This document shows, piece after piece, positions 1 to 64,000 of a stretch of DNA of 64,000 bases (within the stretch, counting starts at the first letter, position 1; every line of letters starts with the position of its first letter). Made by a program: the position numbers and the translations under genes. A model generated the notes under the pieces. It saw nothing but the letters and a program-made list of their open reading frames with translations, did not search any database and was not told where the DNA came from. This stretch comes from an endosymbiont of unidentified scaly snail isolate Monju (GTDB lineage Bacteria > Pseudomonadota > Gammaproteobacteria > Chromatiales > Chromatiaceae): positions 2,108,001-2,172,000 of the forward strand of contig NZ_AP012978.1 of the NCBI RefSeq assembly GCF_000801295.1, read 5' to 3'.

Positions 1-254
1 GCTAGCTCGATCGAAACGATGCGCCCAAAATACGGTCGCATGGCAAAGACCATCTTTCCCCGGTAAGTGCCCGTCTCGACGAATACCGAAAGACCAAAAC
101 GCCTCCGCAACCGCAGCAACCGATGTTGCTTGACCTCGTGCAAGGGAGGCAGGGGACTGCCTGAAAGATGCCATTGTGCGCGCTTGATAACACGAAACAG
201 CGCATTGGCCGGCTTGAAAAGCGGGGACAACTTGAATCGAATCTTGAGGTTCAT
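1..254 (-). CDS. SAM-dependent methyltransferase-like protein, N-terminal part, cut by window edge
   Basis: An open frame starts at the ATG at 254 and runs off the left edge after 84 codons with no stop. The visible protein is basic at its N terminus. At about residues 60-84 it reads VFVETGTYRGKMV followed by IVSIEL. An acidic or small residue, then GTYxG, then a hydrophobic strand ending in an acidic residue is how class I methyltransferases begin their SAM-binding Rossmann fold. The substrate is unknown. The neighbouring glycan genes suggest a polysaccharide or sugar-nucleotide target. It is divergent from the glycosyltransferase at 442, with about 190 bp between them that must hold both promoters. 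The frame is certain; the family call rests on one motif. Confidence 0.6.
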   Translation of the reverse strand, partial: MNLKIRFKLSPLFKPANALFRVIKRAQWHLSGSPLPPLHEVKQHRLLRLRRRFGLSVFVETGTYRGKMVFAMRPYFGRIVSIEL

Positions 255-441
255 CTCGGCGACATACCAACACGAGGAATCGCGATTAGACCAGCTCTCC
301 CCACCTCGCACAAGACGACACAGGAAACCGATCCAGCATGCGCGACCTTGGACCGTGCCCCCGAAACGGCGCCTCTATCTTCAACATACGCAGACAGCCG
401 TATTTGTTACGATTCTTTTCTTCTCGGAAAAGAATGGATCC

Positions 442-1263
442 ATGCCCGTATCCCAACCCACAACCCCGCTTCCCCTCTCGGTCTTCGTCATCGCTCGCAA
501 CGAGGAACGCTGCATCGGCGCGGTGCTGGAGGCGGCGCGCGCGCTGAGCGACGACCTGGTGGTAATCGACTCGGGATCCACCGACCGCACCGTCGAGATT
601 GCCGAGACGGCCGGCGCGCGGGTGTTCCACCACGACTGGGCCGGCTACGGGCCACAAAAGCGCCTCGCCGAGGAGCAGTGCCGTCATGACTGGCTGCTCA
701 ATCTGGATGCCGACGAGGTGCTCACCCCCGAACTGATCGAGGAGATCCGCACCCTGTTCGCCAAAGGCGAGCCGCCGCTGCCCTTCTATCGCATCAAGGT
801 AACCACGGTCTATCCGGGCGACGAGAAACCGCGCTGGCTGGCCGAGCACAACGACGTGATCCGGCTCTACGACCGGCGGGTGGGACGCTTTCCCGACCAC
901 CCCACCTGGGATGCCATCACTCCCCCCAAAGGCGCGGGGGTCGGGCTGTTGAAGGCGCCGTGCTATCACTTCTCGTCCCCCGGCCTGCACCACTACGTGG
1001 ACAAGTTCAACCGCTACACCACCCTGCAGGCCAACACCCAGAAGCTCAAGCCCTACCCCGTGCTGGCGGCCCGCCTGCTGCTGGGCTTTCCGCTGGACTT
1101 CCTCAAGGCCTGGCTGCTCAAGCGCCACATCACCGGCGGACTGTACGGCTTTGTACTGGCCTTCAGTCACGCCTACTCGCGCTTTCTGCGCAACGCCAAG
1201 ATGCTGGAGAAACATCGCCTGCAACGGCGATCTGCCGACCGTCGCAAGGATTCCCCGCCATGA
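442..1263 (+). CDS. Family 2 glycosyltransferase (WaaE/KdtX-like)
   Basis: A cytoplasmic-face transferase of 273 aa that probably adds a sugar to lipopolysaccharide core or another surface glycan. The GT2 fold opens right after the start: SVFVIARNEE is the nucleotide-binding strand and DLVVIDSGSTDRT the second. LLNLDADEVL carries the DxD metal and UDP-sugar motif at about residues 88-93. A hydrophobic, basic C-terminal stretch fits membrane association. The ATG at 442 is chosen over an upstream extension because homology begins at once and the upstream peptide is low-complexity. The stop overlaps the ATG of the next gene (ATGA at 1260-1263), so the two are translationally coupled. The donor and acceptor sugars cannot be read from sequence. 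Confidence 0.85.
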   Translation: MPVSQPTTPLPLSVFVIARNEERCIGAVLEAARALSDDLVVIDSGSTDRTVEIAETAGARVFHHDWAGYGPQKRLAEEQCRHDWLLNLDADEVLTPELIEEIRTLFAKGEPPLPFYRIKVTTVYPGDEKPRWLAEHNDVIRLYDRRVGRFPDHPTWDAITPPKGAGVGLLKAPCYHFSSPGLHHYVDKFNRYTTLQANTQKLKPYPVLAARLLLGFPLDFLKAWLLKRHITGGLYGFVLAFSHAYSRFLRNAKMLEKHRLQRRSADRRKDSPP

Positions 1264-2016
1264 AGATCTACTGGAGCATCAAGAAACGCCTGTATCGGTT
1301 GCTGTACCCACGCTACCGACTGGTGCGCCGCCACGGCGCCCGCCTGCTGCTCGACAACCGCAACTGGATCGACACTCGCCTGCTGATCGGCCAGCCCTAC
1401 GAAGACGCGCAGATCGCCTCGACCATCGCCCTGATCCGCGAGCACGACATCGAGGCCTTTCTCGACGTAGGCGCCAACATCGGCCTCTACAGCGTATTTG
1501 TAGGGCTCGCCACGCCGGTCGATATCCATGCCTTCGAACCGGTAAGCCGCAACTAGCACCAGCTGTGCGGCAACCTGTTCATCAACGAACTGAGCGAACG
1601 CACGCTGGCCCACCCGCTCGCGCTCAGCGACCAGGCCGGCGAGGCCGAATTCCATATCGACCCGACCTCCACCGGCGTCTCACGGCTCGCCACCGACGAC
1701 GGCGGCCGCGACCCTTCAGTGTTCACACGGCGTGAGCGTATCCATCTGGCCCGGCTCGATGACCTGCTCGAGCTGGCAGGGACGGAGGCTGTTCATCAAG
1801 ATCGATGTCGAAGGCCACGAACTGCCCGCGCTGCGCGGCATGCAGCGGCTGCGGGCCAACAATCAGGTGATTCTGCAAGTGGAAGCCTTCGCTGGCGAAC
1901 CGGCCCGCGCTCTGGCCACCTTCATGGAAGAGATCGGCTACCGGCCGCTGGACAATCCGGGCGGTGCTTATCGCTTTGCCAACTTCCTTTTCAAGGACAT
2001 GGCTGACCACAGCTGA
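1260..2016 (+). pseudogene. FkbM-family methyltransferase, broken by a stop and a frameshift
   Basis: The N-terminal half (from ATG 1260) has the SAM-binding motif FLDVGANIGLYSVF and then HAFEPV. The frame hits TAG at 1554-1556, where a tyrosine codon would fit the family. It stays open and protein-like after that stop until about 1781-1789. There one extra base moves the frame, and the typical FkbM tail continues in the new frame with FIKIDVEGHELPALRG, ending at TGA 2014-2016. The repaired protein would be about 250 aa, normal for the family. FkbM enzymes O-methylate sugars or polyketides. Together with the overlapping glycosyltransferase, this one probably methylated a surface glycan. Two independent lesions argue for a real pseudogene, but sequence error is not excluded. 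Confidence 0.8.
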
Positions 2017-2148
2017 CGCCCCGACCATGCCCGGCAGTCAGCCCACTGCCCCAGTCGCCTTCCCTTCCCGGTCAGCCCCATGGCTGTCCGGGCAATGACA
2101 GTCTTCGGAAACGGCTGGTTCACTGGCCATTGCTTTTCCACCATCGGT

Positions 2149-3153
2149 TCACGCCTCCGCCCACTCGTAGTCCTCGCTCAACGACTGCTCGAAGCTGATC
2201 TCGGTGATGAACCGTGCGATGCGCTGCACGTTGTAGCTGCGGTGGGCGCGTTCGCGTCCGCGCCGGGCGATCTCGCGGGCCTCGGCGTCGTGAGCCTTGT
2301 AGTAGCGCAGCTTGTCGAGCAGATCGTCGAGGTCGCGGAAGTGCACCATCTCCTCGTCGCTGAACAGTTCGCGCAGACCCGGGGTCTCGTGGGTGAAAGT
2401 CAGCAGGCCGTTGCCGGTGAGCTGGCCGATGCGATCAGAAGAGTACCAGGGCATCTCGTTGCTGCGGCTGTAGTTGAGCCCCATGCGCGCCTGTGCGAGC
2501 GTGTCGAGATAACGCTGGCCGAACACCGAAGGTGCCCCCAGGCAACCGCAGTGCCGAAAGGCGATGCTCGCGCCTTCGGCTCTCGCCTTCAGTCCCTCGA
2601 GAAAGGCGCGGCGCGGGCCGTCCTTGTAGTCGTGACCGCAGTAGACCAGGTCCAGCGGCAGGTCCTCCTGCTCGTCGTTGCGCAGCACCTCGATGCTCGA
2701 ATCGACGGGATTGGGCAGGTAGTGCACTTTCGCCCCCAGCCTGCGCCAGGGGTCCATCCAGCTTCCGGCGGTGGTGCAGAAGAAGGCATCGACATGCGGC
2801 AGGCGCGCGCGCAGGTGACGATCCACCGCCTCGCCCCAGATCGGGTCCACGTTCCATTGTGCGATGCGCAGCCCCGGCGCCAGCCGGCGCGCCTCGTCGA
2901 ACAGCTCGGTGTGCCCCAGCAGCAGCAGGTGCGGACGCACATTGTCCACTGTCTCGAGCAGGGCGCGGTTGAGTGCCTTGCGTCCGAGTTTCTTGGAGCG
3001 CAGCAGGCTCTCCAGACGCGCCACGTCGCGGTCGGCGAAGTCGTAGACGAAATGCCCCTCGCGGATGAAGCCGTTGGAGAGCTTGCGCTCGACCGCGTAG
3101 TAGACGGCACCGTGGCGACGCAGGCTGAAGTTGCCGACGTGGACGATTCTCAC
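2149..3153 (-). CDS. CgeB-like glycosyltransferase
   Basis: A protein of 334 aa. The N-terminal half begins [18 protein letters not shown], a Rossmann strand typical of GT-B enzymes. The C-terminal part (about 215-325) resembles the glycosyl transferases group 1 domain of CgeB-type proteins, with a [20 protein letters not shown] segment and a terminal helix with [12 protein letters not shown]. It uses a GTG start at 3153 that overlaps the TGA of wecB (GTGA). A longer in-frame extension upstream is only the antisense-like shadow of wecB. It is last in the minus-strand glycan operon. The transferred sugar is unknown, but WecB immediately upstream suggests UDP-ManNAc or a derivative may be used nearby. 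Confidence 0.75.
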
Positions 3154-4250
3154 GACGCCCCCTCGCCATTCATGTCGCGATCCAGCACCTCGAGAATACG
3201 CCCGGCCGCCTGCCCATCGCCATAGGGATTGACCGCCTCGGCCATGCGCCGGTAGTGCGCCGCGTCGTTCAGCAGGCGCTCGCTCTCCTCGACGATGCGC
3301 ACGCTGTCGGTGCCGACCAGGCGCACGCCCGCGTCCAGTGCCTCGGTACGCTCGGTGGTATCGCGCATCACCAGCACCGGCTTGCCCAGCGAGGGGGCCT
3401 CTTCCTGCACCCCGCCCGAGTCGGTGAGTACGAACAGCGCCCGGTCCATCATCGCCACGAACTCGGGATAGGACAGCGGCGCGATCAGGCGCACGTTCGA
3501 CCGCCCGCCGAGCAGGCGGTGCACCGGCTCCTGTACCTGCGGATTGAGGTGCACCGGGTAGACGAAATCCAGCTCGGGATGAGCCTCGGCCAGTTCGCCG
3601 ATGGCACGACAGATCGACTCGAAGCCGGCGCCAAAGGACTCGCGGCGGTGGCCTGTGATCAGCACGAAGGGCCGGTCGAAACCCTCGGGCTCGTTCACCC
3701 GTTTGCGCGCCCACAGCAGGGCGTCTATCACGGTATTGCCGGTGACGTGGATCGCTGCGTCCGCCACGCCCTCGTCGAGCAATGCCTGGCGGTTGCGCTC
3801 GGTGGGCGCGAAATGCCAGCGCGCCAGCCGGGTAGTGAGCACCCGGTTCATCTCCTCGGGGAAGGGCGCATCGAAGTCGCCAGTGCGCAGGCCGGCCTCC
3901 ACGTGTCCGACCGGGATGCGCTCGTGAAAGGCGGCCAGCGCACCGCAGAAGGTGGTGGTGGTATCGCCCTGCACCAGCACCGCATCGGGCCGCTCCCGCG
4001 TCAGCACCGGACCCAGCGCCGCGAGCGCGCGCCCGGCCAGTTCGCTGAGCGACTGCCCCGGGCGCATCAGGTCAAGATCGATATCGGGGACGATGCCGAA
4101 GAAGGCGAGCACCGAATCGAGCATGTCGCGATGCTGGGCGGTGACGCAGACCAGCGGCTCCAGCCGCGGATGCGCACGCAGCGCCTGCACCAGCGGGGCC
4201 AGCTTGATCGCCTCGGGGCGGGTGCCGAAGATCAGCATCACCCGCTTCAT
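3150..4250 (-). CDS. wecB: UDP-N-acetylglucosamine 2-epimerase (non-hydrolysing)
   Basis: Converts UDP-GlcNAc to UDP-ManNAc in the cytoplasm for surface polysaccharide or enterobacterial-common-antigen-type glycans. At 366 aa it matches the usual length. Family signatures are all present: [12 protein letters not shown] at the start, [21 protein letters not shown], the GHRRE catalytic-region motif, and [12 protein letters not shown] near the C terminus. These include the aspartate, glutamates and histidine that the family uses at its active site. The ATG at 4250 is chosen because homology begins there, and ATGA overlaps the stop of the glycosyltransferase upstream. Its own stop overlaps the GTG of the next gene. 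Confidence 0.93.
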
Positions 4251-5362
4251 GACCTGTCCCCCAGCACCTCGGCATAGGCCTCGACGGTGCGCCCGGCGAT
4301 GCGTTCCCAAGCGAAGTGTGCCTCGGCACGGGCACGGGCACGTTCGCCCATCGCCCGGCGGCGCGCGGGATCAGTGATCAGCTCGCGCAGCGCATCGGCC
4401 ATCGCCTGCGGATCGCCAGGCGGCACCAGCAGGCCGGTCTCACCCTCCTCGACCAGGTCGGGGATGCCACCGACCCGAGTGCCCACCAGCGGCAGGCCGC
4501 AGGCCATGGACTCCAGGCCAGTGATGCTGGTCGCCTCCTTGAACGACGGCAGCACCGAGAGATCGGCCGCACGATAGACATTGACCATCAGCCGGTTGGG
4601 CACGCTGCCCAGCAGGATGCTCTGGCGCTTGACACCGCCCTGTTCGAGTATTTGCTCGACACGCTCGCGCTCGGGGCCATCGCCCGCGAACACGAACCGC
4701 ACCGGCTCGCCACGCAGTCGTGTCGCCGCCTCGGCAAACACCACCACGCCGTTCTTCTCCACCAGGCGGCGCGCCAGCAACACCACCGTCTCGTCTGCCC
4801 CTACCGACCAGCCGGCGCGCAGATCGGAGGACCCGGGAGTGAAGGTCTGCACATCCACGCCGTTGGGGATGTAGCGCACCGGGCCTTCGTAGCCCGCGGC
4901 CCGGGTCGCCTCGCACAGCTCCTCGCTGGGCGCCAGTACCAGACCGACATGGGCCAGGCGACGACGGATCTTGGCCAGCTCGCGTCCGCCGCGCTCGATG
5001 CGTTGCAGGTAGCCCGAGGTATGGTTGGTGAACACCACCGGCAGGCCCAGCCCCCGGCTGGCGCGCAGCGGACGCATGCCGTGCACGTGCAGCAGGTCCT
5101 GCGGGTAACGCTTCAGCCAGCCCCGCAGCCAGCGGTTCAACAGCCAACCGTAGAAGGGTTCGGCGCGCGGCAGGCGCGGCCGCCACACCTGCATGCCCCG
5201 CCACTCGGCATGGAAGTCGCGCATGCCACCCAGCGGGCGCGTCACCACGTGCACCTCGTGGCCCAGGGCGACCAGGGCACGCCCCAGCTCCACCACGTGT
5301 GCCGCCACGCCGCCCACGTTGGGCGCGAAGTCGGCCGATACCAGGGCGATGCGCAGGCTCAT
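4247..5362 (-). CDS. Family 4 glycosyltransferase
   Basis: A retaining GT-B transferase of 371 aa. The N-terminal glycine-rich loop is [19 protein letters not shown] (about residues 12-31), which in this family covers the acceptor side. The C-terminal domain has the donor-binding ExxxxxxxE arrangement in [19 protein letters not shown], then [20 protein letters not shown]. These are strong GT4 hallmarks. There is no signal peptide, so it probably acts at the inner face of the membrane. Its start overlaps the stop of the phosphoethanolamine transferase and its stop overlaps wecB, each by ATGA. It therefore belongs to one co-translated surface-glycan operon. Sugar specificity is not evident. Confidence 0.9.
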
Positions 5363-7008
5363 GGCAGCACCACCTGCCAGTCGGCCAGCCGCCCCCGGCG
5401 GTCGAACTGCATGCGCATGTAACCGCTGGTTCCGGCGATATCCTTGCCGTTGGCGTAATAGACGCCCCCCTCGGCATTCGGGTCTTCCACCCGGTAGCCG
5501 AACAGGCCGGCCACGAAACGCCCCAGTTCGAAATGCGTGGGCCAGGGCAACGCCCGGGCGCGCTCCAGCACGCCGGAGTCCCCATTGATGGCGTACAGGA
5601 TAAAAGGCACCGTGGCTGTCTTCGGATGCAGCACCGAGTGCCCCCAGAGACGCTGGCCTTCGATCTCGTCGCCCAGCAGCTCGCCATGATCAGCGGTGAA
5701 GATCACATAGGTCGGCAGGGTGCTGCGCTGGCGCAACAACTCGAGAATGCGGTGATGCACCTCGTCGGAGAAACGGATGGAATTGTCGTAGCTGTTGATG
5801 CGGAACTGGTCGAGATCCGCCCTGTCTTCGGGATAGAACCGGTATTCGTCCGTGTGATAGCGCTCGTAGGGCGAATGCGAACCGCGCTCGTGCAGGACCA
5901 CGAAATTGGGACGGGTGAAGTCCACCTGCTCGAGCAGATCGAGCAACACCTCGTCCTTGCGGCGCTCGATCTCGTCCAGGTGATCCTCGCGGGATTCAAA
6001 ATAGTCCACCGCCCCGCCATCGGCATAGGTCACCAGGTTGGAATTCTGCGTGGACAGCCACCAGGTCCGCAGGCCGCGCGACTTCGCCAACTTGAACAGG
6101 TTGGCGTCGCCCCGGTACATCACCTGGACGTTTTCGGGCTCGCGCTTGAAATTGAAGAAGGTCGGTACCGCCACCTTGGTGGACACGCCACCGGAGTAGA
6201 TCCGGGTGAAATAGAAACCGGGCTCCCCCTTCAGCGCGGTGAAATGCGGCGTGGTATCACGTTCGTACCCGAACAGCCCCATGTGATCGGGATTGAGACT
6301 CTCGCCCATCACCAGCACCACGTTGGCCGGCAACACGGACTGGGTCGGCGCCACTCGGTAGGGCGCAAACGCCTGCCGCCGGTGCTCCCCGGCGAAACGC
6401 CTCGGCAGTTCCTTGCCCAGGAACCAGCCGACGGCGTAGAGCGTGTTCTTTACCGTGTAATGCCGCGGATTGGGATAGAAGGCCTGTGAACCCGTACTGT
6501 GCCAGGCCTTGACCGGCAGGATGCCGCCGAGCAGCAGCACCAGCAGCAGGGTGCTCGCGGGGATGCGCTGCCGCAGGGAAGAGAGACGCCCCGCCAGCCA
6601 CCCCATGAACGCATAGCTGCCCAGCACCATCAGGGTCGGGGCAATCAGGGCCGGCCAGATACCGGCCAGCGACAGAGCGACTTCTTCCAGCTCACTGCCC
6701 AGCAGGCTCACTTCCTGCGGCGAGATGAAGGTGCCGAAGTACACGAAGTGATACAACTGCGGCAACTGCAACAGGGCGAAGAAGACCAGCAGCACCCGGT
6801 AGGGCCGGAGCGTACGCGCACTCAAGGCCAGGAAAGCCGCCAGGAACACCGCGGCAACGATCTTGGGCGAGGGCTGCACCTGCCAGGTAGGGTACAACAG
6901 GCCGAACAGATGGTCGGGCAGCAGCACCGCCACTACCGTCAACGCGGACAGCAACAACTGCCCGAGCAAACGGACAGGCATGGAGAGACGGTCGGGGGCA
7001 AAGCTCAT
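5359..7008 (-). CDS. Lipid A/LPS phosphoethanolamine transferase-like sulfatase-fold enzyme
   Basis: A 549-aa inner-membrane enzyme. Four or five hydrophobic helices occupy about residues 10-175, followed by a periplasmic alkaline-phosphatase/sulfatase-fold domain. Metal-site motifs are visible: VLVMGESLNPDHMG with the first metal glutamate, SGGVSTKVAVPTF where the nucleophilic threonine sits in EptA-type enzymes, and FTADHGELLGDE followed by WGHS near the end. Relatives move phosphoethanolamine from phosphatidylethanolamine to lipid A, core sugars or osmoregulated glucans, changing surface charge and polymyxin sensitivity. Which acceptor applies here is unknown. It is translationally coupled to the glycosyltransferase downstream (ATGA). 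Confidence 0.85.
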   Translation of the reverse strand: MSFAPDRLSMPVRLLGQLLLSALTVVAVLLPDHLFGLLYPTWQVQPSPKIVAAVFLAAFLALSARTLRPYRVLLVFFALLQLPQLYHFVYFGTFISPQEVSLLGSELEEVALSLAGIWPALIAPTLMVLGSYAFMGWLAGRLSSLRQRIPASTLLLVLLLGGILPVKAWHSTGSQAFYPNPRHYTVKNTLYAVGWFLGKELPRRFAGEHRRQAFAPYRVAPTQSVLPANVVLVMGESLNPDHMGLFGYERDTTPHFTALKGEPGFYFTRIYSGGVSTKVAVPTFFNFKREPENVQVMYRGDANLFKLAKSRGLRTWWLSTQNSNLVTYADGGAVDYFESREDHLDEIERRKDEVLLDLLEQVDFTRPNFVVLHERGSHSPYERYHTDEYRFYPEDRADLDQFRINSYDNSIRFSDEVHHRILELLRQRSTLPTYVIFTADHGELLGDEIEGQRLWGHSVLHPKTATVPFILYAINGDSGVLERARALPWPTHFELGRFVAGLFGYRVEDPNAEGGVYYANGKDIAGTSGYMRMQFDRRGRLADWQVVLP

Positions 7009-7087
7009 GAAACGCGGTCGTGGCCGGAAGGAATCTGCAAAGGGAGCATTCTAACCCCAAAGCCCAGCCTGGGGGCGGGAGAGGGAG

Positions 7088-7222
7088 CCACAAAGAACGC
7101 AAAGGACACGAAGGCAGTCAAGGCCCGAATTCAACCAAATAACCGCAACACCGTCCTGTGGCGTCCTGCCACTGTGATCCATCCCAGAAAAATCTTTGTG
7201 TGCTTTGTGCCCTTTGTGGTTT
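7088..7222. repeat. CACAAAG-type inverted-repeat element
   Basis: The left arm (7088-7114) reads CCACAAAGAACGCAAAGGAC and onward. The right arm (7194-7222) is close to its reverse complement, GTGCTTTGTGCCCTTTGTGG. About 80 bp of unrelated sequence lies between them. The right arm abuts the TAA stop of the upstream-coded ArnT-like gene. Related arms occur at 16660-16685 and 16826-16849. The layout resembles a small non-autonomous element or a REP-like repeat. No transposase is in the window. Confidence 0.7.
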
Positions 7223-8654
7223 ACCCCCTACCACGGCGCTTCCTGGCCCCCCAGGCGATGCCATATTCCGCCATGCCGTTGCGTGCCACCACCCGGCCGC
7301 TCTCACCGGGCAGTGCCTCGGGCGGCAGGCGGCCACCCCGCAGCCAATGCCCTCCTGCCGGCGGCTCGCCGACGATCACGTTCTTCCCCGTGTACAGCCG
7401 AAGGTGCGCGCCGAGAAAGACATCGCCCACACGGAGCTCCGGGGCATCGAGCACCGACCGCGGCACCTGTCGCAGGGCGGCGGTCACCGGCCAGGTCACC
7501 CGGGAAGGCTTGTGGCCAATGTGCGGCGTGGCCAGCAATTGCCACAATCGCGCCACGATCACCAGCACCAGGAGGATGACAGTGGTCCACTGCAGGACCG
7601 GCCAGGCACGACGCCGGGGCTCGGCGCGGTGCGCATGCAACAGCCACCAGAAGGGGACCAGCAGCAGGAAAGGATGCAGCCAGCGCACCTTGAGATGTTC
7701 CAGGCTCACGAGCAACGCCGCCGCCAGCACCAGCACGGCCACCCCCAGATGGAAACGGTCGAGCAGCCGCACGGTCGTCGCCCCGGGCTCGGCCCGCCGC
7801 CCCCAGCGCCAGATCCCCAGGTAGATCAGCCACAAGGGGGCCAGGAAGCCGAGCGCCCCGCGCAGCCACTCGACGAGCAGCCCCGGGTCGCCCTGCAACA
7901 GGCCGCCGGGGTGATAACGGGTCTCGCCCTGCAGGCGCTCGGCCACCGGGGTCTCGGGCCAGAACAGGGCGGCCAGTGCCGGCGCCATCACCAGCAATGC
8001 CGCAGCCAGCGACCAGAGCATGGGCCAGCGCAACACCCGGGCACGGGCCTCGCGCAGACTGAGTGCGGCGGCCAGCATGGGCAACACGAAGCCCGCATAG
8101 CTGTACTTGGCCATCATGCCCAGTCCTACCGCGAGACCAAGGTACAGGTAGTATTGCTGGCGCGCATCGCGTAACAGCAGCACGATGGCGTGCAGGCTCA
8201 TCACCAGCGCCAGGGTGAGCAGGGTCGTGTGGGTGGAACCCTGGTGCAGCTTCCAGGCCAGCTCGCCGATCAACAGCCAGGCGGTGGCCGAGGCAACGAT
8301 CCAGCGTGGCTCATCGAACAACAGGCGACTGAGGCGATACCAGAGCCAGAAAGTCAGGCCGATCACGACATAGCGAATCAGGTACAGGATCCACAACTGC
8401 GGCCCGGTGAAGTGGAACACCGCCCAGAGCAGCCAGGTATAGAAAGGGGGCTGGAAGTTACCGTAGTCCAGTCGCAATACCTGCGACTGGATCAGTTGCT
8501 CGGCGTCGTCCAGTTGCAGGGTGTCGCTGAGCAGCAGGCGCAGACCCATGTGCAGGGCCAGGTAGATCAGCAGGAAGGACAACCAGTGGCGCGGCTCGGC
8601 CAGCCGGCACCACAGGCGATCGAGTGCTCGTGTCGGATCGGTGGAAATAGCCAA
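7221..8654 (-). CDS. ArnT/PMT-like family 39 glycosyltransferase
   Basis: A 477-aa polytopic inner-membrane protein with about ten hydrophobic helices. The first periplasmic loop has SDTLQLDDAEQLIQSQ; acidic residues in this loop are the catalytic and metal centre of lipid-phosphate-sugar-dependent GT39 enzymes. It is followed by NFQPPFYTWLLWAVF, which matches the Q/P-rich loop of the ArnT group. Such enzymes transfer a sugar from an undecaprenyl or dolichyl phosphate carrier to lipid A or proteins on the periplasmic side. The phosphoethanolamine transferase downstream supports a lipid A or LPS role. The last codons run into a dispersed repeat, which may have replaced the original C terminus. 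Confidence 0.8.
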   Translation of the reverse strand: MAISTDPTRALDRLWCRLAEPRHWLSFLLIYLALHMGLRLLLSDTLQLDDAEQLIQSQVLRLDYGNFQPPFYTWLLWAVFHFTGPQLWILYLIRYVVIGLTFWLWYRLSRLLFDEPRWIVASATAWLLIGELAWKLHQGSTHTTLLTLALVMSLHAIVLLLRDARQQYYLYLGLAVGLGMMAKYSYAGFVLPMLAAALSLREARARVLRWPMLWSLAAALLVMAPALAALFWPETPVAERLQGETRYHPGGLLQGDPGLLVEWLRGALGFLAPLWLIYLGIWRWGRRAEPGATTVRLLDRFHLGVAVLVLAAALLVSLEHLKVRWLHPFLLLVPFWWLLHAHRAEPRRRAWPVLQWTTVILLVLVIVARLWQLLATPHIGHKPSRVTWPVTAALRQVPRSVLDAPELRVGDVFLGAHLRLYTGKNVIVGEPPAGGHWLRGGRLPPEALPGESGRVVARNGMAEYGIAWGARKRRGRG

Positions 8655-8685
8655 GGCCCCGTGCCGGCGACGACCGGGCCGGGAT

Positions 8686-8874
8686 TCAATCGACCAGCTG
8701 GTAACGCGCCCCGCAGTAGGGGCAGACGACCTCGCCGGTCTTCTCGATGGGCAGGAACACCCGTGGGTGCATGCTCCACAGCTCCTCGCCGGAGCGCGGG
8801 CAACTCAGCGGCAACTCGCCGCGTTTCACCTGGATGATGCTCTGCACTTTTTCCTTCTTCGCCGTCTGGGTCAT
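8686..8874 (-). CDS. Small zinc-finger protein (zf-CHCC family)
   Basis: A 62-aa protein with a single zinc site formed by CPRSGEELWSMHPRVF and VVCPYCGARYQLVD. The C...H...CxxC spacing is that of the zf-CHCC family, related to the NDUFS6 accessory subunit of mitochondrial complex I. The ATG at 8874 is used because the family begins there; upstream codons overlap ilvE. It lies 10 bp downstream of ilvE on the same strand, an arrangement common in proteobacteria. Its function in bacteria is not established. Confidence 0.85.
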   Translation of the reverse strand: MTQTAKKEKVQSIIQVKRGELPLSCPRSGEELWSMHPRVFLPIEKTGEVVCPYCGARYQLVD

Positions 8875-8884
8875 GGGTCGCCTC

Positions 8885-9808
8885 TCAGGCCAGGGTAAGC
8901 CAGTGCATGTGTTCGGGACTGCGGCCATGCACCACGTCGAAATACTTGCTCTGCAACTGCTCGGTGATCGGTCCGCGACCGCCGTTGCCGATGGACCGGC
9001 CATCGACCTCGCGGATCGGCGTGACCTCGGCCGCGGTGCCGGTGAAGAAGGCCTCGTCGGCAATGTACACCTCGTCGCGGGTGATGCGCTTTTCGACCAC
9101 CTGATAGCCGGCCTCCTGCGCCAGCTGGATCACGGTACGGCGAGTGATGCCGTCGAGCGCCGAGGTAAGATCGGGCGTGTAGATGACGCCGTCGCGCACG
9201 ATGAAGACGTTCTCGCCCGAGCCCTCCATGACGAAGCCCTCGGTGTCCAGCAGCAGGGCCTCATCGTAGCCGCAGTTCAGTGCCTCCTGCAGGGCCAGCA
9301 TGGAGTTCATGTAGTTGCCGTTGGCCTTGGCCCGGCACATGGTGACATTCACGTGGTGCCGGCTGAACGAGGAGACGCGCACACGAATGCCGTTCTTCAT
9401 GTTGTCCTCGCCCAGGTAGGCGCCCCACTCCCAGGCCGCGACCATGCAGTGTACCCGCAGGTTGTCCGCGCGCAGCCCCATGCCCTCGGAGCCATAGAAA
9501 CACATGGGGCGGAAATAGGCCGAGTCCAGCCCGTTCTCGCGCACCACCAGCTTGTGCGCCTCGTTGATGGTCTCCGCGTCGAAAGGCATGGGCATGCTCA
9601 GGATGCGTGCCGAGTCGAACAGGCGGCGGGTGTGTTCCTGCAGGCGGAAGATGGCCGGCCCCTGCTCGGTGTGGTAGGCGCGCACGCCCTCGAATACCCC
9701 CATCCCGTAATGCAGGGTATGGGTGAGCACATGGGTCTTGGCCTCGCGCCACTCGACCAGCTCGCCGTCGAGCCAGATGACCCCGTCGCGGTCTGCCATC
9801 GATTGCAT
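8885..9808 (-). CDS. ilvE: Branched-chain amino-acid aminotransferase
   Basis: A PLP enzyme of fold type IV that makes the last step of valine, leucine and isoleucine synthesis and starts their breakdown, using glutamate/2-oxoglutarate. It has 307 aa, normal for IlvE. Visible hallmarks are THTLHYGMGVFEGVRAY near the N terminus, KANGNYMNSMLALQEA with the PLP-binding lysine, then DEALLLDTEGFVMEGSGENV, and FFTGTAAEVTPI. The ATG at 9808 is preferred over a TTG six bases earlier because GGAG lies 6 bases upstream of it. In this order it probably shares a transcript with glnE, with an inverted-repeat element in the leader between them. Confidence 0.95.
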   Translation of the reverse strand: MQSMADRDGVIWLDGELVEWREAKTHVLTHTLHYGMGVFEGVRAYHTEQGPAIFRLQEHTRRLFDSARILSMPMPFDAETINEAHKLVVRENGLDSAYFRPMCFYGSEGMGLRADNLRVHCMVAAWEWGAYLGEDNMKNGIRVRVSSFSRHHVNVTMCRAKANGNYMNSMLALQEALNCGYDEALLLDTEGFVMEGSGENVFIVRDGVIYTPDLTSALDGITRRTVIQLAQEAGYQVVEKRITRDEVYIADEAFFTGTAAEVTPIREVDGRSIGNGGRGPITEQLQSKYFDVVHGRSPEHMHWLTLA

Positions 9809-9908
9809 GGTCAACTCCGATAATGAACAGCTCGGGAGCGGCCACTCCGGGCCGCGCGAAAAACGCAGGCATTGTAACCGGAAACCGGCAGGGATGGGCC
9901 CCGCCCAG

Positions 9909-10077
9909 GTACCAGCCTATCGGACTTGACCGTTCGCAGCGAAAATTCGCGGGAGCGGATCAAAAGCGCTTATTCGAATAAGGAGAATAGCAGGCCTATT
10001 TGACGAATTCGATAAGCACAGTTGATCGCTATCCGCGGATTTGCAGCCGGACAGCGTCAAGTCCGACAGGCTGGTAC
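9909..10077. repeat. 169-bp element with 22-bp terminal inverted repeats, in the 301-bp glnE-ilvE gap
   Basis: Positions 9909-9930 and 10056-10077 are inverted copies, matching at 21 of 22 bases and starting GTACCAGCCT. Weaker complementarity continues inward: AAATTCGCGG on one side against AAATCCGCGG on the other, then GATCAA and GCTTAT. The whole element can therefore fold on itself. It also contains the perfect palindrome CTTATTCGAATAAG (9969-9982). It could be a fold-back mobile element or a structured mRNA leader of ilvE. I see no target duplication and no open frame. It accounts for most of the 9815-10115 gap. Confidence 0.7.
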
Positions 10078-10115
10078 TGTCGGCCAACTTCCGCGTGGCC
10101 GACGCACGATGCCGC

Positions 10116-12950
10116 CTATTCCCCGCCGAGCACGGTCTCCCAGGCCTCGCGCACCAGGGCACGCTCCTCGCACAATTCCGTCGCCGGCACCCGGGCGGGC
10201 GCTTCCTGCAGGGCACGGCGGTGCACAATGGAACGATACACCCGATAGATGCCGAACAGGCGCTCGGCCTGAGCGGCATCGAGCAGGCCGAGCTCGCCCA
10301 GGCGCGCGAGCAGGCGCGCATTATCGGTCCACTCGGTCAGACCGGGATAGGCATGCGCCCAGCGCAGCACCGCGTACTGCACCAGAAACTCGATATCGAC
10401 CAGTCCACCACGCCCCTGCTTGATGTCGAAGTATTCGGCATCACCGCGATCGAGGCGCGCGGACATCTTCCGGCGCATCTCGCGGACATCGCTCCCCAGT
10501 ACCGCGGGGTCACGCTCTCGACACAGCACCTCGCGACGCGCCTGTGCGAAGGCCTCGGCCATCACCGGATCGCCAGCCACCGGGCGGGCGCGCACCAGGG
10601 CCTGATGCTCCCAGGTCCAGGCGTCCTCGCGCTGGTAGCGCTCGAAGGCCCGCAAGGGGGAGACCAGCAAACCCGAGTCGCCGTTCGGCCGCAGGCGCAT
10701 GTCCACCTCGTAGAGGATGCCCGAGGGAGTGCGGGTGGTGAGGATGTGGATGATGCGCTGCCCCAGGCGGGCATAGAACAGGTCGTTGGCGATCTCCCGC
10801 GCACCGTCGGTGGTGGCCGAAGGCGAGGCATTGCCATGCACGAACACCAGGTCCAGATCCGAGCCGTAACCCAGCTCGATGCCGCCGAGCTTGCCGTAGC
10901 CCACCACCAGGAAGCCCCGGTCGAGCGGGTCGGGCAGACGGGGCCGCCCATGACGCGCATCCAGGTCGCGCCAGGCAAGTTCGAGGGTCTGCCGCAGTAC
11001 CGTCTCGGCAATCTCGGTGAGGTAGTCGCTGACCACCATCACGGGGATGATGCCGGCGATGTCGGCTGCAGCCACACGCAGGCGGTTGCCCAACGCGAAC
11101 TGGCGCAGGCGCTCCATCTCCTGTTCCAGGTCGCCCACCACCGGGCGCAGCAGGGTCGCCAGCTCCACGGCCAGCTCATCGGCACGCAGGGGCGCATACA
11201 GGCTGCGCGGATCGAGCAGCTCGTCGAGCAGCAGGGGCAAACGCGCGAGCTGCGAGCCGATCCAGCGGCTCTCGGCGAGCAGGCGCACCAGTTGCGAGAG
11301 CGCCATGGGGTTCTCGATCAGCAGGTCGAGGTAGGCGGTGCGGCGCACGATGGCCTCGAGCAGGCGGATCAGCCGACGCAGCGCCGCATCGGGCCGGATA
11401 CTGCGCCCGGCAGCGGCGATCGCCAGCGGCATCAGGCGGTCGAGCCTGGTCCTGGCCCCTGCCGAGAGCACACGCACCGCGCTGCCCTCGCGAAAGGCAT
11501 CGAGCGCCACGAGCAGGGTATCGACATCCTCGAAGCCGGCCTCACGCAGCGCCGCAGCGCGTTGATCAGCCTCCCCTTCACCCAGCCAGGCCCGTGCCAG
11601 CGGGGCCTCCTCGTCGGCCGTCTCGACCTGCGGCGCCTCGAACACCTGCTCGAAATGCGAATGCACCTGCCGGCGATGGGTCTCGAGCGCGGCCGCGAAG
11701 TCTTCCCAGCGACGAAAGCCCATGCAGATCGCCAGGCGCTCGCGTCCGTCGGGATCATCCGGCAGCACATGGGTCTGCTCATCGCGCCAGGCTTGCAGAC
11801 GGTTCTCGGTGCGCCGGAGGAAGGCATAGGCCGCCAGCAGCTGGCGCACACCCCAGGCCGGCAGCAGGCCGAGGTCACCCAGACGTTCGAGCGCCTGCTG
11901 GATGAGGCGGACCTGCAGGGCCGGCTCACGTCCGCCGCGCACCAGCTGAAAGGCCTGGCCGATGAACTCGATCTCGCGGATGCCACCGAAACCCAGCTTG
12001 ATGTTGTCCTCCAGCCCCTTGTGCACCAGCTCGCGTTCGATCAGGCGCTTCATGTCGCGGATCGACTCGATCACCCCGAAGTCGATGTAACGGCGATAGA
12101 CGAAGGCATGGATCAGCGCCATCAGTTCCTCGCGGTCGGCAGGCTCTCCGGTCAGCGGGCGCGCCTTGACCATGGCATAACGCTCCCAGGGGCGCGCCTG
12201 GTCTTGCAGGTACTGCTCGAAGGCATCGAAGCCGATCACCAGGGGCCCGGCTTCGCCGAACGGTCGCAGACGCATGTCCACCCGGAACACGAAGCCTTCC
12301 TCGGTCGGCTCGTTGAGCAGGCGGATCAGACGCCGCGCCAGGCGGGTGAAAAAGATCTGGTTGTCGAGCGGGCGCCGGCTGTCGGTCTGACCCTGGCGCG
12401 GAAAACAGAAGATCAGGTCAATGTCGGATGACAGGTTCAGCTCGCGCGCACCCAGCTTGCCCATGCCCAGCACCACCAGCTGCTGTGCCCGCCCTTCGGC
12501 ATCACGCGGGGTGCCGTCGCGCGCCACCGCCCAGCGGTAGAGGTGATCCAGGCCGAAGCGAACGCTCAGTTCAGCCAGTTCGGACAGTTCGGACAAGGTC
12601 TCGTGCAGGGGCGCCAGGTCGGCCAGGTCGCGCCAGACGATGCGCAGCAGCTCGCGCTGGCGAAAGCGGCGCAGCACACGTGCCAGCGCCTCCTCGTCGT
12701 TCACGCCCGCGAGCGCCTGTGTCAGTTCGGAGGCCATCTCGTCGAGCTCGCGCGCCCGCCCCAGCAAGCCCAGTGCCAGCAGTTCCGAGAACTCCTCGGG
12801 ATGGCGCAGCATGCGCCGTGCCGCGAATTCGCTTCCCAGCCAGACGCAGGCACGCTGGCGCTCCAGCGTCTCGTCCAGCGGCGGCCGCGCGGGCAAGGCC
12901 TGCCATTCGCGCTCCCATCGCTCCAGCCGCTGCCGGTTCGCCTCGTGCAT
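10116..12950 (-). CDS. glnE: Glutamine synthetase adenylyltransferase/deadenylylase
   Basis: A bifunctional enzyme that adds AMP to glutamine synthetase and removes it in response to the PII protein, tuning nitrogen assimilation. It has 944 aa, matching the usual length of about 945. Two nucleotidyltransferase domains are seen: LGMGKLGARELNLSSDIDLI at about residues 155-175, and VVGYGKLGGIELGYGSDLDL at about 680-700. Each has the G(G/S)xxDxD-type active site, and each is followed by a helical GlnD_UR_UTase-type region. GFGGIREIEFIGQ and GRGGLVDIEFLVQ are the paired post-domain motifs. The ATG at 12950 has a GGGGCGGG purine tract just upstream; 31 further in-frame codons upstream do not look coding. 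Confidence 0.95.
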   Translation of the reverse strand: MHEANRQRLERWEREWQALPARPPLDETLERQRACVWLGSEFAARRMLRHPEEFSELLALGLLGRARELDEMASELTQALAGVNDEEALARVLRRFRQRELLRIVWRDLADLAPLHETLSELSELAELSVRFGLDHLYRWAVARDGTPRDAEGRAQQLVVLGMGKLGARELNLSSDIDLIFCFPRQGQTDSRRPLDNQIFFTRLARRLIRLLNEPTEEGFVFRVDMRLRPFGEAGPLVIGFDAFEQYLQDQARPWERYAMVKARPLTGEPADREELMALIHAFVYRRYIDFGVIESIRDMKRLIERELVHKGLEDNIKLGFGGIREIEFIGQAFQLVRGGREPALQVRLIQQALERLGDLGLLPAWGVRQLLAAYAFLRRTENRLQAWRDEQTHVLPDDPDGRERLAICMGFRRWEDFAAALETHRRQVHSHFEQVFEAPQVETADEEAPLARAWLGEGEADQRAAALREAGFEDVDTLLVALDAFREGSAVRVLSAGARTRLDRLMPLAIAAAGRSIRPDAALRRLIRLLEAIVRRTAYLDLLIENPMALSQLVRLLAESRWIGSQLARLPLLLDELLDPRSLYAPLRADELAVELATLLRPVVGDLEQEMERLRQFALGNRLRVAAADIAGIIPVMVVSDYLTEIAETVLRQTLELAWRDLDARHGRPRLPDPLDRGFLVVGYGKLGGIELGYGSDLDLVFVHGNASPSATTDGAREIANDLFYARLGQRIIHILTTRTPSGILYEVDMRLRPNGDSGLLVSPLRAFERYQREDAWTWEHQALVRARPVAGDPVMAEAFAQARREVLCRERDPAVLGSDVREMRRKMSARLDRGDAEYFDIKQGRGGLVDIEFLVQYAVLRWAHAYPGLTEWTDNARLLARLGELGLLDAAQAERLFGIYRVYRSIVHRRALQEAPARVPATELCEERALVREAWETVLGGE

Positions 12951-12976
12951 GTTCCCGCCCCGAAAGAAAAAATGGC

Positions 12977-13003
12977 TCAAGCTCGGCCGACTCCGGCCGT
13001 TAA
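12977..13003 (+). promoter_or_regulatory. Weak sigma-28-like promoter candidate
   Basis: TCAAGCTC (12977-12984), 11 bases, then GCCGTTAA (12996-13003). Against the enterobacterial FliA consensus TAAAGTTT-N11-GCCGATAA this matches 5 of 8 and 7 of 8 with exact spacing. It ends only 7 bases before the phosphatase ATG, so a transcript from it would be nearly leaderless. The GC-rich palindrome CGGCCGACTCCGGCCG overlaps it and may be the real signal. Confidence 0.3.
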
Positions 13004-13010
13004 GCCCCGC

Positions 13011-14405
13011 ATGAATATGACAACGTCCGCGCAAGAGACGCAAGCGGAGCGGTTATGCCTGTTGCTGACACAAACGGCGACCTCGGCGCGTTTTGCCGCG
13101 ATCGCCGCTGTGTTCAGCTTCGGCGTGCTGGCCACCTATCAGTACACCCCCTGGCTGGTGGCCTGGCTGCTGAGTGCCCTCGGCGTAGCCATGATGCGCA
13201 TACAGCTGATCGACGACTTCAGGAAGTGTTATCCCGGTCGCTGCAAGCTGGCAACCTGGGAACGGCGCCATCATTACTCCGGCATCGTCTCCGGGCTACT
13301 CTGGGGCCTGCTCGGTATCCACCCTGTAGACAACCTGCCGCTGGCCTTGCAGTCCTTCAACCTGCTGATTCCGGCGCTGATTGCCATTGCCGCCCTGAGC
13401 AGCCATGTCCTGCGAGTGGACCACTATCGCAGCTACCTGCTCGCACTGATGGGCAGCTTGCTGCTCTCCTACACCTGGCGACATGGCATGCAGGCCCTGG
13501 TCGCCTGGCCGGTGTTCGGCCTGTTCGGCGCCCTGCTGTATTCCATCGCCCGCCGCTACAACCAGACCCTGGCCGACGCCCTGAGTGCACGCAACGAGAT
13601 GGAGCAGGCCCATCGTGAACTGGCCGAGGCCAACCGTCACCTGCTCGACCAACACAAGATCCTGACCCAGGAAGAGTCCATCGCCCGCCACGTGTTCGAA
13701 CAGCTCACCCTGGCCAACGACGAACGCCCCCCCGGCATCCATGCCTGGAACCAACCGATGGGCACCCTCTCGGGCGACCTGATCCAGGTGGTACGCGGAC
13801 CGGATGGCTCGACCTATGTCTTCCTCGGCGATTTCACCGGCCACGGCCTGCCGGCCGCGCTGGGCGCGGTGCCGGCCTCCACCGTATTCCGCACCATGGC
13901 CGAAAAGGGACTGGAGGTGGCGCTGATCGCCCGCGAGCTCAACAGCAAGCTCTATACCCTGCTGCCCACCGGCTACTTCTGCTGTGCAGTCATCATGAAG
14001 GTGAACCCCGAACGCTGTGGCCTCGAGTTGTGGAACGGTGGCTTGCCACCGGTACTCATCCGGCGCCACGATGGAGATTTCGAGGAGATTCCTGCCGACA
14101 ACCTGCCACTGGGCGTGGTCAGCGGTACCGAGTTCACCGACCACTGTACCCGTCACTGCCTGGCTGCGGGCGACCGCGTGCTGGTGTACTCAGACGGCCT
14201 GATCGAGGCCGAGAACCACGAGGGCGTCATGTGGGGCCGCAAGCGCCTGCTGGCCCTGCTGGCCGAGGCCGAGGGACCGGGACCCGCGCTTGAACGCCTC
14301 AGAGCCGAGATCCTGGAATTCACCAATCTGGCCCCGGTGTCGGACGACATCTCGGTGATCGAGATCGAGGCTGGCGACACAGCCTACCAGGAAGCCGTGG
14401 CCTGA
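13011..14405 (+). CDS. Membrane SpoIIE/RsbU-type serine phosphatase
   Basis: A 464-aa protein. The first 190 residues contain about six hydrophobic helices, a membrane sensor resembling MASE-type domains. A short coiled coil follows (about 190-225), then a PP2C-like SpoIIE domain to about residue 450. Metal-binding acidic residues are visible in SGDLIQVV, VFLGDFTGHGLPAAL, LVYSDGLIEAEN and VSDDISVIEI. This matches the RsbU/SpoIIE fold, which dephosphorylates anti-anti-sigma factors or related STAS proteins. No STAS or anti-sigma gene lies nearby, so the partner is unknown. The gene is divergent from glnE with a 60-bp gap. A bidirectional terminator separates it from groL. Confidence 0.85.
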   Translation: MNMTTSAQETQAERLCLLLTQTATSARFAAIAAVFSFGVLATYQYTPWLVAWLLSALGVAMMRIQLIDDFRKCYPGRCKLATWERRHHYSGIVSGLLWGLLGIHPVDNLPLALQSFNLLIPALIAIAALSSHVLRVDHYRSYLLALMGSLLLSYTWRHGMQALVAWPVFGLFGALLYSIARRYNQTLADALSARNEMEQAHRELAEANRHLLDQHKILTQEESIARHVFEQLTLANDERPPGIHAWNQPMGTLSGDLIQVVRGPDGSTYVFLGDFTGHGLPAALGAVPASTVFRTMAEKGLEVALIARELNSKLYTLLPTGYFCCAVIMKVNPERCGLELWNGGLPPVLIRRHDGDFEEIPADNLPLGVVSGTEFTDHCTRHCLAAGDRVLVYSDGLIEAENHEGVMWGRKRLLALLAEAEGPGPALERLRAEILEFTNLAPVSDDISVIEIEAGDTAYQEAVA

Positions 14406-14411
14406 ACGCAC

Positions 14412-14436
14412 ATTCGGCCCGGGGACGGGTTCCTGC
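14412..14436. repeat. GGCCCG-GGGA dispersed repeat, single unit
   Basis: TTCGGCCCGGGGACGGGTTC, nine bases after the phosphatase stop. It is the shorter version of the repeat unit also found at 16714-16812, 26204, 48855, 52752 and 60144. The core GGCCCG-GGGA-CGGG forms a hairpin with a GGGA loop. Confidence 0.75.
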
Positions 14437-14463
14437 AACAACATCGTATCCCGCTCACACATG

Positions 14464-14498
14464 AAAAGACCCCGCACCGGGGAGGCGCGGGGTCTTTT
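14464..14498. terminator. Bidirectional rho-independent terminator
   Basis: A perfect 12-bp inverted repeat, AAAAGACCCCGC and GCGGGGTCTTTT, with an 11-base loop. The A run and T run make it work on both strands. It lies between the convergent phosphatase (plus) and groL (minus). Confidence 0.92.
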
Positions 14499-14520
14499 CG
14501 GGTCGGGACGACCGGACGGC

Positions 14521-16176
<1,656 letters not shown>

Positions 16177-16222
16177 CTAATTCTTGCTTGAAAATCTTGA
16201 AATCTGCGGTGATCTGTCGCGA

Positions 16223-16513
16223 TCAGCCTTCGATCACGCCCAGGAGGTCTTCCTCGCGCATGACCAGCACCTCCTCGTCACCGAGCTTCACCTCGGTGCC
16301 CGAGTACTTGCCGAACAGCACCGTGTCGCCCACCTTCACGTCCAGCGGGCGCACCTCGCCATTCTCGAGGATGCGGCCATTGCCCACGGCCAGCACCTCG
16401 CCCTGGATCGGCTTCTCGGTGGCGGAACCGGGCAGCACGATGCCCCCGGGGGTGGTGGTCTCTTCTTCCTTGCGGCGGATCACGACACGGTCGTGCAGCG
16501 GACGGATGTTCAT
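16223..16513 (-). CDS. groES: Co-chaperonin GroES
   Basis: The 10-kDa heptameric lid of the GroEL chamber, 96 aa. It begins [18 protein letters not shown]. The mobile loop [18 protein letters not shown] contacts GroEL, and [16 protein letters not shown] and EDLLGVIEG are conserved. The ATG at 16513 is the family start; codons further upstream overlap the CIRCE operator and promoter and are not protein. It is the first gene of the groES-groL heat-shock operon. Confidence 0.97.
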
Positions 16514-16563
16514 GGGATCAGGTCTCCAAAAGCTCTGAAGGAATTGTTCTCGGCCAACGATTG

Positions 16564-16590
16564 TTAGCACTCGTTTCAGGTGAGTGCCAA
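16564..16590. promoter_or_regulatory. CIRCE operator (HrcA site) of groES-groL
   Basis: TTAGCACTC, 9 bases, GAGTGCCAA on the plus strand, matching the CIRCE consensus TTAGCACTC-N9-GAGTGCTAA at 17 of 18 positions. It sits about 50 bp upstream of groES, directly against the -10 box. HrcA bound here would block transcription; heat releases it. No hrcA gene is in the window. Confidence 0.93.
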
Positions 16591-16617
16591 TAGTATGGGC
16601 GGATCGGGGAAAGTCAA
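16590..16617 (-). promoter_or_regulatory. Sigma-70 type promoter of groES-groL
   Basis: On the minus strand: TTGACT (16612-16617), a 16-base spacer, then TACTAT (16590-16595). The start point would fall inside the CIRCE operator, which suits repression by HrcA. I see no clear sigma-32 box beside it. Confidence 0.75.
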
Positions 16618-16659
16618 GACAGGTCGTGGACGAAAGTTGAGACAACCGCCTCGTACAGC

Positions 16660-16850
16660 CGCCAAGGACACAAAGCACACGAAGGTTTCCTGGGGGCAGG
16701 TCTTGTTCCGGCGCCCGGGGAGCAGGCGTCCCGCCTGATGGGAGCGGCGTCCCCGCCGCGAATGTTCGGCCCGAGGACGGGCCTCCTACAGGGTAGGAGC
16801 GGGCCCCGTCGCGAATCTTCGACTACCTTTGCGTCCTTCGCGGTTTTCCC
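16660..16850. repeat. Composite repeat: CACAAAG arms enclosing GGGA hairpins
   Basis: The gap from 16514 to 16857 holds the groES promoter and CIRCE, then this composite. Outer arms at 16660-16685 (CAAGGACACAAAGCACACG) and 16826-16849 (CCTTTGCGTCCTTCGCGG) are roughly inverted. Between them lie hairpins CAGGCG-TCCC-CGCCTG-like, GCGGCG-TCCC-CGCCGC and GGCCCG-AGGA-CGGGCC (16714-16812). Both repeat families of the window are nested here, just downstream of the DUF1015 gene. Confidence 0.7.
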
Positions 16851-16857
16851 CGTCCGC

Positions 16858-18096
16858 TCAGTCGAGCACGTGGCTGACCAGGCCGTCGGCGAGCTTGGGT
16901 TCGAACCAGGTGGACTTGGGCGGCATGACCTGGCCGGCATCGGCCACCGCCATCAGGGCGTCGATGGCGGTGGGATACAGGGCAAAGGCCACGGCCCAGT
17001 CGCCGCTGTCCACGCGCCGTGCAAGCGCCTCGAGGCCGCGGATGCCCCCGACGAAATCGATACGCTCGTCGCGCCGCGGGTCCGAGATGCCGAGCACCGG
17101 CTCGATGAGATGGTCGGCCAGCAGGCTCATGTCCAGGCCGCGCACCGGATCGTCGCTGCGGTAGGCATCGCGCAGGCGCAGACGGTACCAGTGGCCATCG
17201 AGGTACATGCCGAACTCGCCGGGACCACGCGGGCGCACCGGGGCGTCCTCCTGCGTGAAATCGAAGCGCTCGGCCACCCGCACCAGGAAGTCCTCGGCCG
17301 ACAGCCCGTTGAGGTCGCGCACCACCCGGTTGTAGTCGAGGATCTGCATCTGGTCATGGGGGAAGATCACGCTCAGGAAGTAGTTCCAGCTCTCCTCGCC
17401 GGTATGCGCCTGGCTGGCCTCGCGGCGCGCCGCGGCCACGCGCGAGGCGGCGGCCGAGCGGTGATGACCGTCGGCCACGTAGAGCGCATCCATGGCGTCG
17501 AAGGCGGCGGTGAGACGGTCGACCCGTTGTGGATCATCGATCACCCACAGCTCGTGGCGCACACCGTCGGCCGCGGTCACATCCATGTCGGGCGTGCCGG
17601 CGGCGACCTCGGCGAGAATGGCGTCGACCTCGGGATCGGCGCGATAGACAAGGAACACCGGCCCGGTCTGGGCATTGAGAGCATCGATCTGGCGCACCCG
17701 GTCGTCTTCCTTCACCGGGCGGGTGAACTCGTGCTTCTTGATGCGGTCGGCGTCGTAGGCCGCGACCGAGGCGGCGGCGACGATGCCCGTCTGGCGGTGC
17801 TCGCCCATGGTCAGGCGGTAGGCGTAGTAGGCGGGCCGGGGATCGCGTGCCAGCAGCCCCTCGGCGATCATGCGGTCCAGGTTCTCGCGCCCCTTGGCGT
17901 ACACCGCCGGGTCGTAGGGATCGGTCTCGTCGGGCAGGTCGATCTCGGGACGCGAGATGTGCAGGAAGCTCCAGGGCCTTCCCTCGACCATGGCCTTGGC
18001 CTCTTCGCGGTTCATGACGTCATAGGGCGGGGCGACCACCTCGGCCTCGCGGCCGACCACCGGGCGCAGCCCGGTGAAGGGTTTGATCAGGGGCAT
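16858..18096 (-). CDS. DUF1015 family protein
   Basis: A cytoplasmic protein of 412 aa with the features of DUF1015: LIKPFTGLRPVVGREAEVVA at the start, APPYDVMNREEA, HKEF-type basic motif (KKHEFTRPVKEDDRV), ALYVADGHHRSAAASRVA in the middle, and NYFLSVIFPHDQMQILDYNR. The family is widespread in bacteria and archaea. The DGHHR motif resembles a ParB/Srx-like nucleotide-binding site, but the biochemical role is not established. It stands alone on the minus strand, 54 bp from fxsA, whose 3' end faces its start. The stop lies beside a repeat element. Confidence 0.88.
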   Translation of the reverse strand: MPLIKPFTGLRPVVGREAEVVAPPYDVMNREEAKAMVEGRPWSFLHISRPEIDLPDETDPYDPAVYAKGRENLDRMIAEGLLARDPRPAYYAYRLTMGEHRQTGIVAAASVAAYDADRIKKHEFTRPVKEDDRVRQIDALNAQTGPVFLVYRADPEVDAILAEVAAGTPDMDVTAADGVRHELWVIDDPQRVDRLTAAFDAMDALYVADGHHRSAAASRVAAARREASQAHTGEESWNYFLSVIFPHDQMQILDYNRVVRDLNGLSAEDFLVRVAERFDFTQEDAPVRPRGPGEFGMYLDGHWYRLRLRDAYRSDDPVRGLDMSLLADHLIEPVLGISDPRRDERIDFVGGIRGLEALARRVDSGDWAVAFALYPTAIDALMAVADAGQVMPPKSTWFEPKLADGLVSHVLD

Positions 18097-18150
18097 GGCT
18101 TGTCCTCCGGCTGTGATGCTGCCGGATTCTGCGACCAGTTCCGGCGCCGA

Positions 18151-18591
18151 TCAATCGTCGCGACGAAAATCGCCCTCGATGAAGCCGCCCGACGACGGGG
18201 GGCGAGGCGGTGGCGGGCCAGGACGCAAGGTGCCGTTTCTGCGCAGGTACCAGAGGATCAGCGCGCGTCGCAACGGCGGGATCAGCAGCGCGAAGCCCAC
18301 GGCGTCGGTGATGAACCCCGGCAGCAGCAGGGCCAGACCGGTGAGCAGCAGCATCGCACCCTCGAGCAGCTCCAGCGCCGGCACCTCACCGCGCGCCATG
18401 GTCCCCTGCACCCGGTAGAGCACGGCAAAGCCCTGCAGACGCACCAGCCAGCCGCCGAGCACCGCGGTGAACACCGAGAGCGCGATGGTGGAAAAGGCGC
18501 CGATACGCGCGCCGACCTCGATCAGCACATACAGCTCGACCAGGGGAGCGATCACGAAGATCGCGAGAAACAGCAGCAGGGGATGGATCAT
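18151..18591 (-). CDS. fxsA: FxsA family membrane protein
   Basis: A 146-aa inner-membrane protein. Two hydrophobic helices (about 3-22 and 26-48) open with FLAIFVIAPLVELYVLIEVG, the family signature, and a further hydrophobic pair lies at about 78-105. The C-terminal tail is proline-rich and then acidic. E. coli FxsA overproduction relieves F-plasmid exclusion of phage T7; its normal role is unknown. The ATG at 18591 is chosen because the signature follows at once. Divergent from cutA across 88 bp. Confidence 0.88.
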   Translation of the reverse strand: MIHPLLLFLAIFVIAPLVELYVLIEVGARIGAFSTIALSVFTAVLGGWLVRLQGFAVLYRVQGTMARGEVPALELLEGAMLLLTGLALLLPGFITDAVGFALLIPPLRRALILWYLRRNGTLRPGPPPPRPPSSGGFIEGDFRRDD

Positions 18592-18679
18592 GCGGACTCC
18601 GGTGTGACGGGCGGCGCGTCGATCGCGTCCGAATATCATAGAATGAATCGCCCAGATGCGGGCGAACAACGGAAAAACA

Positions 18680-19000
18680 ATGCCTGACGACATCCTGATC
18701 GTACTCACCACCCACCCCGAACGGGAAGGCGCCGAACGTCTGGCGGAAAAACTTGTCCAGAAAAAACTGGCGGCCTGCGTGAATATTCTCGGCCGTATGA
18801 CGTCCATCTACCCGTGGAAGGGCCGTATCGAGCGCGGCGAGGAGCACCAGATGGTGATCAAGACCAGCACCCGGCGCTATGCCGAGCTCGAGGCGCTAGT
18901 CCGCCGCGAACACCCTTACGAGCTGCCGGAGATCCTCACCCTGCCGGTGATCGGCGGCCTGATCGAATACCTCGACTGGATACAGACATGCACCGACTGA
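18680..19000 (+). CDS. cutA: CutA1 divalent-ion tolerance protein
   Basis: A trimeric PII-like cytoplasmic protein of 106 aa. Conserved pieces are LTTHPEREGAERLAEKLVQK, KLAACVNILGRMTSIYPWKG, and LPVIGGLIEYLDWI at the C terminus. It was named for copper tolerance in E. coli, but its actual function is unclear. GGAAAA precedes the ATG at 18680. Its last 13 bases overlap the start of dsbD, an arrangement also seen in enterics, so the two are probably co-expressed. Confidence 0.95.
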   Translation: MPDDILIVLTTHPEREGAERLAEKLVQKKLAACVNILGRMTSIYPWKGRIERGEEHQMVIKTSTRRYAELEALVRREHPYELPEILTLPVIGGLIEYLDWIQTCTD

Positions 19001-21384
19001 CCCGACTGCTGCTCCCTGCCCTGCTCCTGCTCCTGCTCGTCCAGAGCGCACCGGCACAGGAGGACTTCCTGCGTCCCGAACAGGCCTTCCAGGTCCAGGC
19101 CCGGCTGGGCGAGGACGGCCGCACCGTGGTCATGGACTGGACCATCGCCGAGGGCTACTACCTGTACCGCAACAAGTTTCGGGTGACACCCACCGACTCG
19201 CGGGTGACCCTGGGCGAACTGAACACCTCCGAACCCGAGATCAAGAACGACCCCATCTTCGGCAAGGTCGAGGTCTATCACCGCAGTGCCCGGATGCAGG
19301 TGCCGGTGACCGGCTTCCCCGACGGCCTGGACGGCCTGACCCTGAAGCTGCGCTACCAGGGCTGTGCCGAGCAAGGCATCTGCTATCCGCCCCAGATACA
19401 CGAGGTTTCGCTGCCGGCACCGCGCCTGGCCGCCGCAGCGACCGCTGCCGCTTCTCCCGCCGCCAGCCCGGCGGCACCGGCGGGCGGTGACGACGCCCTC
19501 GGCGCGCTCAACGACGCCCTGGGTCTGGGTGCCCTGGAAGACGACATCCTGCCGGTCGACCAGGCCTTCCGCGTGGCGGCCGACAGCCCGGACGGCAAGA
19601 CCCTGGTCGTGCGCTGGCAGATCGCCGACGGCACCTACCTGTACCAGGACAAGCTCAAGGTACGAGTCGGTGGCGACGGCGTGCGCCTCGGCAAGTACGA
19701 ACTGCCGCCGGCCGACATCAAGCAGGATGCCATCAAGCCCGACGGCAGCATCGGCGACGTGCTGGTCTATCACAAGCAGGTGACACTGCGCATTCCCCTA
19801 CTGCGTGACAACACTGCCGAGACCGAGATCGAGGTCCTCACCGGCTATCAGGGCTGCGCCGACCGCGGCATCTGCTACCCGCCGCAGAAGAAGACCCTGC
19901 GCGTACTCCTGCCGGCCATCGGCGATGGCAACGCGCAGCCGGCCGCTGCCACGCAGCCGGAGCCGATCACGGCACCGAAGGCGCCGCAACTCCTGCCGGA
20001 GGACAGTACCGCTGCCACGACCACCACATCGGCCGCCGTACCGCGCAATGAACAGGACCAGCTGCTCAACCGCCTGCACGGCTCGGGCTTCGGCCTCGGG
20101 CTGTTGCTCAGCCTCGGCTTCGGTCTGCTGGTGGCCTTCACCGCCTGCATGTACCCCATGATCCCCATCCTCACCTCGCTGATCATGGGCCAGGGCAACC
20201 AGGGCAACAAGGTCACGCCCTTCCGCGCCTTCGAGCTCTCGCTGGCCTACACCCAGGGCATCGCACTGACCTACGGTGTGCTGGGCATCGCCATGGCGCT
20301 GGTCGGCAAGTCGCTGGGCATCCAGTCGGCCCTGCAGACCCCCTGGGTGCTGGTGCCCTCGATCATCCTGTTCGTGGCGCTCGCCCTGTCGATGTTCGGC
20401 CTCTACCAGATCCAGGTGCCCGCGGCGATCCAGAGTCGGCTCAACAACCTGAGCAACCAGCAGAAGGGCGGCTCGGTGGTGGGCGTGGGCCTGATGGGCG
20501 TGGTCTCGGCGCTGATCGTCGGCCCCTGTGGCGGCCCGGTGCTGCTCGCCATGCTGGCTTTCGCCGCCTCGTCCGACAGCCTGCTGCACGGTTTCCTCAT
20601 CATGTGGCTGTTCGGCACCGGCATGGGCCTGCCGCTGCTGGTGATGGGTGCTGGCGGCGGCGCGCTGATGCCCAAGGCCGGCACCTGGATGGACACCGTC
20701 AAGGCCACCGGCGGGGTCATCATGCTGGCCCTGGCATTGAGCTTCCTCGAGCGCATGAGCCCCACCTACATTCCGACCGCCACCATCATGTTGCTGTGGG
20801 GCGCACTGCTGATCGTCACCGCCGTGTACATGGGCGCGCTGCGCCAGCTGCCCGAAGGCGAGAGCGGATGGTACCGGCTGTGGAAGGGCCTGGCCCTGGT
20901 ATTGCTGATCTACGGCGCCACCTTCATCGTCGGCGTGGCGGCCGGCGGACGAGACACCACCCAGCCGCTGCGCGGCCTGTTCAGCGACAGCGGCGCAGGA
21001 CCGACCGCCCCCGCCCACCTCGCGTTCAAGCGCATCCACGGCTGGGACGCGCTGCAAGCGGAACTGGCCGCAGCGAAGGCCGCCGGCAAGCCCGTCATGC
21101 TCGACTTCTACGCCGACTGGTGCACCTACTGCAAGGTGATGGAAAAGGAGCTCTTCCCCGATCCGCGGGTACAACAGGCGCTGGCCGGCTTCGTGCTGCT
21201 TCAGGCGGACATCACCCGCCAGGACGAACAGGACCGCGAACTGACCGACCGCCTCGAACTGCCCGCGCCGCCGGCCCTGTTCTTCTGGGACCCATCGGGC
21301 AGGCTGCGCAAGGAACTGCGCCTGGTCGGTGAGCCCACGGTGGAGGCACTGATCGCCAGCGCAAGGCAGGCGGCCAGGCCATGA
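18988..21384 (+). CDS. dsbD: DsbD thiol:disulfide interchange protein with a duplicated N-terminal domain
   Basis: Carries electrons from cytoplasmic thioredoxin across the inner membrane to periplasmic DsbC, CcmG and similar targets. It has 798 aa against about 565 in E. coli. The excess is a second periplasmic alpha domain. After a signal peptide (1-23), domain 1 (about 24-150) and domain 2 (about 180-310) each end in a YQGCAxxGICYPPQ motif holding the redox cysteine pair. The membrane part has Cys387 in TACMYPMIP and Cys514 in VGPCGGPV. The C-terminal thioredoxin domain has DWCTYCKVM (Cys712, Cys715). The ATG at 18988 begins the signal peptide. Stop and next start overlap (ATGA). Confidence 0.95.
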   Translation: MHRLTRLLLPALLLLLLVQSAPAQEDFLRPEQAFQVQARLGEDGRTVVMDWTIAEGYYLYRNKFRVTPTDSRVTLGELNTSEPEIKNDPIFGKVEVYHRSARMQVPVTGFPDGLDGLTLKLRYQGCAEQGICYPPQIHEVSLPAPRLAAAATAAASPAASPAAPAGGDDALGALNDALGLGALEDDILPVDQAFRVAADSPDGKTLVVRWQIADGTYLYQDKLKVRVGGDGVRLGKYELPPADIKQDAIKPDGSIGDVLVYHKQVTLRIPLLRDNTAETEIEVLTGYQGCADRGICYPPQKKTLRVLLPAIGDGNAQPAAATQPEPITAPKAPQLLPEDSTAATTTTSAAVPRNEQDQLLNRLHGSGFGLGLLLSLGFGLLVAFTACMYPMIPILTSLIMGQGNQGNKVTPFRAFELSLAYTQGIALTYGVLGIAMALVGKSLGIQSALQTPWVLVPSIILFVALALSMFGLYQIQVPAAIQSRLNNLSNQQKGGSVVGVGLMGVVSALIVGPCGGPVLLAMLAFAASSDSLLHGFLIMWLFGTGMGLPLLVMGAGGGALMPKAGTWMDTVKATGGVIMLALALSFLERMSPTYIPTATIMLLWGALLIVTAVYMGALRQLPEGESGWYRLWKGLALVLLIYGATFIVGVAAGGRDTTQPLRGLFSDSGAGPTAPAHLAFKRIHGWDALQAELAAAKAAGKPVMLDFYADWCTYCKVMEKELFPDPRVQQALAGFVLLQADITRQDEQDRELTDRLELPAPPALFFWDPSGRLRKELRLVGEPTVEALIASARQAARP

Positions 21385-21959
21385 AACCAACCCGCATACT
21401 CGTCATCGCCCTGGTGGGCCTGCTGGTCGGCGCGCTGACCGGCATCGGCATCAAGATGCTGCGCCAGGCCGAACGGCCCGCCGAACCGGCCGAGGCCCCC
21501 GTGCTCGAGCAGATGCCCGAATTCGCCTACCCGGATCTCGAGGGCCACCTGCGCCACGGCAACGAATGGAAGACCAATATCCTGGTACTCAACTTCTGGG
21601 CAGCCTGGTGCCCGCCCTGCCGCGAGGAGACCCCGCTGTTTGTCGATCTGCAGGAGCAGTACGCGCGCGACAACGTGCGCTTCGTCGGCATCGCCATCGA
21701 CGACCGCGAGCCCGTCGCCGACTTCGTCGATACCTATGGCGTGGAATATCCCGTGCTGCTGGGTGATCTCGAGGCTATCGCCCTGTCGCGACGCCTGGGC
21801 AACCGCTTCGACGGCCTGCCCTTCACCGTGGTCGTCGAGCCCGGCGGGCGCATCCTGGCGCGCTTTGCCGGCGGGGTGAGCCGCGAACAGATCGAGCCCG
21901 TGTTGCAGCAGGCCATCGAGAACAACCGCCGCAGCTACGCCTCGCCGGAGCGGATCTGA
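21381..21959 (+). CDS. TlpA/ResA-like membrane-anchored thioredoxin
   Basis: A 192-aa protein with one N-terminal helix (6-24) that anchors it to the periplasmic side. The thioredoxin domain has LVLNFWAAWCPPCREETP at about residues 68-85, giving a CPPC active site, and a cis-proline in FDGLPFTVVVEPGG. WCPPC is typical of TlpA, ResA and DsbE-like reductants. It starts inside the dsbD stop codon, so DsbD is the probable electron donor. Targets may be cytochrome c maturation or other periplasmic disulfides; sequence alone does not decide. Confidence 0.9.
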   Translation: MKPTRILVIALVGLLVGALTGIGIKMLRQAERPAEPAEAPVLEQMPEFAYPDLEGHLRHGNEWKTNILVLNFWAAWCPPCREETPLFVDLQEQYARDNVRFVGIAIDDREPVADFVDTYGVEYPVLLGDLEAIALSRRLGNRFDGLPFTVVVEPGGRILARFAGGVSREQIEPVLQQAIENNRRSYASPERI

Positions 21960-22140
21960 GCCCCGGGGAACGCCCTTCCCTCGACCTTCGCGGTGCTGGC
22001 GGGCTTCCTAACCCGGGCACATTCCCCCATTTTCGGACTGGACAAGGCCGAGCGACTCGCCCAGAATTGAACGCAGATCAGCGCCTTTTCGGCACAGATA
22101 ACGACAAAATATCCTCTCGACGAGATAGGCAGCGCGTTCC

Positions 22141-22572
22141 ATGGCAAGCATCCTGGTGCTCAACGGACCCAATCTGAACCTGCTGGGCACCCGTGAGCCG
22201 GCCACCTACGGCTCGACGACACTGACCGATATCGAGCAACGCCTGCGCACCCTGGCAGACGAGCATGAACTCGCCTTTTTCCAGTCGAACCACGAAGGTG
22301 CACTGATCGATCGCATTCACCAGGCTGGCCGGGAGGACGTGGACTTCATCCTCGTCAACCCGGCGGCCCTGACCCACACCAGCGTTGGCCTGCGCGACGC
22401 CCTGCTCGGCGTGGACATCCCGTTCATCGAGATCCATCTCTCGAACGTGTTCGCGCGCGAGCCCTTCCGTCATCACTCCTACCTGTCGGACATCGCGGTG
22501 GGGGTGATCAGCGGCCTCGGCGCGCAAGGCTACGAGCTGGCACTCGCCGCCGCCCTGGCGCGCGTCGGGTGA
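22141..22572 (+). CDS. aroQ: 3-dehydroquinate dehydratase, type II
   Basis: The third step of the shikimate pathway: 3-dehydroquinate to 3-dehydroshikimate by trans elimination. It has 143 aa and forms a dodecamer in the family. Motifs are [20 protein letters not shown], which carries the reactive tyrosine loop, [31 protein letters not shown], and [20 protein letters not shown] with the catalytic histidine. The 181-bp gap upstream after the TlpA-like gene should hold a promoter; none is clear enough to call. It is followed at 28 bp by accB, the common gammaproteobacterial order. Confidence 0.97.
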
Positions 22573-22600
22573 GTCCTTCAACACCGAACAGGAACCTCTC

Positions 22601-23065
22601 ATGGACATCCGCAAAGTCAATAAACTGATCGAACTGCTCGAAGAGTCCGACGTGGCCGAGATCGAGATCCACGAAGGCGAGGAGTCAGTCCGCATCAGCC
22701 GTATCAGCAGCAGCGCGCCGACGATGGTCATGCCCGCCGCCGCGCCGGCACCTGCCCCGGCCCCGGCCCCGGCCGCCGCACCGGCAGCGACAGAGAGCAG
22801 CTCGGCACCGGCCGAGGAGGCCGAACCCGAGGGGCACATCATCCGCTCGCCCATGGTGGGCACTTTCTACCGTGCCCCCTCGCCGACTTCCAAGCTCTTC
22901 GTCGAAGAAGGCTCCAAGGTCTCGGCCGGCGACACCTTGTGCATCATCGAGGCGATGAAGATCCTCAACCAGATCGAGTCGGACATCTCCGGCACGGTAC
23001 AGAAGATCCTGGTCGAGAACGGCCAGCCGGTCGAGTACAACCAACCGCTGTTCGTGATCGGATAG
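22601..23065 (+). CDS. accB: Biotin carboxyl carrier protein of acetyl-CoA carboxylase
   Basis: The 154-aa carrier that shuttles CO2 on biotin between AccC and AccA/D for malonyl-CoA synthesis. The N-terminal dimerisation part is [20 protein letters not shown], then a mobile Ala-Pro linker (about 48-66) coded by a short GC-rich repeat, then the biotinyl domain. Biotin is attached to the lysine of [13 protein letters not shown]; most family members have EAMKMMN here, so ILN is a minor variant. AccC follows after 4 bp. Confidence 0.97.
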
Positions 23066-23069
23066 GCCC

Positions 23070-24410
23070 ATGCTGGACAAAGTCGTCATTGCCAACCGGG
23101 GCGAGATCGCCCTGCGCATCCTGCGCGCCTGCCGCGAGTTGGGCATCGCCACCGTGGCCGTGCACTCCGAGGCGGACCGCGATCTCAAGCACGTGCGCCT
23201 GGCCGACGAGTCGGTGTGCATCGGCCCCGCCTCGTCGACCGAGAGCTACCTGAACATCCCGGCGATCATCAGCGCCGCCGAGGTGTGCGACGCCACCGCC
23301 ATCCACCCCGGCTACGGCTTCCTCTCCGAGAACGCCGACTTCGCCGAGCGCGTGGAGAGTTCGGGCTTCAAGTTCATCGGCCCGCGCCCCGAGACCATCC
23401 GCCTGATGGGTGACAAGATCACCGCCATCGAGGCCATGAAGGAGGCCGGCGTGCCCACGGTGCCCGGCTCCGACGGGCCGCTGGACGACGACAAGGAGCG
23501 CACCCTCCGCCTGGCGCGCGAGATCGGCTACCCGGTGATCATCAAGGCCGCCGGCGGCGGTGGCGGTCGCGGCATGCGCGTGGTGCACTCCGAGGCCGCG
23601 CTGCTGAATGCCGTCTCGCTGACGAAAAGCGAGGCGGCCGCGGCTTTCGGCAACGACACCGTGTACATGGAGAAGTTTCTCGAGAACCCGCGGCATGTCG
23701 AGTTCCAGGTGCTGGCCGACGAGCACGGCAACGCCATCCACCTGGCCGAGCGCGACTGCTCCATGCAGCGCCGTCACCAGAAGGTGGTCGAGGAGGCCCC
23801 GGCGCCGGGCATCTCCGAGGAACTCCGCGCCAAAATGGGCGAACGCTGCGCCGAGGCCTGCCGTCGCATCGGCTATCGCGGCGCCGGCACCTTCGAATTC
23901 CTGTACGAGAACGGCGAATTCTACTTCATCGAGATGAACACCCGGGTACAGGTGGAACATCCGGTCACCGAGATGATCACCGGCGTGGACATCGTCAAGG
24001 AACAACTGCTGATCGCTGCCGGCCAGCCGCTGACTTACCGCCAGGAAGACATTGTGGTGCGCGGGCACGCCATCGAGTGCCGTATCAACGCCGAGGACCC
24101 CGAGAACTTCATGCCCAGCCCCGGTGACATCACCCGCCTGCACGTGCCGGGCGGACCGGGCGTGCGCGTGGACACTCACATCTACAGCGGCTACCGGGTA
24201 CCTCCCTACTACGATTCCATGATCGGCAAGCTGATCACCCACGGCGAGAACCGCGACGTGGCCATCGCGCGCATGCGCGGGGCGCTGTCCGAGATGGTGA
24301 TCGAGGGCATCAAGACCAACATCCCCTTGCAGGCCGACATCATGGCCGACGGCAACTTCGCCGCGGGCGGGGTCAACATCCATTACCTGGAAAAGAAGCT
24401 CGGTCTCTGA
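23070..24410 (+). CDS. accC: Biotin carboxylase subunit of acetyl-CoA carboxylase
   Basis: ATP-grasp enzyme of 446 aa that carboxylates biotin on AccB with bicarbonate. It shows [20 protein letters not shown] at the start, [14 protein letters not shown], the glycine-rich ATP loop [34 protein letters not shown], and [20 protein letters not shown] with metal-binding glutamates. The length is that of E. coli AccC. It forms an operon with accB (4 bp) and prmA (3 bp). Confidence 0.98.
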
Positions 24411-24413
24411 GCC

Positions 24414-25307
24414 GTGCCCTGGATCCAGACCCACCTGACCGTCGACAAGTCGCAGGCGCCGCTGGTCGAACTGCTGCTCGAACAGCTGGGCGCCCTGTCG
24501 GTCACCCTGGGCGATGCCGGCGACGAACCCATGCTTGAACCGGCGCCCGGCGAGACCCCCCTGTGGTCCGCGACCCGGGTGACCGGCCTGTTCGCCGGCG
24601 ACACCGACATCGACAGCCTGCGCGCCGCGCTCAATGGCGCGCTGGCGCGCGAGCCGGGGCGCAGCCTCGAGATCGAGGTCCTCGAAGACCGCGACTGGGA
24701 GCGCGCCTGGCTGGACCGCTTCGCCCCCATGTGCTTCGGCAAACGCCTGTGGATCCGTCCCGGAGGTCAGGCGCTGGACGTCGGGCCGGACGCAGCGATC
24801 GTGGACCTGGACCCCGGCCTGGCCTTCGGCACGGGCACCCATCCGACCACCGCGCTGTGTCTCGAGTGGCTGGATGCGCATCCGCCGGCAGGACTCGAGG
24901 TGATCGACTTCGGCTGTGGCTCGGGCATCCTCGGCATCGCCGCGCTCAAGCTCGGCGCGCGGCGCGTCGAGGCCGTCGACCATGACCCGCAGGCGGTACT
25001 GGCCACATGCGAGAATGCCCAGCGCAACGCGGTGGCCGACAGGCTGCAGGCCTGCGACGACCGCGCCTTCGAGGACCGACCCGCGCAACTGGTGCTGGCC
25101 AACATCCTCGCGAACGTGCTGATCGAACTGGCGCCGCGCATCGGCGGGCTGGTCGCGCCCGGCGGCACGCTGGTGCTCTCGGGTATCCTCGCCGATCAGG
25201 CCGCGGCGGTCACCGAAGCCTACCAGCATGTCATCGACTTCCAGCCCCCCCACCAGCGCGAGGGCTGGGTTTTGCTGCACGGCCATCGCCCTCTGGAGAC
25301 TGCATGA
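24414..25307 (+). CDS. prmA: Ribosomal protein L11 methyltransferase
   Basis: Trimethylates lysines and the N terminus of ribosomal protein L11 using SAM. It has 297 aa. The substrate-recognition domain opens with PWIQTHLTVD. The catalytic domain has LAFGTGTHPTTALCLEWL, then the SAM site VIDFGCGSGILGIAALKLGA at about residues 160-180, and VLANILANVLIELAP with the NIL motif. A GTG start at 24414 is used, 3 bases after the accC stop. Its own stop overlaps the next ATG. Confidence 0.96.
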   Translation: MPWIQTHLTVDKSQAPLVELLLEQLGALSVTLGDAGDEPMLEPAPGETPLWSATRVTGLFAGDTDIDSLRAALNGALAREPGRSLEIEVLEDRDWERAWLDRFAPMCFGKRLWIRPGGQALDVGPDAAIVDLDPGLAFGTGTHPTTALCLEWLDAHPPAGLEVIDFGCGSGILGIAALKLGARRVEAVDHDPQAVLATCENAQRNAVADRLQACDDRAFEDRPAQLVLANILANVLIELAPRIGGLVAPGGTLVLSGILADQAAAVTEAYQHVIDFQPPHQREGWVLLHGHRPLETA

Positions 25308-26203
25308 GGACCCGTTGCCCGCATTGCCGCACCGCCTACGACGTGGACCCGCAGATCCTGCAGCAGTCACAGGGGCTGGCACGCTGCTATCGCTGCACCC
25401 AAGCGTTCAACGCCTTCCAGAACGCGATCGATACCCCCCCATCACCACCCGCCACGCCGGAGGTGGTAGCCGAACCCCACCCCCTGGAAGAGTCGGACAC
25501 CTCCTTCCTGGTCGAGGAGGAGACCCTCGAGGCCCCGGACATCCCGTCCTCGGAGGGCAGGGGTGAACGGCGGGATCCTGCGGTGTCGCTCGAACTGAGT
25601 ACTCCCCCCCACAAGGACGAGCCCGCCATCCACACCCTGCCCGACGAGCTGCCGCCGCTCACGGATACCTGGGCGCAGGAAGCGCCGGACCCTGTACCCG
25701 AGGGGACGTTGGACGAGGAAGACCTGCTGCACCCTCCACCACCACGACGCATCCCCTGGTGGCAGAAGCTGCTGGTGCTGATCCTTTCGCTCACCCTGCT
25801 CGCACAGCTCGCCTGGATACGGCGCGACCTGTGGATCAACCTGCCGCAGACGACACAGCTGTGCGCCATCCTCGATTGCCAGCTGCCGGACCGCTACCGT
25901 CCGCAGGACTTCACCGTGATCGAACGCACCATGGAGTCCGATGCCGGCCCGCCGGCCGCGCTGCGCCTGTGGCTGGCGATCCGCAACGATGCTCCCTTCG
26001 CCCAGCCACTGCCGCGCCTGCAACTCACCCTGCAGGATGCCACCGGCACCCTGGTGGCACGCCGCGTGTTCTCCCCCGAACAGTACCTGCCGCCAGACTG
26101 GTCCGGCCCGCCCGCCGCCCTGCCGGGGGAAGTAATCACTATCGAGCTGCGCCTGAAGGATCCCGGCCCCCGCGCCCAGGGCTTCGTGATCGACTTCCTG
26201 TAG
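25304..26203 (+). CDS. DUF3426 protein with MJ0042-type zinc ribbon
   Basis: A 299-aa single-pass membrane protein. An N-terminal zinc ribbon has CPHCRTAYDVDPQ and ARCYRCTQAFN (CxxC twice). A long acidic, proline-rich linker spans about 45-140, then one membrane helix (about 152-172), and an extracytoplasmic DUF3426 domain with LRLWLAIRNDAP and LPPDWSGPPAALPGE-type beta strands. The family sits next to prmA in many gammaproteobacteria. Function is unknown; a membrane-tethered zinc sensor or assembly factor is a guess. The ATG at 25304 overlaps the prmA stop. Confidence 0.88.
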   Translation: MRTRCPHCRTAYDVDPQILQQSQGLARCYRCTQAFNAFQNAIDTPPSPPATPEVVAEPHPLEESDTSFLVEEETLEAPDIPSSEGRGERRDPAVSLELSTPPHKDEPAIHTLPDELPPLTDTWAQEAPDPVPEGTLDEEDLLHPPPPRRIPWWQKLLVLILSLTLLAQLAWIRRDLWINLPQTTQLCAILDCQLPDRYRPQDFTVIERTMESDAGPPAALRLWLAIRNDAPFAQPLPRLQLTLQDATGTLVARRVFSPEQYLPPDWSGPPAALPGEVITIELRLKDPGPRAQGFVIDFL

Positions 26204-26308
26204 TTCGGCCCGGGGACGGGCCTCCTGCGACACCCCCCACACCCTGCCGCAAGCACCTCGCTCGAGGACAAGCCCATCCACGGGAGCGGCATCTTCGCCG
26301 CGAACAAC
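26204..26308. repeat. GGGA-hairpin repeat pair after the DUF3426 gene
   Basis: TTCGGCCCGGGGACGGGCCT starts on the base after the stop codon (26204), with the GGCCCG-GGGA-CGGGCC hairpin. A second, degraded unit, GGGAGCGGCATCTTCGCCGC, lies at 26281-26306. The rest of the gap to 26497 shows no gene or clear signal. Confidence 0.75.
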
Positions 26309-26497
26309 CCGCGCAGGGAGGTGCGGCGCGAAGCGGAGGCGACGGAACGCCCGTGGCTTGCACTTCCCCGGCAGGGGGGTAATATTGCCGGTCGTTCTCG
26401 CGGGCTGCCCGTCTCGGCAACGGCCCCCGGCCCGCCCACCGGCACGCATCCCGAAGACGCGGGCGCGCAGACAATCAACTCCAGGACTCCGGCTCGC

Positions 26498-27479
26498 ATG
26501 CTGATCGGCAACCACGCACTGACCCGCCCGTTGATCCTCGCACCCATGGCCGGGGTCACCGACCGCCCCTTCCGCGAACTCTGCCGCCGCCACGGCGCGG
26601 GGCTTGCGGTCTCCGAGATGGTCACCGCCGACACCAGCCTGTATGCCAGCCGCAAGACCCAGCGCCGCCTGGACCATGCCGGCGAGCCCGGTCCCATCTC
26701 GGTGCAGATCGTGGGCAGTGATCCGGTCGCCATGGCCGAGGCCGCACGCGTCAACGTTGGCCTGGGCGCGCAGATCATCGACATCAACATGGGTTGCCCC
26801 AAGAAGAAGGTCTGCAAGGTGGCTGCGGGCTCCGCGCTGCTACGCGACGAGGCACTGGTCGGGCGCATCCTCGAGACCGTGGTCGCTGCGGTCGAGGTAC
26901 CGGTCACCCTCAAGATCCGCACCGGCTGGGACCGCCAGCATCGCAATGCCCCGCGCATCGCGCGCATCGCCGAGCAGGCCGGCGTCGCCGCGCTGGCCAT
27001 CCACGGACGCACTCGCGCCTGCGGCTTCTCCGGCGAGGCCGAGTACGACACCATCCGCGAGGTCAAACAGGCCGTGGCCATCCCGGTGATCGCCAACGGC
27101 GACATCGACAGCCCGCGCAAGGCACGGCAGGTGCTCGAAGCCACCGGCGCCGACGCGCTGATGATCGGCCGAGCCGCTCAGGGACGGCCCTGGATCTTCG
27201 ACGAGATCGCGCATTACCTCGAGACCGGCGAAGAACTGCCGCCCCCCCGCCAAACTGGATCCGCGACACCCTGCTCGGGCACCTGGACGCGCTCTACGCC
27301 TTCTACGGTACCGAACATGGCGTGCGCATCGCGCGCAAGCACATCGCCTGGTACAGCCGCTGCCAGCCCGGCGGCAGCACCTTCCGGCAGCGCATCAACC
27401 AGGCACGCACCCCGCAAGAACAACGCCAGCTGATCGATGAACACTTCGCCAGCCTGGCCCCAGGGAGGAAGCCGCATGA
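26498..27479 (+). pseudogene. dusB: tRNA-dihydrouridine synthase B, with two single-base frameshifts
   Basis: The N-terminal 250 residues are an intact FMN-binding TIM barrel: LILAPMAGVTDRPFRELCRR, QIIDINMGCPKKKVC with the active cysteine, IHGRTRACGFSG, IPVIANGDI and MIGRAAQGRPWIF. At the run of seven C (27242-27248) the frame slips; the true helical domain (NWIRDTLLGHLDALYAFYG, then RIARKHIAWYS) continues in another frame. Eight C would restore it. A second slip at the GGG at 27463-27465 is implied: one more G yields an ending ...LAPGEEAA with a TGA overlapping the fis ATG. Both losses are in homopolymers, so sequencing error or phase variation may explain them better than decay. dusB-fis is the standard operon. 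Confidence 0.8.
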
Positions 27480-27772
27480 CCTTGATCGCCAACGAATCCG
27501 CCCCCCACCCCGGCAACCCGTCCGGCAATGGGCAGCAACGTCAGGGCGCACCGCTCAGCCTCATGGTGCGCCAGGCGCTGGACGAGTATTTCGCACAGCT
27601 CGACGGCACCGAGCACAGGGACCTCTACCAGATGGTCATGGCCCAGGCCGAGCAGCCCCTGCTCGAGCGCGTGATGCTGCACACCGGCGGCAACCAGACG
27701 CGGGCGGCGCAACTGCTGGGGATCAGCCGCGCTACCCTGCGCAAGAAGCTGGCGTTGTACAATCTGGTCTGA
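27476..27772 (+). CDS. fis: DNA-binding protein Fis
   Basis: A nucleoid-associated dimer of 98 aa, the same length as in E. coli. The C-terminal helix-turn-helix reads [20 protein letters not shown] and is followed by KLALYN, nearly the family consensus. The N-terminal arm is less conserved, as usual. In E. coli Fis activates rRNA promoters in fast growth and helps site-specific recombinases. The start at 27476 overlaps the predicted end of dusB, with GGGAGGAAG just upstream. Confidence 0.95.
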
Positions 27773-27793
27773 CCCGTTTTCATATCATCACCG

Positions 27794-27811
27794 CGCGGCC
27801 TGCCGGCCGCG
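27794..27811 (+). terminator. GC hairpin between fis and purH, possible weak terminator
   Basis: CGCGGCC-TGCC-GGCCGCG followed by TTTG. The stem is strong (7 bp) but the T run is short, so read-through from fis into purH, or a role in mRNA stability, is equally possible. Confidence 0.4.
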
Positions 27812-27833
27812 TTTGCGTCTGAAGGTAACCGAC

Positions 27834-29396
27834 ATGCCCACCATCACCCGAGCTCTGATCTCCGTTTCCGACAAGACCGGCGTGGTCGACTTCGCCCGCG
27901 ACCTGCACGAGGCTGGCCTCGAGATCCTGTCCACCGGCGGCACCGCACGGCTGCTCAAGGAGTCCGGCATCCCGGTCGTCGAGGTCGGCGACTACACCGG
28001 CTTCCCCGAGATGATGGACGGCCGGGTCAAGACCCTGCATCCCAAGATCCACGGCGGCATCCTCGGCCGCCGCGGCACCGACGACGAGGTGATGGAAGAA
28101 CACGGCATCGGCCGCATCGACCTGGTAGCGGTCAATCTCTACCCCTTCCAGCAGGCCGTGGCCGATCCCGAGTGCACCCTGGAACACGCCATCGAGAACA
28201 TCGACATCGGCGGCCCCACCATGATCCGCGCTGCGGCCAAGAACCATCGCGACGTGGCCGTTGTGGTCGATCCCCGGGACTATGGCCGTATCGTCCAGGA
28301 GATGCGCGAGAACGCCGGCAAGGTGAGCGAGAGCACCTGCTTCGAGCTGGCGGTAAAGACCTTCGAACACACCGCACAGTACGACGGCGCCATCGCCAAC
28401 TGGCTGGGGGCGATCAACCCCGACGGCTCGCGCGACGACTTCGGGCGCACCATCAATCTGCAGTTCCACAAGGCACAGGGCATGCGCTACGGCGAGAACC
28501 CGCACCAGAAGGCGGCCTTCTACGTGGAGGACAACATCGAGGAGTCCAGCGTCGCCACTGCCCACCAATTGCAGGGCAAGGCCCTCTCCTACAACAACAT
28601 CGCGGACACCGACGCGGCACTGGAATGCGTCAAGCAGTTCGATGAAGGGCCCGCCTGCGTGATCGTCAAGCACGCCAACCCCTGTGGCGTGGCTGTGGGC
28701 GAAAGCCTGCTCGAGGCCTACGACCGCGCCTATGCCACCGATCCCGAGTCGGCCTTCGGTGGCATCATCGCCTTCAACGGCGAACTCGACGGCGAGACCG
28801 CGCAGGCCATCGTGGACCGCCAGTTCGTCGAGGTCATCATCGCCCCCACGGTCTCCGCCGAAGCCATCGAGGCGGTCTCCGCCAAGCAGAACATCCGCTT
28901 GCTGGCCTGTGGTGAATGGGCGGCGGAATCGCTGCACCGACTCGACTTCAAGCGCGTCAACGGCGGCCTGCTGGTACAGGAGGCCGACCTGCAACTGCTG
29001 CGCGAGACCCGGGTGGTCACCGAGCGTCAGCCCACCGAGGAGGAAATGCGCGACCTGCTGTTCGCCTGGCGAGTGGCCAAGTTCGTCAAATCCAACGCCA
29101 TCGTGTACGCGAAAGACGGCATGACCATCGGCGTGGGCGCAGGCCAGATGAGCCGAGTCAACTCGGCGCGTATCGCCGGCATCAAGGCTGAGCACGCCGG
29201 GCTGGAGGTGAAGGGCTCGGTGATGGCCTCGGACGCCTTCTTCCCCTTCCGTGACGGCATCGACAACGCCGCCCAGGCCGGCATCGCCGCGGTGATCCAG
29301 CCCGGTGGCTCGATGCGCGACGAGGAGGTCATCGCGGCGGCCAACGAGCACGGCATGGCCATGGTGTTCACCGGCATGCGCCACTTCCGTCACTGA
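27834..29396 (+). CDS. purH: Bifunctional AICAR transformylase / IMP cyclohydrolase
   Basis: The last two steps of de novo IMP synthesis. It has 520 aa. The N-terminal cyclohydrolase (MGS-fold) domain has [30 protein letters not shown] and [16 protein letters not shown]. The C-terminal transformylase has [19 protein letters not shown] and the [12 protein letters not shown] motif with the catalytic Lys-His pair, then [12 protein letters not shown] near the end. The ATG at 27834 has GAAGG 9 bases upstream. purD, often the next gene, is elsewhere (46541). Confidence 0.97.
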
Positions 29397-29416
29397 TCCG
29401 CGAACAGGGAACTCCC

Positions 29417-29815
29417 ATGAAACTGCCGCGGCTGCTGTTTCCCCTGCTGCTCGCCACCACCCCCCTGGCGCAGGCGCAGATGGTGGAGTTCCCGCTGGAG
29501 CTGATCGAGTACATCGACGACGTCAAGGTGGTGACCTTCGTGCCGCCCTCGGCACTCGCCAGCGCGCCGACCTGGGACCCCATGCACCAGGCCGTGCCAT
29601 TCTCGCTGCAACAGGCACTCGACCGGGTACGTACCCGCCTGGGCAACGGCGACTACCAGCTCACCGCCATCGAACTCAAACCCATCGCCGGCCATCGCGG
29701 GCACTGGCACTACCTGGTACGCCTGCGCGCCCCCGACGGCCGGCCCCGCTACTTCTCGGTACTCCTCGACGGCCGCCTGCTGCCGGCCACGCGCGAGCCC
29801 GAGTCCTACAAGTAG
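29417..29815 (+). CDS. Secreted protein of unknown function
   Basis: A 132-aa protein with a clear signal peptide (MKLPRLLFPLLLATTPLAQA, cleavage after AQA). The mature part of about 110 residues has two patches with beta character, VEFPLELIEYIDDVKVVTFV and HWHYLVRLRAPDGRPRYFSV. The second half (ALDRVRTRLGNGDYQLTAIE...) has the look of a PepSY-like alpha-beta unit, but I do not recognise the family. It starts 20 bp after purH with GGGAACTCCC before the ATG, so it may be read from the same transcript. Confidence 0.75.
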   Translation: MKLPRLLFPLLLATTPLAQAQMVEFPLELIEYIDDVKVVTFVPPSALASAPTWDPMHQAVPFSLQQALDRVRTRLGNGDYQLTAIELKPIAGHRGHWHYLVRLRAPDGRPRYFSVLLDGRLLPATREPESYK

Positions 29816-29992
29816 CGCCGCACCCGGGGGGCTGCCCCTCGCGATGCCCCCAACGCTTCGACGCCCGCCGTCCGTCTCGAAACGGCCTCCTGCGCCGTGG
29901 CGCCACCAGAAATATCCCGTAGCGTGGACTGGCTCCCCCTCTGCTCGTGATCGCCTTCACCCTTTGGCCCGGGGCTTTCAGGCTGTTTTCAG

Positions 29993-30030
29993 GTTCGTGG
30001 TCCAGAATTTTGATCAAATTTCCCACGAAC
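29993..30030. promoter_or_regulatory. Nested dyads before the hemolysin-family operon, possible operator
   Basis: GTTCGTGG (29993-30000) and CCACGAAC (30023-30030) are perfect inverted 8-mers 22 bases apart. Between them lies TTTGATCAAA (30009-30018), a perfect 10-bp palindrome. The site ends 12 bp before the first ATG of a five-gene operon. It could bind a dimeric regulator or fold in the mRNA leader. No regulator gene is adjacent. Confidence 0.4.
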
Positions 30031-30042
30031 AGGACGTTTGCA

Positions 30043-30717
30043 ATGGCCAATATCCTCCTCCCCGGCACGGCGCGCCGAGAACACGGCAAGGGCAACAGCC
30101 AGTGGATCGACATCCGCCTGGCCGATGAAGGCACAGCAGCCTACGACCGACTCCGATCCTTCGTCGGCGAGGCGTTCCGCCGATGCTACGGTGCGGAGAT
30201 CCGTCACTTCCTGCCGCACTTCCTACACATCCGCGACACGGAAGGACGCCACCAGACTGTCGTGGGCTACCGCGGCGGACACGAGGGCGCCTTCTTTCTC
30301 GAGCACTACCTGGACCAGCCAATCGAACAGGTCTTGAGCCAACACCTGGGGGAGGCGATCGACCGCGGGCAGATCGTCGAGGTCGGCAACCTGGCCGATT
30401 CCACGCCGGGCATGGCCCGTCTCTCCATCCTCGCCACCACCCGTTGCCTGTATGGCATGGGCTACCGCTGGGTGGTATTCACCGGCGTGCGGCGCCTGTA
30501 CAACGCCTTTCGTCGCCTGGGTCTGCGCCCCATGGAACTGGCCGACGCCGATCCCTCGCGCCTGCAGGAGGACGAGGCCCGGCGCTGGGGCAACTACTAT
30601 CGCGACCAGCCCAAGGTCTATGTCGGACGCATCGAGGACGGTTATCGGCGCCTGATCTCGGCACGGAGCGGTCGGCCGGCAGCCAACGCTTCAGGCTCTC
30701 TGGCAGTACCGTCATGA
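30043..30717 (+). CDS. Thermostable-hemolysin family protein (GNAT/acyl-HSL-synthase-like)
   Basis: A 224-aa cytoplasmic protein with no signal peptide. Features of the family are FVGEAFRRCYGAEIRHFLPH in the first third, a central FFLEHYLDQPIEQVL, then QIVEVGNLADSTPGMARLSI, and GYRWVVFTGVRRLYNAFRRL before GLRPMEL. The last blocks resemble the acyl-transfer core of GNAT-type N-acyl synthases and acyl-homoserine-lactone synthases. The name hemolysin comes from a Vibrio member and says little about chemistry. Its stop overlaps the ATG of an AMP ligase, which argues for a small-molecule pathway, perhaps N-acyl transfer. That last point is inference. Confidence 0.75.
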   Translation: MANILLPGTARREHGKGNSQWIDIRLADEGTAAYDRLRSFVGEAFRRCYGAEIRHFLPHFLHIRDTEGRHQTVVGYRGGHEGAFFLEHYLDQPIEQVLSQHLGEAIDRGQIVEVGNLADSTPGMARLSILATTRCLYGMGYRWVVFTGVRRLYNAFRRLGLRPMELADADPSRLQEDEARRWGNYYRDQPKVYVGRIEDGYRRLISARSGRPAANASGSLAVPS

Positions 30718-32219
30718 GCCCGGTGCTGCGCTCACTCGCGGGCCAGGCCATCGCCCACCCGGACGACACCGCCCTGATCGGTGATCAGGGTTCCCTCTCA
30801 TGGTCGCAACTGCACGAGGCGGGGCAGACCCTGCGCGCCTGGCTGCGCGAACGCCAGCCAAGGACCGTTGCCCTGTATGCCGACAACGGTCCCCTCTGGG
30901 TGATCGCCGACCTGGCCTGTCTTGCCGAACAGATCCCCTGCGTACCGCTCCCCCTGTTCTTCTCACCGGCGCAGATCCAGCATGCAATCGACGACTGCGG
31001 CGCCGACCTGCTGCTTTGCGACCAGCCCGAGCCCGAATCCATCCCCCTCGCGGTGCGCTCGAAACAGGGGCAATACATGACCTTGGGCGAGCAGCAATTC
31101 TGGGCCTTTCCATTGATCACCCTCCAGGGCAACGCACCCGATCTGCGCGAGACTGCCCGGATCACCTACACATCGGGCTCGACCGGTGCCCCCAAGGGGG
31201 TGCGATTGAGTCTGGAGGCCATGGAAAGCGTCGCCAGCTCCCTGTGCCTGGCCACCGATGCCCGACGCGAGGACCGCCACCTCTCGGTCCTGCCCTATGC
31301 CACGCTGCTGGAGAACATCGCAGGCATCTATGCGCCGATCCTGGCGGGCGCCACCCTGCTCTGCCCGAGCCTGTCACGAGTCGGCCTGCAAGGCAGCAGC
31401 CGCTTCGACCCCGGGCGACTGGTGCAGGTCATGCGGGAACTCGAACCCTCCACCCTGATTCTCACGCCACAACTGCTGCAGGGATTGGTAGAGGTCCTGC
31501 AAAAGACACGGCAGGCGCCGCATCCCGGGCTGCGCTTCATCGCCGTGGGCGGCGCCGTGATCGCCCCGCAACTGCTGGAACGGGCCCAACGCCTGGGGCT
31601 GCCGGTCTACCAGGGCTATGGCCTGTCCGAATGCTCCAGCGCAGTCACCCTGTGTACCCCGGACCAGCAACGGCGGGGCAGCGTCGGCCACCCCCTCCCG
31701 CATATCGACGTGCGGGTTGCCGATGATGGCGAGATCCTGGTCAAGGGCGCCTTGTTCCAGGGCTATGTTGGTACCGACACGCCAGTGATCGATGCGGACG
31801 GTTACTGGCACACCGGCGACATCGGCCACTTCGACGACGACGGCTTCCTGTACGTCGCGGGCCGGAAACGTGACATCTTCATCACCTCTTTCGGCCGCAA
31901 CGTCTCACCCGAGTGGGTGGAACAACAGCTGATGGTACAGGCGCCGATCGTGCAGGCCTGCGTACTGGGCGAGGAGCAACCGTTCAGCATCGCGATCCTC
32001 GTCGCCGCTCCGGAAGCCACGCCACAGGCCATCGCCGATGCCATCGAGCAGGCCAACCATCAGTTGCCGGACTATGCCCGCATCGGCGACTGGATACTGG
32101 CCGACGCCCCTTTCACCCTGGACAACAAACTGCTCGGCCCGTCGGGGCAACCATTGCGCCACGCCATCCAGCAGCGCTATGCAGACCGTATCACCCAGTG
32201 CTACCAGGAGGCCTCATGA
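30714..32219 (+). CDS. AMP-dependent acyl ligase/synthetase
   Basis: An ANL-superfamily adenylating enzyme, 501 aa. The phosphate loop is ITYTSGSTGAPKGVRLS at about residues 148-164. The A5 motif is YQGYGLSECSSAVT, and GYWHTGDIGHFDDDGFLYVAGRKRD gives the A7/A8 hinge. The C-terminal lysine region is TLDNKLLGPSGQPLR. It forms acyl-AMP, then usually a thioester. Two membrane-like stretches are absent, so it is soluble. It is coupled by ATGA overlaps to the hemolysin-family gene before and the diiron protein after. The acyl substrate is unknown; a fatty acid is the natural guess. Confidence 0.88.
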   Translation: MSPVLRSLAGQAIAHPDDTALIGDQGSLSWSQLHEAGQTLRAWLRERQPRTVALYADNGPLWVIADLACLAEQIPCVPLPLFFSPAQIQHAIDDCGADLLLCDQPEPESIPLAVRSKQGQYMTLGEQQFWAFPLITLQGNAPDLRETARITYTSGSTGAPKGVRLSLEAMESVASSLCLATDARREDRHLSVLPYATLLENIAGIYAPILAGATLLCPSLSRVGLQGSSRFDPGRLVQVMRELEPSTLILTPQLLQGLVEVLQKTRQAPHPGLRFIAVGGAVIAPQLLERAQRLGLPVYQGYGLSECSSAVTLCTPDQQRRGSVGHPLPHIDVRVADDGEILVKGALFQGYVGTDTPVIDADGYWHTGDIGHFDDDGFLYVAGRKRDIFITSFGRNVSPEWVEQQLMVQAPIVQACVLGEEQPFSIAILVAAPEATPQAIADAIEQANHQLPDYARIGDWILADAPFTLDNKLLGPSGQPLRHAIQQRYADRITQCYQEAS

Positions 32220-32902
32220 ACTTCTACCAACAACTACTGGATGCCACCGCCAGCGAACGTCACGAGCTGTTGACCATCCCCTTCATCGTCGAGGGCGCGG
32301 CTGGAAAGCTCGGACTTGCGAGTTACCAGGCTTTCCTCACCCAGGCCTATCATCACGTAAAGCACACGGTCCCCCTGCTGATGGCCACCGGTGCCCGCCT
32401 GCCCGAGCACCTGGAGTGGCTGCGCGAGGCAGTGGGCGAATACATCGAAGAGGAAATGGGCCACCAGGAATGGATACTCGACGACCTGGCGGCCACGGGC
32501 GCCGATCCGGAGGCCGTGCGCAACGGCGAGCCACTGCCCGCCACCGAGCTGATGGTGACCTATGCCTGGGACACCATTCATCGGCGCAACCCCGTGGGCT
32601 TCTTCGGCATGGTGCTGGTGCTCGAGGGCACCAGCGTTACCCTGGCGACCCATGCCGCAGACAACATCCGGCGCGCGCTCGGCCTGCCTCCCGCAGCCTT
32701 CCGCTACCTGACCTCGCATGGCTCCCTGGACGAAGGGCATATCAGCTTCTACGAAAACCTGGTCAACCGCCTCGAAGACCCTGAAGACTGTCGGGCGGTG
32801 ATCCATGCCGCGCGCATGTTCTACCGGCTCTACGGCGACATCTTCCGTTCCCTGCCCATGATTCCCCTGAACATGGAGGAGAACAACGATGCAGTGGCCT
32901 GA
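32216..32902 (+). CDS. Haem-oxygenase-like diiron protein (TenA/PqqC/UndA-like)
   Basis: A 228-aa all-helical protein, often annotated as TenA-like or iron-containing redox enzyme. Candidate metal ligands are spaced as in haem-oxygenase-like diiron oxidases: QAYHHVKHT (about 40-48), EYIEEEMGHQEWIL (about 77-90), MVLVLEGTSVTLA (about 137-149) and HGSLDEGHISFYEN (about 170-183). Known members oxidise fatty acids or amino acids with O2, for example decarboxylating a fatty acid to a 1-alkene (UndA). A thiaminase role is unlikely as there are no thiamine genes here. It overlaps the ligase before (ATGA) and the SDR after (14 bases). Confidence 0.75.
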   Translation: MNFYQQLLDATASERHELLTIPFIVEGAAGKLGLASYQAFLTQAYHHVKHTVPLLMATGARLPEHLEWLREAVGEYIEEEMGHQEWILDDLAATGADPEAVRNGEPLPATELMVTYAWDTIHRRNPVGFFGMVLVLEGTSVTLATHAADNIRRALGLPPAAFRYLTSHGSLDEGHISFYENLVNRLEDPEDCRAVIHAARMFYRLYGDIFRSLPMIPLNMEENNDAVA

Positions 32903-33686
32903 ACAGCGCGTCATCCTCACCGGCGCCGGTGGTGGCATGGGCCGCTTGCTGGCCGCCGAACTGGCCGAGCGCGGCTGCCACCTGGCCCTGCTGGACGCCA
33001 ACGGCGAGGCACTGGAGGACCTGCTCTCGCAACTCGAACCACGGCGGGTGACCGGCATCACGGTCGATCTCTCGCATGCCGATATCTGCATGGCCGCGGC
33101 CGACCAGGCGCAGGAATTCCTCGGCGGCGTGGACATACTGATCAACCTGGCCGGCATGATGTCCTTTCGCGCCTACGACGACGAAGATCCGCAGGCCATC
33201 GAACGCCTGCTGCACGTCAACCTGCTGGCGCCGATGTGGTTGACCCGCGCCGTGCTCCCGACCATGCGCCGGCAGGGACAAGGCGCCATCATCAACATCG
33301 GCTCCATCTTCGGCTCCATCGGCTTTGCCCATTTCACCGCCTACTCGACCAGCAAGGCGGGACTGCGCGGATTCTCCGAGGCCCTGCGCCGGGAACTGGC
33401 CGACAGCGGCATCCATGTCGGCTACATCGCCCCACGCGCGGTACGCACGCCGATGAACGACGACCGCATCCAGCGCATGGGCGAAGCCACCGGCATGCAC
33501 ATGGATCCTCCGGAACAGGTGGTGCAGACCATCATCGAGGCCATCGAACAGCGGCGCAAGGAATGCTTCATCGGCTTCCCGGAATCCCTGTTCGTACGCA
33601 TCAATGCCCTGTTTCCCCGCATCGTGGACAACGCCTTGAAGAAACAGAACCGCATCGCGCGGTCATACGCTACAGGAGACGCCTGA
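32889..33686 (+). CDS. Short-chain dehydrogenase/reductase
   Basis: A classical SDR of 265 aa. The NAD(P) loop is VILTGAGGGMGRLLA (TGxxxGxG), NLAG appears at about residues 90-93, and the catalytic set is Ser in INIGSIFGSIG plus YSTSK. PRAVRTPM follows, as in family members acting on acyl or hydroxyacyl substrates. The C terminus is longer and basic (NALKKQNRIARSYA) and may touch the membrane. It probably reduces a keto group made in the same pathway. The stop overlaps the next ATG (TGATG). Confidence 0.88.
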   Translation: MQWPEQRVILTGAGGGMGRLLAAELAERGCHLALLDANGEALEDLLSQLEPRRVTGITVDLSHADICMAAADQAQEFLGGVDILINLAGMMSFRAYDDEDPQAIERLLHVNLLAPMWLTRAVLPTMRRQGQGAIINIGSIFGSIGFAHFTAYSTSKAGLRGFSEALRRELADSGIHVGYIAPRAVRTPMNDDRIQRMGEATGMHMDPPEQVVQTIIEAIEQRRKECFIGFPESLFVRINALFPRIVDNALKKQNRIARSYATGDA

Positions 33687-34359
33687 TGAAACGAGTGTTA
33701 TTGCTGACTGCCCTGCTTCTCCCCGGCCTGGCCACGGCCGGCATCCCGAAGGATGGAGACGATTACCTGCGGGAACTCCGCGATATCCAGCATGCCTGGG
33801 CCCAGGCCAACTACGAAATGCAGCGAGACGCGAAGCTTGATGCGTTCGAACGTCTGCTGGTTCGCACCCAACAGTTTCGCGAACATTACCCCGGCCGCGC
33901 CGAACCACGCATCTGGGAGGCTATCGTACGTGGCGGCTACGCCGGTGCCCTGGGAGGCCTGAGCGCCCTGTTCAAGGCCATGCCGCAAATGGAAAAGGCC
34001 GCGACCTGCTGCTCGAAGCCGTGGAAATCGACCCGCGCGCACTCGACGGCTCGGCCTATACCACCCTTGGCGTCTTCTACCACAAGGTGCCGGGCGGCTT
34101 CATCGGGTATGGCGACGACGACAAGGCCCTGGAGTACCTGCAAAAGGCCCTGTCCATCGACCCCGACGGCATGGGCCCCAACTATTTCATGGGCGAATAC
34201 TGGGCCGACAAGAACCACTGTGACAAGGCGATCCCCTATCTGAAGAAGGTACTGAACGCCCCTGACCTCAGCGAACGCCCGATCTACTCGCGTGGACGCA
34301 AGACCGAGGCCCGCCGCAAGCTGAAGGAATGCCGGCAGGTGAGCGACGGCATGCTGTGA
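33686..34359 (+). pseudogene. Periplasmic TPR-repeat protein with a one-base frameshift
   Basis: Starts with a signal peptide (LLLTALLLPGLATA). The first 105 residues include a helical segment with FREHYPGRAEPRIWEAIVRG. At about 33998-34000 one base is missing: a third C after GC would give MEKARDLLLEAVEIDPRALDG. The tail continues in the next frame with DKALEYLQKALSIDPDGMGP and ends at the TGA at 34357-34359. Repaired length is about 224 aa with two or three TPR motifs. It is the last gene of the hemolysin-family operon and is followed by a strong terminator. The lost base is in a C run, so sequence error is plausible. Confidence 0.7.
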
Positions 34360-34403
34360 CTCCCGCGTGCCCTCCCGGATGTCCCGAGAAGCGGGTACCG
34401 GTT

Positions 34404-34434
34404 GGGGTGTCGGTTCGTCCGGCACCCCTTTTTT
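34404..34434 (+). terminator. Rho-independent terminator of the hemolysin-family operon
   Basis: GGGGTGTCGG pairs with CCGGCACCCC (one U-G pair) around a TTCGT loop and is followed by six T. It lies 45 bp after the TPR gene stop. Confidence 0.93.
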
Positions 34435-34452
34435 ACGCCACGAGCGCTTCCT

Positions 34453-35658
34453 TCAGGGCAGCAGCGCCAGCAGCGGCCCGCCGACGTGATCGCGGCTGAC
34501 CAGCTTGTGTCGGATGGCCCAGCGCACCGGCGGCAGACGCTCGCTCAGGTTCAGCACGGCCTTGCGCGCCAGACGCGCCGGCAGGCGGTCGTCGGTGAAC
34601 AGGCTGACGATGCCGTTGGTGCCGTGGAACAGCGGCAGGGTGGCCAGGCGGTGCCGCGCCTGATAGCGGGCCAGGGCAGGGGGGCTGGCGATATCCGCCC
34701 CGCGCTGCCACTGGCGGCGAATCTCGCCGGCCAGCAGGTCCACCCCGCTGAGTCCCAGGTTGAAGCCATGCGCGGTGACCGGGTGCATGCCCACGGCGGC
34801 ATCGCCGATCAGCGCGAAGCGCTGTCCCACAAAACGGTCGGCATGCACCGCCACCAGCGGATAGGCAATGCGCTCGCTGGCCAGGCGCATGTCCCCCAGG
34901 CGATGCCCGAAACGCTGGGCCACCTCTGTCTCGAAGGCCGCCGGCCCCTGGTCCAGGATGGACTGGGCCTGGTCCGCCGGCACGGTGATGACGATCGAGG
35001 AGGCATCGCCGGGCATGGGCAGGATCGCGAGGGTGCGGCCGTAATGGAAGCATTCCCAGGCCGTGTGCTCGTGCGGCAGCTCGTGCTGCATGCGGCAGAC
35101 GATGGCCACCCGGCCGAAATCCTTCATGGCAGCGCCGATCCCCATCTGCCGCCGAGTCGCGGAGAACCGGGTGTCCGCCCCCACCAGCAGGTGGGCACGC
35201 AGCGTTGTACCATCAGCCAGCGCCAGGCGCACGCCATCAGCATCCGTGGCCACCTGCTCCACCGCCGTGCCACAGCGCAGTTCCACGCGATCGAGCGGGG
35301 CGGTCGCCTCGTACAGCGCCTTGCGGATCAGGTGATTGGCGACCAGCCAGCCCAGCGGTTCGGCATCGGCGCGCGCATCGCCGAAGTCCAGGGTACGAGG
35401 GGAATCGCCGTCGAGCACACGTGCGCATTGCAGCGGTGCGATCTCGGCCGGTGCAATGCGTTCCCAGACACCGAGCTGGCGCAACAATCTCCGCGACAAG
35501 TGGGTGAGTGCAATGTCCCGCCCGTCAAAAGCAGGATCGGCCAGTTGCTCGCAAGACTGGCGCTCGAGCAGCACGGTATGCAAGCCGGTGTCGGCCAGGG
35601 CACGGGCCAGCGCGAGACCGGCAGGTCCCGCACCGACGATGGCGATATCACAGTCCAT
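34453..35658 (-). CDS. ubiM: FAD-dependent ubiquinone-ring hydroxylase (UbiM-like)
   Basis: Class A flavoprotein monooxygenase of 401 aa in the UbiH/UbiF/COQ6 group. The FAD-binding GxGxxG is DIAIVGAGPAGLALARALA, the middle motif is LLVGADTRFSATR, and GDAAVGMHPVTAHGFNLGL binds the FAD phosphate and ribityl chain. ADPAFDGRDIALTHLS near the N terminus and the VTAHGFNLGL form fit the UbiM subgroup, known for a broad ring-hydroxylating role in quinone synthesis. UbiH would read more like HPIAGQGFNLG. No other ubi gene is near, and its exact ring position is not provable from sequence. Confidence 0.75.
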   Translation of the reverse strand: MDCDIAIVGAGPAGLALARALADTGLHTVLLERQSCEQLADPAFDGRDIALTHLSRRLLRQLGVWERIAPAEIAPLQCARVLDGDSPRTLDFGDARADAEPLGWLVANHLIRKALYEATAPLDRVELRCGTAVEQVATDADGVRLALADGTTLRAHLLVGADTRFSATRRQMGIGAAMKDFGRVAIVCRMQHELPHEHTAWECFHYGRTLAILPMPGDASSIVITVPADQAQSILDQGPAAFETEVAQRFGHRLGDMRLASERIAYPLVAVHADRFVGQRFALIGDAAVGMHPVTAHGFNLGLSGVDLLAGEIRRQWQRGADIASPPALARYQARHRLATLPLFHGTNGIVSLFTDDRLPARLARKAVLNLSERLPPVRWAIRHKLVSRDHVGGPLLALLP

Positions 35659-35746
35659 AGGCAGGCTCCGGCAGGAGAACGTTCGCCGAGTCTAGCGTCG
35701 CACCGGACCTCGGCCCTTGATCTCGATCAGGTTCCTTCCCCCTGGT

Positions 35747-35773
35747 TCAAGTTTTCGCGCATGAGGCCGAAAT
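35747..35773 (+). promoter_or_regulatory. Sigma-28 (FliA)-like promoter of the first c-di-GMP module
   Basis: TCAAGTTT (35747-35754), exactly 11 bases, GCCGAAAT (35766-35773). It matches the FliA consensus TAAAGTTT-N11-GCCGATAA at 7 of 8 and 6 of 8 positions. It lies 64 bp before the ATG of the PstS-like gene, in the 178-bp divergent gap with the ubiM-like gene. Confidence 0.6.
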
Positions 35774-35836
35774 CCAGTCCGCGAGAGGGCGGAGAGTATA
35801 CTCTGGGCGATTTCAATCAAGACGATCAGCCGCTCC

Positions 35837-36865
35837 ATGTACCGTTTACCAACGACCCCGTCACCCGCTGCCCGGGCGAGGGCCCGCTGGCGCCAGACAC
35901 TCCACTGGCTTGCCATCGTCGTGTGTGTACTACCTGCTGCCACCAGCGCCGGCCTGGACGACCCCGGGCATGCAGAAGCGGTCTTGACCCGGGGCGTCGA
36001 ATTCAGCGACGCCCCGCGTTCCATGCAACCCGCCGATCCGGTCACGGTCAGGCGGCCAGCCGGCTCGGACCTGGCCATCTCCCTGGACCAACAGCTCTAT
36101 GACCTGTTGGCGCCGGCAATCCGGGACTATGCCCGCCAGCACCACCTGAAGATCCGCATGCAGCGTGGCAACTGCGGACAATCCGCCGCAGGCCTGCGGC
36201 GCCACTTGGTCGATATCGGCGGTTTCTGCTGTCCACCCGGCGACAAGGACCGCCTGCCCGGCCTGCGCTTCCACACTCTGGGCATCGGGGCCCTCGCCAT
36301 CGTGACCCACCCGGATGCGAACATCGAAAGCCTGTCACAGCAACAGGTTCGCGACATCTTCTCCGGCAAGACACGGCAACTCGCCGCCGCAAGAGGACGC
36401 CCGCCAATCCCCCTTCACCTGGTCACGCGCCTGCACTGCCGTTCCCGCCCCGGCCACTGGCACCTGATCCTTCCGGAAGAAGAGAATTTCTTCCCCCTCG
36501 CCAACCAGACGGGCGGGATCAACGAGATGCTGAGTGCAGTAGAGGGCTACATCGGGGCTATTGGCTACGAGACCCTGTACTGGATCTCGCGCCATGCACC
36601 AGACCTGAAGGTCCTGCACATCGACGGCATGGACCCTGCCGCACCGCACAATCTCCTGCACGGCAACTACCCCTATTACCGTGTCTTCAACATCACCTCC
36701 TGGAGCCATCAGGATGGTAGCGAAGACCAGGTGTCACTCCTCATCGAGTGGCTGAAAAGCTACTTCGAGCAAGTGGCAGGGCTGGCTGACATGATCCCGG
36801 CCGGCAAGTTGCGGGAGGCCGGCTGGAAATTCAGGAATGACGAACTGGTTGGGGGCCCCGAGTGA
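35837..36865 (+). CDS. PstS-like periplasmic binding protein, module 1
   Basis: A 342-aa protein with a long basic N-terminus and a hydrophobic signal segment (HWLAIVVCVLPAATSAG). The rest is a PBP-like domain: ISLDQQLYDLLAPAIRDYAR, GIGALAIVTHPDANI, and LSQQQVRDIFSGKTRQ, the PstS hinge segment. The usual GSSG phosphate loop is replaced by GNCGQSAAG, and there are several cysteines (CCPPGD, LHCRSRP), so the ligand is probably not plain phosphate. No ABC transporter genes are adjacent. Instead its stop overlaps the GTG start of a GGDEF/EAL protein, so a sensory role is inferred. Confidence 0.8.
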   Translation: MYRLPTTPSPAARARARWRQTLHWLAIVVCVLPAATSAGLDDPGHAEAVLTRGVEFSDAPRSMQPADPVTVRRPAGSDLAISLDQQLYDLLAPAIRDYARQHHLKIRMQRGNCGQSAAGLRRHLVDIGGFCCPPGDKDRLPGLRFHTLGIGALAIVTHPDANIESLSQQQVRDIFSGKTRQLAAARGRPPIPLHLVTRLHCRSRPGHWHLILPEEENFFPLANQTGGINEMLSAVEGYIGAIGYETLYWISRHAPDLKVLHIDGMDPAAPHNLLHGNYPYYRVFNITSWSHQDGSEDQVSLLIEWLKSYFEQVAGLADMIPAGKLREAGWKFRNDELVGGPE

Positions 36866-39558
36866 TCCGCCGCCTGCGCGCGTTCATCAGCCGCCTGTCC
36901 CTGGAGTGGCAGGTCGCTTTGCTGGTACTTCTCGTCGGCCTGATCATCGGCGGTCTGTTCGATCGTTATCAACAGGCCCGCCTGACGCAGGTGCTGAACG
37001 AACAGCTACGCTACCACCAGCACCAGACCCTGAAAACCGCCCAGGCCCTCGCCTACACTCACTTCCGGCTCATCCAACGGCTGCTGGATCAATTCGCCCG
37101 CCAGGCAACCGTGCAAAGACGGCTGCTGGCGGACCGCAAAAACAGCAAGGCCGCCGATTGGGCGCCACCATCCGACACATGGCGCGGCATCCTCTATCCC
37201 GATTGTTTTCGCCTCTACAACGCCAAGAAGACCATCGTGGACAAGCACATCATCGACCCCACGGAAGGCTGTCCGCCGCTGAAAGGTAACAATGCTCACC
37301 TGCTCGACGGTGTCTCCCAACTCCGGATCGAGGTGTTGGCAAACGGCCAGGCCTGGCTTCAGGCCTTCGCTCCCGTCTCCTCGCCAACCGGGCTGACCCA
37401 CGGTTGGCTGGAACTGGCCATCCACCTGGACACACCTTTCCTGCAGACCCTGTTTGGGAAGCTGCTGCCAGCGGATTCGGCATTGGCCATCGTGGATGGC
37501 GAGGGGACCGTCATCGCCGCCACGGACCCCCGCATCCCCCCCGGTCAGGAACCCGGCACACCGCTAGAGGGGTTCCAGGCGGGTGAGGCCGATTTTCTCG
37601 ACGAAGGAGACTGGGACAACCTGATCGGCATCAGTGTATGGGTTCGCCACGACATGCTGAACCAGCTCGAACAGGAAGTCCTGAGACTGGCCGCCACCCA
37701 ACGGCTCACCCTCTCGGCCGCATTTATCACGTTTCTCATCGTGATCGCCCACCTGCTGGCCCAGCGCCTGCAACACCTCCGCAACCTGATTCGCCGGTTC
37801 GCCGTCGGTTTCATCGACGAAGTACCGGAGCATGAGACACGGACCCACGACATCCTCCGCCAGACCGAGTCCGACATCCAACAGTTGTTCACTGCGGCCG
37901 AGGAGACCCAGGCGGCACAACAGATACAGAAACAGATCGAGGCCGCAAGGGAACAACTCGAGTTGATGGAACACATGGCCAACCACCTGGGAGTCGGACT
38001 GCTGGCGAATTCCGGCCGTCATGGAGGCGAACCACTGAACAACGTGATGCGCCGTTACCTGGAAGAACTCCCCCCAGGCACCGACACCGCCCTGCTCACT
38101 GCCGCCGGCAGCGACAACTGCAACGGCCAGGTCGTCGTTCACGATATCCACGGGCACAAGCGCATTTTCGAGGTCCTGTACATGGGCCCCGGCCCGATCG
38201 ATCAACGACAGATCTACCTGGTCCGTGACAGCACCCGTGAACACCGGCAACAGGAAGAACTCGAACACCTGGCGCTGCACGATGTACTGACAGGGCTACC
38301 CAACCGCAAGCTGCTGACCGACCGAATCGAGATGCTGAGCCGCAATGCCCGGCGCAACAAGCAGCCATTCTGCCTGTTGCTGTTCGACCTCAACGACTTC
38401 AAGGCCATCAACGACCACTTCGGCCATAGCACCGGTGACCGCGCGCTGATCGAGATCGCGCAACGATTCTCCTCCCTGCTGCGAGAGCAGGACAGCTTTG
38501 CCCGGTTGGGAGGAGACGAATTCGCCATTCTCTTGCCCGAGACCGACCTCGAAGGCGCCCGCAACCTGGCGCTCCGCCTGCTGGAGAACCAGCGGCAGCA
38601 CCCCCTGATCATCGGGGACACACCTTACGAGGTGGGACTGAGCATTGGCGGGGTCTGCTGTCCCGAACACGGCTTTGACATGGAACGACTCCTGTCACGC
38701 GCCGATATCGCCATGTACCATGCGAAACGCAAGAAGCTGGGATATGCCGCATTCTCCAGCGAGCTCGAGGAGGAAGATGCCAAGCGCCTCTACCTTCACA
38801 CGAGCTTACGTGACGCCATAATCCACGAGTGTCTCGATCTGGTGTATCAACCCCAATGGGACCCGATTAGCAAAACCGTCCATGGCTGGGAGGCACTGGC
38901 CCGCTGGGAGCACCCGCAGCACGGCCCTATTCCACCCGACATTTTCATTCCCCTGGCCGAAAAAACCGGACTCATCCACGACCTGACCCGCCTCATCCTG
39001 CGCCGCGCCCTGGCCGATTGCGCGCGTTGGCGCGCAGCCGGTGTCAGCGGTGGCGTGTCGATCAATTTTTCCACCCTGGACCTGCTTGACCCCGACCTGC
39101 CGGAAAAACTCGAGAGCCTGACCCTGGAGGCCGGGCTGGAGCCCCCACTGGTCACAATCGAGATCACCGAGACAGCACTCATGCAGGACCCGTTGAAAAG
39201 TGCCAATATTCTCGAAAGGCTGGATGCGAGAGGATTCTGGGTTGCCATCGACGACTTTGGTTCGGGCTATTCTTCCTTGGCCTACCTCCAGAACCTGCCG
39301 GTTCACGAACTCAAGATCGACCGCGCCTTCATCGATGCCGCGAGGGACAATGTCGCCAGCCGTCGGATCATCGAGAGCCTGTTGACGCTTGCCCGCTCCC
39401 TGCATCTCAACGTGGTCGCCGAAGGCGTGGAAGACAACGGCATCGCCCGCTGGCTGACCGAGCGCGGTTGCGACTACCTGCAAGGCTATGCCATCGGCCA
39501 TCCCATGCCCCTGGACGAACTGTTGCGTTGGCAACGGCCTGACCGCCTTGCCTCCTGA
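36862..39558 (+). CDS. Membrane GGDEF-EAL protein (active-looking in both domains), module 1
   Basis: An 898-aa inner-membrane c-di-GMP enzyme. TM1 is at about 17-37 and TM2 at about 282-300, and the periplasmic sensor between them has four or so conserved-looking segments. A coiled coil and a PAS-like part (about 390-455) lead to GGDEF at about 550-554 (ARLGGDEFAIL) with an I-site RxxD (REQD) five residues before it. The EAL domain is intact: WEALARWEHP, INFSTLDL, VTIEITETAL, AIDDFGSGYSSL, KIDRAF, AEGVED. Both synthesis and hydrolysis are possible. The GTG start overlaps the binding-protein stop (GTGA), resembling the NspS-MbaA pairing of Vibrio. Five bases separate it from convergent tex. 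Confidence 0.92.
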   Translation: MIRRLRAFISRLSLEWQVALLVLLVGLIIGGLFDRYQQARLTQVLNEQLRYHQHQTLKTAQALAYTHFRLIQRLLDQFARQATVQRRLLADRKNSKAADWAPPSDTWRGILYPDCFRLYNAKKTIVDKHIIDPTEGCPPLKGNNAHLLDGVSQLRIEVLANGQAWLQAFAPVSSPTGLTHGWLELAIHLDTPFLQTLFGKLLPADSALAIVDGEGTVIAATDPRIPPGQEPGTPLEGFQAGEADFLDEGDWDNLIGISVWVRHDMLNQLEQEVLRLAATQRLTLSAAFITFLIVIAHLLAQRLQHLRNLIRRFAVGFIDEVPEHETRTHDILRQTESDIQQLFTAAEETQAAQQIQKQIEAAREQLELMEHMANHLGVGLLANSGRHGGEPLNNVMRRYLEELPPGTDTALLTAAGSDNCNGQVVVHDIHGHKRIFEVLYMGPGPIDQRQIYLVRDSTREHRQQEELEHLALHDVLTGLPNRKLLTDRIEMLSRNARRNKQPFCLLLFDLNDFKAINDHFGHSTGDRALIEIAQRFSSLLREQDSFARLGGDEFAILLPETDLEGARNLALRLLENQRQHPLIIGDTPYEVGLSIGGVCCPEHGFDMERLLSRADIAMYHAKRKKLGYAAFSSELEEEDAKRLYLHTSLRDAIIHECLDLVYQPQWDPISKTVHGWEALARWEHPQHGPIPPDIFIPLAEKTGLIHDLTRLILRRALADCARWRAAGVSGGVSINFSTLDLLDPDLPEKLESLTLEAGLEPPLVTIEITETALMQDPLKSANILERLDARGFWVAIDDFGSGYSSLAYLQNLPVHELKIDRAFIDAARDNVASRRIIESLLTLARSLHLNVVAEGVEDNGIARWLTERGCDYLQGYAIGHPMPLDELLRWQRPDRLAS

Positions 39559-39563
39559 AAGGA

Positions 39564-41852
<2,289 letters not shown>

Positions 41853-42371
41853 GATAACCTCCTGGAAAAACGACGCGATAAGTCGGCAATCCCGACGCAG
41901 GCGGATAGTGCCCCAGTCGACGCGAAACGAAAAGCCCGCCCTGGATAAAGCAGCACTCGATCACTCTTCAGCTGTCCCCCACGCGGGGGCAAGAAAAATA
42001 AAGTTTCTGATCGGGCTCCCGCTTAAAGTTTCGCGCCTCCCGGTCGACGGGGATCTCGGGCGTCCCCTACCGACAGCGGAGCTCACCGCTTTTTCGATAC
42101 CAGGCGACTGGAGGGCGACATGTCTATAAAACAACAAGTTCATCCTTGCGCGCATCCAGGTCTCGGCCTCCGTAGCCTCGCCCATGGCCGCCAAGGACCC
42201 GGTGACGGACAAAACGACGTAATTGCCATCGATCATGTTGCCGATGACACTCACCAGGCCCCCGAATTGGCAAATGGAGCCGCCAACATGATGAGGAACG
42301 TCTCAATAAGACTGAAAACCGCCGCAGATGCCTTTATATCGCGGAATCATGAACACTTGATCCATACCACC
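41853..42371. other. 519-bp divergent region between tex and the second c-di-GMP module
   Basis: Holds the tex SD (AGGAGG, complement at 41858-41863), a small hairpin CCCCC-ACGC-GGGGG (41976-41989), and two TAAAGTTT boxes. From 42007 to 42371 nothing is clearly coding. The plus-strand extension of the binding-protein frame back to 42120 has poor protein character. A minus-strand frame (41961-42254, GTG start, containing VIGNMIDGNYVVLSVTGSLA) looks somewhat protein-like but has no recognised relative. Confidence 0.5.
41999..42050 (+). promoter_or_regulatory. Two sigma-28-like -35 boxes before the second c-di-GMP module
   Basis: Perfect TAAAGTTT at 41999-42006 and again at 42024-42031. With 11-base spacers the -10 boxes read CCCGCTTA (42018-42025, 5 of 8 to GCCGATAA) and GTCGACGG (42043-42050, 4 of 8). 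The -35 matches are exact, the -10 matches weak. The ATG lies over 300 bp downstream. Confidence 0.45.
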
Positions 42372-43226
42372 ATGCGCATTTCCTCTCTCCTGCGAGGTCT
42401 GTGGCGGGAAAGACACACGCCCAGAAGATTACGCCTTGCCTTCCTGCTGGGCCTCCTGCCATCCGTGTCCATCGGCGCGCAACCGCTTGCCATTCCCGGC
42501 ACAGGTGACGCCATCCAGATCCTGCAGGCATTGGCCACACGCTACAATGCCCTGCACCCGCAGGCACCGCCGATCCACATCCCGCCCAGCATCGGCTCAT
42601 CGGGTGGTATCCGCTTGGTCATCAAGGACAAGGCGATACTGGCGCGCACAGCGCGCCCCCTGAAACCCCGTGAACAGGCTGCGGGGCTGGTGGCCCTGCC
42701 CTGGGCGAGTTACCCAGTGGTGTTCTATACCCACCCGGCCAGCGGGTTGCACAACATCGGGCGCAAGCAGCTCGAAGCCATCTACCGTGGACAGATCACC
42801 CACTGGGACGCCCTGGGGGGAGGTAACGAACGCATCCGCCTGATCCACCGCGAGCACGGCGACAGCTGCCGCCGCATACTCGAACACGAGATGCCCACCC
42901 TGCTGGTCGAGAAGGACGCACCGCCCTCGCTGACCACGGTCACCACCCAGGCAACCATGGAAGCGGTGGCCTCCTACCCCGGCGCACTGGCCTATGGTCC
43001 CTATCCCGAGCTGCTCGATGGTCCCTTCCATATCCTGTCGCTGGACGGCATATCGCCCGACGACCCGGCCTACGCACTACACAACACCCTGTACCTGGTG
43101 AAGCGCAAGGGGGCATCGCTCGACGGCCTTGCGGGCTTCTATCGTTTCCTGCGTAGTGACGAGGCCCGACGCATCCTGCGCGAGAAGGGGCTACAGGCGA
43201 TTCCGCTTCCAGAAAAGGCCCCGTGA
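42372..43226 (+). CDS. PstS-like periplasmic binding protein, module 2
   Basis: A 284-aa protein with a signal segment (RRLRLAFLLGLLPSVSIGA). The PBP-like domain shows IPGTGDAIQILQALATRYNA, IGSSGGIRLVIKDKAILA with the GSSG anion loop typical of PstS, GRKQLEAIYRGQITHWDAL, and GALAYGPYPELLDG. Unlike module 1, it keeps the PstS ligand signature, so phosphate or a similar oxyanion is more likely. The ATG at 42372 gives a sensible signal peptide but has no good SD; 42294 is another choice. The stop overlaps the GTG of the next gene exactly as in module 1. Confidence 0.8.
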   Translation: MRISSLLRGLWRERHTPRRLRLAFLLGLLPSVSIGAQPLAIPGTGDAIQILQALATRYNALHPQAPPIHIPPSIGSSGGIRLVIKDKAILARTARPLKPREQAAGLVALPWASYPVVFYTHPASGLHNIGRKQLEAIYRGQITHWDALGGGNERIRLIHREHGDSCRRILEHEMPTLLVEKDAPPSLTTVTTQATMEAVASYPGALAYGPYPELLDGPFHILSLDGISPDDPAYALHNTLYLVKRKGASLDGLAGFYRFLRSDEARRILREKGLQAIPLPEKAP

Positions 43227-45646
43227 AGTCACTCAAGGGCAAGATAGCAGCCCTTTTGGCCACCGTATTCGTGGTACAGGTCGGCATGTCCTGGTGGCTG
43301 TACCAGGACTATACCCGTAACATCGAAACCCGGGGCGGACCGGCCATCCACCAGCAGGGGATGGCTCGTGCCAGGGATTTTCTCGCGCGATCGCTGAGCA
43401 GCCTGCAAATGGCCCAGTCCGAGGCCAACAGGGTCCTCATCCAGACTGCCGAGCTGTTTACCTACTCGGACAATATCCTGGTCCTGTTACGCAAAGGTCA
43501 CACCGAGCCGCTGCAGCACCTGGCCGAACGCATGATGGCCAACACCGAGCTGGACGCCATACTGGTTCGCGACGGTGACGGCGAACTGCTCGCCTCGGCC
43601 ACCAACCTGAACACACGCTGGCTGACTCGCATCGCCATGCGCGAGGCCCTGTTGCAGCGCCGCAGCAAGGAACACCATCCCAGGCCGTTCCTGGTACATT
43701 TCCCGGAAGGCAAGACACACTCGCCCCTCTGGGTTACCAGCTTCGAGGTCCGCGACCCTTTTGGCGATCTCGCGGGACAGATCCTGATTGCCCGTGACAG
43801 CCACCAGGACCGGCGCAACCTGGACCACAGCGCCAAGTTGCTGGGCGTCGAATGGGCGCGCTTTTTCGACGGCCAGCTGATCGATGGTTTCTTGAAGCAT
43901 CCGCCCGTTGCCGGCTTGCCGACTCCCTTGCCCGAATACGGTGGACTGAGCACCTGGGGGCCCCTGCTGGCCAGTTGCTCCCAGCCCTCACCCGACAGCC
44001 TGCAACTGTGCGCCATGATGCCGCGCACTCGGGAGCAGGCCTGGGAAAACGAGATCATCGCCCATTTCGACCAGGCTCGGCAGCTGCTGGTCATCTACCT
44101 GATCGGCGACGTTGCCTTCTTTCTTGTCGTGGTGACGATCGCCTACCTGATCTCCAGGTTCTACATCATTCGCCCCATCCGCCATAACACCGCGCTGTTA
44201 CACCGTCTCCTGGCCCACCACAAGCCGCAGACCCAGACTACCGACGAACTGGCTTTGCTCAACCAGGCGGTCATTCATACCCGGAACCTGACCAGGGAAC
44301 GTCAGGCCCTGGCCGCACACGCGGAGTTCGAGACCTATCACGACGACATCACCCGCTTGCCCAACCGCCGGGCGCTCAACGAGTTCATCGCCGACCTGGA
44401 AGATCACCCCGCCGTGCAACTGGGGGTGGTATTCCTGAGGATCCGCAATTTCGGCCGCGTCCACGACCAGTTCGGCTACCGGCACGCCGACCAGGCACTG
44501 GTCGAACTGGCCAACAGTCTGGTCGAGAACCTGGCCGACAACTGGTACGTCTTCTACCTGGGCCACGACCGCTTTCTGCTGGTGGCGATCGGCGAGGCCG
44601 ACCTGGGCCTGGCCACACACGAGCTGCTGGTGCACCTGAAACACGACCTGGGCCGAAGCCCGCACCGGGCCAGTGGCTTTCTCGACCTGATAGGCGCCCA
44701 TGTCAACAACCGCGACTTCGACACCGACTTGCCCACCCTGTTCCAGTACGCGGCAATTGCGCTCAACCAGAATTTCGACAGCCCAGACGAAGTGTTTGCC
44801 GTGAACACCGAACAGATCGCCACCTTCCACCGCCAGCTGCTGATGGAAAGCTACCTGGCCGAAGCGCTGAACGAAGACGAACTCACCCTCTACTACCAAC
44901 CGGTGTGCCGCAGCGGCGACGTGACACTGTGCTATTTCGAGGTACTGCTGCGCTGGAACAACCCGGTGCTCGGAGAAGTGCCTCCTTCCAGCTTCATATC
45001 CGTGGCCGAGGCCAACGGGCTGATAGGCGCGATCGGTCAATGGACCATTCGCCGCGCCTGCGCCCAGCTCGCCAGGTGGGACAAGCAGGAGCAGACATGC
45101 GGCGTCCACCTCTCGCTCAACATCTCACCGTTGCAGCTTGGCGACCCGGGACTGGCAGAGATGATCCTCGAGACCCTGTCCGCGGCCAGCATCGCACCAC
45201 AGCGCCTGATCCTCGAGATCAGCGAATCCGCGGCCCTCGTGCTCGACAACCACGCACTGGACAACCTCGATCAGCTGCGCGCTGCCGGTATCCGCCTGGC
45301 CATCGACGACTTCGGAGAAGGCTATTCTTCGCTGGGCCAGTTGATGCGCCTGCACGCAGACACCCTCAAGATCGACCGCCAGTTCGTGGATGCCATCGCC
45401 ACAGACGACACCGCGCAAACAGTGATCCGCGGTTTCATCGAGCTGGCACGCCATCTGCGGATGGACATCGTCGCCGAGGGCGTGGAAAACGCCCACCAGC
45501 TCGAACTGCTGCGCCAGGCCGGCTGCCCCGCGATCCAGGGCTACCTGGTGAGCCGCCCGGTACCGGCCGAGACCGCCATCCACTGGTACCGCCAGGCCGG
45601 CGGCAGCCCGCAGCAACGCCCCCGACAGCCCCGCGGTGACACTTGA
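43223..45646 (+). CDS. Membrane EAL phosphodiesterase with degenerate GGDEF, module 2
   Basis: An 807-aa inner-membrane protein. TM1 is at about 7-27 and TM2 at about 288-312, with a periplasmic double-Cache-like sensor between. The GGDEF domain is worn: YLGHDRFLLVA at about 445-455 stands where GGDEF should be, so no cyclase activity is expected. The EAL domain keeps its metal and substrate residues in variant form: YFEVLLRWNNP (E573), LNISPLQL, LILEISESAAL, IDDFGEGYSSL, KIDRQFV, AEGVENAHQ, IQGYLVSRP. It probably breaks down c-di-GMP. GTG start overlaps the binding-protein stop. Confidence 0.9.
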   Translation: MKSLKGKIAALLATVFVVQVGMSWWLYQDYTRNIETRGGPAIHQQGMARARDFLARSLSSLQMAQSEANRVLIQTAELFTYSDNILVLLRKGHTEPLQHLAERMMANTELDAILVRDGDGELLASATNLNTRWLTRIAMREALLQRRSKEHHPRPFLVHFPEGKTHSPLWVTSFEVRDPFGDLAGQILIARDSHQDRRNLDHSAKLLGVEWARFFDGQLIDGFLKHPPVAGLPTPLPEYGGLSTWGPLLASCSQPSPDSLQLCAMMPRTREQAWENEIIAHFDQARQLLVIYLIGDVAFFLVVVTIAYLISRFYIIRPIRHNTALLHRLLAHHKPQTQTTDELALLNQAVIHTRNLTRERQALAAHAEFETYHDDITRLPNRRALNEFIADLEDHPAVQLGVVFLRIRNFGRVHDQFGYRHADQALVELANSLVENLADNWYVFYLGHDRFLLVAIGEADLGLATHELLVHLKHDLGRSPHRASGFLDLIGAHVNNRDFDTDLPTLFQYAAIALNQNFDSPDEVFAVNTEQIATFHRQLLMESYLAEALNEDELTLYYQPVCRSGDVTLCYFEVLLRWNNPVLGEVPPSSFISVAEANGLIGAIGQWTIRRACAQLARWDKQEQTCGVHLSLNISPLQLGDPGLAEMILETLSAASIAPQRLILEISESAALVLDNHALDNLDQLRAAGIRLAIDDFGEGYSSLGQLMRLHADTLKIDRQFVDAIATDDTAQTVIRGFIELARHLRMDIVAEGVENAHQLELLRQAGCPAIQGYLVSRPVPAETAIHWYRQAGGSPQQRPRQPRGDT

Positions 45647-45706
45647 ATCCTCCCCCCATCCCCGGCACTCTCAGTGACCGCAAAGCAGGTCAAGCCGGAC
45701 ACGCCC

Positions 45707-46498
45707 ATGAGCAACATCCATCCCACAGCCATCGTCGGCGAAGCCGCCGACATCCATCCCTCTGCACACATCGGCCCCTTCTGCATCGTCGAGGACGGTG
45801 CGGTGATTGGCCCGGACTGCGTGCTCGACAGCCAGGTGCGCATCGGGGCCACGGTGCGCCTGGGGCGCGGCAATCGAGCCTGCCACGGCGCGGTACTGGG
45901 CGCCGAGCCGCAGGATCTGGGCTTCTCCCCCGACAAGGCTCGGCCGTTGGTGATCGGCGATCACAATCACTTCAAGGAACACGTCGTGATCAGCTGCGGG
46001 GTGAAGGACGAACGGGGCACACGCATCGGCAACCACAACTACTTCATGAACGGCGCCCACGTGGGCCACGACTGCCTGGTGGGCGATCACAACATCCTCG
46101 CCTCCAACGCCACCCTGGCCGGGCACGTCACCCTGCACGACCGCTGTTTTCTCTCGGGGCTGGTGGCGGTGCACCAGTTCTGCCGCATCGGCAGCCTCGT
46201 GATGATCGGCGGAGTGAGCGGGGTACGCCAGGACATCCCCCCGTTCAGCATGGCCAACGGCCAGTATGCGCGCTACGTGGGCCTCAATCGGGTCGGCCTG
46301 CGTCGCAACGGCTTCGACGCGGCGCAGCGCAGCGCCATCAAGCAGGCGCACCGGCTGCTGTTCCACTCGGGCCTGTCGCTGAAATCGGCCATCGAGACCC
46401 TGCGTGAACCGGCCGGCGAGAGCCCCGAGGTAGCCGAGATCCTGCGCTTTGTCGAGGGCAGCGAGCGCGGCCTGATCGGCACCCGCGAACGCACTTGA
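45707..46498 (+). CDS. LpxA-like UDP-GlcNAc acyltransferase (orphan)
   Basis: A left-handed beta-helix trimer of 263 aa made of hexapeptide repeats (IHPTAIVGEAADIHPSAHIG and on). NGAHVGHDCLVGDHNILAS contains the family catalytic histidine (H125 in E. coli LpxA), and HQFCRIGSLVMIGGVSGVRQ and DIPPF follow, with an LpxA-type C-terminal helical part. LpxA transfers the first hydroxyacyl chain in lipid A synthesis. Here it is apart from fabZ and lpxB, and the loop VVISCGVKDERGTRIG replaces the usual INRGT...GGGVT sequence. It may therefore be a second copy with a different sugar or acyl donor. The ATG at 45707 starts the repeat domain; a GTG at 45674 is possible. Confidence 0.85.
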   Translation: MSNIHPTAIVGEAADIHPSAHIGPFCIVEDGAVIGPDCVLDSQVRIGATVRLGRGNRACHGAVLGAEPQDLGFSPDKARPLVIGDHNHFKEHVVISCGVKDERGTRIGNHNYFMNGAHVGHDCLVGDHNILASNATLAGHVTLHDRCFLSGLVAVHQFCRIGSLVMIGGVSGVRQDIPPFSMANGQYARYVGLNRVGLRRNGFDAAQRSAIKQAHRLLFHSGLSLKSAIETLREPAGESPEVAEILRFVEGSERGLIGTRERT

Positions 46499-46540
46499 AG
46501 GTACAATTCCCGCCATCACCTTGTCTTTAAGGGAGTACCC

Positions 46541-47839
46541 ATGGACATCCTGATCATCGGCAGCGGCGGCCGCGAACACGCGCTGGCCTGGAAGGCTGCC
46601 CAATCCGCACTGGCAGACACCGTCTACGTGGCCCCCGGCAATGCCGGCACCGCGCTCGAGCCCGGCATGGAAAACATCGACATCGCCGCCGACGACATCG
46701 AGAGCCTCAAGCGTTTCGCGCTCGAGAAGGAAATCGGCCTGACCATCGTCGGCCCCGAGGCCCCGCTGGTGGCCGGCCTGGTCGATGCCTTCATCGCCGC
46801 CGGCCTGCCCTGCTTCGGTCCCGGCAAGCAGGCCGCGCAGCTCGAGGGCTCCAAGTCCTTTGCCAAGGACTTCATGGCCCGTCATGGCATCCCCACCGCA
46901 GAATACGCCGTGTTCAGCGAAGTCGACGCCGCACTGGCCTACCTGGACGAGAAAGGCACGCCCATCGTCGTCAAGGCCGACGGCCTGGCCGCCGGCAAGG
47001 GCGTGATCGTGGCCATGGATCGCGACACCGCAGAAAACGCGATCCGCGACATGCTCGCCGGCAACGCCTTCGGCGAGGCCGGACACCGCGTGGTGATCGA
47101 GGAATACCTCGAAGGCGAGGAAGCCAGCTTCATCGTCATGGCCGACGGCGAACACGTGCTGCCCATGGCCACCAGCCAGGACCACAAGCGTGTCGGCGAC
47201 GGCGACACCGGACCCAACACCGGCGGCATGGGCGCCTACTCGCCGGCGCCTGTGGTAACCCCCGAGGTCCACGAACGCATCATGAACGAGGTGATCCTGC
47301 CCACCATCGCCGGCATGAAACAGGACGGTCGCCCCTACGTGGGTTTCCTCTATGCGGGACTCATGATCACCCCCGAAGGCGCGCCCAAGGTCATCGAGTT
47401 CAACTGCCGTTTCGGCGACCCCGAGACCCAGCCGATCATGCTGCGCCTGCAGTCCGACCTGGTGGCGCACTGCCTGGCCGCGCTCGAGGGGCGGCTCGAC
47501 CAGGAGGAAGCCGCCTGGGATACACGCGCCGCTCTCGGGGTGGTACTCGCTGCCGGCGGCTATCCCGGCAATTACACCAAGGGCCTGCCGATCGGTGGCC
47601 TGCCCGAAACCGAGGCCGCCGACCGCAAGGTGTTCCATGCCGGTACTGCGCTCAATCCCGATGGCGTGGTGGTCACCAACGGCGGGCGCGTGCTCTGCGT
47701 GACCGCGCTGGGCGGGACCGTGCGTGAGGCCCAGCAGGCGGCCTACGCGCTGGCCTCGCAGATCCACTGGGACGGCATGTTCTACCGCAAGGACATCGGT
47801 TTCCGCGCCATCCACCGCGAAACGGCTGCACGGAACTGA
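46541..47839 (+). CDS. purD: Phosphoribosylamine-glycine ligase
   Basis: ATP-grasp enzyme of the second step in purine synthesis, 432 aa. It begins [18 protein letters not shown], has [14 protein letters not shown], the ATP lid [35 protein letters not shown], and [22 protein letters not shown] lies 5 bases before the ATG. It follows the lpxA-like gene by 42 bp and is separated from purH, unlike many relatives. Confidence 0.97.
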
Positions 47840-47841
47840 GC

Positions 47842-48210
47842 ATGGCCGTCAGCAACTGCAACGCCGTCGGCGCCCGCCTGCTGCTGGCGCTGGCGCTGCT
47901 GTTCGCCACCTGGGCCCTGCTCAGTCCACACCCTCCGCAAGTCGGCCCGGTGTTCGACCAGGTGGACAAACTGTGGCACCTGCTGGCCTTCTTCGGACTC
48001 GCACTGCTCAGCAACATCGGCTGGCCACAGCGCGGCTTCGATGCCCGCAAGTATCTGCCACTGGCGCTGTACGGTGGGCTGACCGAGGGACTACAGCACT
48101 TCGTGCCCGGACGCGAACTGAGCAGCCTCGACCTGCTGGCCGATCTTGCCGGCATCGCCACCTACGGCCTGCTCGCCCTGCCCCTGTTGCGCCGCCTGGC
48201 CATCCGCTGA
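47842..48210 (+). CDS. VanZ-like small membrane protein
   Basis: A 122-aa protein with about four hydrophobic helices. [15 protein letters not shown] and [20 protein letters not shown] with [14 protein letters not shown] are the conserved VanZ-like blocks (Asp-Lys-xx-His and E-xx-Q-xx-xPGR). The prototype VanZ gives low teicoplanin resistance; function in most bacteria is unknown. It follows purD after 2 bp, so it is probably in the same transcript. Confidence 0.85.
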
Positions 48211-48220
48211 GGAGCCCACC

Positions 48221-48853
<633 letters not shown>

Positions 48854-48854
48854 G

Positions 48855-48906
48855 ATTCGGCCCGGGGACGGGCCTCCCTCCTACCGGTGGGCATCCTCGC
48901 CGCGCA
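48855..48906. repeat. GGGA-hairpin repeat between msrA and hslO
   Basis: The perfect hairpin GGCCCG-GGGA-CGGGCC is at 48859-48874, starting 6 bases after the msrA stop, followed by CTCCCTCCTACCGGTGGGCA and a degraded CTCGCCGCGCA half. It lies between two convergent genes and may end both transcripts. Confidence 0.75.
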
Positions 48907-48919
48907 CCCCCCTCGATTC

Positions 48920-49789
48920 CTAGTGCACTCCTCCCGGGGCCTCGGAAGCGCCAGGCTGGAACAGACGAGCCACGTCCACGCTGTCGAAACGGTATGCCTG
49001 CCCGCAGAATTCGCAGGCCACCTCGACCTCGCCCATCTCGTCGAGGATCTGCGCCAGTTCACCCTCGCCCAGGGTCTTCAACATTTCGCCCACACGCTCG
49101 CGCGAGCAGTCGCAGCGGAAAGATACCGGCTCGGGGTCGAACAGGCGCACCGTCTCCTCGTGGAACAACCGATGCAGCAGGGTCTCGACGTCCAGCGACA
49201 GCAGTTCCTCGTCACCGAGGGTATCGGCCAGCATCACCACCCGCTGCCAGTTCTCGGTATCATCGTCCCCATCCCCCGGCATGCGTTGCAGAAACAGGCC
49301 AGCAGCGACTTCCTCGTCGGCGGCCAGCCACAGCCGGGTAGGCAACTGCTCGGACTGCTCGAAATAGCGCGCCAGGGCCTCGGCCACGCCGTGCGCCTCC
49401 ACCGGCACGATGCCCTGGTAGCGTTCGCCACTGGGCGACTCGGCGGTAAGTACCAGACGCGCCCCCTCGATCAGGGGTGTCGATGCGTCCGCTGCATCAT
49501 CGAAACGCGCCACGCCGCGCAGGGTACGGCGGTCGGTGACCTGCGCCACCAGCGAACGCATCACCCCCTCGCCAAGCAGCTGCATGACCAGCGAACCCCG
49601 AAACTTGATGGTGGTGGACAACAGCGCGGCCGCGGCCATGGCCTCGCCCAGCGCGCGCGCCACCGGCGCGGGATAGTCGTGCTTTTCACGGATCGCCCGC
49701 CAGCTCGCGCCCAGGCGCACGAAACCGCCGCGCACACCAAAGGACTCGAACAGGAAGCGATACAGATAATCGTTGTCCTTGTGGTTCAT
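48920..49789 (-). CDS. hslO: Redox-switched chaperone Hsp33
   Basis: A 289-aa cytoplasmic holdase that unfolds and binds client proteins when its zinc cysteines are oxidised. The C-terminal zinc site is intact: FRCDCSRERVG (CxC) and VACEFCGQAYRF (CxxC). The body has FESFGVRGGFVRLGASW, LGEAMAAAALLSTTIKFRG and an L-rich linker. Converges with msrA, another oxidation-defence gene. Starts 77 bp from the divergent small gene at 49867. Confidence 0.96.
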   Translation of the reverse strand: MNHKDNDYLYRFLFESFGVRGGFVRLGASWRAIREKHDYPAPVARALGEAMAAAALLSTTIKFRGSLVMQLLGEGVMRSLVAQVTDRRTLRGVARFDDAADASTPLIEGARLVLTAESPSGERYQGIVPVEAHGVAEALARYFEQSEQLPTRLWLAADEEVAAGLFLQRMPGDGDDDTENWQRVVMLADTLGDEELLSLDVETLLHRLFHEETVRLFDPEPVSFRCDCSRERVGEMLKTLGEGELAQILDEMGEVEVACEFCGQAYRFDSVDVARLFQPGASEAPGGVH

Positions 49790-49866
49790 CTCCGAAGTCC
49801 TGTCACCAAGGCAACCATCATCCAGGCATCTCTCGGAATGGCCTTGATTATTGGTATGCTCGATCC

Positions 49867-50211
49867 ATGCCCCAGCACCTGCCCAAGACCCTCGCCGCCT
49901 GGCCCGACGGCGAACTGCTCACCATTCTGAACGAGGAACTGGCCGCCGCCGACCCGGCCTGGCTGGCGCCGGAGCGCCTGCTCGCGCGAGGCAGCCATGT
50001 CGTGGGCCGGCCGCGCTTCATGATATTGGGCAGCCAGGCCGATGACAAAAGAGTGACCCTGCACCTGGGCGTTTTCTTCCAGTCCGTGATCGCCGGTTGT
50101 GGCTGCGCCGACGACCCCACGCCCGAGGATCGCATCGAGGAATACGGCGAACTGCGGCTGACCCTCGACCGCCATGATGCCCGTGCCGAGATCGAGCCCG
50201 TCGATGCCTGA
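49867..50211 (+). CDS. Conserved-looking small protein of unknown function
   Basis: A 114-aa acidic soluble protein without signal or membrane segments. Helical at the start (DGELLTILNEELAAADPAWL), then a beta-rich centre (RPRFMILGSQADDKRVTLHL) and FQSVIAGCGCADDPTPEDRI with a CGC pair, perhaps for a metal or disulfide. It looks like a small alpha-beta domain. I do not recognise the family. Divergent from hslO; no obvious operon partner. Confidence 0.7.
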   Translation: MPQHLPKTLAAWPDGELLTILNEELAAADPAWLAPERLLARGSHVVGRPRFMILGSQADDKRVTLHLGVFFQSVIAGCGCADDPTPEDRIEEYGELRLTLDRHDARAEIEPVDA

Positions 50212-50288
50212 TGCCATCCGGCAGTGATTCTCGTCGGCCTGCAGGCCGATCCACGAATCCCGGGTGGCCGCAACCCGCGGATCGCGCT

Positions 50289-50927
50289 TCAGACCGACAT
50301 GCCGCCGCTTCCGGCTGCTTCCTGCAAACTGGTCCAGGCTGGGTGGTGCTCGATCAGCGCCAAGGCATGCGCGAGCAGCGTCTTGCCTGGTTCGGTGCGG
50401 TGCCAGGTCGAGGCCCCCGAGGGATGCGGCAGGGGAATGCAATCCGTCTCCCGACCGAAGCACTCTACCCGATGCTGCTGGCCGATCACTTCGCTCAGGC
50501 GGTGGCATTCGATGAACTGGGCGATCGCCAGCTTGCCGACCGGGATCAGCAGTTGCGGAGCGAGCAGCTCGCATTCGCGTTCCAGCCAGCGGCGGCACTG
50601 ACGGATCTCCTGCGGTGAGGGCACGCGATCACCGCCGCGGGGTTTCTTGCCGGGAAAGCAACGGCACACCGCCGCCATGTACACCCGCTCGCGCACCTCC
50701 TCCTCGTTCAGCCCAATGCCCGAAAACCACTTGAACAGGGTCTTGCCGGCAGTCCAGGCGAAGGGCCGTTGCAGCTTCGGCTCCTTGTCACCTGGTGCCT
50801 GGCCCAGCAGCAGCACCGGTGAGCGCACGGGCTGGCCCACCACTGGCGGCGGCTGCATGTCGGGACAGCGACGGCAGGCGCGGAGTTCGGCCTGGTGATG
50901 AATCAGGACTTGCAGGGTATCAGTCAA
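50289..50927 (-). CDS. Uracil-DNA glycosylase family protein (family 4/5-like)
   Basis: A 212-aa DNA-repair enzyme candidate. The N-terminal CRRCPD and later cysteines (AVCRCFPGKKP, RQCRRWLERECELL) fit the FeS-cluster ligands of family 4/5 UDGs. The active-site motif is LLLGQAPGDKEPKLQRPF, with FAWTAGKTLFKWF giving the GR(A/P)F-like aromatic loop, and the second motif is IPLPHPSG. It removes uracil or related damage from DNA. The residue that activates water in other families is not clear here, so substrate range is open. Confidence 0.82.
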   Translation of the reverse strand: MTDTLQVLIHHQAELRACRRCPDMQPPPVVGQPVRSPVLLLGQAPGDKEPKLQRPFAWTAGKTLFKWFSGIGLNEEEVRERVYMAAVCRCFPGKKPRGGDRVPSPQEIRQCRRWLERECELLAPQLLIPVGKLAIAQFIECHRLSEVIGQQHRVECFGRETDCIPLPHPSGASTWHRTEPGKTLLAHALALIEHHPAWTSLQEAAGSGGMSV

Positions 50928-50988
50928 GATCGGACACTGGCACCAACAGAAAGACCCACACTATAAGGCAAGAACGAGGAGACTGCCC

Positions 50989-51990
50989 ATGCGTGCCGTG
51001 CAGATGACCGCCGTCGGCGGCCCCGAGGTACTCGAGGCCGTCGAGATCCCGGAACCCCAGATCACTTCGCCCACCCAGATCAAGGTGCGGCTGCGAGGTG
51101 CGGGCGTGAATCCCATCGACACCAAGATTCGCTCGCGCGGCCTGTTCTACGATGCCGAGCCACCGGCTGTCCTCGGCTGTGACGGCGCCGGTGAGGTGGT
51201 CGAGACCGGCAGCGAGGTCGATCGCTTCACCGTCGGCGACCGCGTCTGGTTCTGTCACGGCGGACTGGGCCGCGAGCCGGGCAACTACGCCGAGTACACG
51301 GTGCTGGAGCAGGCCGAGGCCGAGCGCATGCCTGAATCGACCGACTTTCACCATGCCGCCGGCGGCCCGCTGGTGCTGATCACCGCCTGGGAGGCGCTGT
51401 TCGATCAGGCACGGTTGGGCGCCAGCGAAACGGTGCTGATCCAGGCCGGGGCCGGTGGCGTGGGCCATGTCGCCATCCAGCTGGCGAAGGCCCGCGGCGC
51501 ACGCGTGCTCGCCACCGCCGGCAGCGAAGAAGGTCTGGCCCTGTGCCACGAACTGGGCGCCGACACGGTCATCGACTACCGCGCGGGAACGGTAAGCGAA
51601 CAGGTACTGGCACAGACCGGCGGCCGCGGGGTGGACGTCTGCCTGGAGAGCGTCGGGCCCGATGTCTTCCGCGACAGCATCACCGCCATGGCGCCTTACG
51701 GCCGGCTGGTCACCCTGCTCGACCCGGGCCTTGAGCTCGACCTGTCGCAGGCGCGCACCAAGAACCTGATCATCGCCTTCACCCTGATGCTCACGCCGAT
51801 GCTCATGGACCTGCGTGCGCCGCGCCTGCACCACGGCGAGATCCTGCGCGAGTGTGCCGCACTGATCGACAGTGGCCGTCTGCACCTCCACCTGGCCGAC
51901 GTGCTGCCACTGGCGCAGGCCGGCGAGGCGCACCAGCGCATCCAGCAAGACCATGTGCACGGCAAGCTGGTGCTCGACCCGACGACATGA
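50989..51990 (+). CDS. Quinone-reductase-like MDR family oxidoreductase
   Basis: A medium-chain dehydrogenase/reductase of 333 aa. N-terminal GroES-like domain with LRGAGVNPIDTKIRSRG and VLGCDGAGEVVETG; NADPH loop VLIQAGAGGVGHVAIQLAKA (AxxGxxG). The structural-zinc cysteine cluster of alcohol dehydrogenases is missing, so it groups with quinone reductases or enoyl reductases. Substrate unknown. Stop overlaps the ttcA-like ATG (ATGA), so the two are co-translated. Confidence 0.88.
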   Translation: MRAVQMTAVGGPEVLEAVEIPEPQITSPTQIKVRLRGAGVNPIDTKIRSRGLFYDAEPPAVLGCDGAGEVVETGSEVDRFTVGDRVWFCHGGLGREPGNYAEYTVLEQAEAERMPESTDFHHAAGGPLVLITAWEALFDQARLGASETVLIQAGAGGVGHVAIQLAKARGARVLATAGSEEGLALCHELGADTVIDYRAGTVSEQVLAQTGGRGVDVCLESVGPDVFRDSITAMAPYGRLVTLLDPGLELDLSQARTKNLIIAFTLMLTPMLMDLRAPRLHHGEILRECAALIDSGRLHLHLADVLPLAQAGEAHQRIQQDHVHGKLVLDPTT

Positions 51991-52739
51991 AGGAGACTCC
52001 CTGGGCACGGCCGCCGAAGGCCCTGCTGCGCAAGGTCGGTCGCGCCATTGCCGACTACGACATGATCCGCGAAGGCGACCGCATCCTGCTCGGCGTCTCC
52101 GGCGGCAAGGACTCGCTGTCGCTGTTGCAGGTGCTGCTGCACCTGCGCGCGCACGCGCCGGTACGCTTCGAACTGGGGGTAATCACCGTCGACCCCGAGG
52201 TGGAAGGCTTCGACCCCTCCTCGCTGACCGCCTACTACGACCACCTCGGCGTACCCTGGTACTACGAGGAGCAGCCGATCATGGAAGATGCGAAACAGCG
52301 CATGCAGGGCGACTCCTTCTGCGCCTACTGCGCACGCATGAAGCGCGGCATCATGTACAGTACCTGCCGTAGACACGGCTACAACGTGCTGGCGCTGGCC
52401 CAGCATCTGGACGACCTGGCCGAGAGCTTCCTGATGCCGGCCTTCCACCAGGGACGATTGGGCACCATGAAGGCACATTACGTGAACGATGCCGGCGACA
52501 TCCGCGTGATCCGCCCGCTGGTCTATGTGCGCGAGACCCAGACCGCGGCCTTTGCCACCGATGCCGGCCTGCCCATCATCCCCGACTCCTGTCCAGCCTG
52601 CTTCAGCGCGCCCACCCAGCGCGCGCACTTCAAGCAACTGCTGGCGCGCGAAGAACGCGACAACCCACAATTGTTCGCCAAGTTGCTCGCGGCCATGCGA
52701 CCGTTGATGGGCGGCCAGCAGACAGACGACGGTCGCTGA
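51987..52739 (+). CDS. TtcA-family tRNA thiolation protein (short form)
   Basis: A 250-aa PP-loop ATPase; E. coli TtcA has about 310. It shows ILLGVSGGKDSLSLLQVLL as the PP-loop, GDSFCAYCARMKRGIMY with CxxC for the FeS cluster, LAQHLDDLAESFLMPAF, and PDSCPACFSAPTQRAHFK with CxxC at the end. TtcA makes 2-thiocytidine at position 32 of some tRNAs. The shorter core may be a TtcA-like paralogue. It overlaps the MDR oxidoreductase upstream. Confidence 0.82.
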   Translation: MKETPWARPPKALLRKVGRAIADYDMIREGDRILLGVSGGKDSLSLLQVLLHLRAHAPVRFELGVITVDPEVEGFDPSSLTAYYDHLGVPWYYEEQPIMEDAKQRMQGDSFCAYCARMKRGIMYSTCRRHGYNVLALAQHLDDLAESFLMPAFHQGRLGTMKAHYVNDAGDIRVIRPLVYVRETQTAAFATDAGLPIIPDSCPACFSAPTQRAHFKQLLAREERDNPQLFAKLLAAMRPLMGGQQTDDGR

Positions 52740-52751
52740 CACGGGTGCAGA

Positions 52752-52828
52752 ACTGGCGTCCCTACCGCGAACCTTCGGCCCGGGGACGGGCCTCCTGCAG
52801 TTGGGAATGGCCCCTCCGCCGCGAACCA
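52752..52828. repeat. GGGA-hairpin repeats after the ttcA-like gene
   Basis: TTCGGCCCGGGGACGGGCCT (52774-52793) has the full hairpin. Flanking degraded units read GGCGTCCCTACCGCGAACC (52755-52773) and GGCCCCTCCGCCGCGAACC (52809-52827). The block sits directly upstream of the sigma-28-like promoter. Confidence 0.72.
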
Positions 52829-52852
52829 ACCCTCCCCTGATCGCAGTTTCCC

Positions 52853-52879
52853 TAAAGTTTTTCCGGACTCTCCCGAAAC
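52853..52879 (+). promoter_or_regulatory. Sigma-28 (FliA)-like promoter of the rhodanese-chemoreceptor pair
   Basis: TAAAGTTT (52853-52860, 8 of 8), 11 bases, then CCCGAAAC (52872-52879, 5 of 8 to GCCGATAA, with the CCGA core). It lies 69 bp before the rhodanese ATG. Chemoreceptor genes are typical members of the FliA regulon. Confidence 0.6.
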
Positions 52880-52948
52880 AGCCAACAAGACCGGTCGCCC
52901 AGGAAGGGGCAGCACCGGTCGTTCATGACCGACCAAAGGAGAAGCTTC

Positions 52949-53359
52949 ATGAAGAGACTGCACGGAATCGTCGCGAGCATCCTGCTGGTCTGCTTCCTCA
53001 CCCCGGCTCTTGCCGGTGTTTCGCCGACCTCGGTGGAAGGCGCTACCACGATAGACACGGCCAAGGCGCGCGAACTGTTCGACCGGGAAGTGGCCTTCAT
53101 CGACACCCGCAAGGACAGCGACTGGGACGCCGGACGCATTCCCGGCGCCATTCACCTGGATGTGAAGAAAGTGCTGTCGCCCGAAACCCTGGCGGCAGAA
53201 GTCAGGAAAGACGAGCCGGTCGTGTTCTATTGCAATGGCAAATCCTGCATGCGCAGCTCCAAGGCGAGTGCCAGGGCCGTGAGCTGGGGATGGAGCAAGG
53301 TCTATTACTATCGTGACGGATTCCCCGCCTGGAAGGCCGCTGGCAATCCCATCGAATAA
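52949..53359 (+). CDS. Periplasmic rhodanese-like sulfurtransferase
   Basis: A 136-aa protein with a signal peptide ([19 protein letters not shown]). One rhodanese domain: [20 protein letters not shown], then the active loop [16 protein letters not shown] with the catalytic cysteine first, and [20 protein letters not shown]. Such proteins move sulfane sulfur, for example from thiosulfate. AAGGAG lies 7 bases before the ATG at 52949. It is followed by a chemoreceptor after 44 bp under one sigma-28-like promoter, so it may present a sulfur signal to it; that is inference. Confidence 0.88.
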
Positions 53360-53403
53360 ATCACACCCCGGCACCCCATACCGTCCTCGCGGAGAATACC
53401 GTC

Positions 53404-55287
53404 ATGAAACGATGGACCCTCAAGACCCAGCTCCAGGTACTCAGCCAGGTCAGCCTCCTGATCATCGCCGCCACGCTGTGGACCGGCCAGAGCCACCTGA
53501 CCAACCTGCTCACGCAACAAACCGAGAACAGCACCCTGCAGGCCACCGATCTGACCTGGGGCATCCTGGTGGACACCCATCGGCAGGCCCTGCTCGACAA
53601 GGCCCGGGAGCTGACCCGTAACCGCGACCTGCTCGAGGCGCTGCGTGACGGAAACACGGAAACCCTGCGCGAGGCAGTAATGCCCACCGCGCGCCGCCTC
53701 CAGGCCGGCGGCGAGATCGACGGTCTGGTGATAGCCGACATCCAGGGCAAACCCTTGCTGCACACGGAGGGAGCGCCCCTCGGCGACGGTGTCCGCCGCC
53801 TGCTCCGCAAAATCGCCAGCCAGCGCAAGGCCGCGAGCGACCTGGCCAACATCGGCGGACAGCCGGTGTTGCTGGCGGGCTTTCCCCTGTACCGGCGCGG
53901 CAAGCCGGCCGGCGTCGCCGTTTATTACATACAGCTGGTGAAGATGGTGCCGCACCTCACGAACCTGAACGAGCAAGAAGAGCAAGGCATGACTGCCTGG
54001 CTGCTCACCACCGACGGCGAGGTGCGTTTCTCCAGTGATCCGCAACGCACGCTCGACACACGGCAACTGCCCGCAATCGACACCCGTGGCTTGTACTCGA
54101 TCGACGACCAGGACAAGGTGTACGCCACTTCGATACTGCCGATTCGCAACCAACAGGGCGAACACGTCGCCAGCCTGGTGCTGCAACGCGATGACACCGA
54201 GGCGGCGAACGACATTCGTTTCACCCTGTGGGCAGAACAGCTCACCGGCCTGGGCGTGCTGATCGGCATGGCGCTGTTGATCTCCTGGGCCATGACCCGC
54301 GCCTTCCAGCCCTTGCGCAAGGCCATGGAAGTGGTCGAGGCCATTGCCCAGGGCGACCTGACGCACGAGATCGAATGCCATACGCGCAACGAGATCGCCG
54401 ACATGCTGCAGGGCATGAGCGAAATGCGTGATCAGTTGCGCCATATCGTCGAATCCCTGCTGCGGAGCACCGAGGCCTTGCGCAACGAGGCCCACGAAGC
54501 CTCGGAGATTGCCGCCAACACCAGCGAAGGGGCGGCCCGGCAACAGTCCGAGACCCAGAGCGTAGCCACTGCCATGACGGAGATGGCCAGCACCGTGATG
54601 GAAGTGGCCAACAGCGCGGCCCATGCCGCCACGGCCGCCGAAGAGGCCCGGCAACGCGCCGGCGAGGGCGACGAGGCGGTGCGCAAGGTGCGTGACAGCA
54701 TCGAGAGCCTGGCCGAGAAGGTGCAGTCCAGCGCCGAGGCCATCCGTCAGGTAGAGCAGGAGTCAGATGCCATCGGCCAGATCCTTGACGTCATTCGAGG
54801 CATCGCTGAACAGACCAACCTGCTGGCACTCAACGCCGCCATCGAGGCGGCACGCGCCGGCGAACAGGGACGTGGCTTCGCGGTGGTAGCCGACGAGGTA
54901 CGCAGCCTGGCCAGCCGCACCCAGGAGTCCACCGCCGAGATCCAGGCCATGATCGAACGCCTGCAGGGCGGCACCCAGGTCGCGGTCACCGAGATGGAAC
55001 ACAGCCGGGACCAGGCCGGCGACACGGTGCGCCAGGCCCAGGCCGCCTCCGACATGCTCCAGGCGATCACCGAGGCGGTCAACCAGTTCTCGCAGATGAA
55101 TACCCAGATCGCCACCGCGGCCGAACAGCAGAGCACCGTGGCCGAGGAGATCAACCGCTCGGTGATCAGCATCTCGGGCATTGCCGAGGTATCGGCCGAA
55201 GGCGCCCACAAGGCCGCCGAGTCCAACGGCCGTATCGCCCAGCTCGCCAACGAGTTGCAGCAACTTACCGCGCGCTTCAGATTGTAA
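53404..55287 (+). CDS. Methyl-accepting chemotaxis protein
   Basis: A 627-aa membrane receptor that steers the CheA kinase. TM1 is at about 12-32, a periplasmic Cache-like sensor at about 34-278, TM2 at about 280-298 ([19 protein letters not shown]), and a HAMP domain at about 300-350. The signalling hairpin tip is at about 463-499 ([20 protein letters not shown] followed by [20 protein letters not shown]). Likely methylation helices flank it. No CheR-tethering pentapeptide at the C terminus (ends TARFRL). Converges with and overlaps the dehydrogenase at its 3' end by 11 bases. Confidence 0.95.
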
Positions 55288-56236
55288 CCCGGTTGCGCGG
55301 CTGACCTGCCAACCAACCGCGAACGTTGGCCGCCGTCTGATCCACCACCGCCTGCCGGGCTCCACGCCCGGCCCAGGCGCTGTGCGGCGTGAGGATCAGG
55401 TTGGGAATGTCCGGTGCCAGCAGTGGGTGGTCCAGCGGCGGCGGTTCACGGTCCAGCACGTCGATCGCCGCCCCACCGATCACCCCCTCGCGCAACGCCT
55501 CGACCAGCGCCACGTTGTCCACCACGGCGCCACGCGCGGTGTTGATCAGCAGCGCGTGCGGCTGCATGAGGCGCAGCCGCCGTGCATCGATCAGTCCCTC
55601 GGTCTCCGGGGTGAGCGGCACGTGCAGGCTCACCACGTCCGACCGCTCCAGCAGCGTATCCAGCGGCACCCGGCCCGGGCGCGCATCGTCCGCGTTGCGT
55701 TGTGCAATCAGGATCTGCATGCCGAAGGCCTCCGCCAGCCTCGCCACGCCCCGCCCCAGTTCCCCGTAACCGATGATGCCCAGCGTCATGCCGCGCAACT
55801 CGCGCACCGGGTGATCGAGCAGACAGAACTGCGCGCTGCGGCTCCACTCCCCGGCCCGCACCGCCGCGTGATAGGCGAACAGCCGTGTGTGGTGCGCCAG
55901 CATCACCGCCATCACATGCTGGGCCACGCTGTCGGTGGCATAGGCGCGCACATTGCTCACCACCACCCCGTGTTCCGCCGCCGCGGCCAGGTCGATGTTG
56001 TTGGTGCCGGTGGCCGTCACGCACACCAGCTTCAGGCGCGGCGCTGCCTCGAACACCGCCCGGTCCAGCACCACCTTGTTGAGCACCACCACATCGGCCT
56101 CCCCGATGTGCGCCAGGCGATCCTCTGGCGCAGTGGCCGGATACTCACGCCAATCATCCAGCAGGTTCCGCAGCGCGGACAGATCAAGATCCTCGGGATG
56201 CAGGGAGGCCAGATCGAGAAAGACACCGGAAAGCAT
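55277..56236 (-). CDS. D-2-hydroxyacid dehydrogenase (glycerate/hydroxypyruvate type)
   Basis: An NAD(P)-dependent enzyme of 319 aa. Catalytic arginine region [17 protein letters not shown], with the glutamate in [15 protein letters not shown] and the histidine in LTPHSAWAG, all in family order. The cofactor loop is [21 protein letters not shown] (GxGxxG). The closest look is to hydroxypyruvate/glycerate dehydrogenases, but 2-ketogluconate and other substrates are possible. The ATG at 56236 has AGGA 8 bases upstream. Divergent, 100 bp, from the large FAD/FeS dehydrogenase that also acts on 2-hydroxyacids. Confidence 0.9.
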
Positions 56237-56336
56237 AAGGAAATCCTGATTTGTTGACGAAATTCGCATTCTAACTACCGGCACGACCGCCCGCCGATCC
56301 GGTAGAATACGGCTTTGGCCGACCGGGTCCGCCTTC

Positions 56337-59300
56337 ATGGAACGCATCCGAGAGATCCCCTACAACTACACCTCCTTCTCCGACCGCGAGATCGTCATCC
56401 GCTACCTGGGTGAGGCTAACTGGCAGCTCATCGAGCGGCTGCGCGGCAGCCGTCGCACCGGGCGTTCGGCACGCATGCTGTTCGAGGTGCTGGGCGACAT
56501 GTGGGTGGTCGAGCGCAATCCCTACCTGCAGGATGACCTGATCGACAACGTCGAGCGGCGCAACGCGCTGATCGAGGCACTGGCACACCGCCTGCGCCAG
56601 TTCGAGGCGCGGCTGAACGACAACGCCGATGCTGCCCGCCTGCTCGAGGCCGCGCGCGAGGCGGTGGACCGCTTCGCCAACTGCTTCGGTGAGCGCGCCC
56701 AGCTGCGCGCCCGGGTGCGCAAGGCGCTGGCCAAGGTCACCCGGCGCGACAACATCGATTTCTCGGGCCTGGCGCGGGTCTCGCACGCCACCGACGCCAC
56801 CGACTGGCGGGTGGAGATGCCCTTCGTGGTGATCTCGCCAGACACCGAAGAAGAGGTCGCGCCCGTGGTGCAGGCCTGCATCGACTGCGGTCTGAGCCTG
56901 ATTCCGCGCGGCGGCGGCACCGGCTATACCGGCTCGGCAGTGCCACTGGACGCGCACTGCGCAGTGATCAACACCGAGAAGCTGGAGTTCCTCTCCGACG
57001 TGGAATACATCGAGCTGCCCGGGGTGGAAGGCACTGTGCCCACGGTACGCGCCGGCGCAGGCGTGGTCACCCGCCGGGTCTCCGAACTGGCCGAGCGCCA
57101 CGGCCTGGCCTTCGCGGTCGATCCCACCTCGCAGGACGCCTCGACCATCGGCGGCAATATCGCCATGAACGCCGGCGGCAAGAAGGCGGTGCTCTGGGGC
57201 ACCACGCTCGACAACCTGGCGAGCTGGCGCATGGTCACCCCACAGGGTGACTGGCTGGAGGTCACCCGGCTGGAACACAACCTGGGCAAGATCCACGAAC
57301 AGGAAACCGTGCGCTTCTCGCTGCAACGCTACGCGCCCGACGGTCACACTCCGCGTGGCGAGCCCGAACTGCTGGAGATGCCCGGCAGCGTCTTCCGCAA
57401 GGCCGGCCTGGGCAAGGATGTCACCGACAAGTTCCTCGCCGGCCTGCCCGGCGTGCAGAAAGAAGGCTGCGACGGCCTGATCACCTCGGCACGCTTCATC
57501 CTGCACCGCATGCCCGCGCACGTGCGCACCGTCTGCCTGGAGTTCTTCGGCGACGACCTGGCCCGCGCGGTGCCGGCCATCGTCGAGATCACCGACTTCA
57601 TCGAGGCCACCGAGGGCGTGCAGATCGCGGGGCTGGAGCATCTCGACGAACGCTACGTCAAGGCGGTGCGCTACAGCACCAAGGCACCGCGCCGCGAGCG
57701 GCCCAAGATGGTGCTGATCGCCGATCTCGTGAGCGACGACGAGGCCCTGCTGGGGCGAACCGCCAGCGAGGTGGTGCGCCTGGCCAATGCACGCGAGGGC
57801 GAGGGCTTCATCGCCGTCGGCGCCGAGGCGCGCGCCCGTTTCTGGGCCGACCGCGCACGCACCGCGGCCATCTCGGCACACACCAACGCCTTCAAGATCA
57901 ACGAGGACGTGGTGATCCCGCTCGCGCGGCTGGCCGAGTACAGCCGCGGCGTCGAGCGCATCAACATCGAGGAGTCGATCGCCAACAAGCTGGAGGTCAT
58001 CCTCGCCTTCCGCCACATCCTCAGCGAGGAGCGCCCCGAAAAGGACGAGGGCGGCATCGTCTCGGGCAAGTTCGACCTGGCCCTCGAACTGCTCGACGAC
58101 GTGGAGCACCGCTGGCAGACACTGCTCGACAGTCTCGACGAACCAGCCGCGACCATCGAGGTGCTCGATGCGGACGAGCGCGCACGCATCCGCGAGGGCG
58201 ACCGAGTGATCGACCTGCTGCTGCGCCGCGACGTGCGCGTCTCCTACCGCGGCGAGCTCAAACAGCCGCTGCGCGAGATCTTCCGCGGCAGCGACTGCGA
58301 ACCGCTGCGCGAGCGCCTGCGCGCCACGCACGCCGAGATCAAGAACGAGCGCCTGTTCGTGGCCCTGCACATGCACGCCGGTGACGGCAACGTGCACACC
58401 AACATCCCGGTGCATTCCGACAACTACCGCATGCTGCACCGCGCCGAGCGCATCGTCGACCGCATCATGGCACTGGCACAGTCACTTGACGGGGTGATTT
58501 CCGGCGAACACGGCATCGGGCTCACCAAGATCCACTACCTCGAACCCGAAAAGCTCGCCGCCTTCGTCGAGTACAAGCAACGGGTCGATCCCGAGCAGCG
58601 TTTCAACCCCGGCAAGCTGATGCCCGGCTCCGGGCTGGAGGGCGCCTACACGCCCTCGCTGCGCCTGGTGCAGCAGGAGGCGCTGATCCTCGAGCAGAGC
58701 GAGCTGGGCGCGCTCAACGACGCCATCCGGCACTGCCTGCGCTGTGGCAAATGCAAGCCGAAGTGCATGACCCACGTGCCGCGCGCCAACCTGCTGTACT
58801 CGCCACGCAACAAGATCCTCGGCACCGGACTGGTGATCGAGGCCTTCCTGTACGAAGAGCAGACCCGACGCGGCATATCGGCACTGCACTTCGAGGAGAT
58901 GAACGACATCGCCGACCACTGCACCGTATGCCACAAATGCCAGCCGCCCTGCCCGGTGGACATCGACTTCGGCGATGTCACGGTGCACATGCGCAAGGTG
59001 CTCGAACAGGCCGGAAAGAAGCGCTTCAACCCGGGTACCTGGGCGGCCATGCAGTTCCTCAACGCCACCCGTCCCAGCACCATCAAGGCGCTGCGCAAGG
59101 GCATGCTGGAGTGGGGATTCAAGGGCATCAACCTGGCCTACGGTCTGGCCAGGAAGACCGGCCTGCTGCGCCGCAACGCCACCCTGCCCGCAGCCACCAC
59201 CGGACGCCCCAGGCCAGTCGAGATCGCCATCGAGCTGGTGCGCCGGCCGATCCGCGTGGAACTGCCGAAGCGCAGCTACCGCACCGAACTGGGGCTGGAA

Positions 59301-60143
59301 GATCCGACCCATGTCCCTGTGATCCGCGATCCCGCGCGCGCCGACGAGGACGCCGAAGCAGTGTTCTACTTCCCCGGCTGCGGCTCCGAGCGCCTGTTCT
59401 CCGATGTCGGTCTCGCCACCCTGGCCATGCTCTGGGAAGTTGGCGCCCAGACCGTGCTGCCTCCCGGCTACCTGTGCTGCGGCTATCCGCAGACCGCCGC
59501 CGGCTTGCACGAGAAGGGCCAGCGCATCACCACCGACAACCGGGTGCTGTTCCACCGCGTGGCCAACACCCTCAACTATCTCGACATCCGTACCGTGCTG
59601 GTCTCTTGCGGCACCTGCATCGACCAGCTCATGAAGTACGAATTCGAAAAGATCTTCCCCGGCTGCCGCCTGCTCGACATCCATGAATACCTGATGGAGA
59701 AGGGCGTGAGCACCCAGAATGCACCAGGCGTGCAGTATCTCTACCACGATCCCTGCCACACCCCCATGAAGCAACACGACCCGGTGGAGGTCGCGGCCAG
59801 CCTGTTGCAGACCGAGGTCCGGCTGTCCGACCGCTGCTGCGGCGAGGCCGGCACCCTGGGTACCGCGCGCCCCGACATCGCCAACCAGCTGCGCTTCCGC
59901 AAGAGCGAGGAACTGCGCGCCGGTATCCGCGAACTGACCGGGCACGAACGGGCCGAGGGACAGGTCAAGCTGCTCACCAGCTGCCCCGCCTGCCAGCAGG
60001 GCCTGGCCCGTTACGCCGACGAGACCGGCCTGAAGACCGACTACATCGTGGTCGAGCTGGCGCGCGCCCGCCTGGGCGAGGACTGGCAGCGGACCTTCAT
60101 TGAACGAGCAAAGGCCGGGGGCATCGAGCGTATCCTGCTGTAG
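56337..60143 (+). CDS. Large FAD/4Fe-4S D-2-hydroxyacid dehydrogenase (DUF3683 type)
   Basis: A 1268-aa fused oxidoreductase. An N-terminal DUF3683 region (about 1-150) starts [21 protein letters not shown] GlcD-like FAD domain follows ([16 protein letters not shown] at about 190-205, to [14 protein letters not shown] at about 720-735). Then come two 4Fe-4S sites, [13 protein letters not shown] and [13 protein letters not shown], and a GlcF-like half with CCG motifs: [42 protein letters not shown]. The lineup matches D-lactate, glycolate or D-2-hydroxyglutarate dehydrogenases that feed quinones. No signal peptide or TM, so it is membrane-peripheral at most. Confidence 0.9.
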
Positions 60144-60287
60144 CAGGCCCGTCCCCGGGTCGAACCGTTCGCGGCGGGGACGCCGCTCCCGCCGCAGGAG
60201 GCCCGTCTCCAGGCCGAACCATTCGCGACGGGGACGTCGCTCCTACCCGTAGGAGGCCCGTCCCCGGGCCGAACCATTCACCGCAGC
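60144..60287. repeat. Tandem array of GGGA-hairpin repeats
   Basis: Starts on the base after the stop codon. Alternating inverted units: GCAGGCCCGTCCCCGGGTCG (60142-60162), GCGGCGGGGACGCCGCTCCC (60171-60190), AGGAGGCCCGTCTCCAGGCC (60197-60216), GCGACGGGGACGTCGCTCCT (60225-60244) and AGGAGGCCCGTCCCCGGGCC (60251-60270). Two unit types, GGCCCG and GCGGCG, each fold around GGGA or TCCC. The remainder to 60362 shows no gene. Confidence 0.85.
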
Positions 60288-60362
60288 CCCCTTGCTTTGC
60301 ATCCCCCCTCGATTCCCTGTAGCTTTGCTCCGGCCGTAACCTAGGGAGTATCCGCCCACACC

Positions 60363-60980
60363 ATGATCTCCGCTCTCGAAGCCCTGCAGAAACTCCGGGA
60401 AGGCAACGCCCGTTTCGTCGCCGGTCAGGCGCAAACCCCCGCGCTGAGCTGTGCCGACCGCCGGCAGTCACTGACCAGCGGCCAGACGCCCTTTGCCATC
60501 ATCCTCGGCTGCTCGGATTCACGAGTACCCGCCGAGATCGTGTTCGACCAGGGCCTGGGCGACCTGTTCGTGATCCGCGTGGCGGGCAACATCGTGGCCC
60601 CCTCGCAGGTCGGCAGCATCGAGTTCGCCGCCGAGCGTTTCGGCACGCCGCTGGTGGTGGTCCTGGGCCATTCGCAATGCGGCGCCATCTGCGCCACCAT
60701 CGAGGAACTGGAACGCCCCGCGGAGAACCGCTCCCCCAACCTGCGCGCCATCGTCGATCGCGTGCGCCCCTCGGTAGAACCTCTGATGGACACCGAGCTG
60801 CGCAATGACCGCGACCGCCTGATCGACCGCGCGGTACACGCCAACATCCGCGCCGCGGTCAATCAGCTACAGCATGGCTCGGCCATCCTTGAACGCCTGA
60901 TCGCCGAGGAGCGCCTGATGGTAGTTGGTGCTCACTATTCTCTGGAGACCGGCGAAGTCAGCTTCGATACGCCGGATTGA
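60363..60980 (+). CDS. Beta-class carbonic anhydrase
   Basis: A zinc enzyme of 205 aa that interconverts CO2 and bicarbonate. Zinc ligands are visible in ILGCSDSRVPAEIVFDQ (Cys, with Asp-Arg dyad) and VVLGHSQCGAICATIEEL (His and Cys). VIRVAGNIVAPSQVGSIEFA links them. No signal peptide, so cytoplasmic; it may feed bicarbonate to carboxylases such as AccC or a CO2-fixing cycle. It stands alone, 219 bp of repeats before it. Which beta subgroup it belongs to is not settled here. Confidence 0.95.
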   Translation: MISALEALQKLREGNARFVAGQAQTPALSCADRRQSLTSGQTPFAIILGCSDSRVPAEIVFDQGLGDLFVIRVAGNIVAPSQVGSIEFAAERFGTPLVVVLGHSQCGAICATIEELERPAENRSPNLRAIVDRVRPSVEPLMDTELRNDRDRLIDRAVHANIRAAVNQLQHGSAILERLIAEERLMVVGAHYSLETGEVSFDTPD

Positions 60981-61104
60981 GCGCCAACCAGGGGGTGCGG
61001 CTCCCCTCCCTGAGACATCAGGGATATCTATGCCCGCATCATTGAACCTTATTGGCAACCTAATGTCAGAGTATTCGGATGCACTGATATTAAGGAGGTA
61101 TGCC

Positions 61105-61554
61105 ATGAGCAGCCTGATACCGAACTTCCCGCCGAATGGCGTGGTCACCATCAACCGGGTGATCCTGAAACCGGGATACACGATCGACGACCTCCAGGAG
61201 CGCGTGGCGCTGCTGTGCGAGAACGTCAAGACATACCATTCCGAGACCGGTTTCGTCGGCGGCTTCGTGGCACTCAACAGTGGGCAGATCTCCAACGAGG
61301 GGTCGACCGTGGGCCAGGCCGTGGAGAGCCCGCTGAAGGACCGCGAGGCCCTGATCGTGACCTTCTGGCGCAGCTTCGAGGACCACGAACGCTCGCACCG
61401 CAGCGACACCTTCCAACCGCTGTTCCGCGACGTGCTCGAACTGTGCGAGAACGGCAACGAGGAGATCGCCTATCAGATGCTCTGGTCCGGCGCGGCCTAC
61501 TCGCCCGAAGAGGCCCGTGCCGCACGCGAAGCCAAGGAACGTTACGCGGCCTGA
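61105..61554 (+). CDS. Half-length sulfur-oxygenase-reductase-like ferredoxin-fold protein
   Basis: A 149-aa soluble protein that looks like an antibiotic-biosynthesis-monooxygenase (ABM) type alpha-beta domain. Closer reading suggests SOR: LIVTFWRSFEDHERSHRSDT resembles the SOR segment TFWKDWKDHEEMHRQN. His94 and His98 (HxxxH) would match SOR iron ligands His86 and His90, Glu119 or Glu120 would match Glu114, and Cys38 lies 56 residues before His94 as SOR Cys31 lies 55 before His86. Those SOR numbers are recalled for the Acidianus enzyme. SOR is about 310 aa. AAGGAGG precedes the ATG by 6 bases. A terminator follows, then a sulfur-globule-like gene. The enzyme activity is unproven. Confidence 0.55.
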   Translation: MSSLIPNFPPNGVVTINRVILKPGYTIDDLQERVALLCENVKTYHSETGFVGGFVALNSGQISNEGSTVGQAVESPLKDREALIVTFWRSFEDHERSHRSDTFQPLFRDVLELCENGNEEIAYQMLWSGAAYSPEEARAAREAKERYAA

Positions 61555-61602
61555 GTGGTCTGACAGGCGATCGCTCTCCCATCCCTCCATAGCGATGGCG
61601 TT

Positions 61603-61629
61603 GCCCCCTCAGTTCGAGGGGGCTTTTTT
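61603..61629 (+). terminator. Rho-independent terminator after the SOR-like gene
   Basis: GCCCCCTC-AGTTC-GAGGGGGC, an 8-bp perfect stem and 5-base loop, followed by six T. It isolates the SOR-like gene from the promoter of the next gene. Confidence 0.95.
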
Positions 61630-61665
61630 CGTTCCGGAACCAATTCCCCCGGGCAGACTCCGGTA

Positions 61666-61693
61666 TTGACATTTAAGAAATTGCTTATATACT
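61666..61693 (+). promoter_or_regulatory. Strong sigma-70 promoter of the sulfur-globule-like gene
   Basis: TTGACA (61666-61671, perfect -35), a 16-base AT-rich spacer, TATACT (61688-61693). It is the best consensus promoter in the window and lies 72 bp before the ATG, in a locally AT-rich patch of a GC-rich genome. High expression is expected, as for a structural protein. Confidence 0.88.
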
Positions 61694-61765
61694 TTCGGGC
61701 ATCGACGAGCTGTACCGGTCGAACCAGACACGCAATCGTTCGCACAAAAGAATCCGGAGAGAATC

Positions 61766-62089
61766 ATGAAAAAGATCATCGCCATCGCTGCCATCATCGC
61801 TTCCGCCCAGGCCTCTGCCTTCTGGGGCTGGGACAACAGCAACAACGCTACCGACGGCCGCTACAACGGCAAGGGTGACTTCAACGGCAACGCTACCGGC
61901 GAGGCCGAGGCCACCTTCAGCATGACCTTCACCGGCAAGGGCAAGACCCGCGGCGATTTCAAGGGCAACGGCGACAGCAACAGCAACTGGGCCGCCTATG
62001 GCTACGATGCCCCCTACTACTACGGCTACACGCCCTATGCCGCATCCGTCACCCCGGTGACTGCCCCTGCGCAACCGGCTGCCCAGTAA
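61766..62089 (+). CDS. Sulfur-globule-protein-like secreted Gly/Asn/Tyr-rich protein
   Basis: A 107-aa protein with a signal peptide (MKKIIAIAAIIASAQASA, cleavage after ASA). The mature part is repetitive and low in charge: FWGWDNSNNATDGRYNGKGD, FNGNATGEAEATFSMTFTGK, GDFKGNGDSNSN, then YGYDAPYYYGYTPYA and an alanine/proline tail. This composition and the FWG...N-rich...FSMTFTGKG order match the sulfur globule proteins of purple sulfur bacteria, which coat periplasmic sulfur granules. The start is supported by GGAGAG 6 bases upstream. Other periplasmic low-complexity proteins cannot be excluded. Confidence 0.65.
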   Translation: MKKIIAIAAIIASAQASAFWGWDNSNNATDGRYNGKGDFNGNATGEAEATFSMTFTGKGKTRGDFKGNGDSNSNWAAYGYDAPYYYGYTPYAASVTPVTAPAQPAAQ

Positions 62090-62115
62090 ACTCTGCGGCA
62101 TCATCGGCGGATCGA

Positions 62116-62144
62116 AGGCCCGCATCTCCGGATGCGGGCCTTTT
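62116..62144 (+). terminator. Rho-independent terminator after the sulfur-globule-like gene
   Basis: AGGCCCGCAT and ATGCGGGCCT pair around CTCCGG and are followed by TTTT. A further C-G pair closes the loop. Confidence 0.93.
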
Positions 62145-62239
62145 GCTTGTCCACGCCCAACCACAGAAGACAGCACGGAACCAAATTCCCCTGCACGGGG
62201 CCAAAGATCCCGGAACCACCGCGATACCGGGAGCCCCCC

Positions 62240-62896
62240 ATGCGTCAATCCCTGCTGTTTCTGTTACTGACCCTGTTCACCGCCGGCGCGCTCGCCGAAG
62301 CTCCCCCGTACAACCGGGTCAGCCTGTCCGAGCAGGCCAGCACCGAACTGGAGAACGACCGAATGGTCGCCATCCTCTTCGCCCAGGCCGAAGGCCACGA
62401 CACCGTGGCACCGGCACGCGAAGTCAACCGCACCGTTCGACAGGCCGTGAACAAGGCCCGCCAGCGCCCGGGCATCGAGGTCAGCACGCTCAACTACCGC
62501 ACCCAGCCGGTGTACGAAAAGGGCCGCATCGTGCGCTGGCGGGTGACCCAGCAGGTCCGCCTGGAGAGCCACGAAGGCCAGGCGCTGGGCAAGCTGATCG
62601 GCGAGCTGCAATCCGACAGCCTGCGCGTGCAGTCACTGGGCTACCGGCTCTCGGAAGAGAAACGCCGCCAGCACATCGACGAGGTGATCGAACAGGCACT
62701 GCAACGCTTCACCCACCGGGCCCAACGCATCGCCGCCACACTGGGCAGGAAGGGCTACCGGCTGGTGCGCCTGTCGGTCAACGAGGGACGTCCCGGGCCG
62801 ACGCCGGTACGCCTGGATGCCATGGTGGCCGACACCCCGCTGGCCAGGCGGGCAGGCCCGGTGACCATCGAGTCGAGGCCGGCACCGCGCGCCTGA
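62240..62896 (+). CDS. SIMPL-domain (DUF541) periplasmic protein with a frameshifted C terminus
   Basis: A 218-aa protein with a signal peptide (LLFLLLTLFTAGALAEA). The SIMPL domain has VSLSEQASTELENDRMVAIL, NYRTQPVYEKGRIVRWRVTQ and VRLESHEGQALGKLIGELQ. The family ends with a beta strand of the type LSVTVSGEIEL. Here that strand is present but out of frame (62896-62934), and the current frame ends PAPRA instead. A tandem TCGAG-TCGAG at 62868-62877 marks the break: deleting one copy, or adding one base, restores the ending. SIMPL proteins are linked to oxidative stress in Brucella (BP26). Function here is unknown. Confidence 0.75.
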   Translation: MRQSLLFLLLTLFTAGALAEAPPYNRVSLSEQASTELENDRMVAILFAQAEGHDTVAPAREVNRTVRQAVNKARQRPGIEVSTLNYRTQPVYEKGRIVRWRVTQQVRLESHEGQALGKLIGELQSDSLRVQSLGYRLSEEKRRQHIDEVIEQALQRFTHRAQRIAATLGRKGYRLVRLSVNEGRPGPTPVRLDAMVADTPLARRAGPVTIESRPAPRA

Positions 62897-62940
62897 GCGT
62901 GACGGTCAGCGGCGAGATCGAACTGCTCGACTGATCTCTT

Positions 62941-63609
62941 TCAGTTCGGCGCCGGCAACCCTTCCTCGATCTGCGCCAGACGCGCCCAGGCCTCCGGCAG
63001 ACGGCGCTCGGGATCGCGGCTGGCCAGCAGGGCACGAGCCTCACGCGCCAGCTCGCCGCGCTGCGCGTCGTCGAACAGGGTGAGCGCGGCGGCCACCGCC
63101 TCTTCGCTCTCGCTCAACAGGGTAGGCACCAGCGCCTCACGGTCGATCAGCGACTCGGGATGCAACAGATCGGCCACGAGCGGCTGTTGTAACAGGGTGA
63201 AGTGCAGGGCCCGCGCCTGTTCCTCCATCGCCAGTTCCTGCACGGCCAGGGCATCCCCCTCGGCATTGGCACGGACGGTCTGCAAGATGGCCCCGATGAG
63301 GTGCTCGATCGCCTGCTTGTTGGCTCCCTGTTCGTCGGCCAGCCCACAGGAGGTCTCGTACAAGCGTTCCAGATCCTCCTTGAGCTGAAGCACCACCTCG
63401 GTCTCCTCGCGCGGCTTGAGCGCCACCGCGCGTGACACCGTCTGCCGCAACTCGGTGATGAAGGCCAGCAACTCCTCGTGGTCCAGACGCTGCACCTCAA
63501 GCAGGGCCTCGTCATCCGCCACCGCGGGTGGATCGAACAGGGGATTGTCCAGGCGCCGCCGGTAATGACGCTCGTGGCGGCCGGGCAGCTCGCTGAAGGG
63601 AATTCGCAT
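62941..63609 (-). CDS. Conserved-looking helical protein of unknown function
   Basis: A 222-aa soluble, acidic protein with no signal or membrane helix. The N terminus is MRIPFSELPGRHERHYRRRL, then an almost all-helical body rich in Leu, Glu and Ala (for example LERLYETSCGLADEQGANKQ and IEHLIGAILQTVRANAEGD). Helix periodicity suggests a coiled-coil or TPR-like scaffold. I do not recognise a family. GAGGTG lies 5 bases before the ATG. It converges with the SIMPL gene. Confidence 0.75.
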   Translation of the reverse strand: MRIPFSELPGRHERHYRRRLDNPLFDPPAVADDEALLEVQRLDHEELLAFITELRQTVSRAVALKPREETEVVLQLKEDLERLYETSCGLADEQGANKQAIEHLIGAILQTVRANAEGDALAVQELAMEEQARALHFTLLQQPLVADLLHPESLIDREALVPTLLSESEEAVAAALTLFDDAQRGELAREARALLASRDPERRLPEAWARLAQIEEGLPAPN

Positions 63610-63818
63610 GCAACACCTCGGATGGAGAAGGCCATGATTCTACCAGTCGGGGCGGTACCGGGAATCTCGAACCGCAAAAAGACCGGGGACGCGAAGACGA
63701 CATGCCCGCTCCCTCTCGGGGAAAGACAAGGCATGAAGACGGAAGCTTCTCCCCCTTTCGTCGTCTTTCATGTTTTCATGGCAAATCTCTTTCGCAGCAC
63801 GAAAACGGAAACCGGAAA

Positions 63819-64000
63819 ATGCCCTCGAACCGCCTTCCTACAGGTCGCCCCGCCGCACGCCTCCGCTTCCGTCGGGGACTGGCGTGGCTGCTGCTGGGCC
63901 TCTGCCTGAACACCCTGGCCGTCACCTTGCCGCAGGAACAGGTTCTCACACTGAACGACGGCACCGAACTGCCGCTGGGCATCTACCCTGCCGAAGGCTC
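63819..64000 (+). CDS. Secreted DUF3530/alpha-beta-hydrolase-like protein, N-terminal part, cut by window edge
   Basis: An open frame from the ATG at 63819 runs off the right edge after 60 codons. It begins with a basic segment and a signal-like helix (RGLAWLLLGLCLNTLAVTLP), then QEQVLTLNDGTELPLGIYPA, the beta-strand lead-in of many secreted or lipoprotein esterases of the DUF3530 type. Too little is present for more. The gap 63610-63818 before it has an inverted ATGAAGACG/CGTCGTCTTTCAT pair (63732-63770) but no gene. Confidence 0.45.
   Translation, partial: MPSNRLPTGRPAARLRFRRGLAWLLLGLCLNTLAVTLPQEQVLTLNDGTELPLGIYPAEG

Follow-up and report, generated by a model that had tools for sequence, protein, structure and literature searches.

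The window analysed here is a stretch of 64,000 nucleotides from an endosymbiont of unidentified scaly snail isolate Monju (contig NZ_AP012978.1, positions 2,108,001 to 2,172,000 of the forward strand). The gene of interest lies between a carbonic anhydrase gene and a sulfur-globule protein gene, sgp (Table 1). It opens with ATG and encodes a protein, P0001, in which C38 and C114 are the only cysteines. The residues that a first-pass annotation had likened to the active site of sulfur oxygenase reductase (SOR) are present in this open reading frame (C38, H94, H98 and E119/E120) and at the spacing described, with 56 residues separating C38 from H94 and 22 separating H98 from E120. The downstream gene, which had been described as sulfur-globule-like, matches PF17228 well above the Pfam cut-off (E 1.8e-20, 74 bits, cut-off 26.7). 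A terminator and a strong promoter had also been placed between the two genes. Both patterns exist, but their frequency in the region is near the chance level (3 terminator-like stems found against 2.9 expected, and 1 promoter-like site against 0.4). The genome is a single contig of 2.6 Mb, with one copy of the half-length gene at E 0.001 and with both dsrA and soxB. No canonical SOR was detected in it at E 0.01, a search in which the control genomes were equally silent. Further upstream, the intergenic DNA ahead of the carbonic anhydrase gene (60140-60279) is a tandem repeat of period 54 (2.6 copies, 83% matches), and positions 56337-60143 encode a 1268-aa fused FAD-oxidase, Fe-S and CCG-domain protein whose ends are DUF3683 and DUF3400.

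Table 1. Features at and around the half-length gene, given as positions in the window.
Feature	Position	Strand	Basis or remark
Carbonic anhydrase gene, PF00484, upstream	60363..60980	+	Pfam; not widely conserved as neighbour
Likely ribosome-binding site, AAGGAGGT	61092..61099	+	Read from sequence; about 7-14 bases before ATG
Half-length SOR-related protein gene, 149 aa, subfamily A (protein P0001)	61105..61554	+	ORF, conservation, alignments
Cys38 codon; residue aligns with the essential cysteine of SOR (Cys31, Acidianus/Sulfurisphaera numbering)	61216..61218	+	Invariant; hhalign and MAFFT
His94 codon; residue aligns with His86, an iron ligand of SOR	61384..61386	+	Invariant; hhalign and MAFFT
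His98 codon; residue aligns with His90, an iron ligand of SOR	61396..61398	+	Invariant; hhalign and MAFFT
Cys114 codon; residue aligns with Cys101 of SOR	61444..61446	+	MAFFT; Cys in 35/39 members, not universal
Glu120 codon; residue aligns with Glu114, an iron ligand of SOR	61462..61464	+	MAFFT yes; hhalign no
Terminator-like hairpin, then T6	61603..61623	+	Pattern; near chance level
Promoter-like site TTGACA-16-TATACT before sgp	61666..61693	+	Pattern; 11/12 matches
Sulfur-globule protein gene (sgp), 107 aa, PF17228	61766..62089	+	Pfam; adjacency kept only within genus

The first-pass annotation had proposed a search for half-length homologues, and this uncovered a large conserved family, with relatives encoded at 396 loci in a scan of one genome per species. 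The best 80 of the 396 loci were retained; these are 77-95% identical, all are Pseudomonadota by record title, and they include Thioalkalivibrio, Thiobacillus, Sedimenticola, Thiogranum, Thiodiazotropha, Halochromatium and one Magnetovibrio MAG. Homologues are 148-154 aa long, with a divergent member of 184 aa (L013), the equal length being partly by construction because the start codon nearest the expected place was picked for each. C38, H94, H98 and E120 are identical in 93/93 aligned sequences, comprising the window and 92 loci (L001, identical to the window, was dropped, and several genomes appear twice). They are also identical in 39/39 chosen members drawn from subfamilies A and B and the phage copies, down to 33% identity. 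Conservation on this scale excludes the chance presence of the four residues. Twenty-two columns are invariant in the 39 members, and neither E119 nor C114 is among them. Since E119 varies outside subfamily A, E120 is the candidate ligand.

Subfamily A carries a C-terminal tail. Subfamily B, recovered in profile searches, is about 126-140 aa long, lacks the tail and is about 33-40% identical to P0001. In a tree of 100 rows, subfamily A was split from subfamily B and the phage copies with support of 100/100, in a run whose bootstrap had not settled. Searches of plasmids and INPHARED phages gave no family match, P0001 had no match in PHROGs, and a literature search found no description of this family. 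In some loci the tail (residues about 114-149) recurs, singly or doubly, in short ORFs that closely follow the gene, and in four genomes a tail-like piece is found away from the full copy, one with an internal stop. The tail pieces comprise L042 8544-8774, L081 8451-8813, L102 1387-1611, L140 near 2540, G458:C1:1688495-1688611, G659:C1:8481-8615 and G636:C35:31536-31628.

Carriers of the gene were then compared with genomes encoding sulfur oxidation. Among 274 sampled genomes of the window's class, the half-length family was found in 56 (53 clear), soxB in 116 and dsrA in 93, the latter two counted at E 1e-50 (112 and 87 above curated cut-offs) and with a dsrA model that mixes oxidative and reductive types. 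Nearly all clear carriers contained dsrA or soxB (52/53) and most contained dsrA (47/53). Viewed from the other side, a clear copy is present in 47/93 dsrA genomes, 5/34 genomes with soxB only and 1/147 with neither; this lone exception, G821, is 55% complete. Three weak or partial matches (G802, G659, G780) fall outside the clear set, and including them 55/56 carriers have dsrA or soxB. Fisher's test gives p of about 1e-19 to 1e-20, which overstates the evidence because genomes of the same class are related. The clear carriers are spread over 40 families, and dsrA also occurs in 36 of these; it accompanies both subfamilies (A 34/38, B 16/18). In a wider draw from the phylum, the family was matched in 9/398 genomes.

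Once frames overlapping the gene itself are removed, the most widespread neighbour cluster reaches 21 of 81 bacterial loci, at positions from -7.4 to +8.0 kb, and the next reaches 15. Most clusters are Thioalkalivibrio or Thiobacillus groups, in a clustering for which ORF calling was crude in high-GC DNA. The first large clusters obtained (77, 73, 51 and 24 loci) were mostly frames overlapping the gene, and no operon partner was named. Twelve subfamily-B loci had common neighbours only in small sets. As for sgp, tblastn at E 1e-4 placed it near the half-length gene in 3/80 named loci (L014, L016, L069), all from the window's genus; 74 of the 80 loci have at least 900 bases downstream, and the low-complexity query can miss divergent copies. 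The sulfur-globule neighbour is therefore real but lineage-specific. Its product was rejected as a functional partner, and the sulfur-storage and oxidation locus put forward in the first-pass annotation reduces to a local arrangement.

Subfamily-B copies were also found on 38 distinct viral contigs in two scans of IMG/VR, several of them near-identical and therefore representing fewer lineages. The C, HxxxH, E pattern is kept on 37 of these contigs, the remaining one being a fragment. Tail, baseplate, SSB or DnaB genes occur on the same stretch in five of nine contigs examined (L222, L224, L227, L232, L240), while PHROG matches were less telling for L217, L226 and L233 and absent among the five proteins scanned from L228. 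Hallmark genes on the contig and intact active-site residues mark the gene, in subfamily B only, as a phage auxiliary metabolic gene. In the tree, 21/24 phage copies cluster together (support 83/90), and those of L217/L226 and L233 fall outside this group.

A closer inspection of the phage gene neighbourhoods revealed a DsrC gene on 8/38 contigs, starting about 0.4-1.3 kb upstream of the half-length gene. The DsrC of L224 matches PF04358 (E 2.6e-24) and the others were identified by tblastn. Counting the L224 query itself, seven copies share 96-100% identity with it, and the eighth, from L232, is 83% identical, which suggests two or three lineages. IscU-like genes are present on 4/38 contigs, with Pfam confirmation for L226 alone, and IscA-like genes, named from a C-terminal CGCG motif, on 14/38. 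A gene resembling a Rieske-type oxygenase alpha subunit is found on 9/38 (L221, L222, L227, L229, L231, L236, L238, L239, L240). This gene lies downstream of the half-length gene in eight cases and upstream in L239, and matches PF00848 in L222 (E 1.9e-6), the others resting on tblastn. At least one of the five partners sought is present on 22/38 contigs, many of which are short. Of the phage partner queries only DsrC matched a bacterial locus, once (L210, 31% identity); the IscU and IscA queries gave no match in 216 bacterial loci with flanks of 1.5-10 kb. Sulfur-oxidation genes such as dsrC, dsrA, soxYZ, soxC and soxD are known from phages, and the half-length gene resembles them in being phage-borne and in lying near dsrC on some contigs. 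Kieft et al. describe phages that carry dsrA, dsrC/tusE and sox genes, often with nifU, iscA and grxD in the vicinity, and the word 'oxygenase' is absent, and no sulfur oxygenase named, in the available text of that paper (PMC8190135). Likewise, the available part of Roux et al. names phoH, 2OG-Fe(II) oxygenase, tctA and dsrC, the 2OG-Fe(II) gene being the only oxygenase among them and no sulfur oxygenase being named (PMC4164917). The half-length gene differs from the listed phage sulfur genes in this respect.

The kinship to SOR, an enzyme that forms a 24-mer hollow sphere and disproportionates sulfur with O2, was assessed at several levels. As a single sequence, P0001 scores 14.3 bits against Pfam SOR (PF07682, cut-off 25), 18.8 bits against NCBIfam SulOxRed (NF047630, E 6.6e-4, cut-off 400) and 14.8 bits against ABM (PF03992, cut-off 23.1), and is thus below all three curated cut-offs. 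Among 27 members of set A2, at E up to 10, Pfam SOR was matched by 24 (best 3.9e-4) and SulOxRed by 17 (best 4.2e-4). The mostly phage set A4 matched af470-like monooxygenase (15/21, best 3.1e-3), haem-containing dehydratase (7/21) and SOR (6/21). Profile searches against all PDB chains gave a clearer picture. With the broadest profile, A5, the ten best matches were all SORs (best E 4.2e-5; about 0.001 for the aligned stretch alone), only SORs fell below E 0.1, and the first ABM-type entry was IsdI at 0.55. The A2 profile, built from both subfamilies, returned SORs as its first seven matches (best E 7.3e-5), followed by GlnK1 at 0.038. With the narrower A1 profile, triosephosphate isomerase (0.046) came close to SOR (0.012), a result that was not relied on, and with the subfamily-B and phage profile A4 nine SORs ranked first, but at E 0.16.

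Comparison with a set of 12 SOR sequences taken from genomes located this kinship in the N-terminal half of SOR. In hhalign the family scored 52.7 bits against whole SOR and 52.1 bits (probability 95%) against the N-terminal half, compared with 15.5 bits for both the C-terminal half and reversed SOR, and with a maximum of 23.5 bits over 60 column shuffles of whole SOR. This alignment places C38 on the SOR cysteine and HxxxH on the iron histidines, leaving E120 unaligned and pairing ELC stretches instead. In all three MAFFT modes, the columns of C38, F50, G60, T86, W88, H94, H98 and E120 are identical in 39/39 half-length members and 12/12 SORs. According to the available text of PMC7398979, SOR binds iron through His86, His90 and Glu114, alanine mutants of these residues and of Cys31 are inactive, mutants of Cys101 and Cys104 lose activity about tenfold, and the SOR monomer is an eight-stranded barrel. 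Relative to SOR (PDB 6m35, 2cb2), the half-length family therefore matches Cys31 and all three iron ligands, keeps the T and W, and mostly keeps the second cysteine, Cys101. However, its members are about 130-150 aa long, whereas SOR is about 310 aa with two fused repeats; they lack the second repeat and the Cys101/Cys104 pair and score below the curated cut-offs. These differences rule out SOR proper, which the first-pass annotation had raised as a possibility, while the proposed kinship, the half length and the match of ligands and cysteine all stand. Judged by sequence, P0001 has a single repeat that is related to the N-terminal half of SOR, the catalytic one, and the family is best called single-repeat and SOR-related and not filed as SOR.

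AlphaFold2 modelled P0001 with a pLDDT of 90.3 and a pTM of 0.81 (best of five models, the others at 73-85) and a phage copy with 87.0 and 0.76. The predicted models contain the beta-alpha-beta-beta-alpha-beta ferredoxin-like unit of the dimeric alpha+beta barrel fold, in line with the barrel suggested at first pass. In the P0001 model, His94 and His98 lie in a helix (91-98) following the TFW strand, Glu120 is on the next strand (119-124) and Cys38 is in the first helix (27-45). The best Foldseek matches were the dimeric alpha+beta barrels SnoaB, FasU, IsdG and methylmuconolactone isomerase (E about 1e-6). SOR was not among the best 50 of 1,539 or the best 50 of 1,591 PDB matches, which were ABM/EthD/IsdG-type and similar barrels, and a search of BFVD gave nothing informative. 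The Foldseek result fits the predicted fold class and alone does not favour SOR. Proteins of the ABM/EthD/IsdG type (PF03992 and relatives) are alike in predicted fold and in size. The half-length family has an invariant HxxxH, Glu and Cys set, which ABM proteins are not known to carry, and its profile scores to them are weaker than to SOR.

Sequence comparison and counts establish a conserved family, related to the N-terminal half of SOR, associated with genomes that have dsr or sox genes and carried by phages, in some cases beside dsrC. Its product is best read as a putative non-haem-iron sulfur or persulfide oxygenase, or a sulfur-handling protein, of Dsr-type sulfur oxidisers. The iron-ligand residues, the SOR-like cysteine, the sulfur-oxidising carriers and the proximity of dsrC in phages point to zero-valent sulfur as the likely substrate. 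As each half-length chain has one ferredoxin-like unit, two chains would need to pair to form one eight-stranded alpha+beta barrel. Each chain may then hold a mononuclear non-haem iron on His94, His98 and Glu120. Polysulfide, or a cytoplasmic persulfide carrier such as DsrC or TusA, would supply zero-valent sulfur for Cys38 to bind in persulfide form, and iron and O2 would oxidise it to sulfite and/or thiosulfate. The protein could thereby act alongside the reverse-Dsr (or sHdr) route, trimming or feeding the pool of sulfane sulfur in the cytoplasm, and phages of sulfur oxidisers would carry the compact form, probably keeping the oxidation step running during infection.

We put the probability that a SOR-type iron oxygenase acting on Cys38-bound persulfide is the full explanation at roughly 0.5, which makes oxidation at iron the most likely of the readings considered. 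Several results count against it. The curated scores are sub-threshold, SOR is missing from the best 50 Foldseek matches, hhalign leaves E120 unaligned, triosephosphate isomerase and GlnK1 follow SOR closely with the narrower profiles, and the A4 set favours other families. Moreover, 46/93 dsrA genomes have no clear copy, the contigs with dsrC represent few lineages, and bacteria show no conserved operon. Some hosts live largely without O2, where an O2-dependent enzyme fits poorly.

Next in rank, though distinctly less probable, is a non-oxygenase role for the same iron and cysteine site, as a sulfane-sulfur carrier, persulfide reductase or sulfur sensor working with DsrC or TusA. The association with dsrA genomes and the phage dsrC genes suit such a role, the lack of a widely conserved neighbour is as expected for a stand-alone accessory protein, and the high identity among the best 80 loci suggests many constrained surfaces; however, the three SOR iron ligands are invariant, and a plain carrier would not need them. 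It is improbable that the protein is an ordinary alpha+beta barrel enzyme, ABM-type or haem-binding, with an organic substrate and a likeness to SOR that is only superfamily-wide. The barrels filling the best 50 Foldseek matches and the marginal Pfam matches to ABM, af470-like monooxygenase and haem-containing dehydratase are consistent with it, but the A5 search separates SORs from IsdI and the columns common to SOR include all of its iron ligands. Least probable, by a little, is an iron-supply or Fe-S assembly helper of sulfur oxidisers and their phages, which the IscU-like and IscA-like genes on phage contigs would fit, since nifU, iscA and grxD are reported as common on sulfur-gene phages generally, making proximity weak evidence (available text of PMC8190135), and the bacterial loci gave no IscU or IscA match.

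If the half-length protein does oxidise sulfur, a very common lithotrophic sulfur pathway includes a step that has gone unnoticed, and the phages carrying it influence sulfur oxidation in their hosts with one tool beyond those listed. It would also serve as a minimal model for the iron site of SOR and allow the origin of the fused SOR barrel to be tested. More tentatively, and with the odds somewhat against it, the compact single-repeat oxygenase may be a widespread and overlooked step of the Dsr pathway acting on persulfide delivered by DsrC or TusA; fused SOR may have arisen from its unfused, homodimeric state or in parallel to it, and phages may have adopted it, in some lineages jointly with dsrC, as a sulfur auxiliary gene that has gone unrecognised. 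The family-wide link to dsr and sox and the phage copies, some beside dsrC, lay beyond what the single window sequence could reveal.

SOR itself is rare in the class sample, where it exceeds the cut-off in 9/274 genomes, against 53 with a clear copy of the half-length relative. Full-length SOR coexists with the half-length gene in five of these nine SOR-bearing genomes, and also in G609 and G610. A divergent group of full-length SORs (L144, L152-L155) was observed in addition, matching Pfam SOR at E 1e-60 to 1e-64 and keeping the cysteines, HxxxH and Glu; those of L152-L155 are 33-34% identical to the SOR of L141. One of the five genomes with a divergent SOR, G720, lacks the half-length gene, and the other four (G048, G610, G636, G715) carry it.
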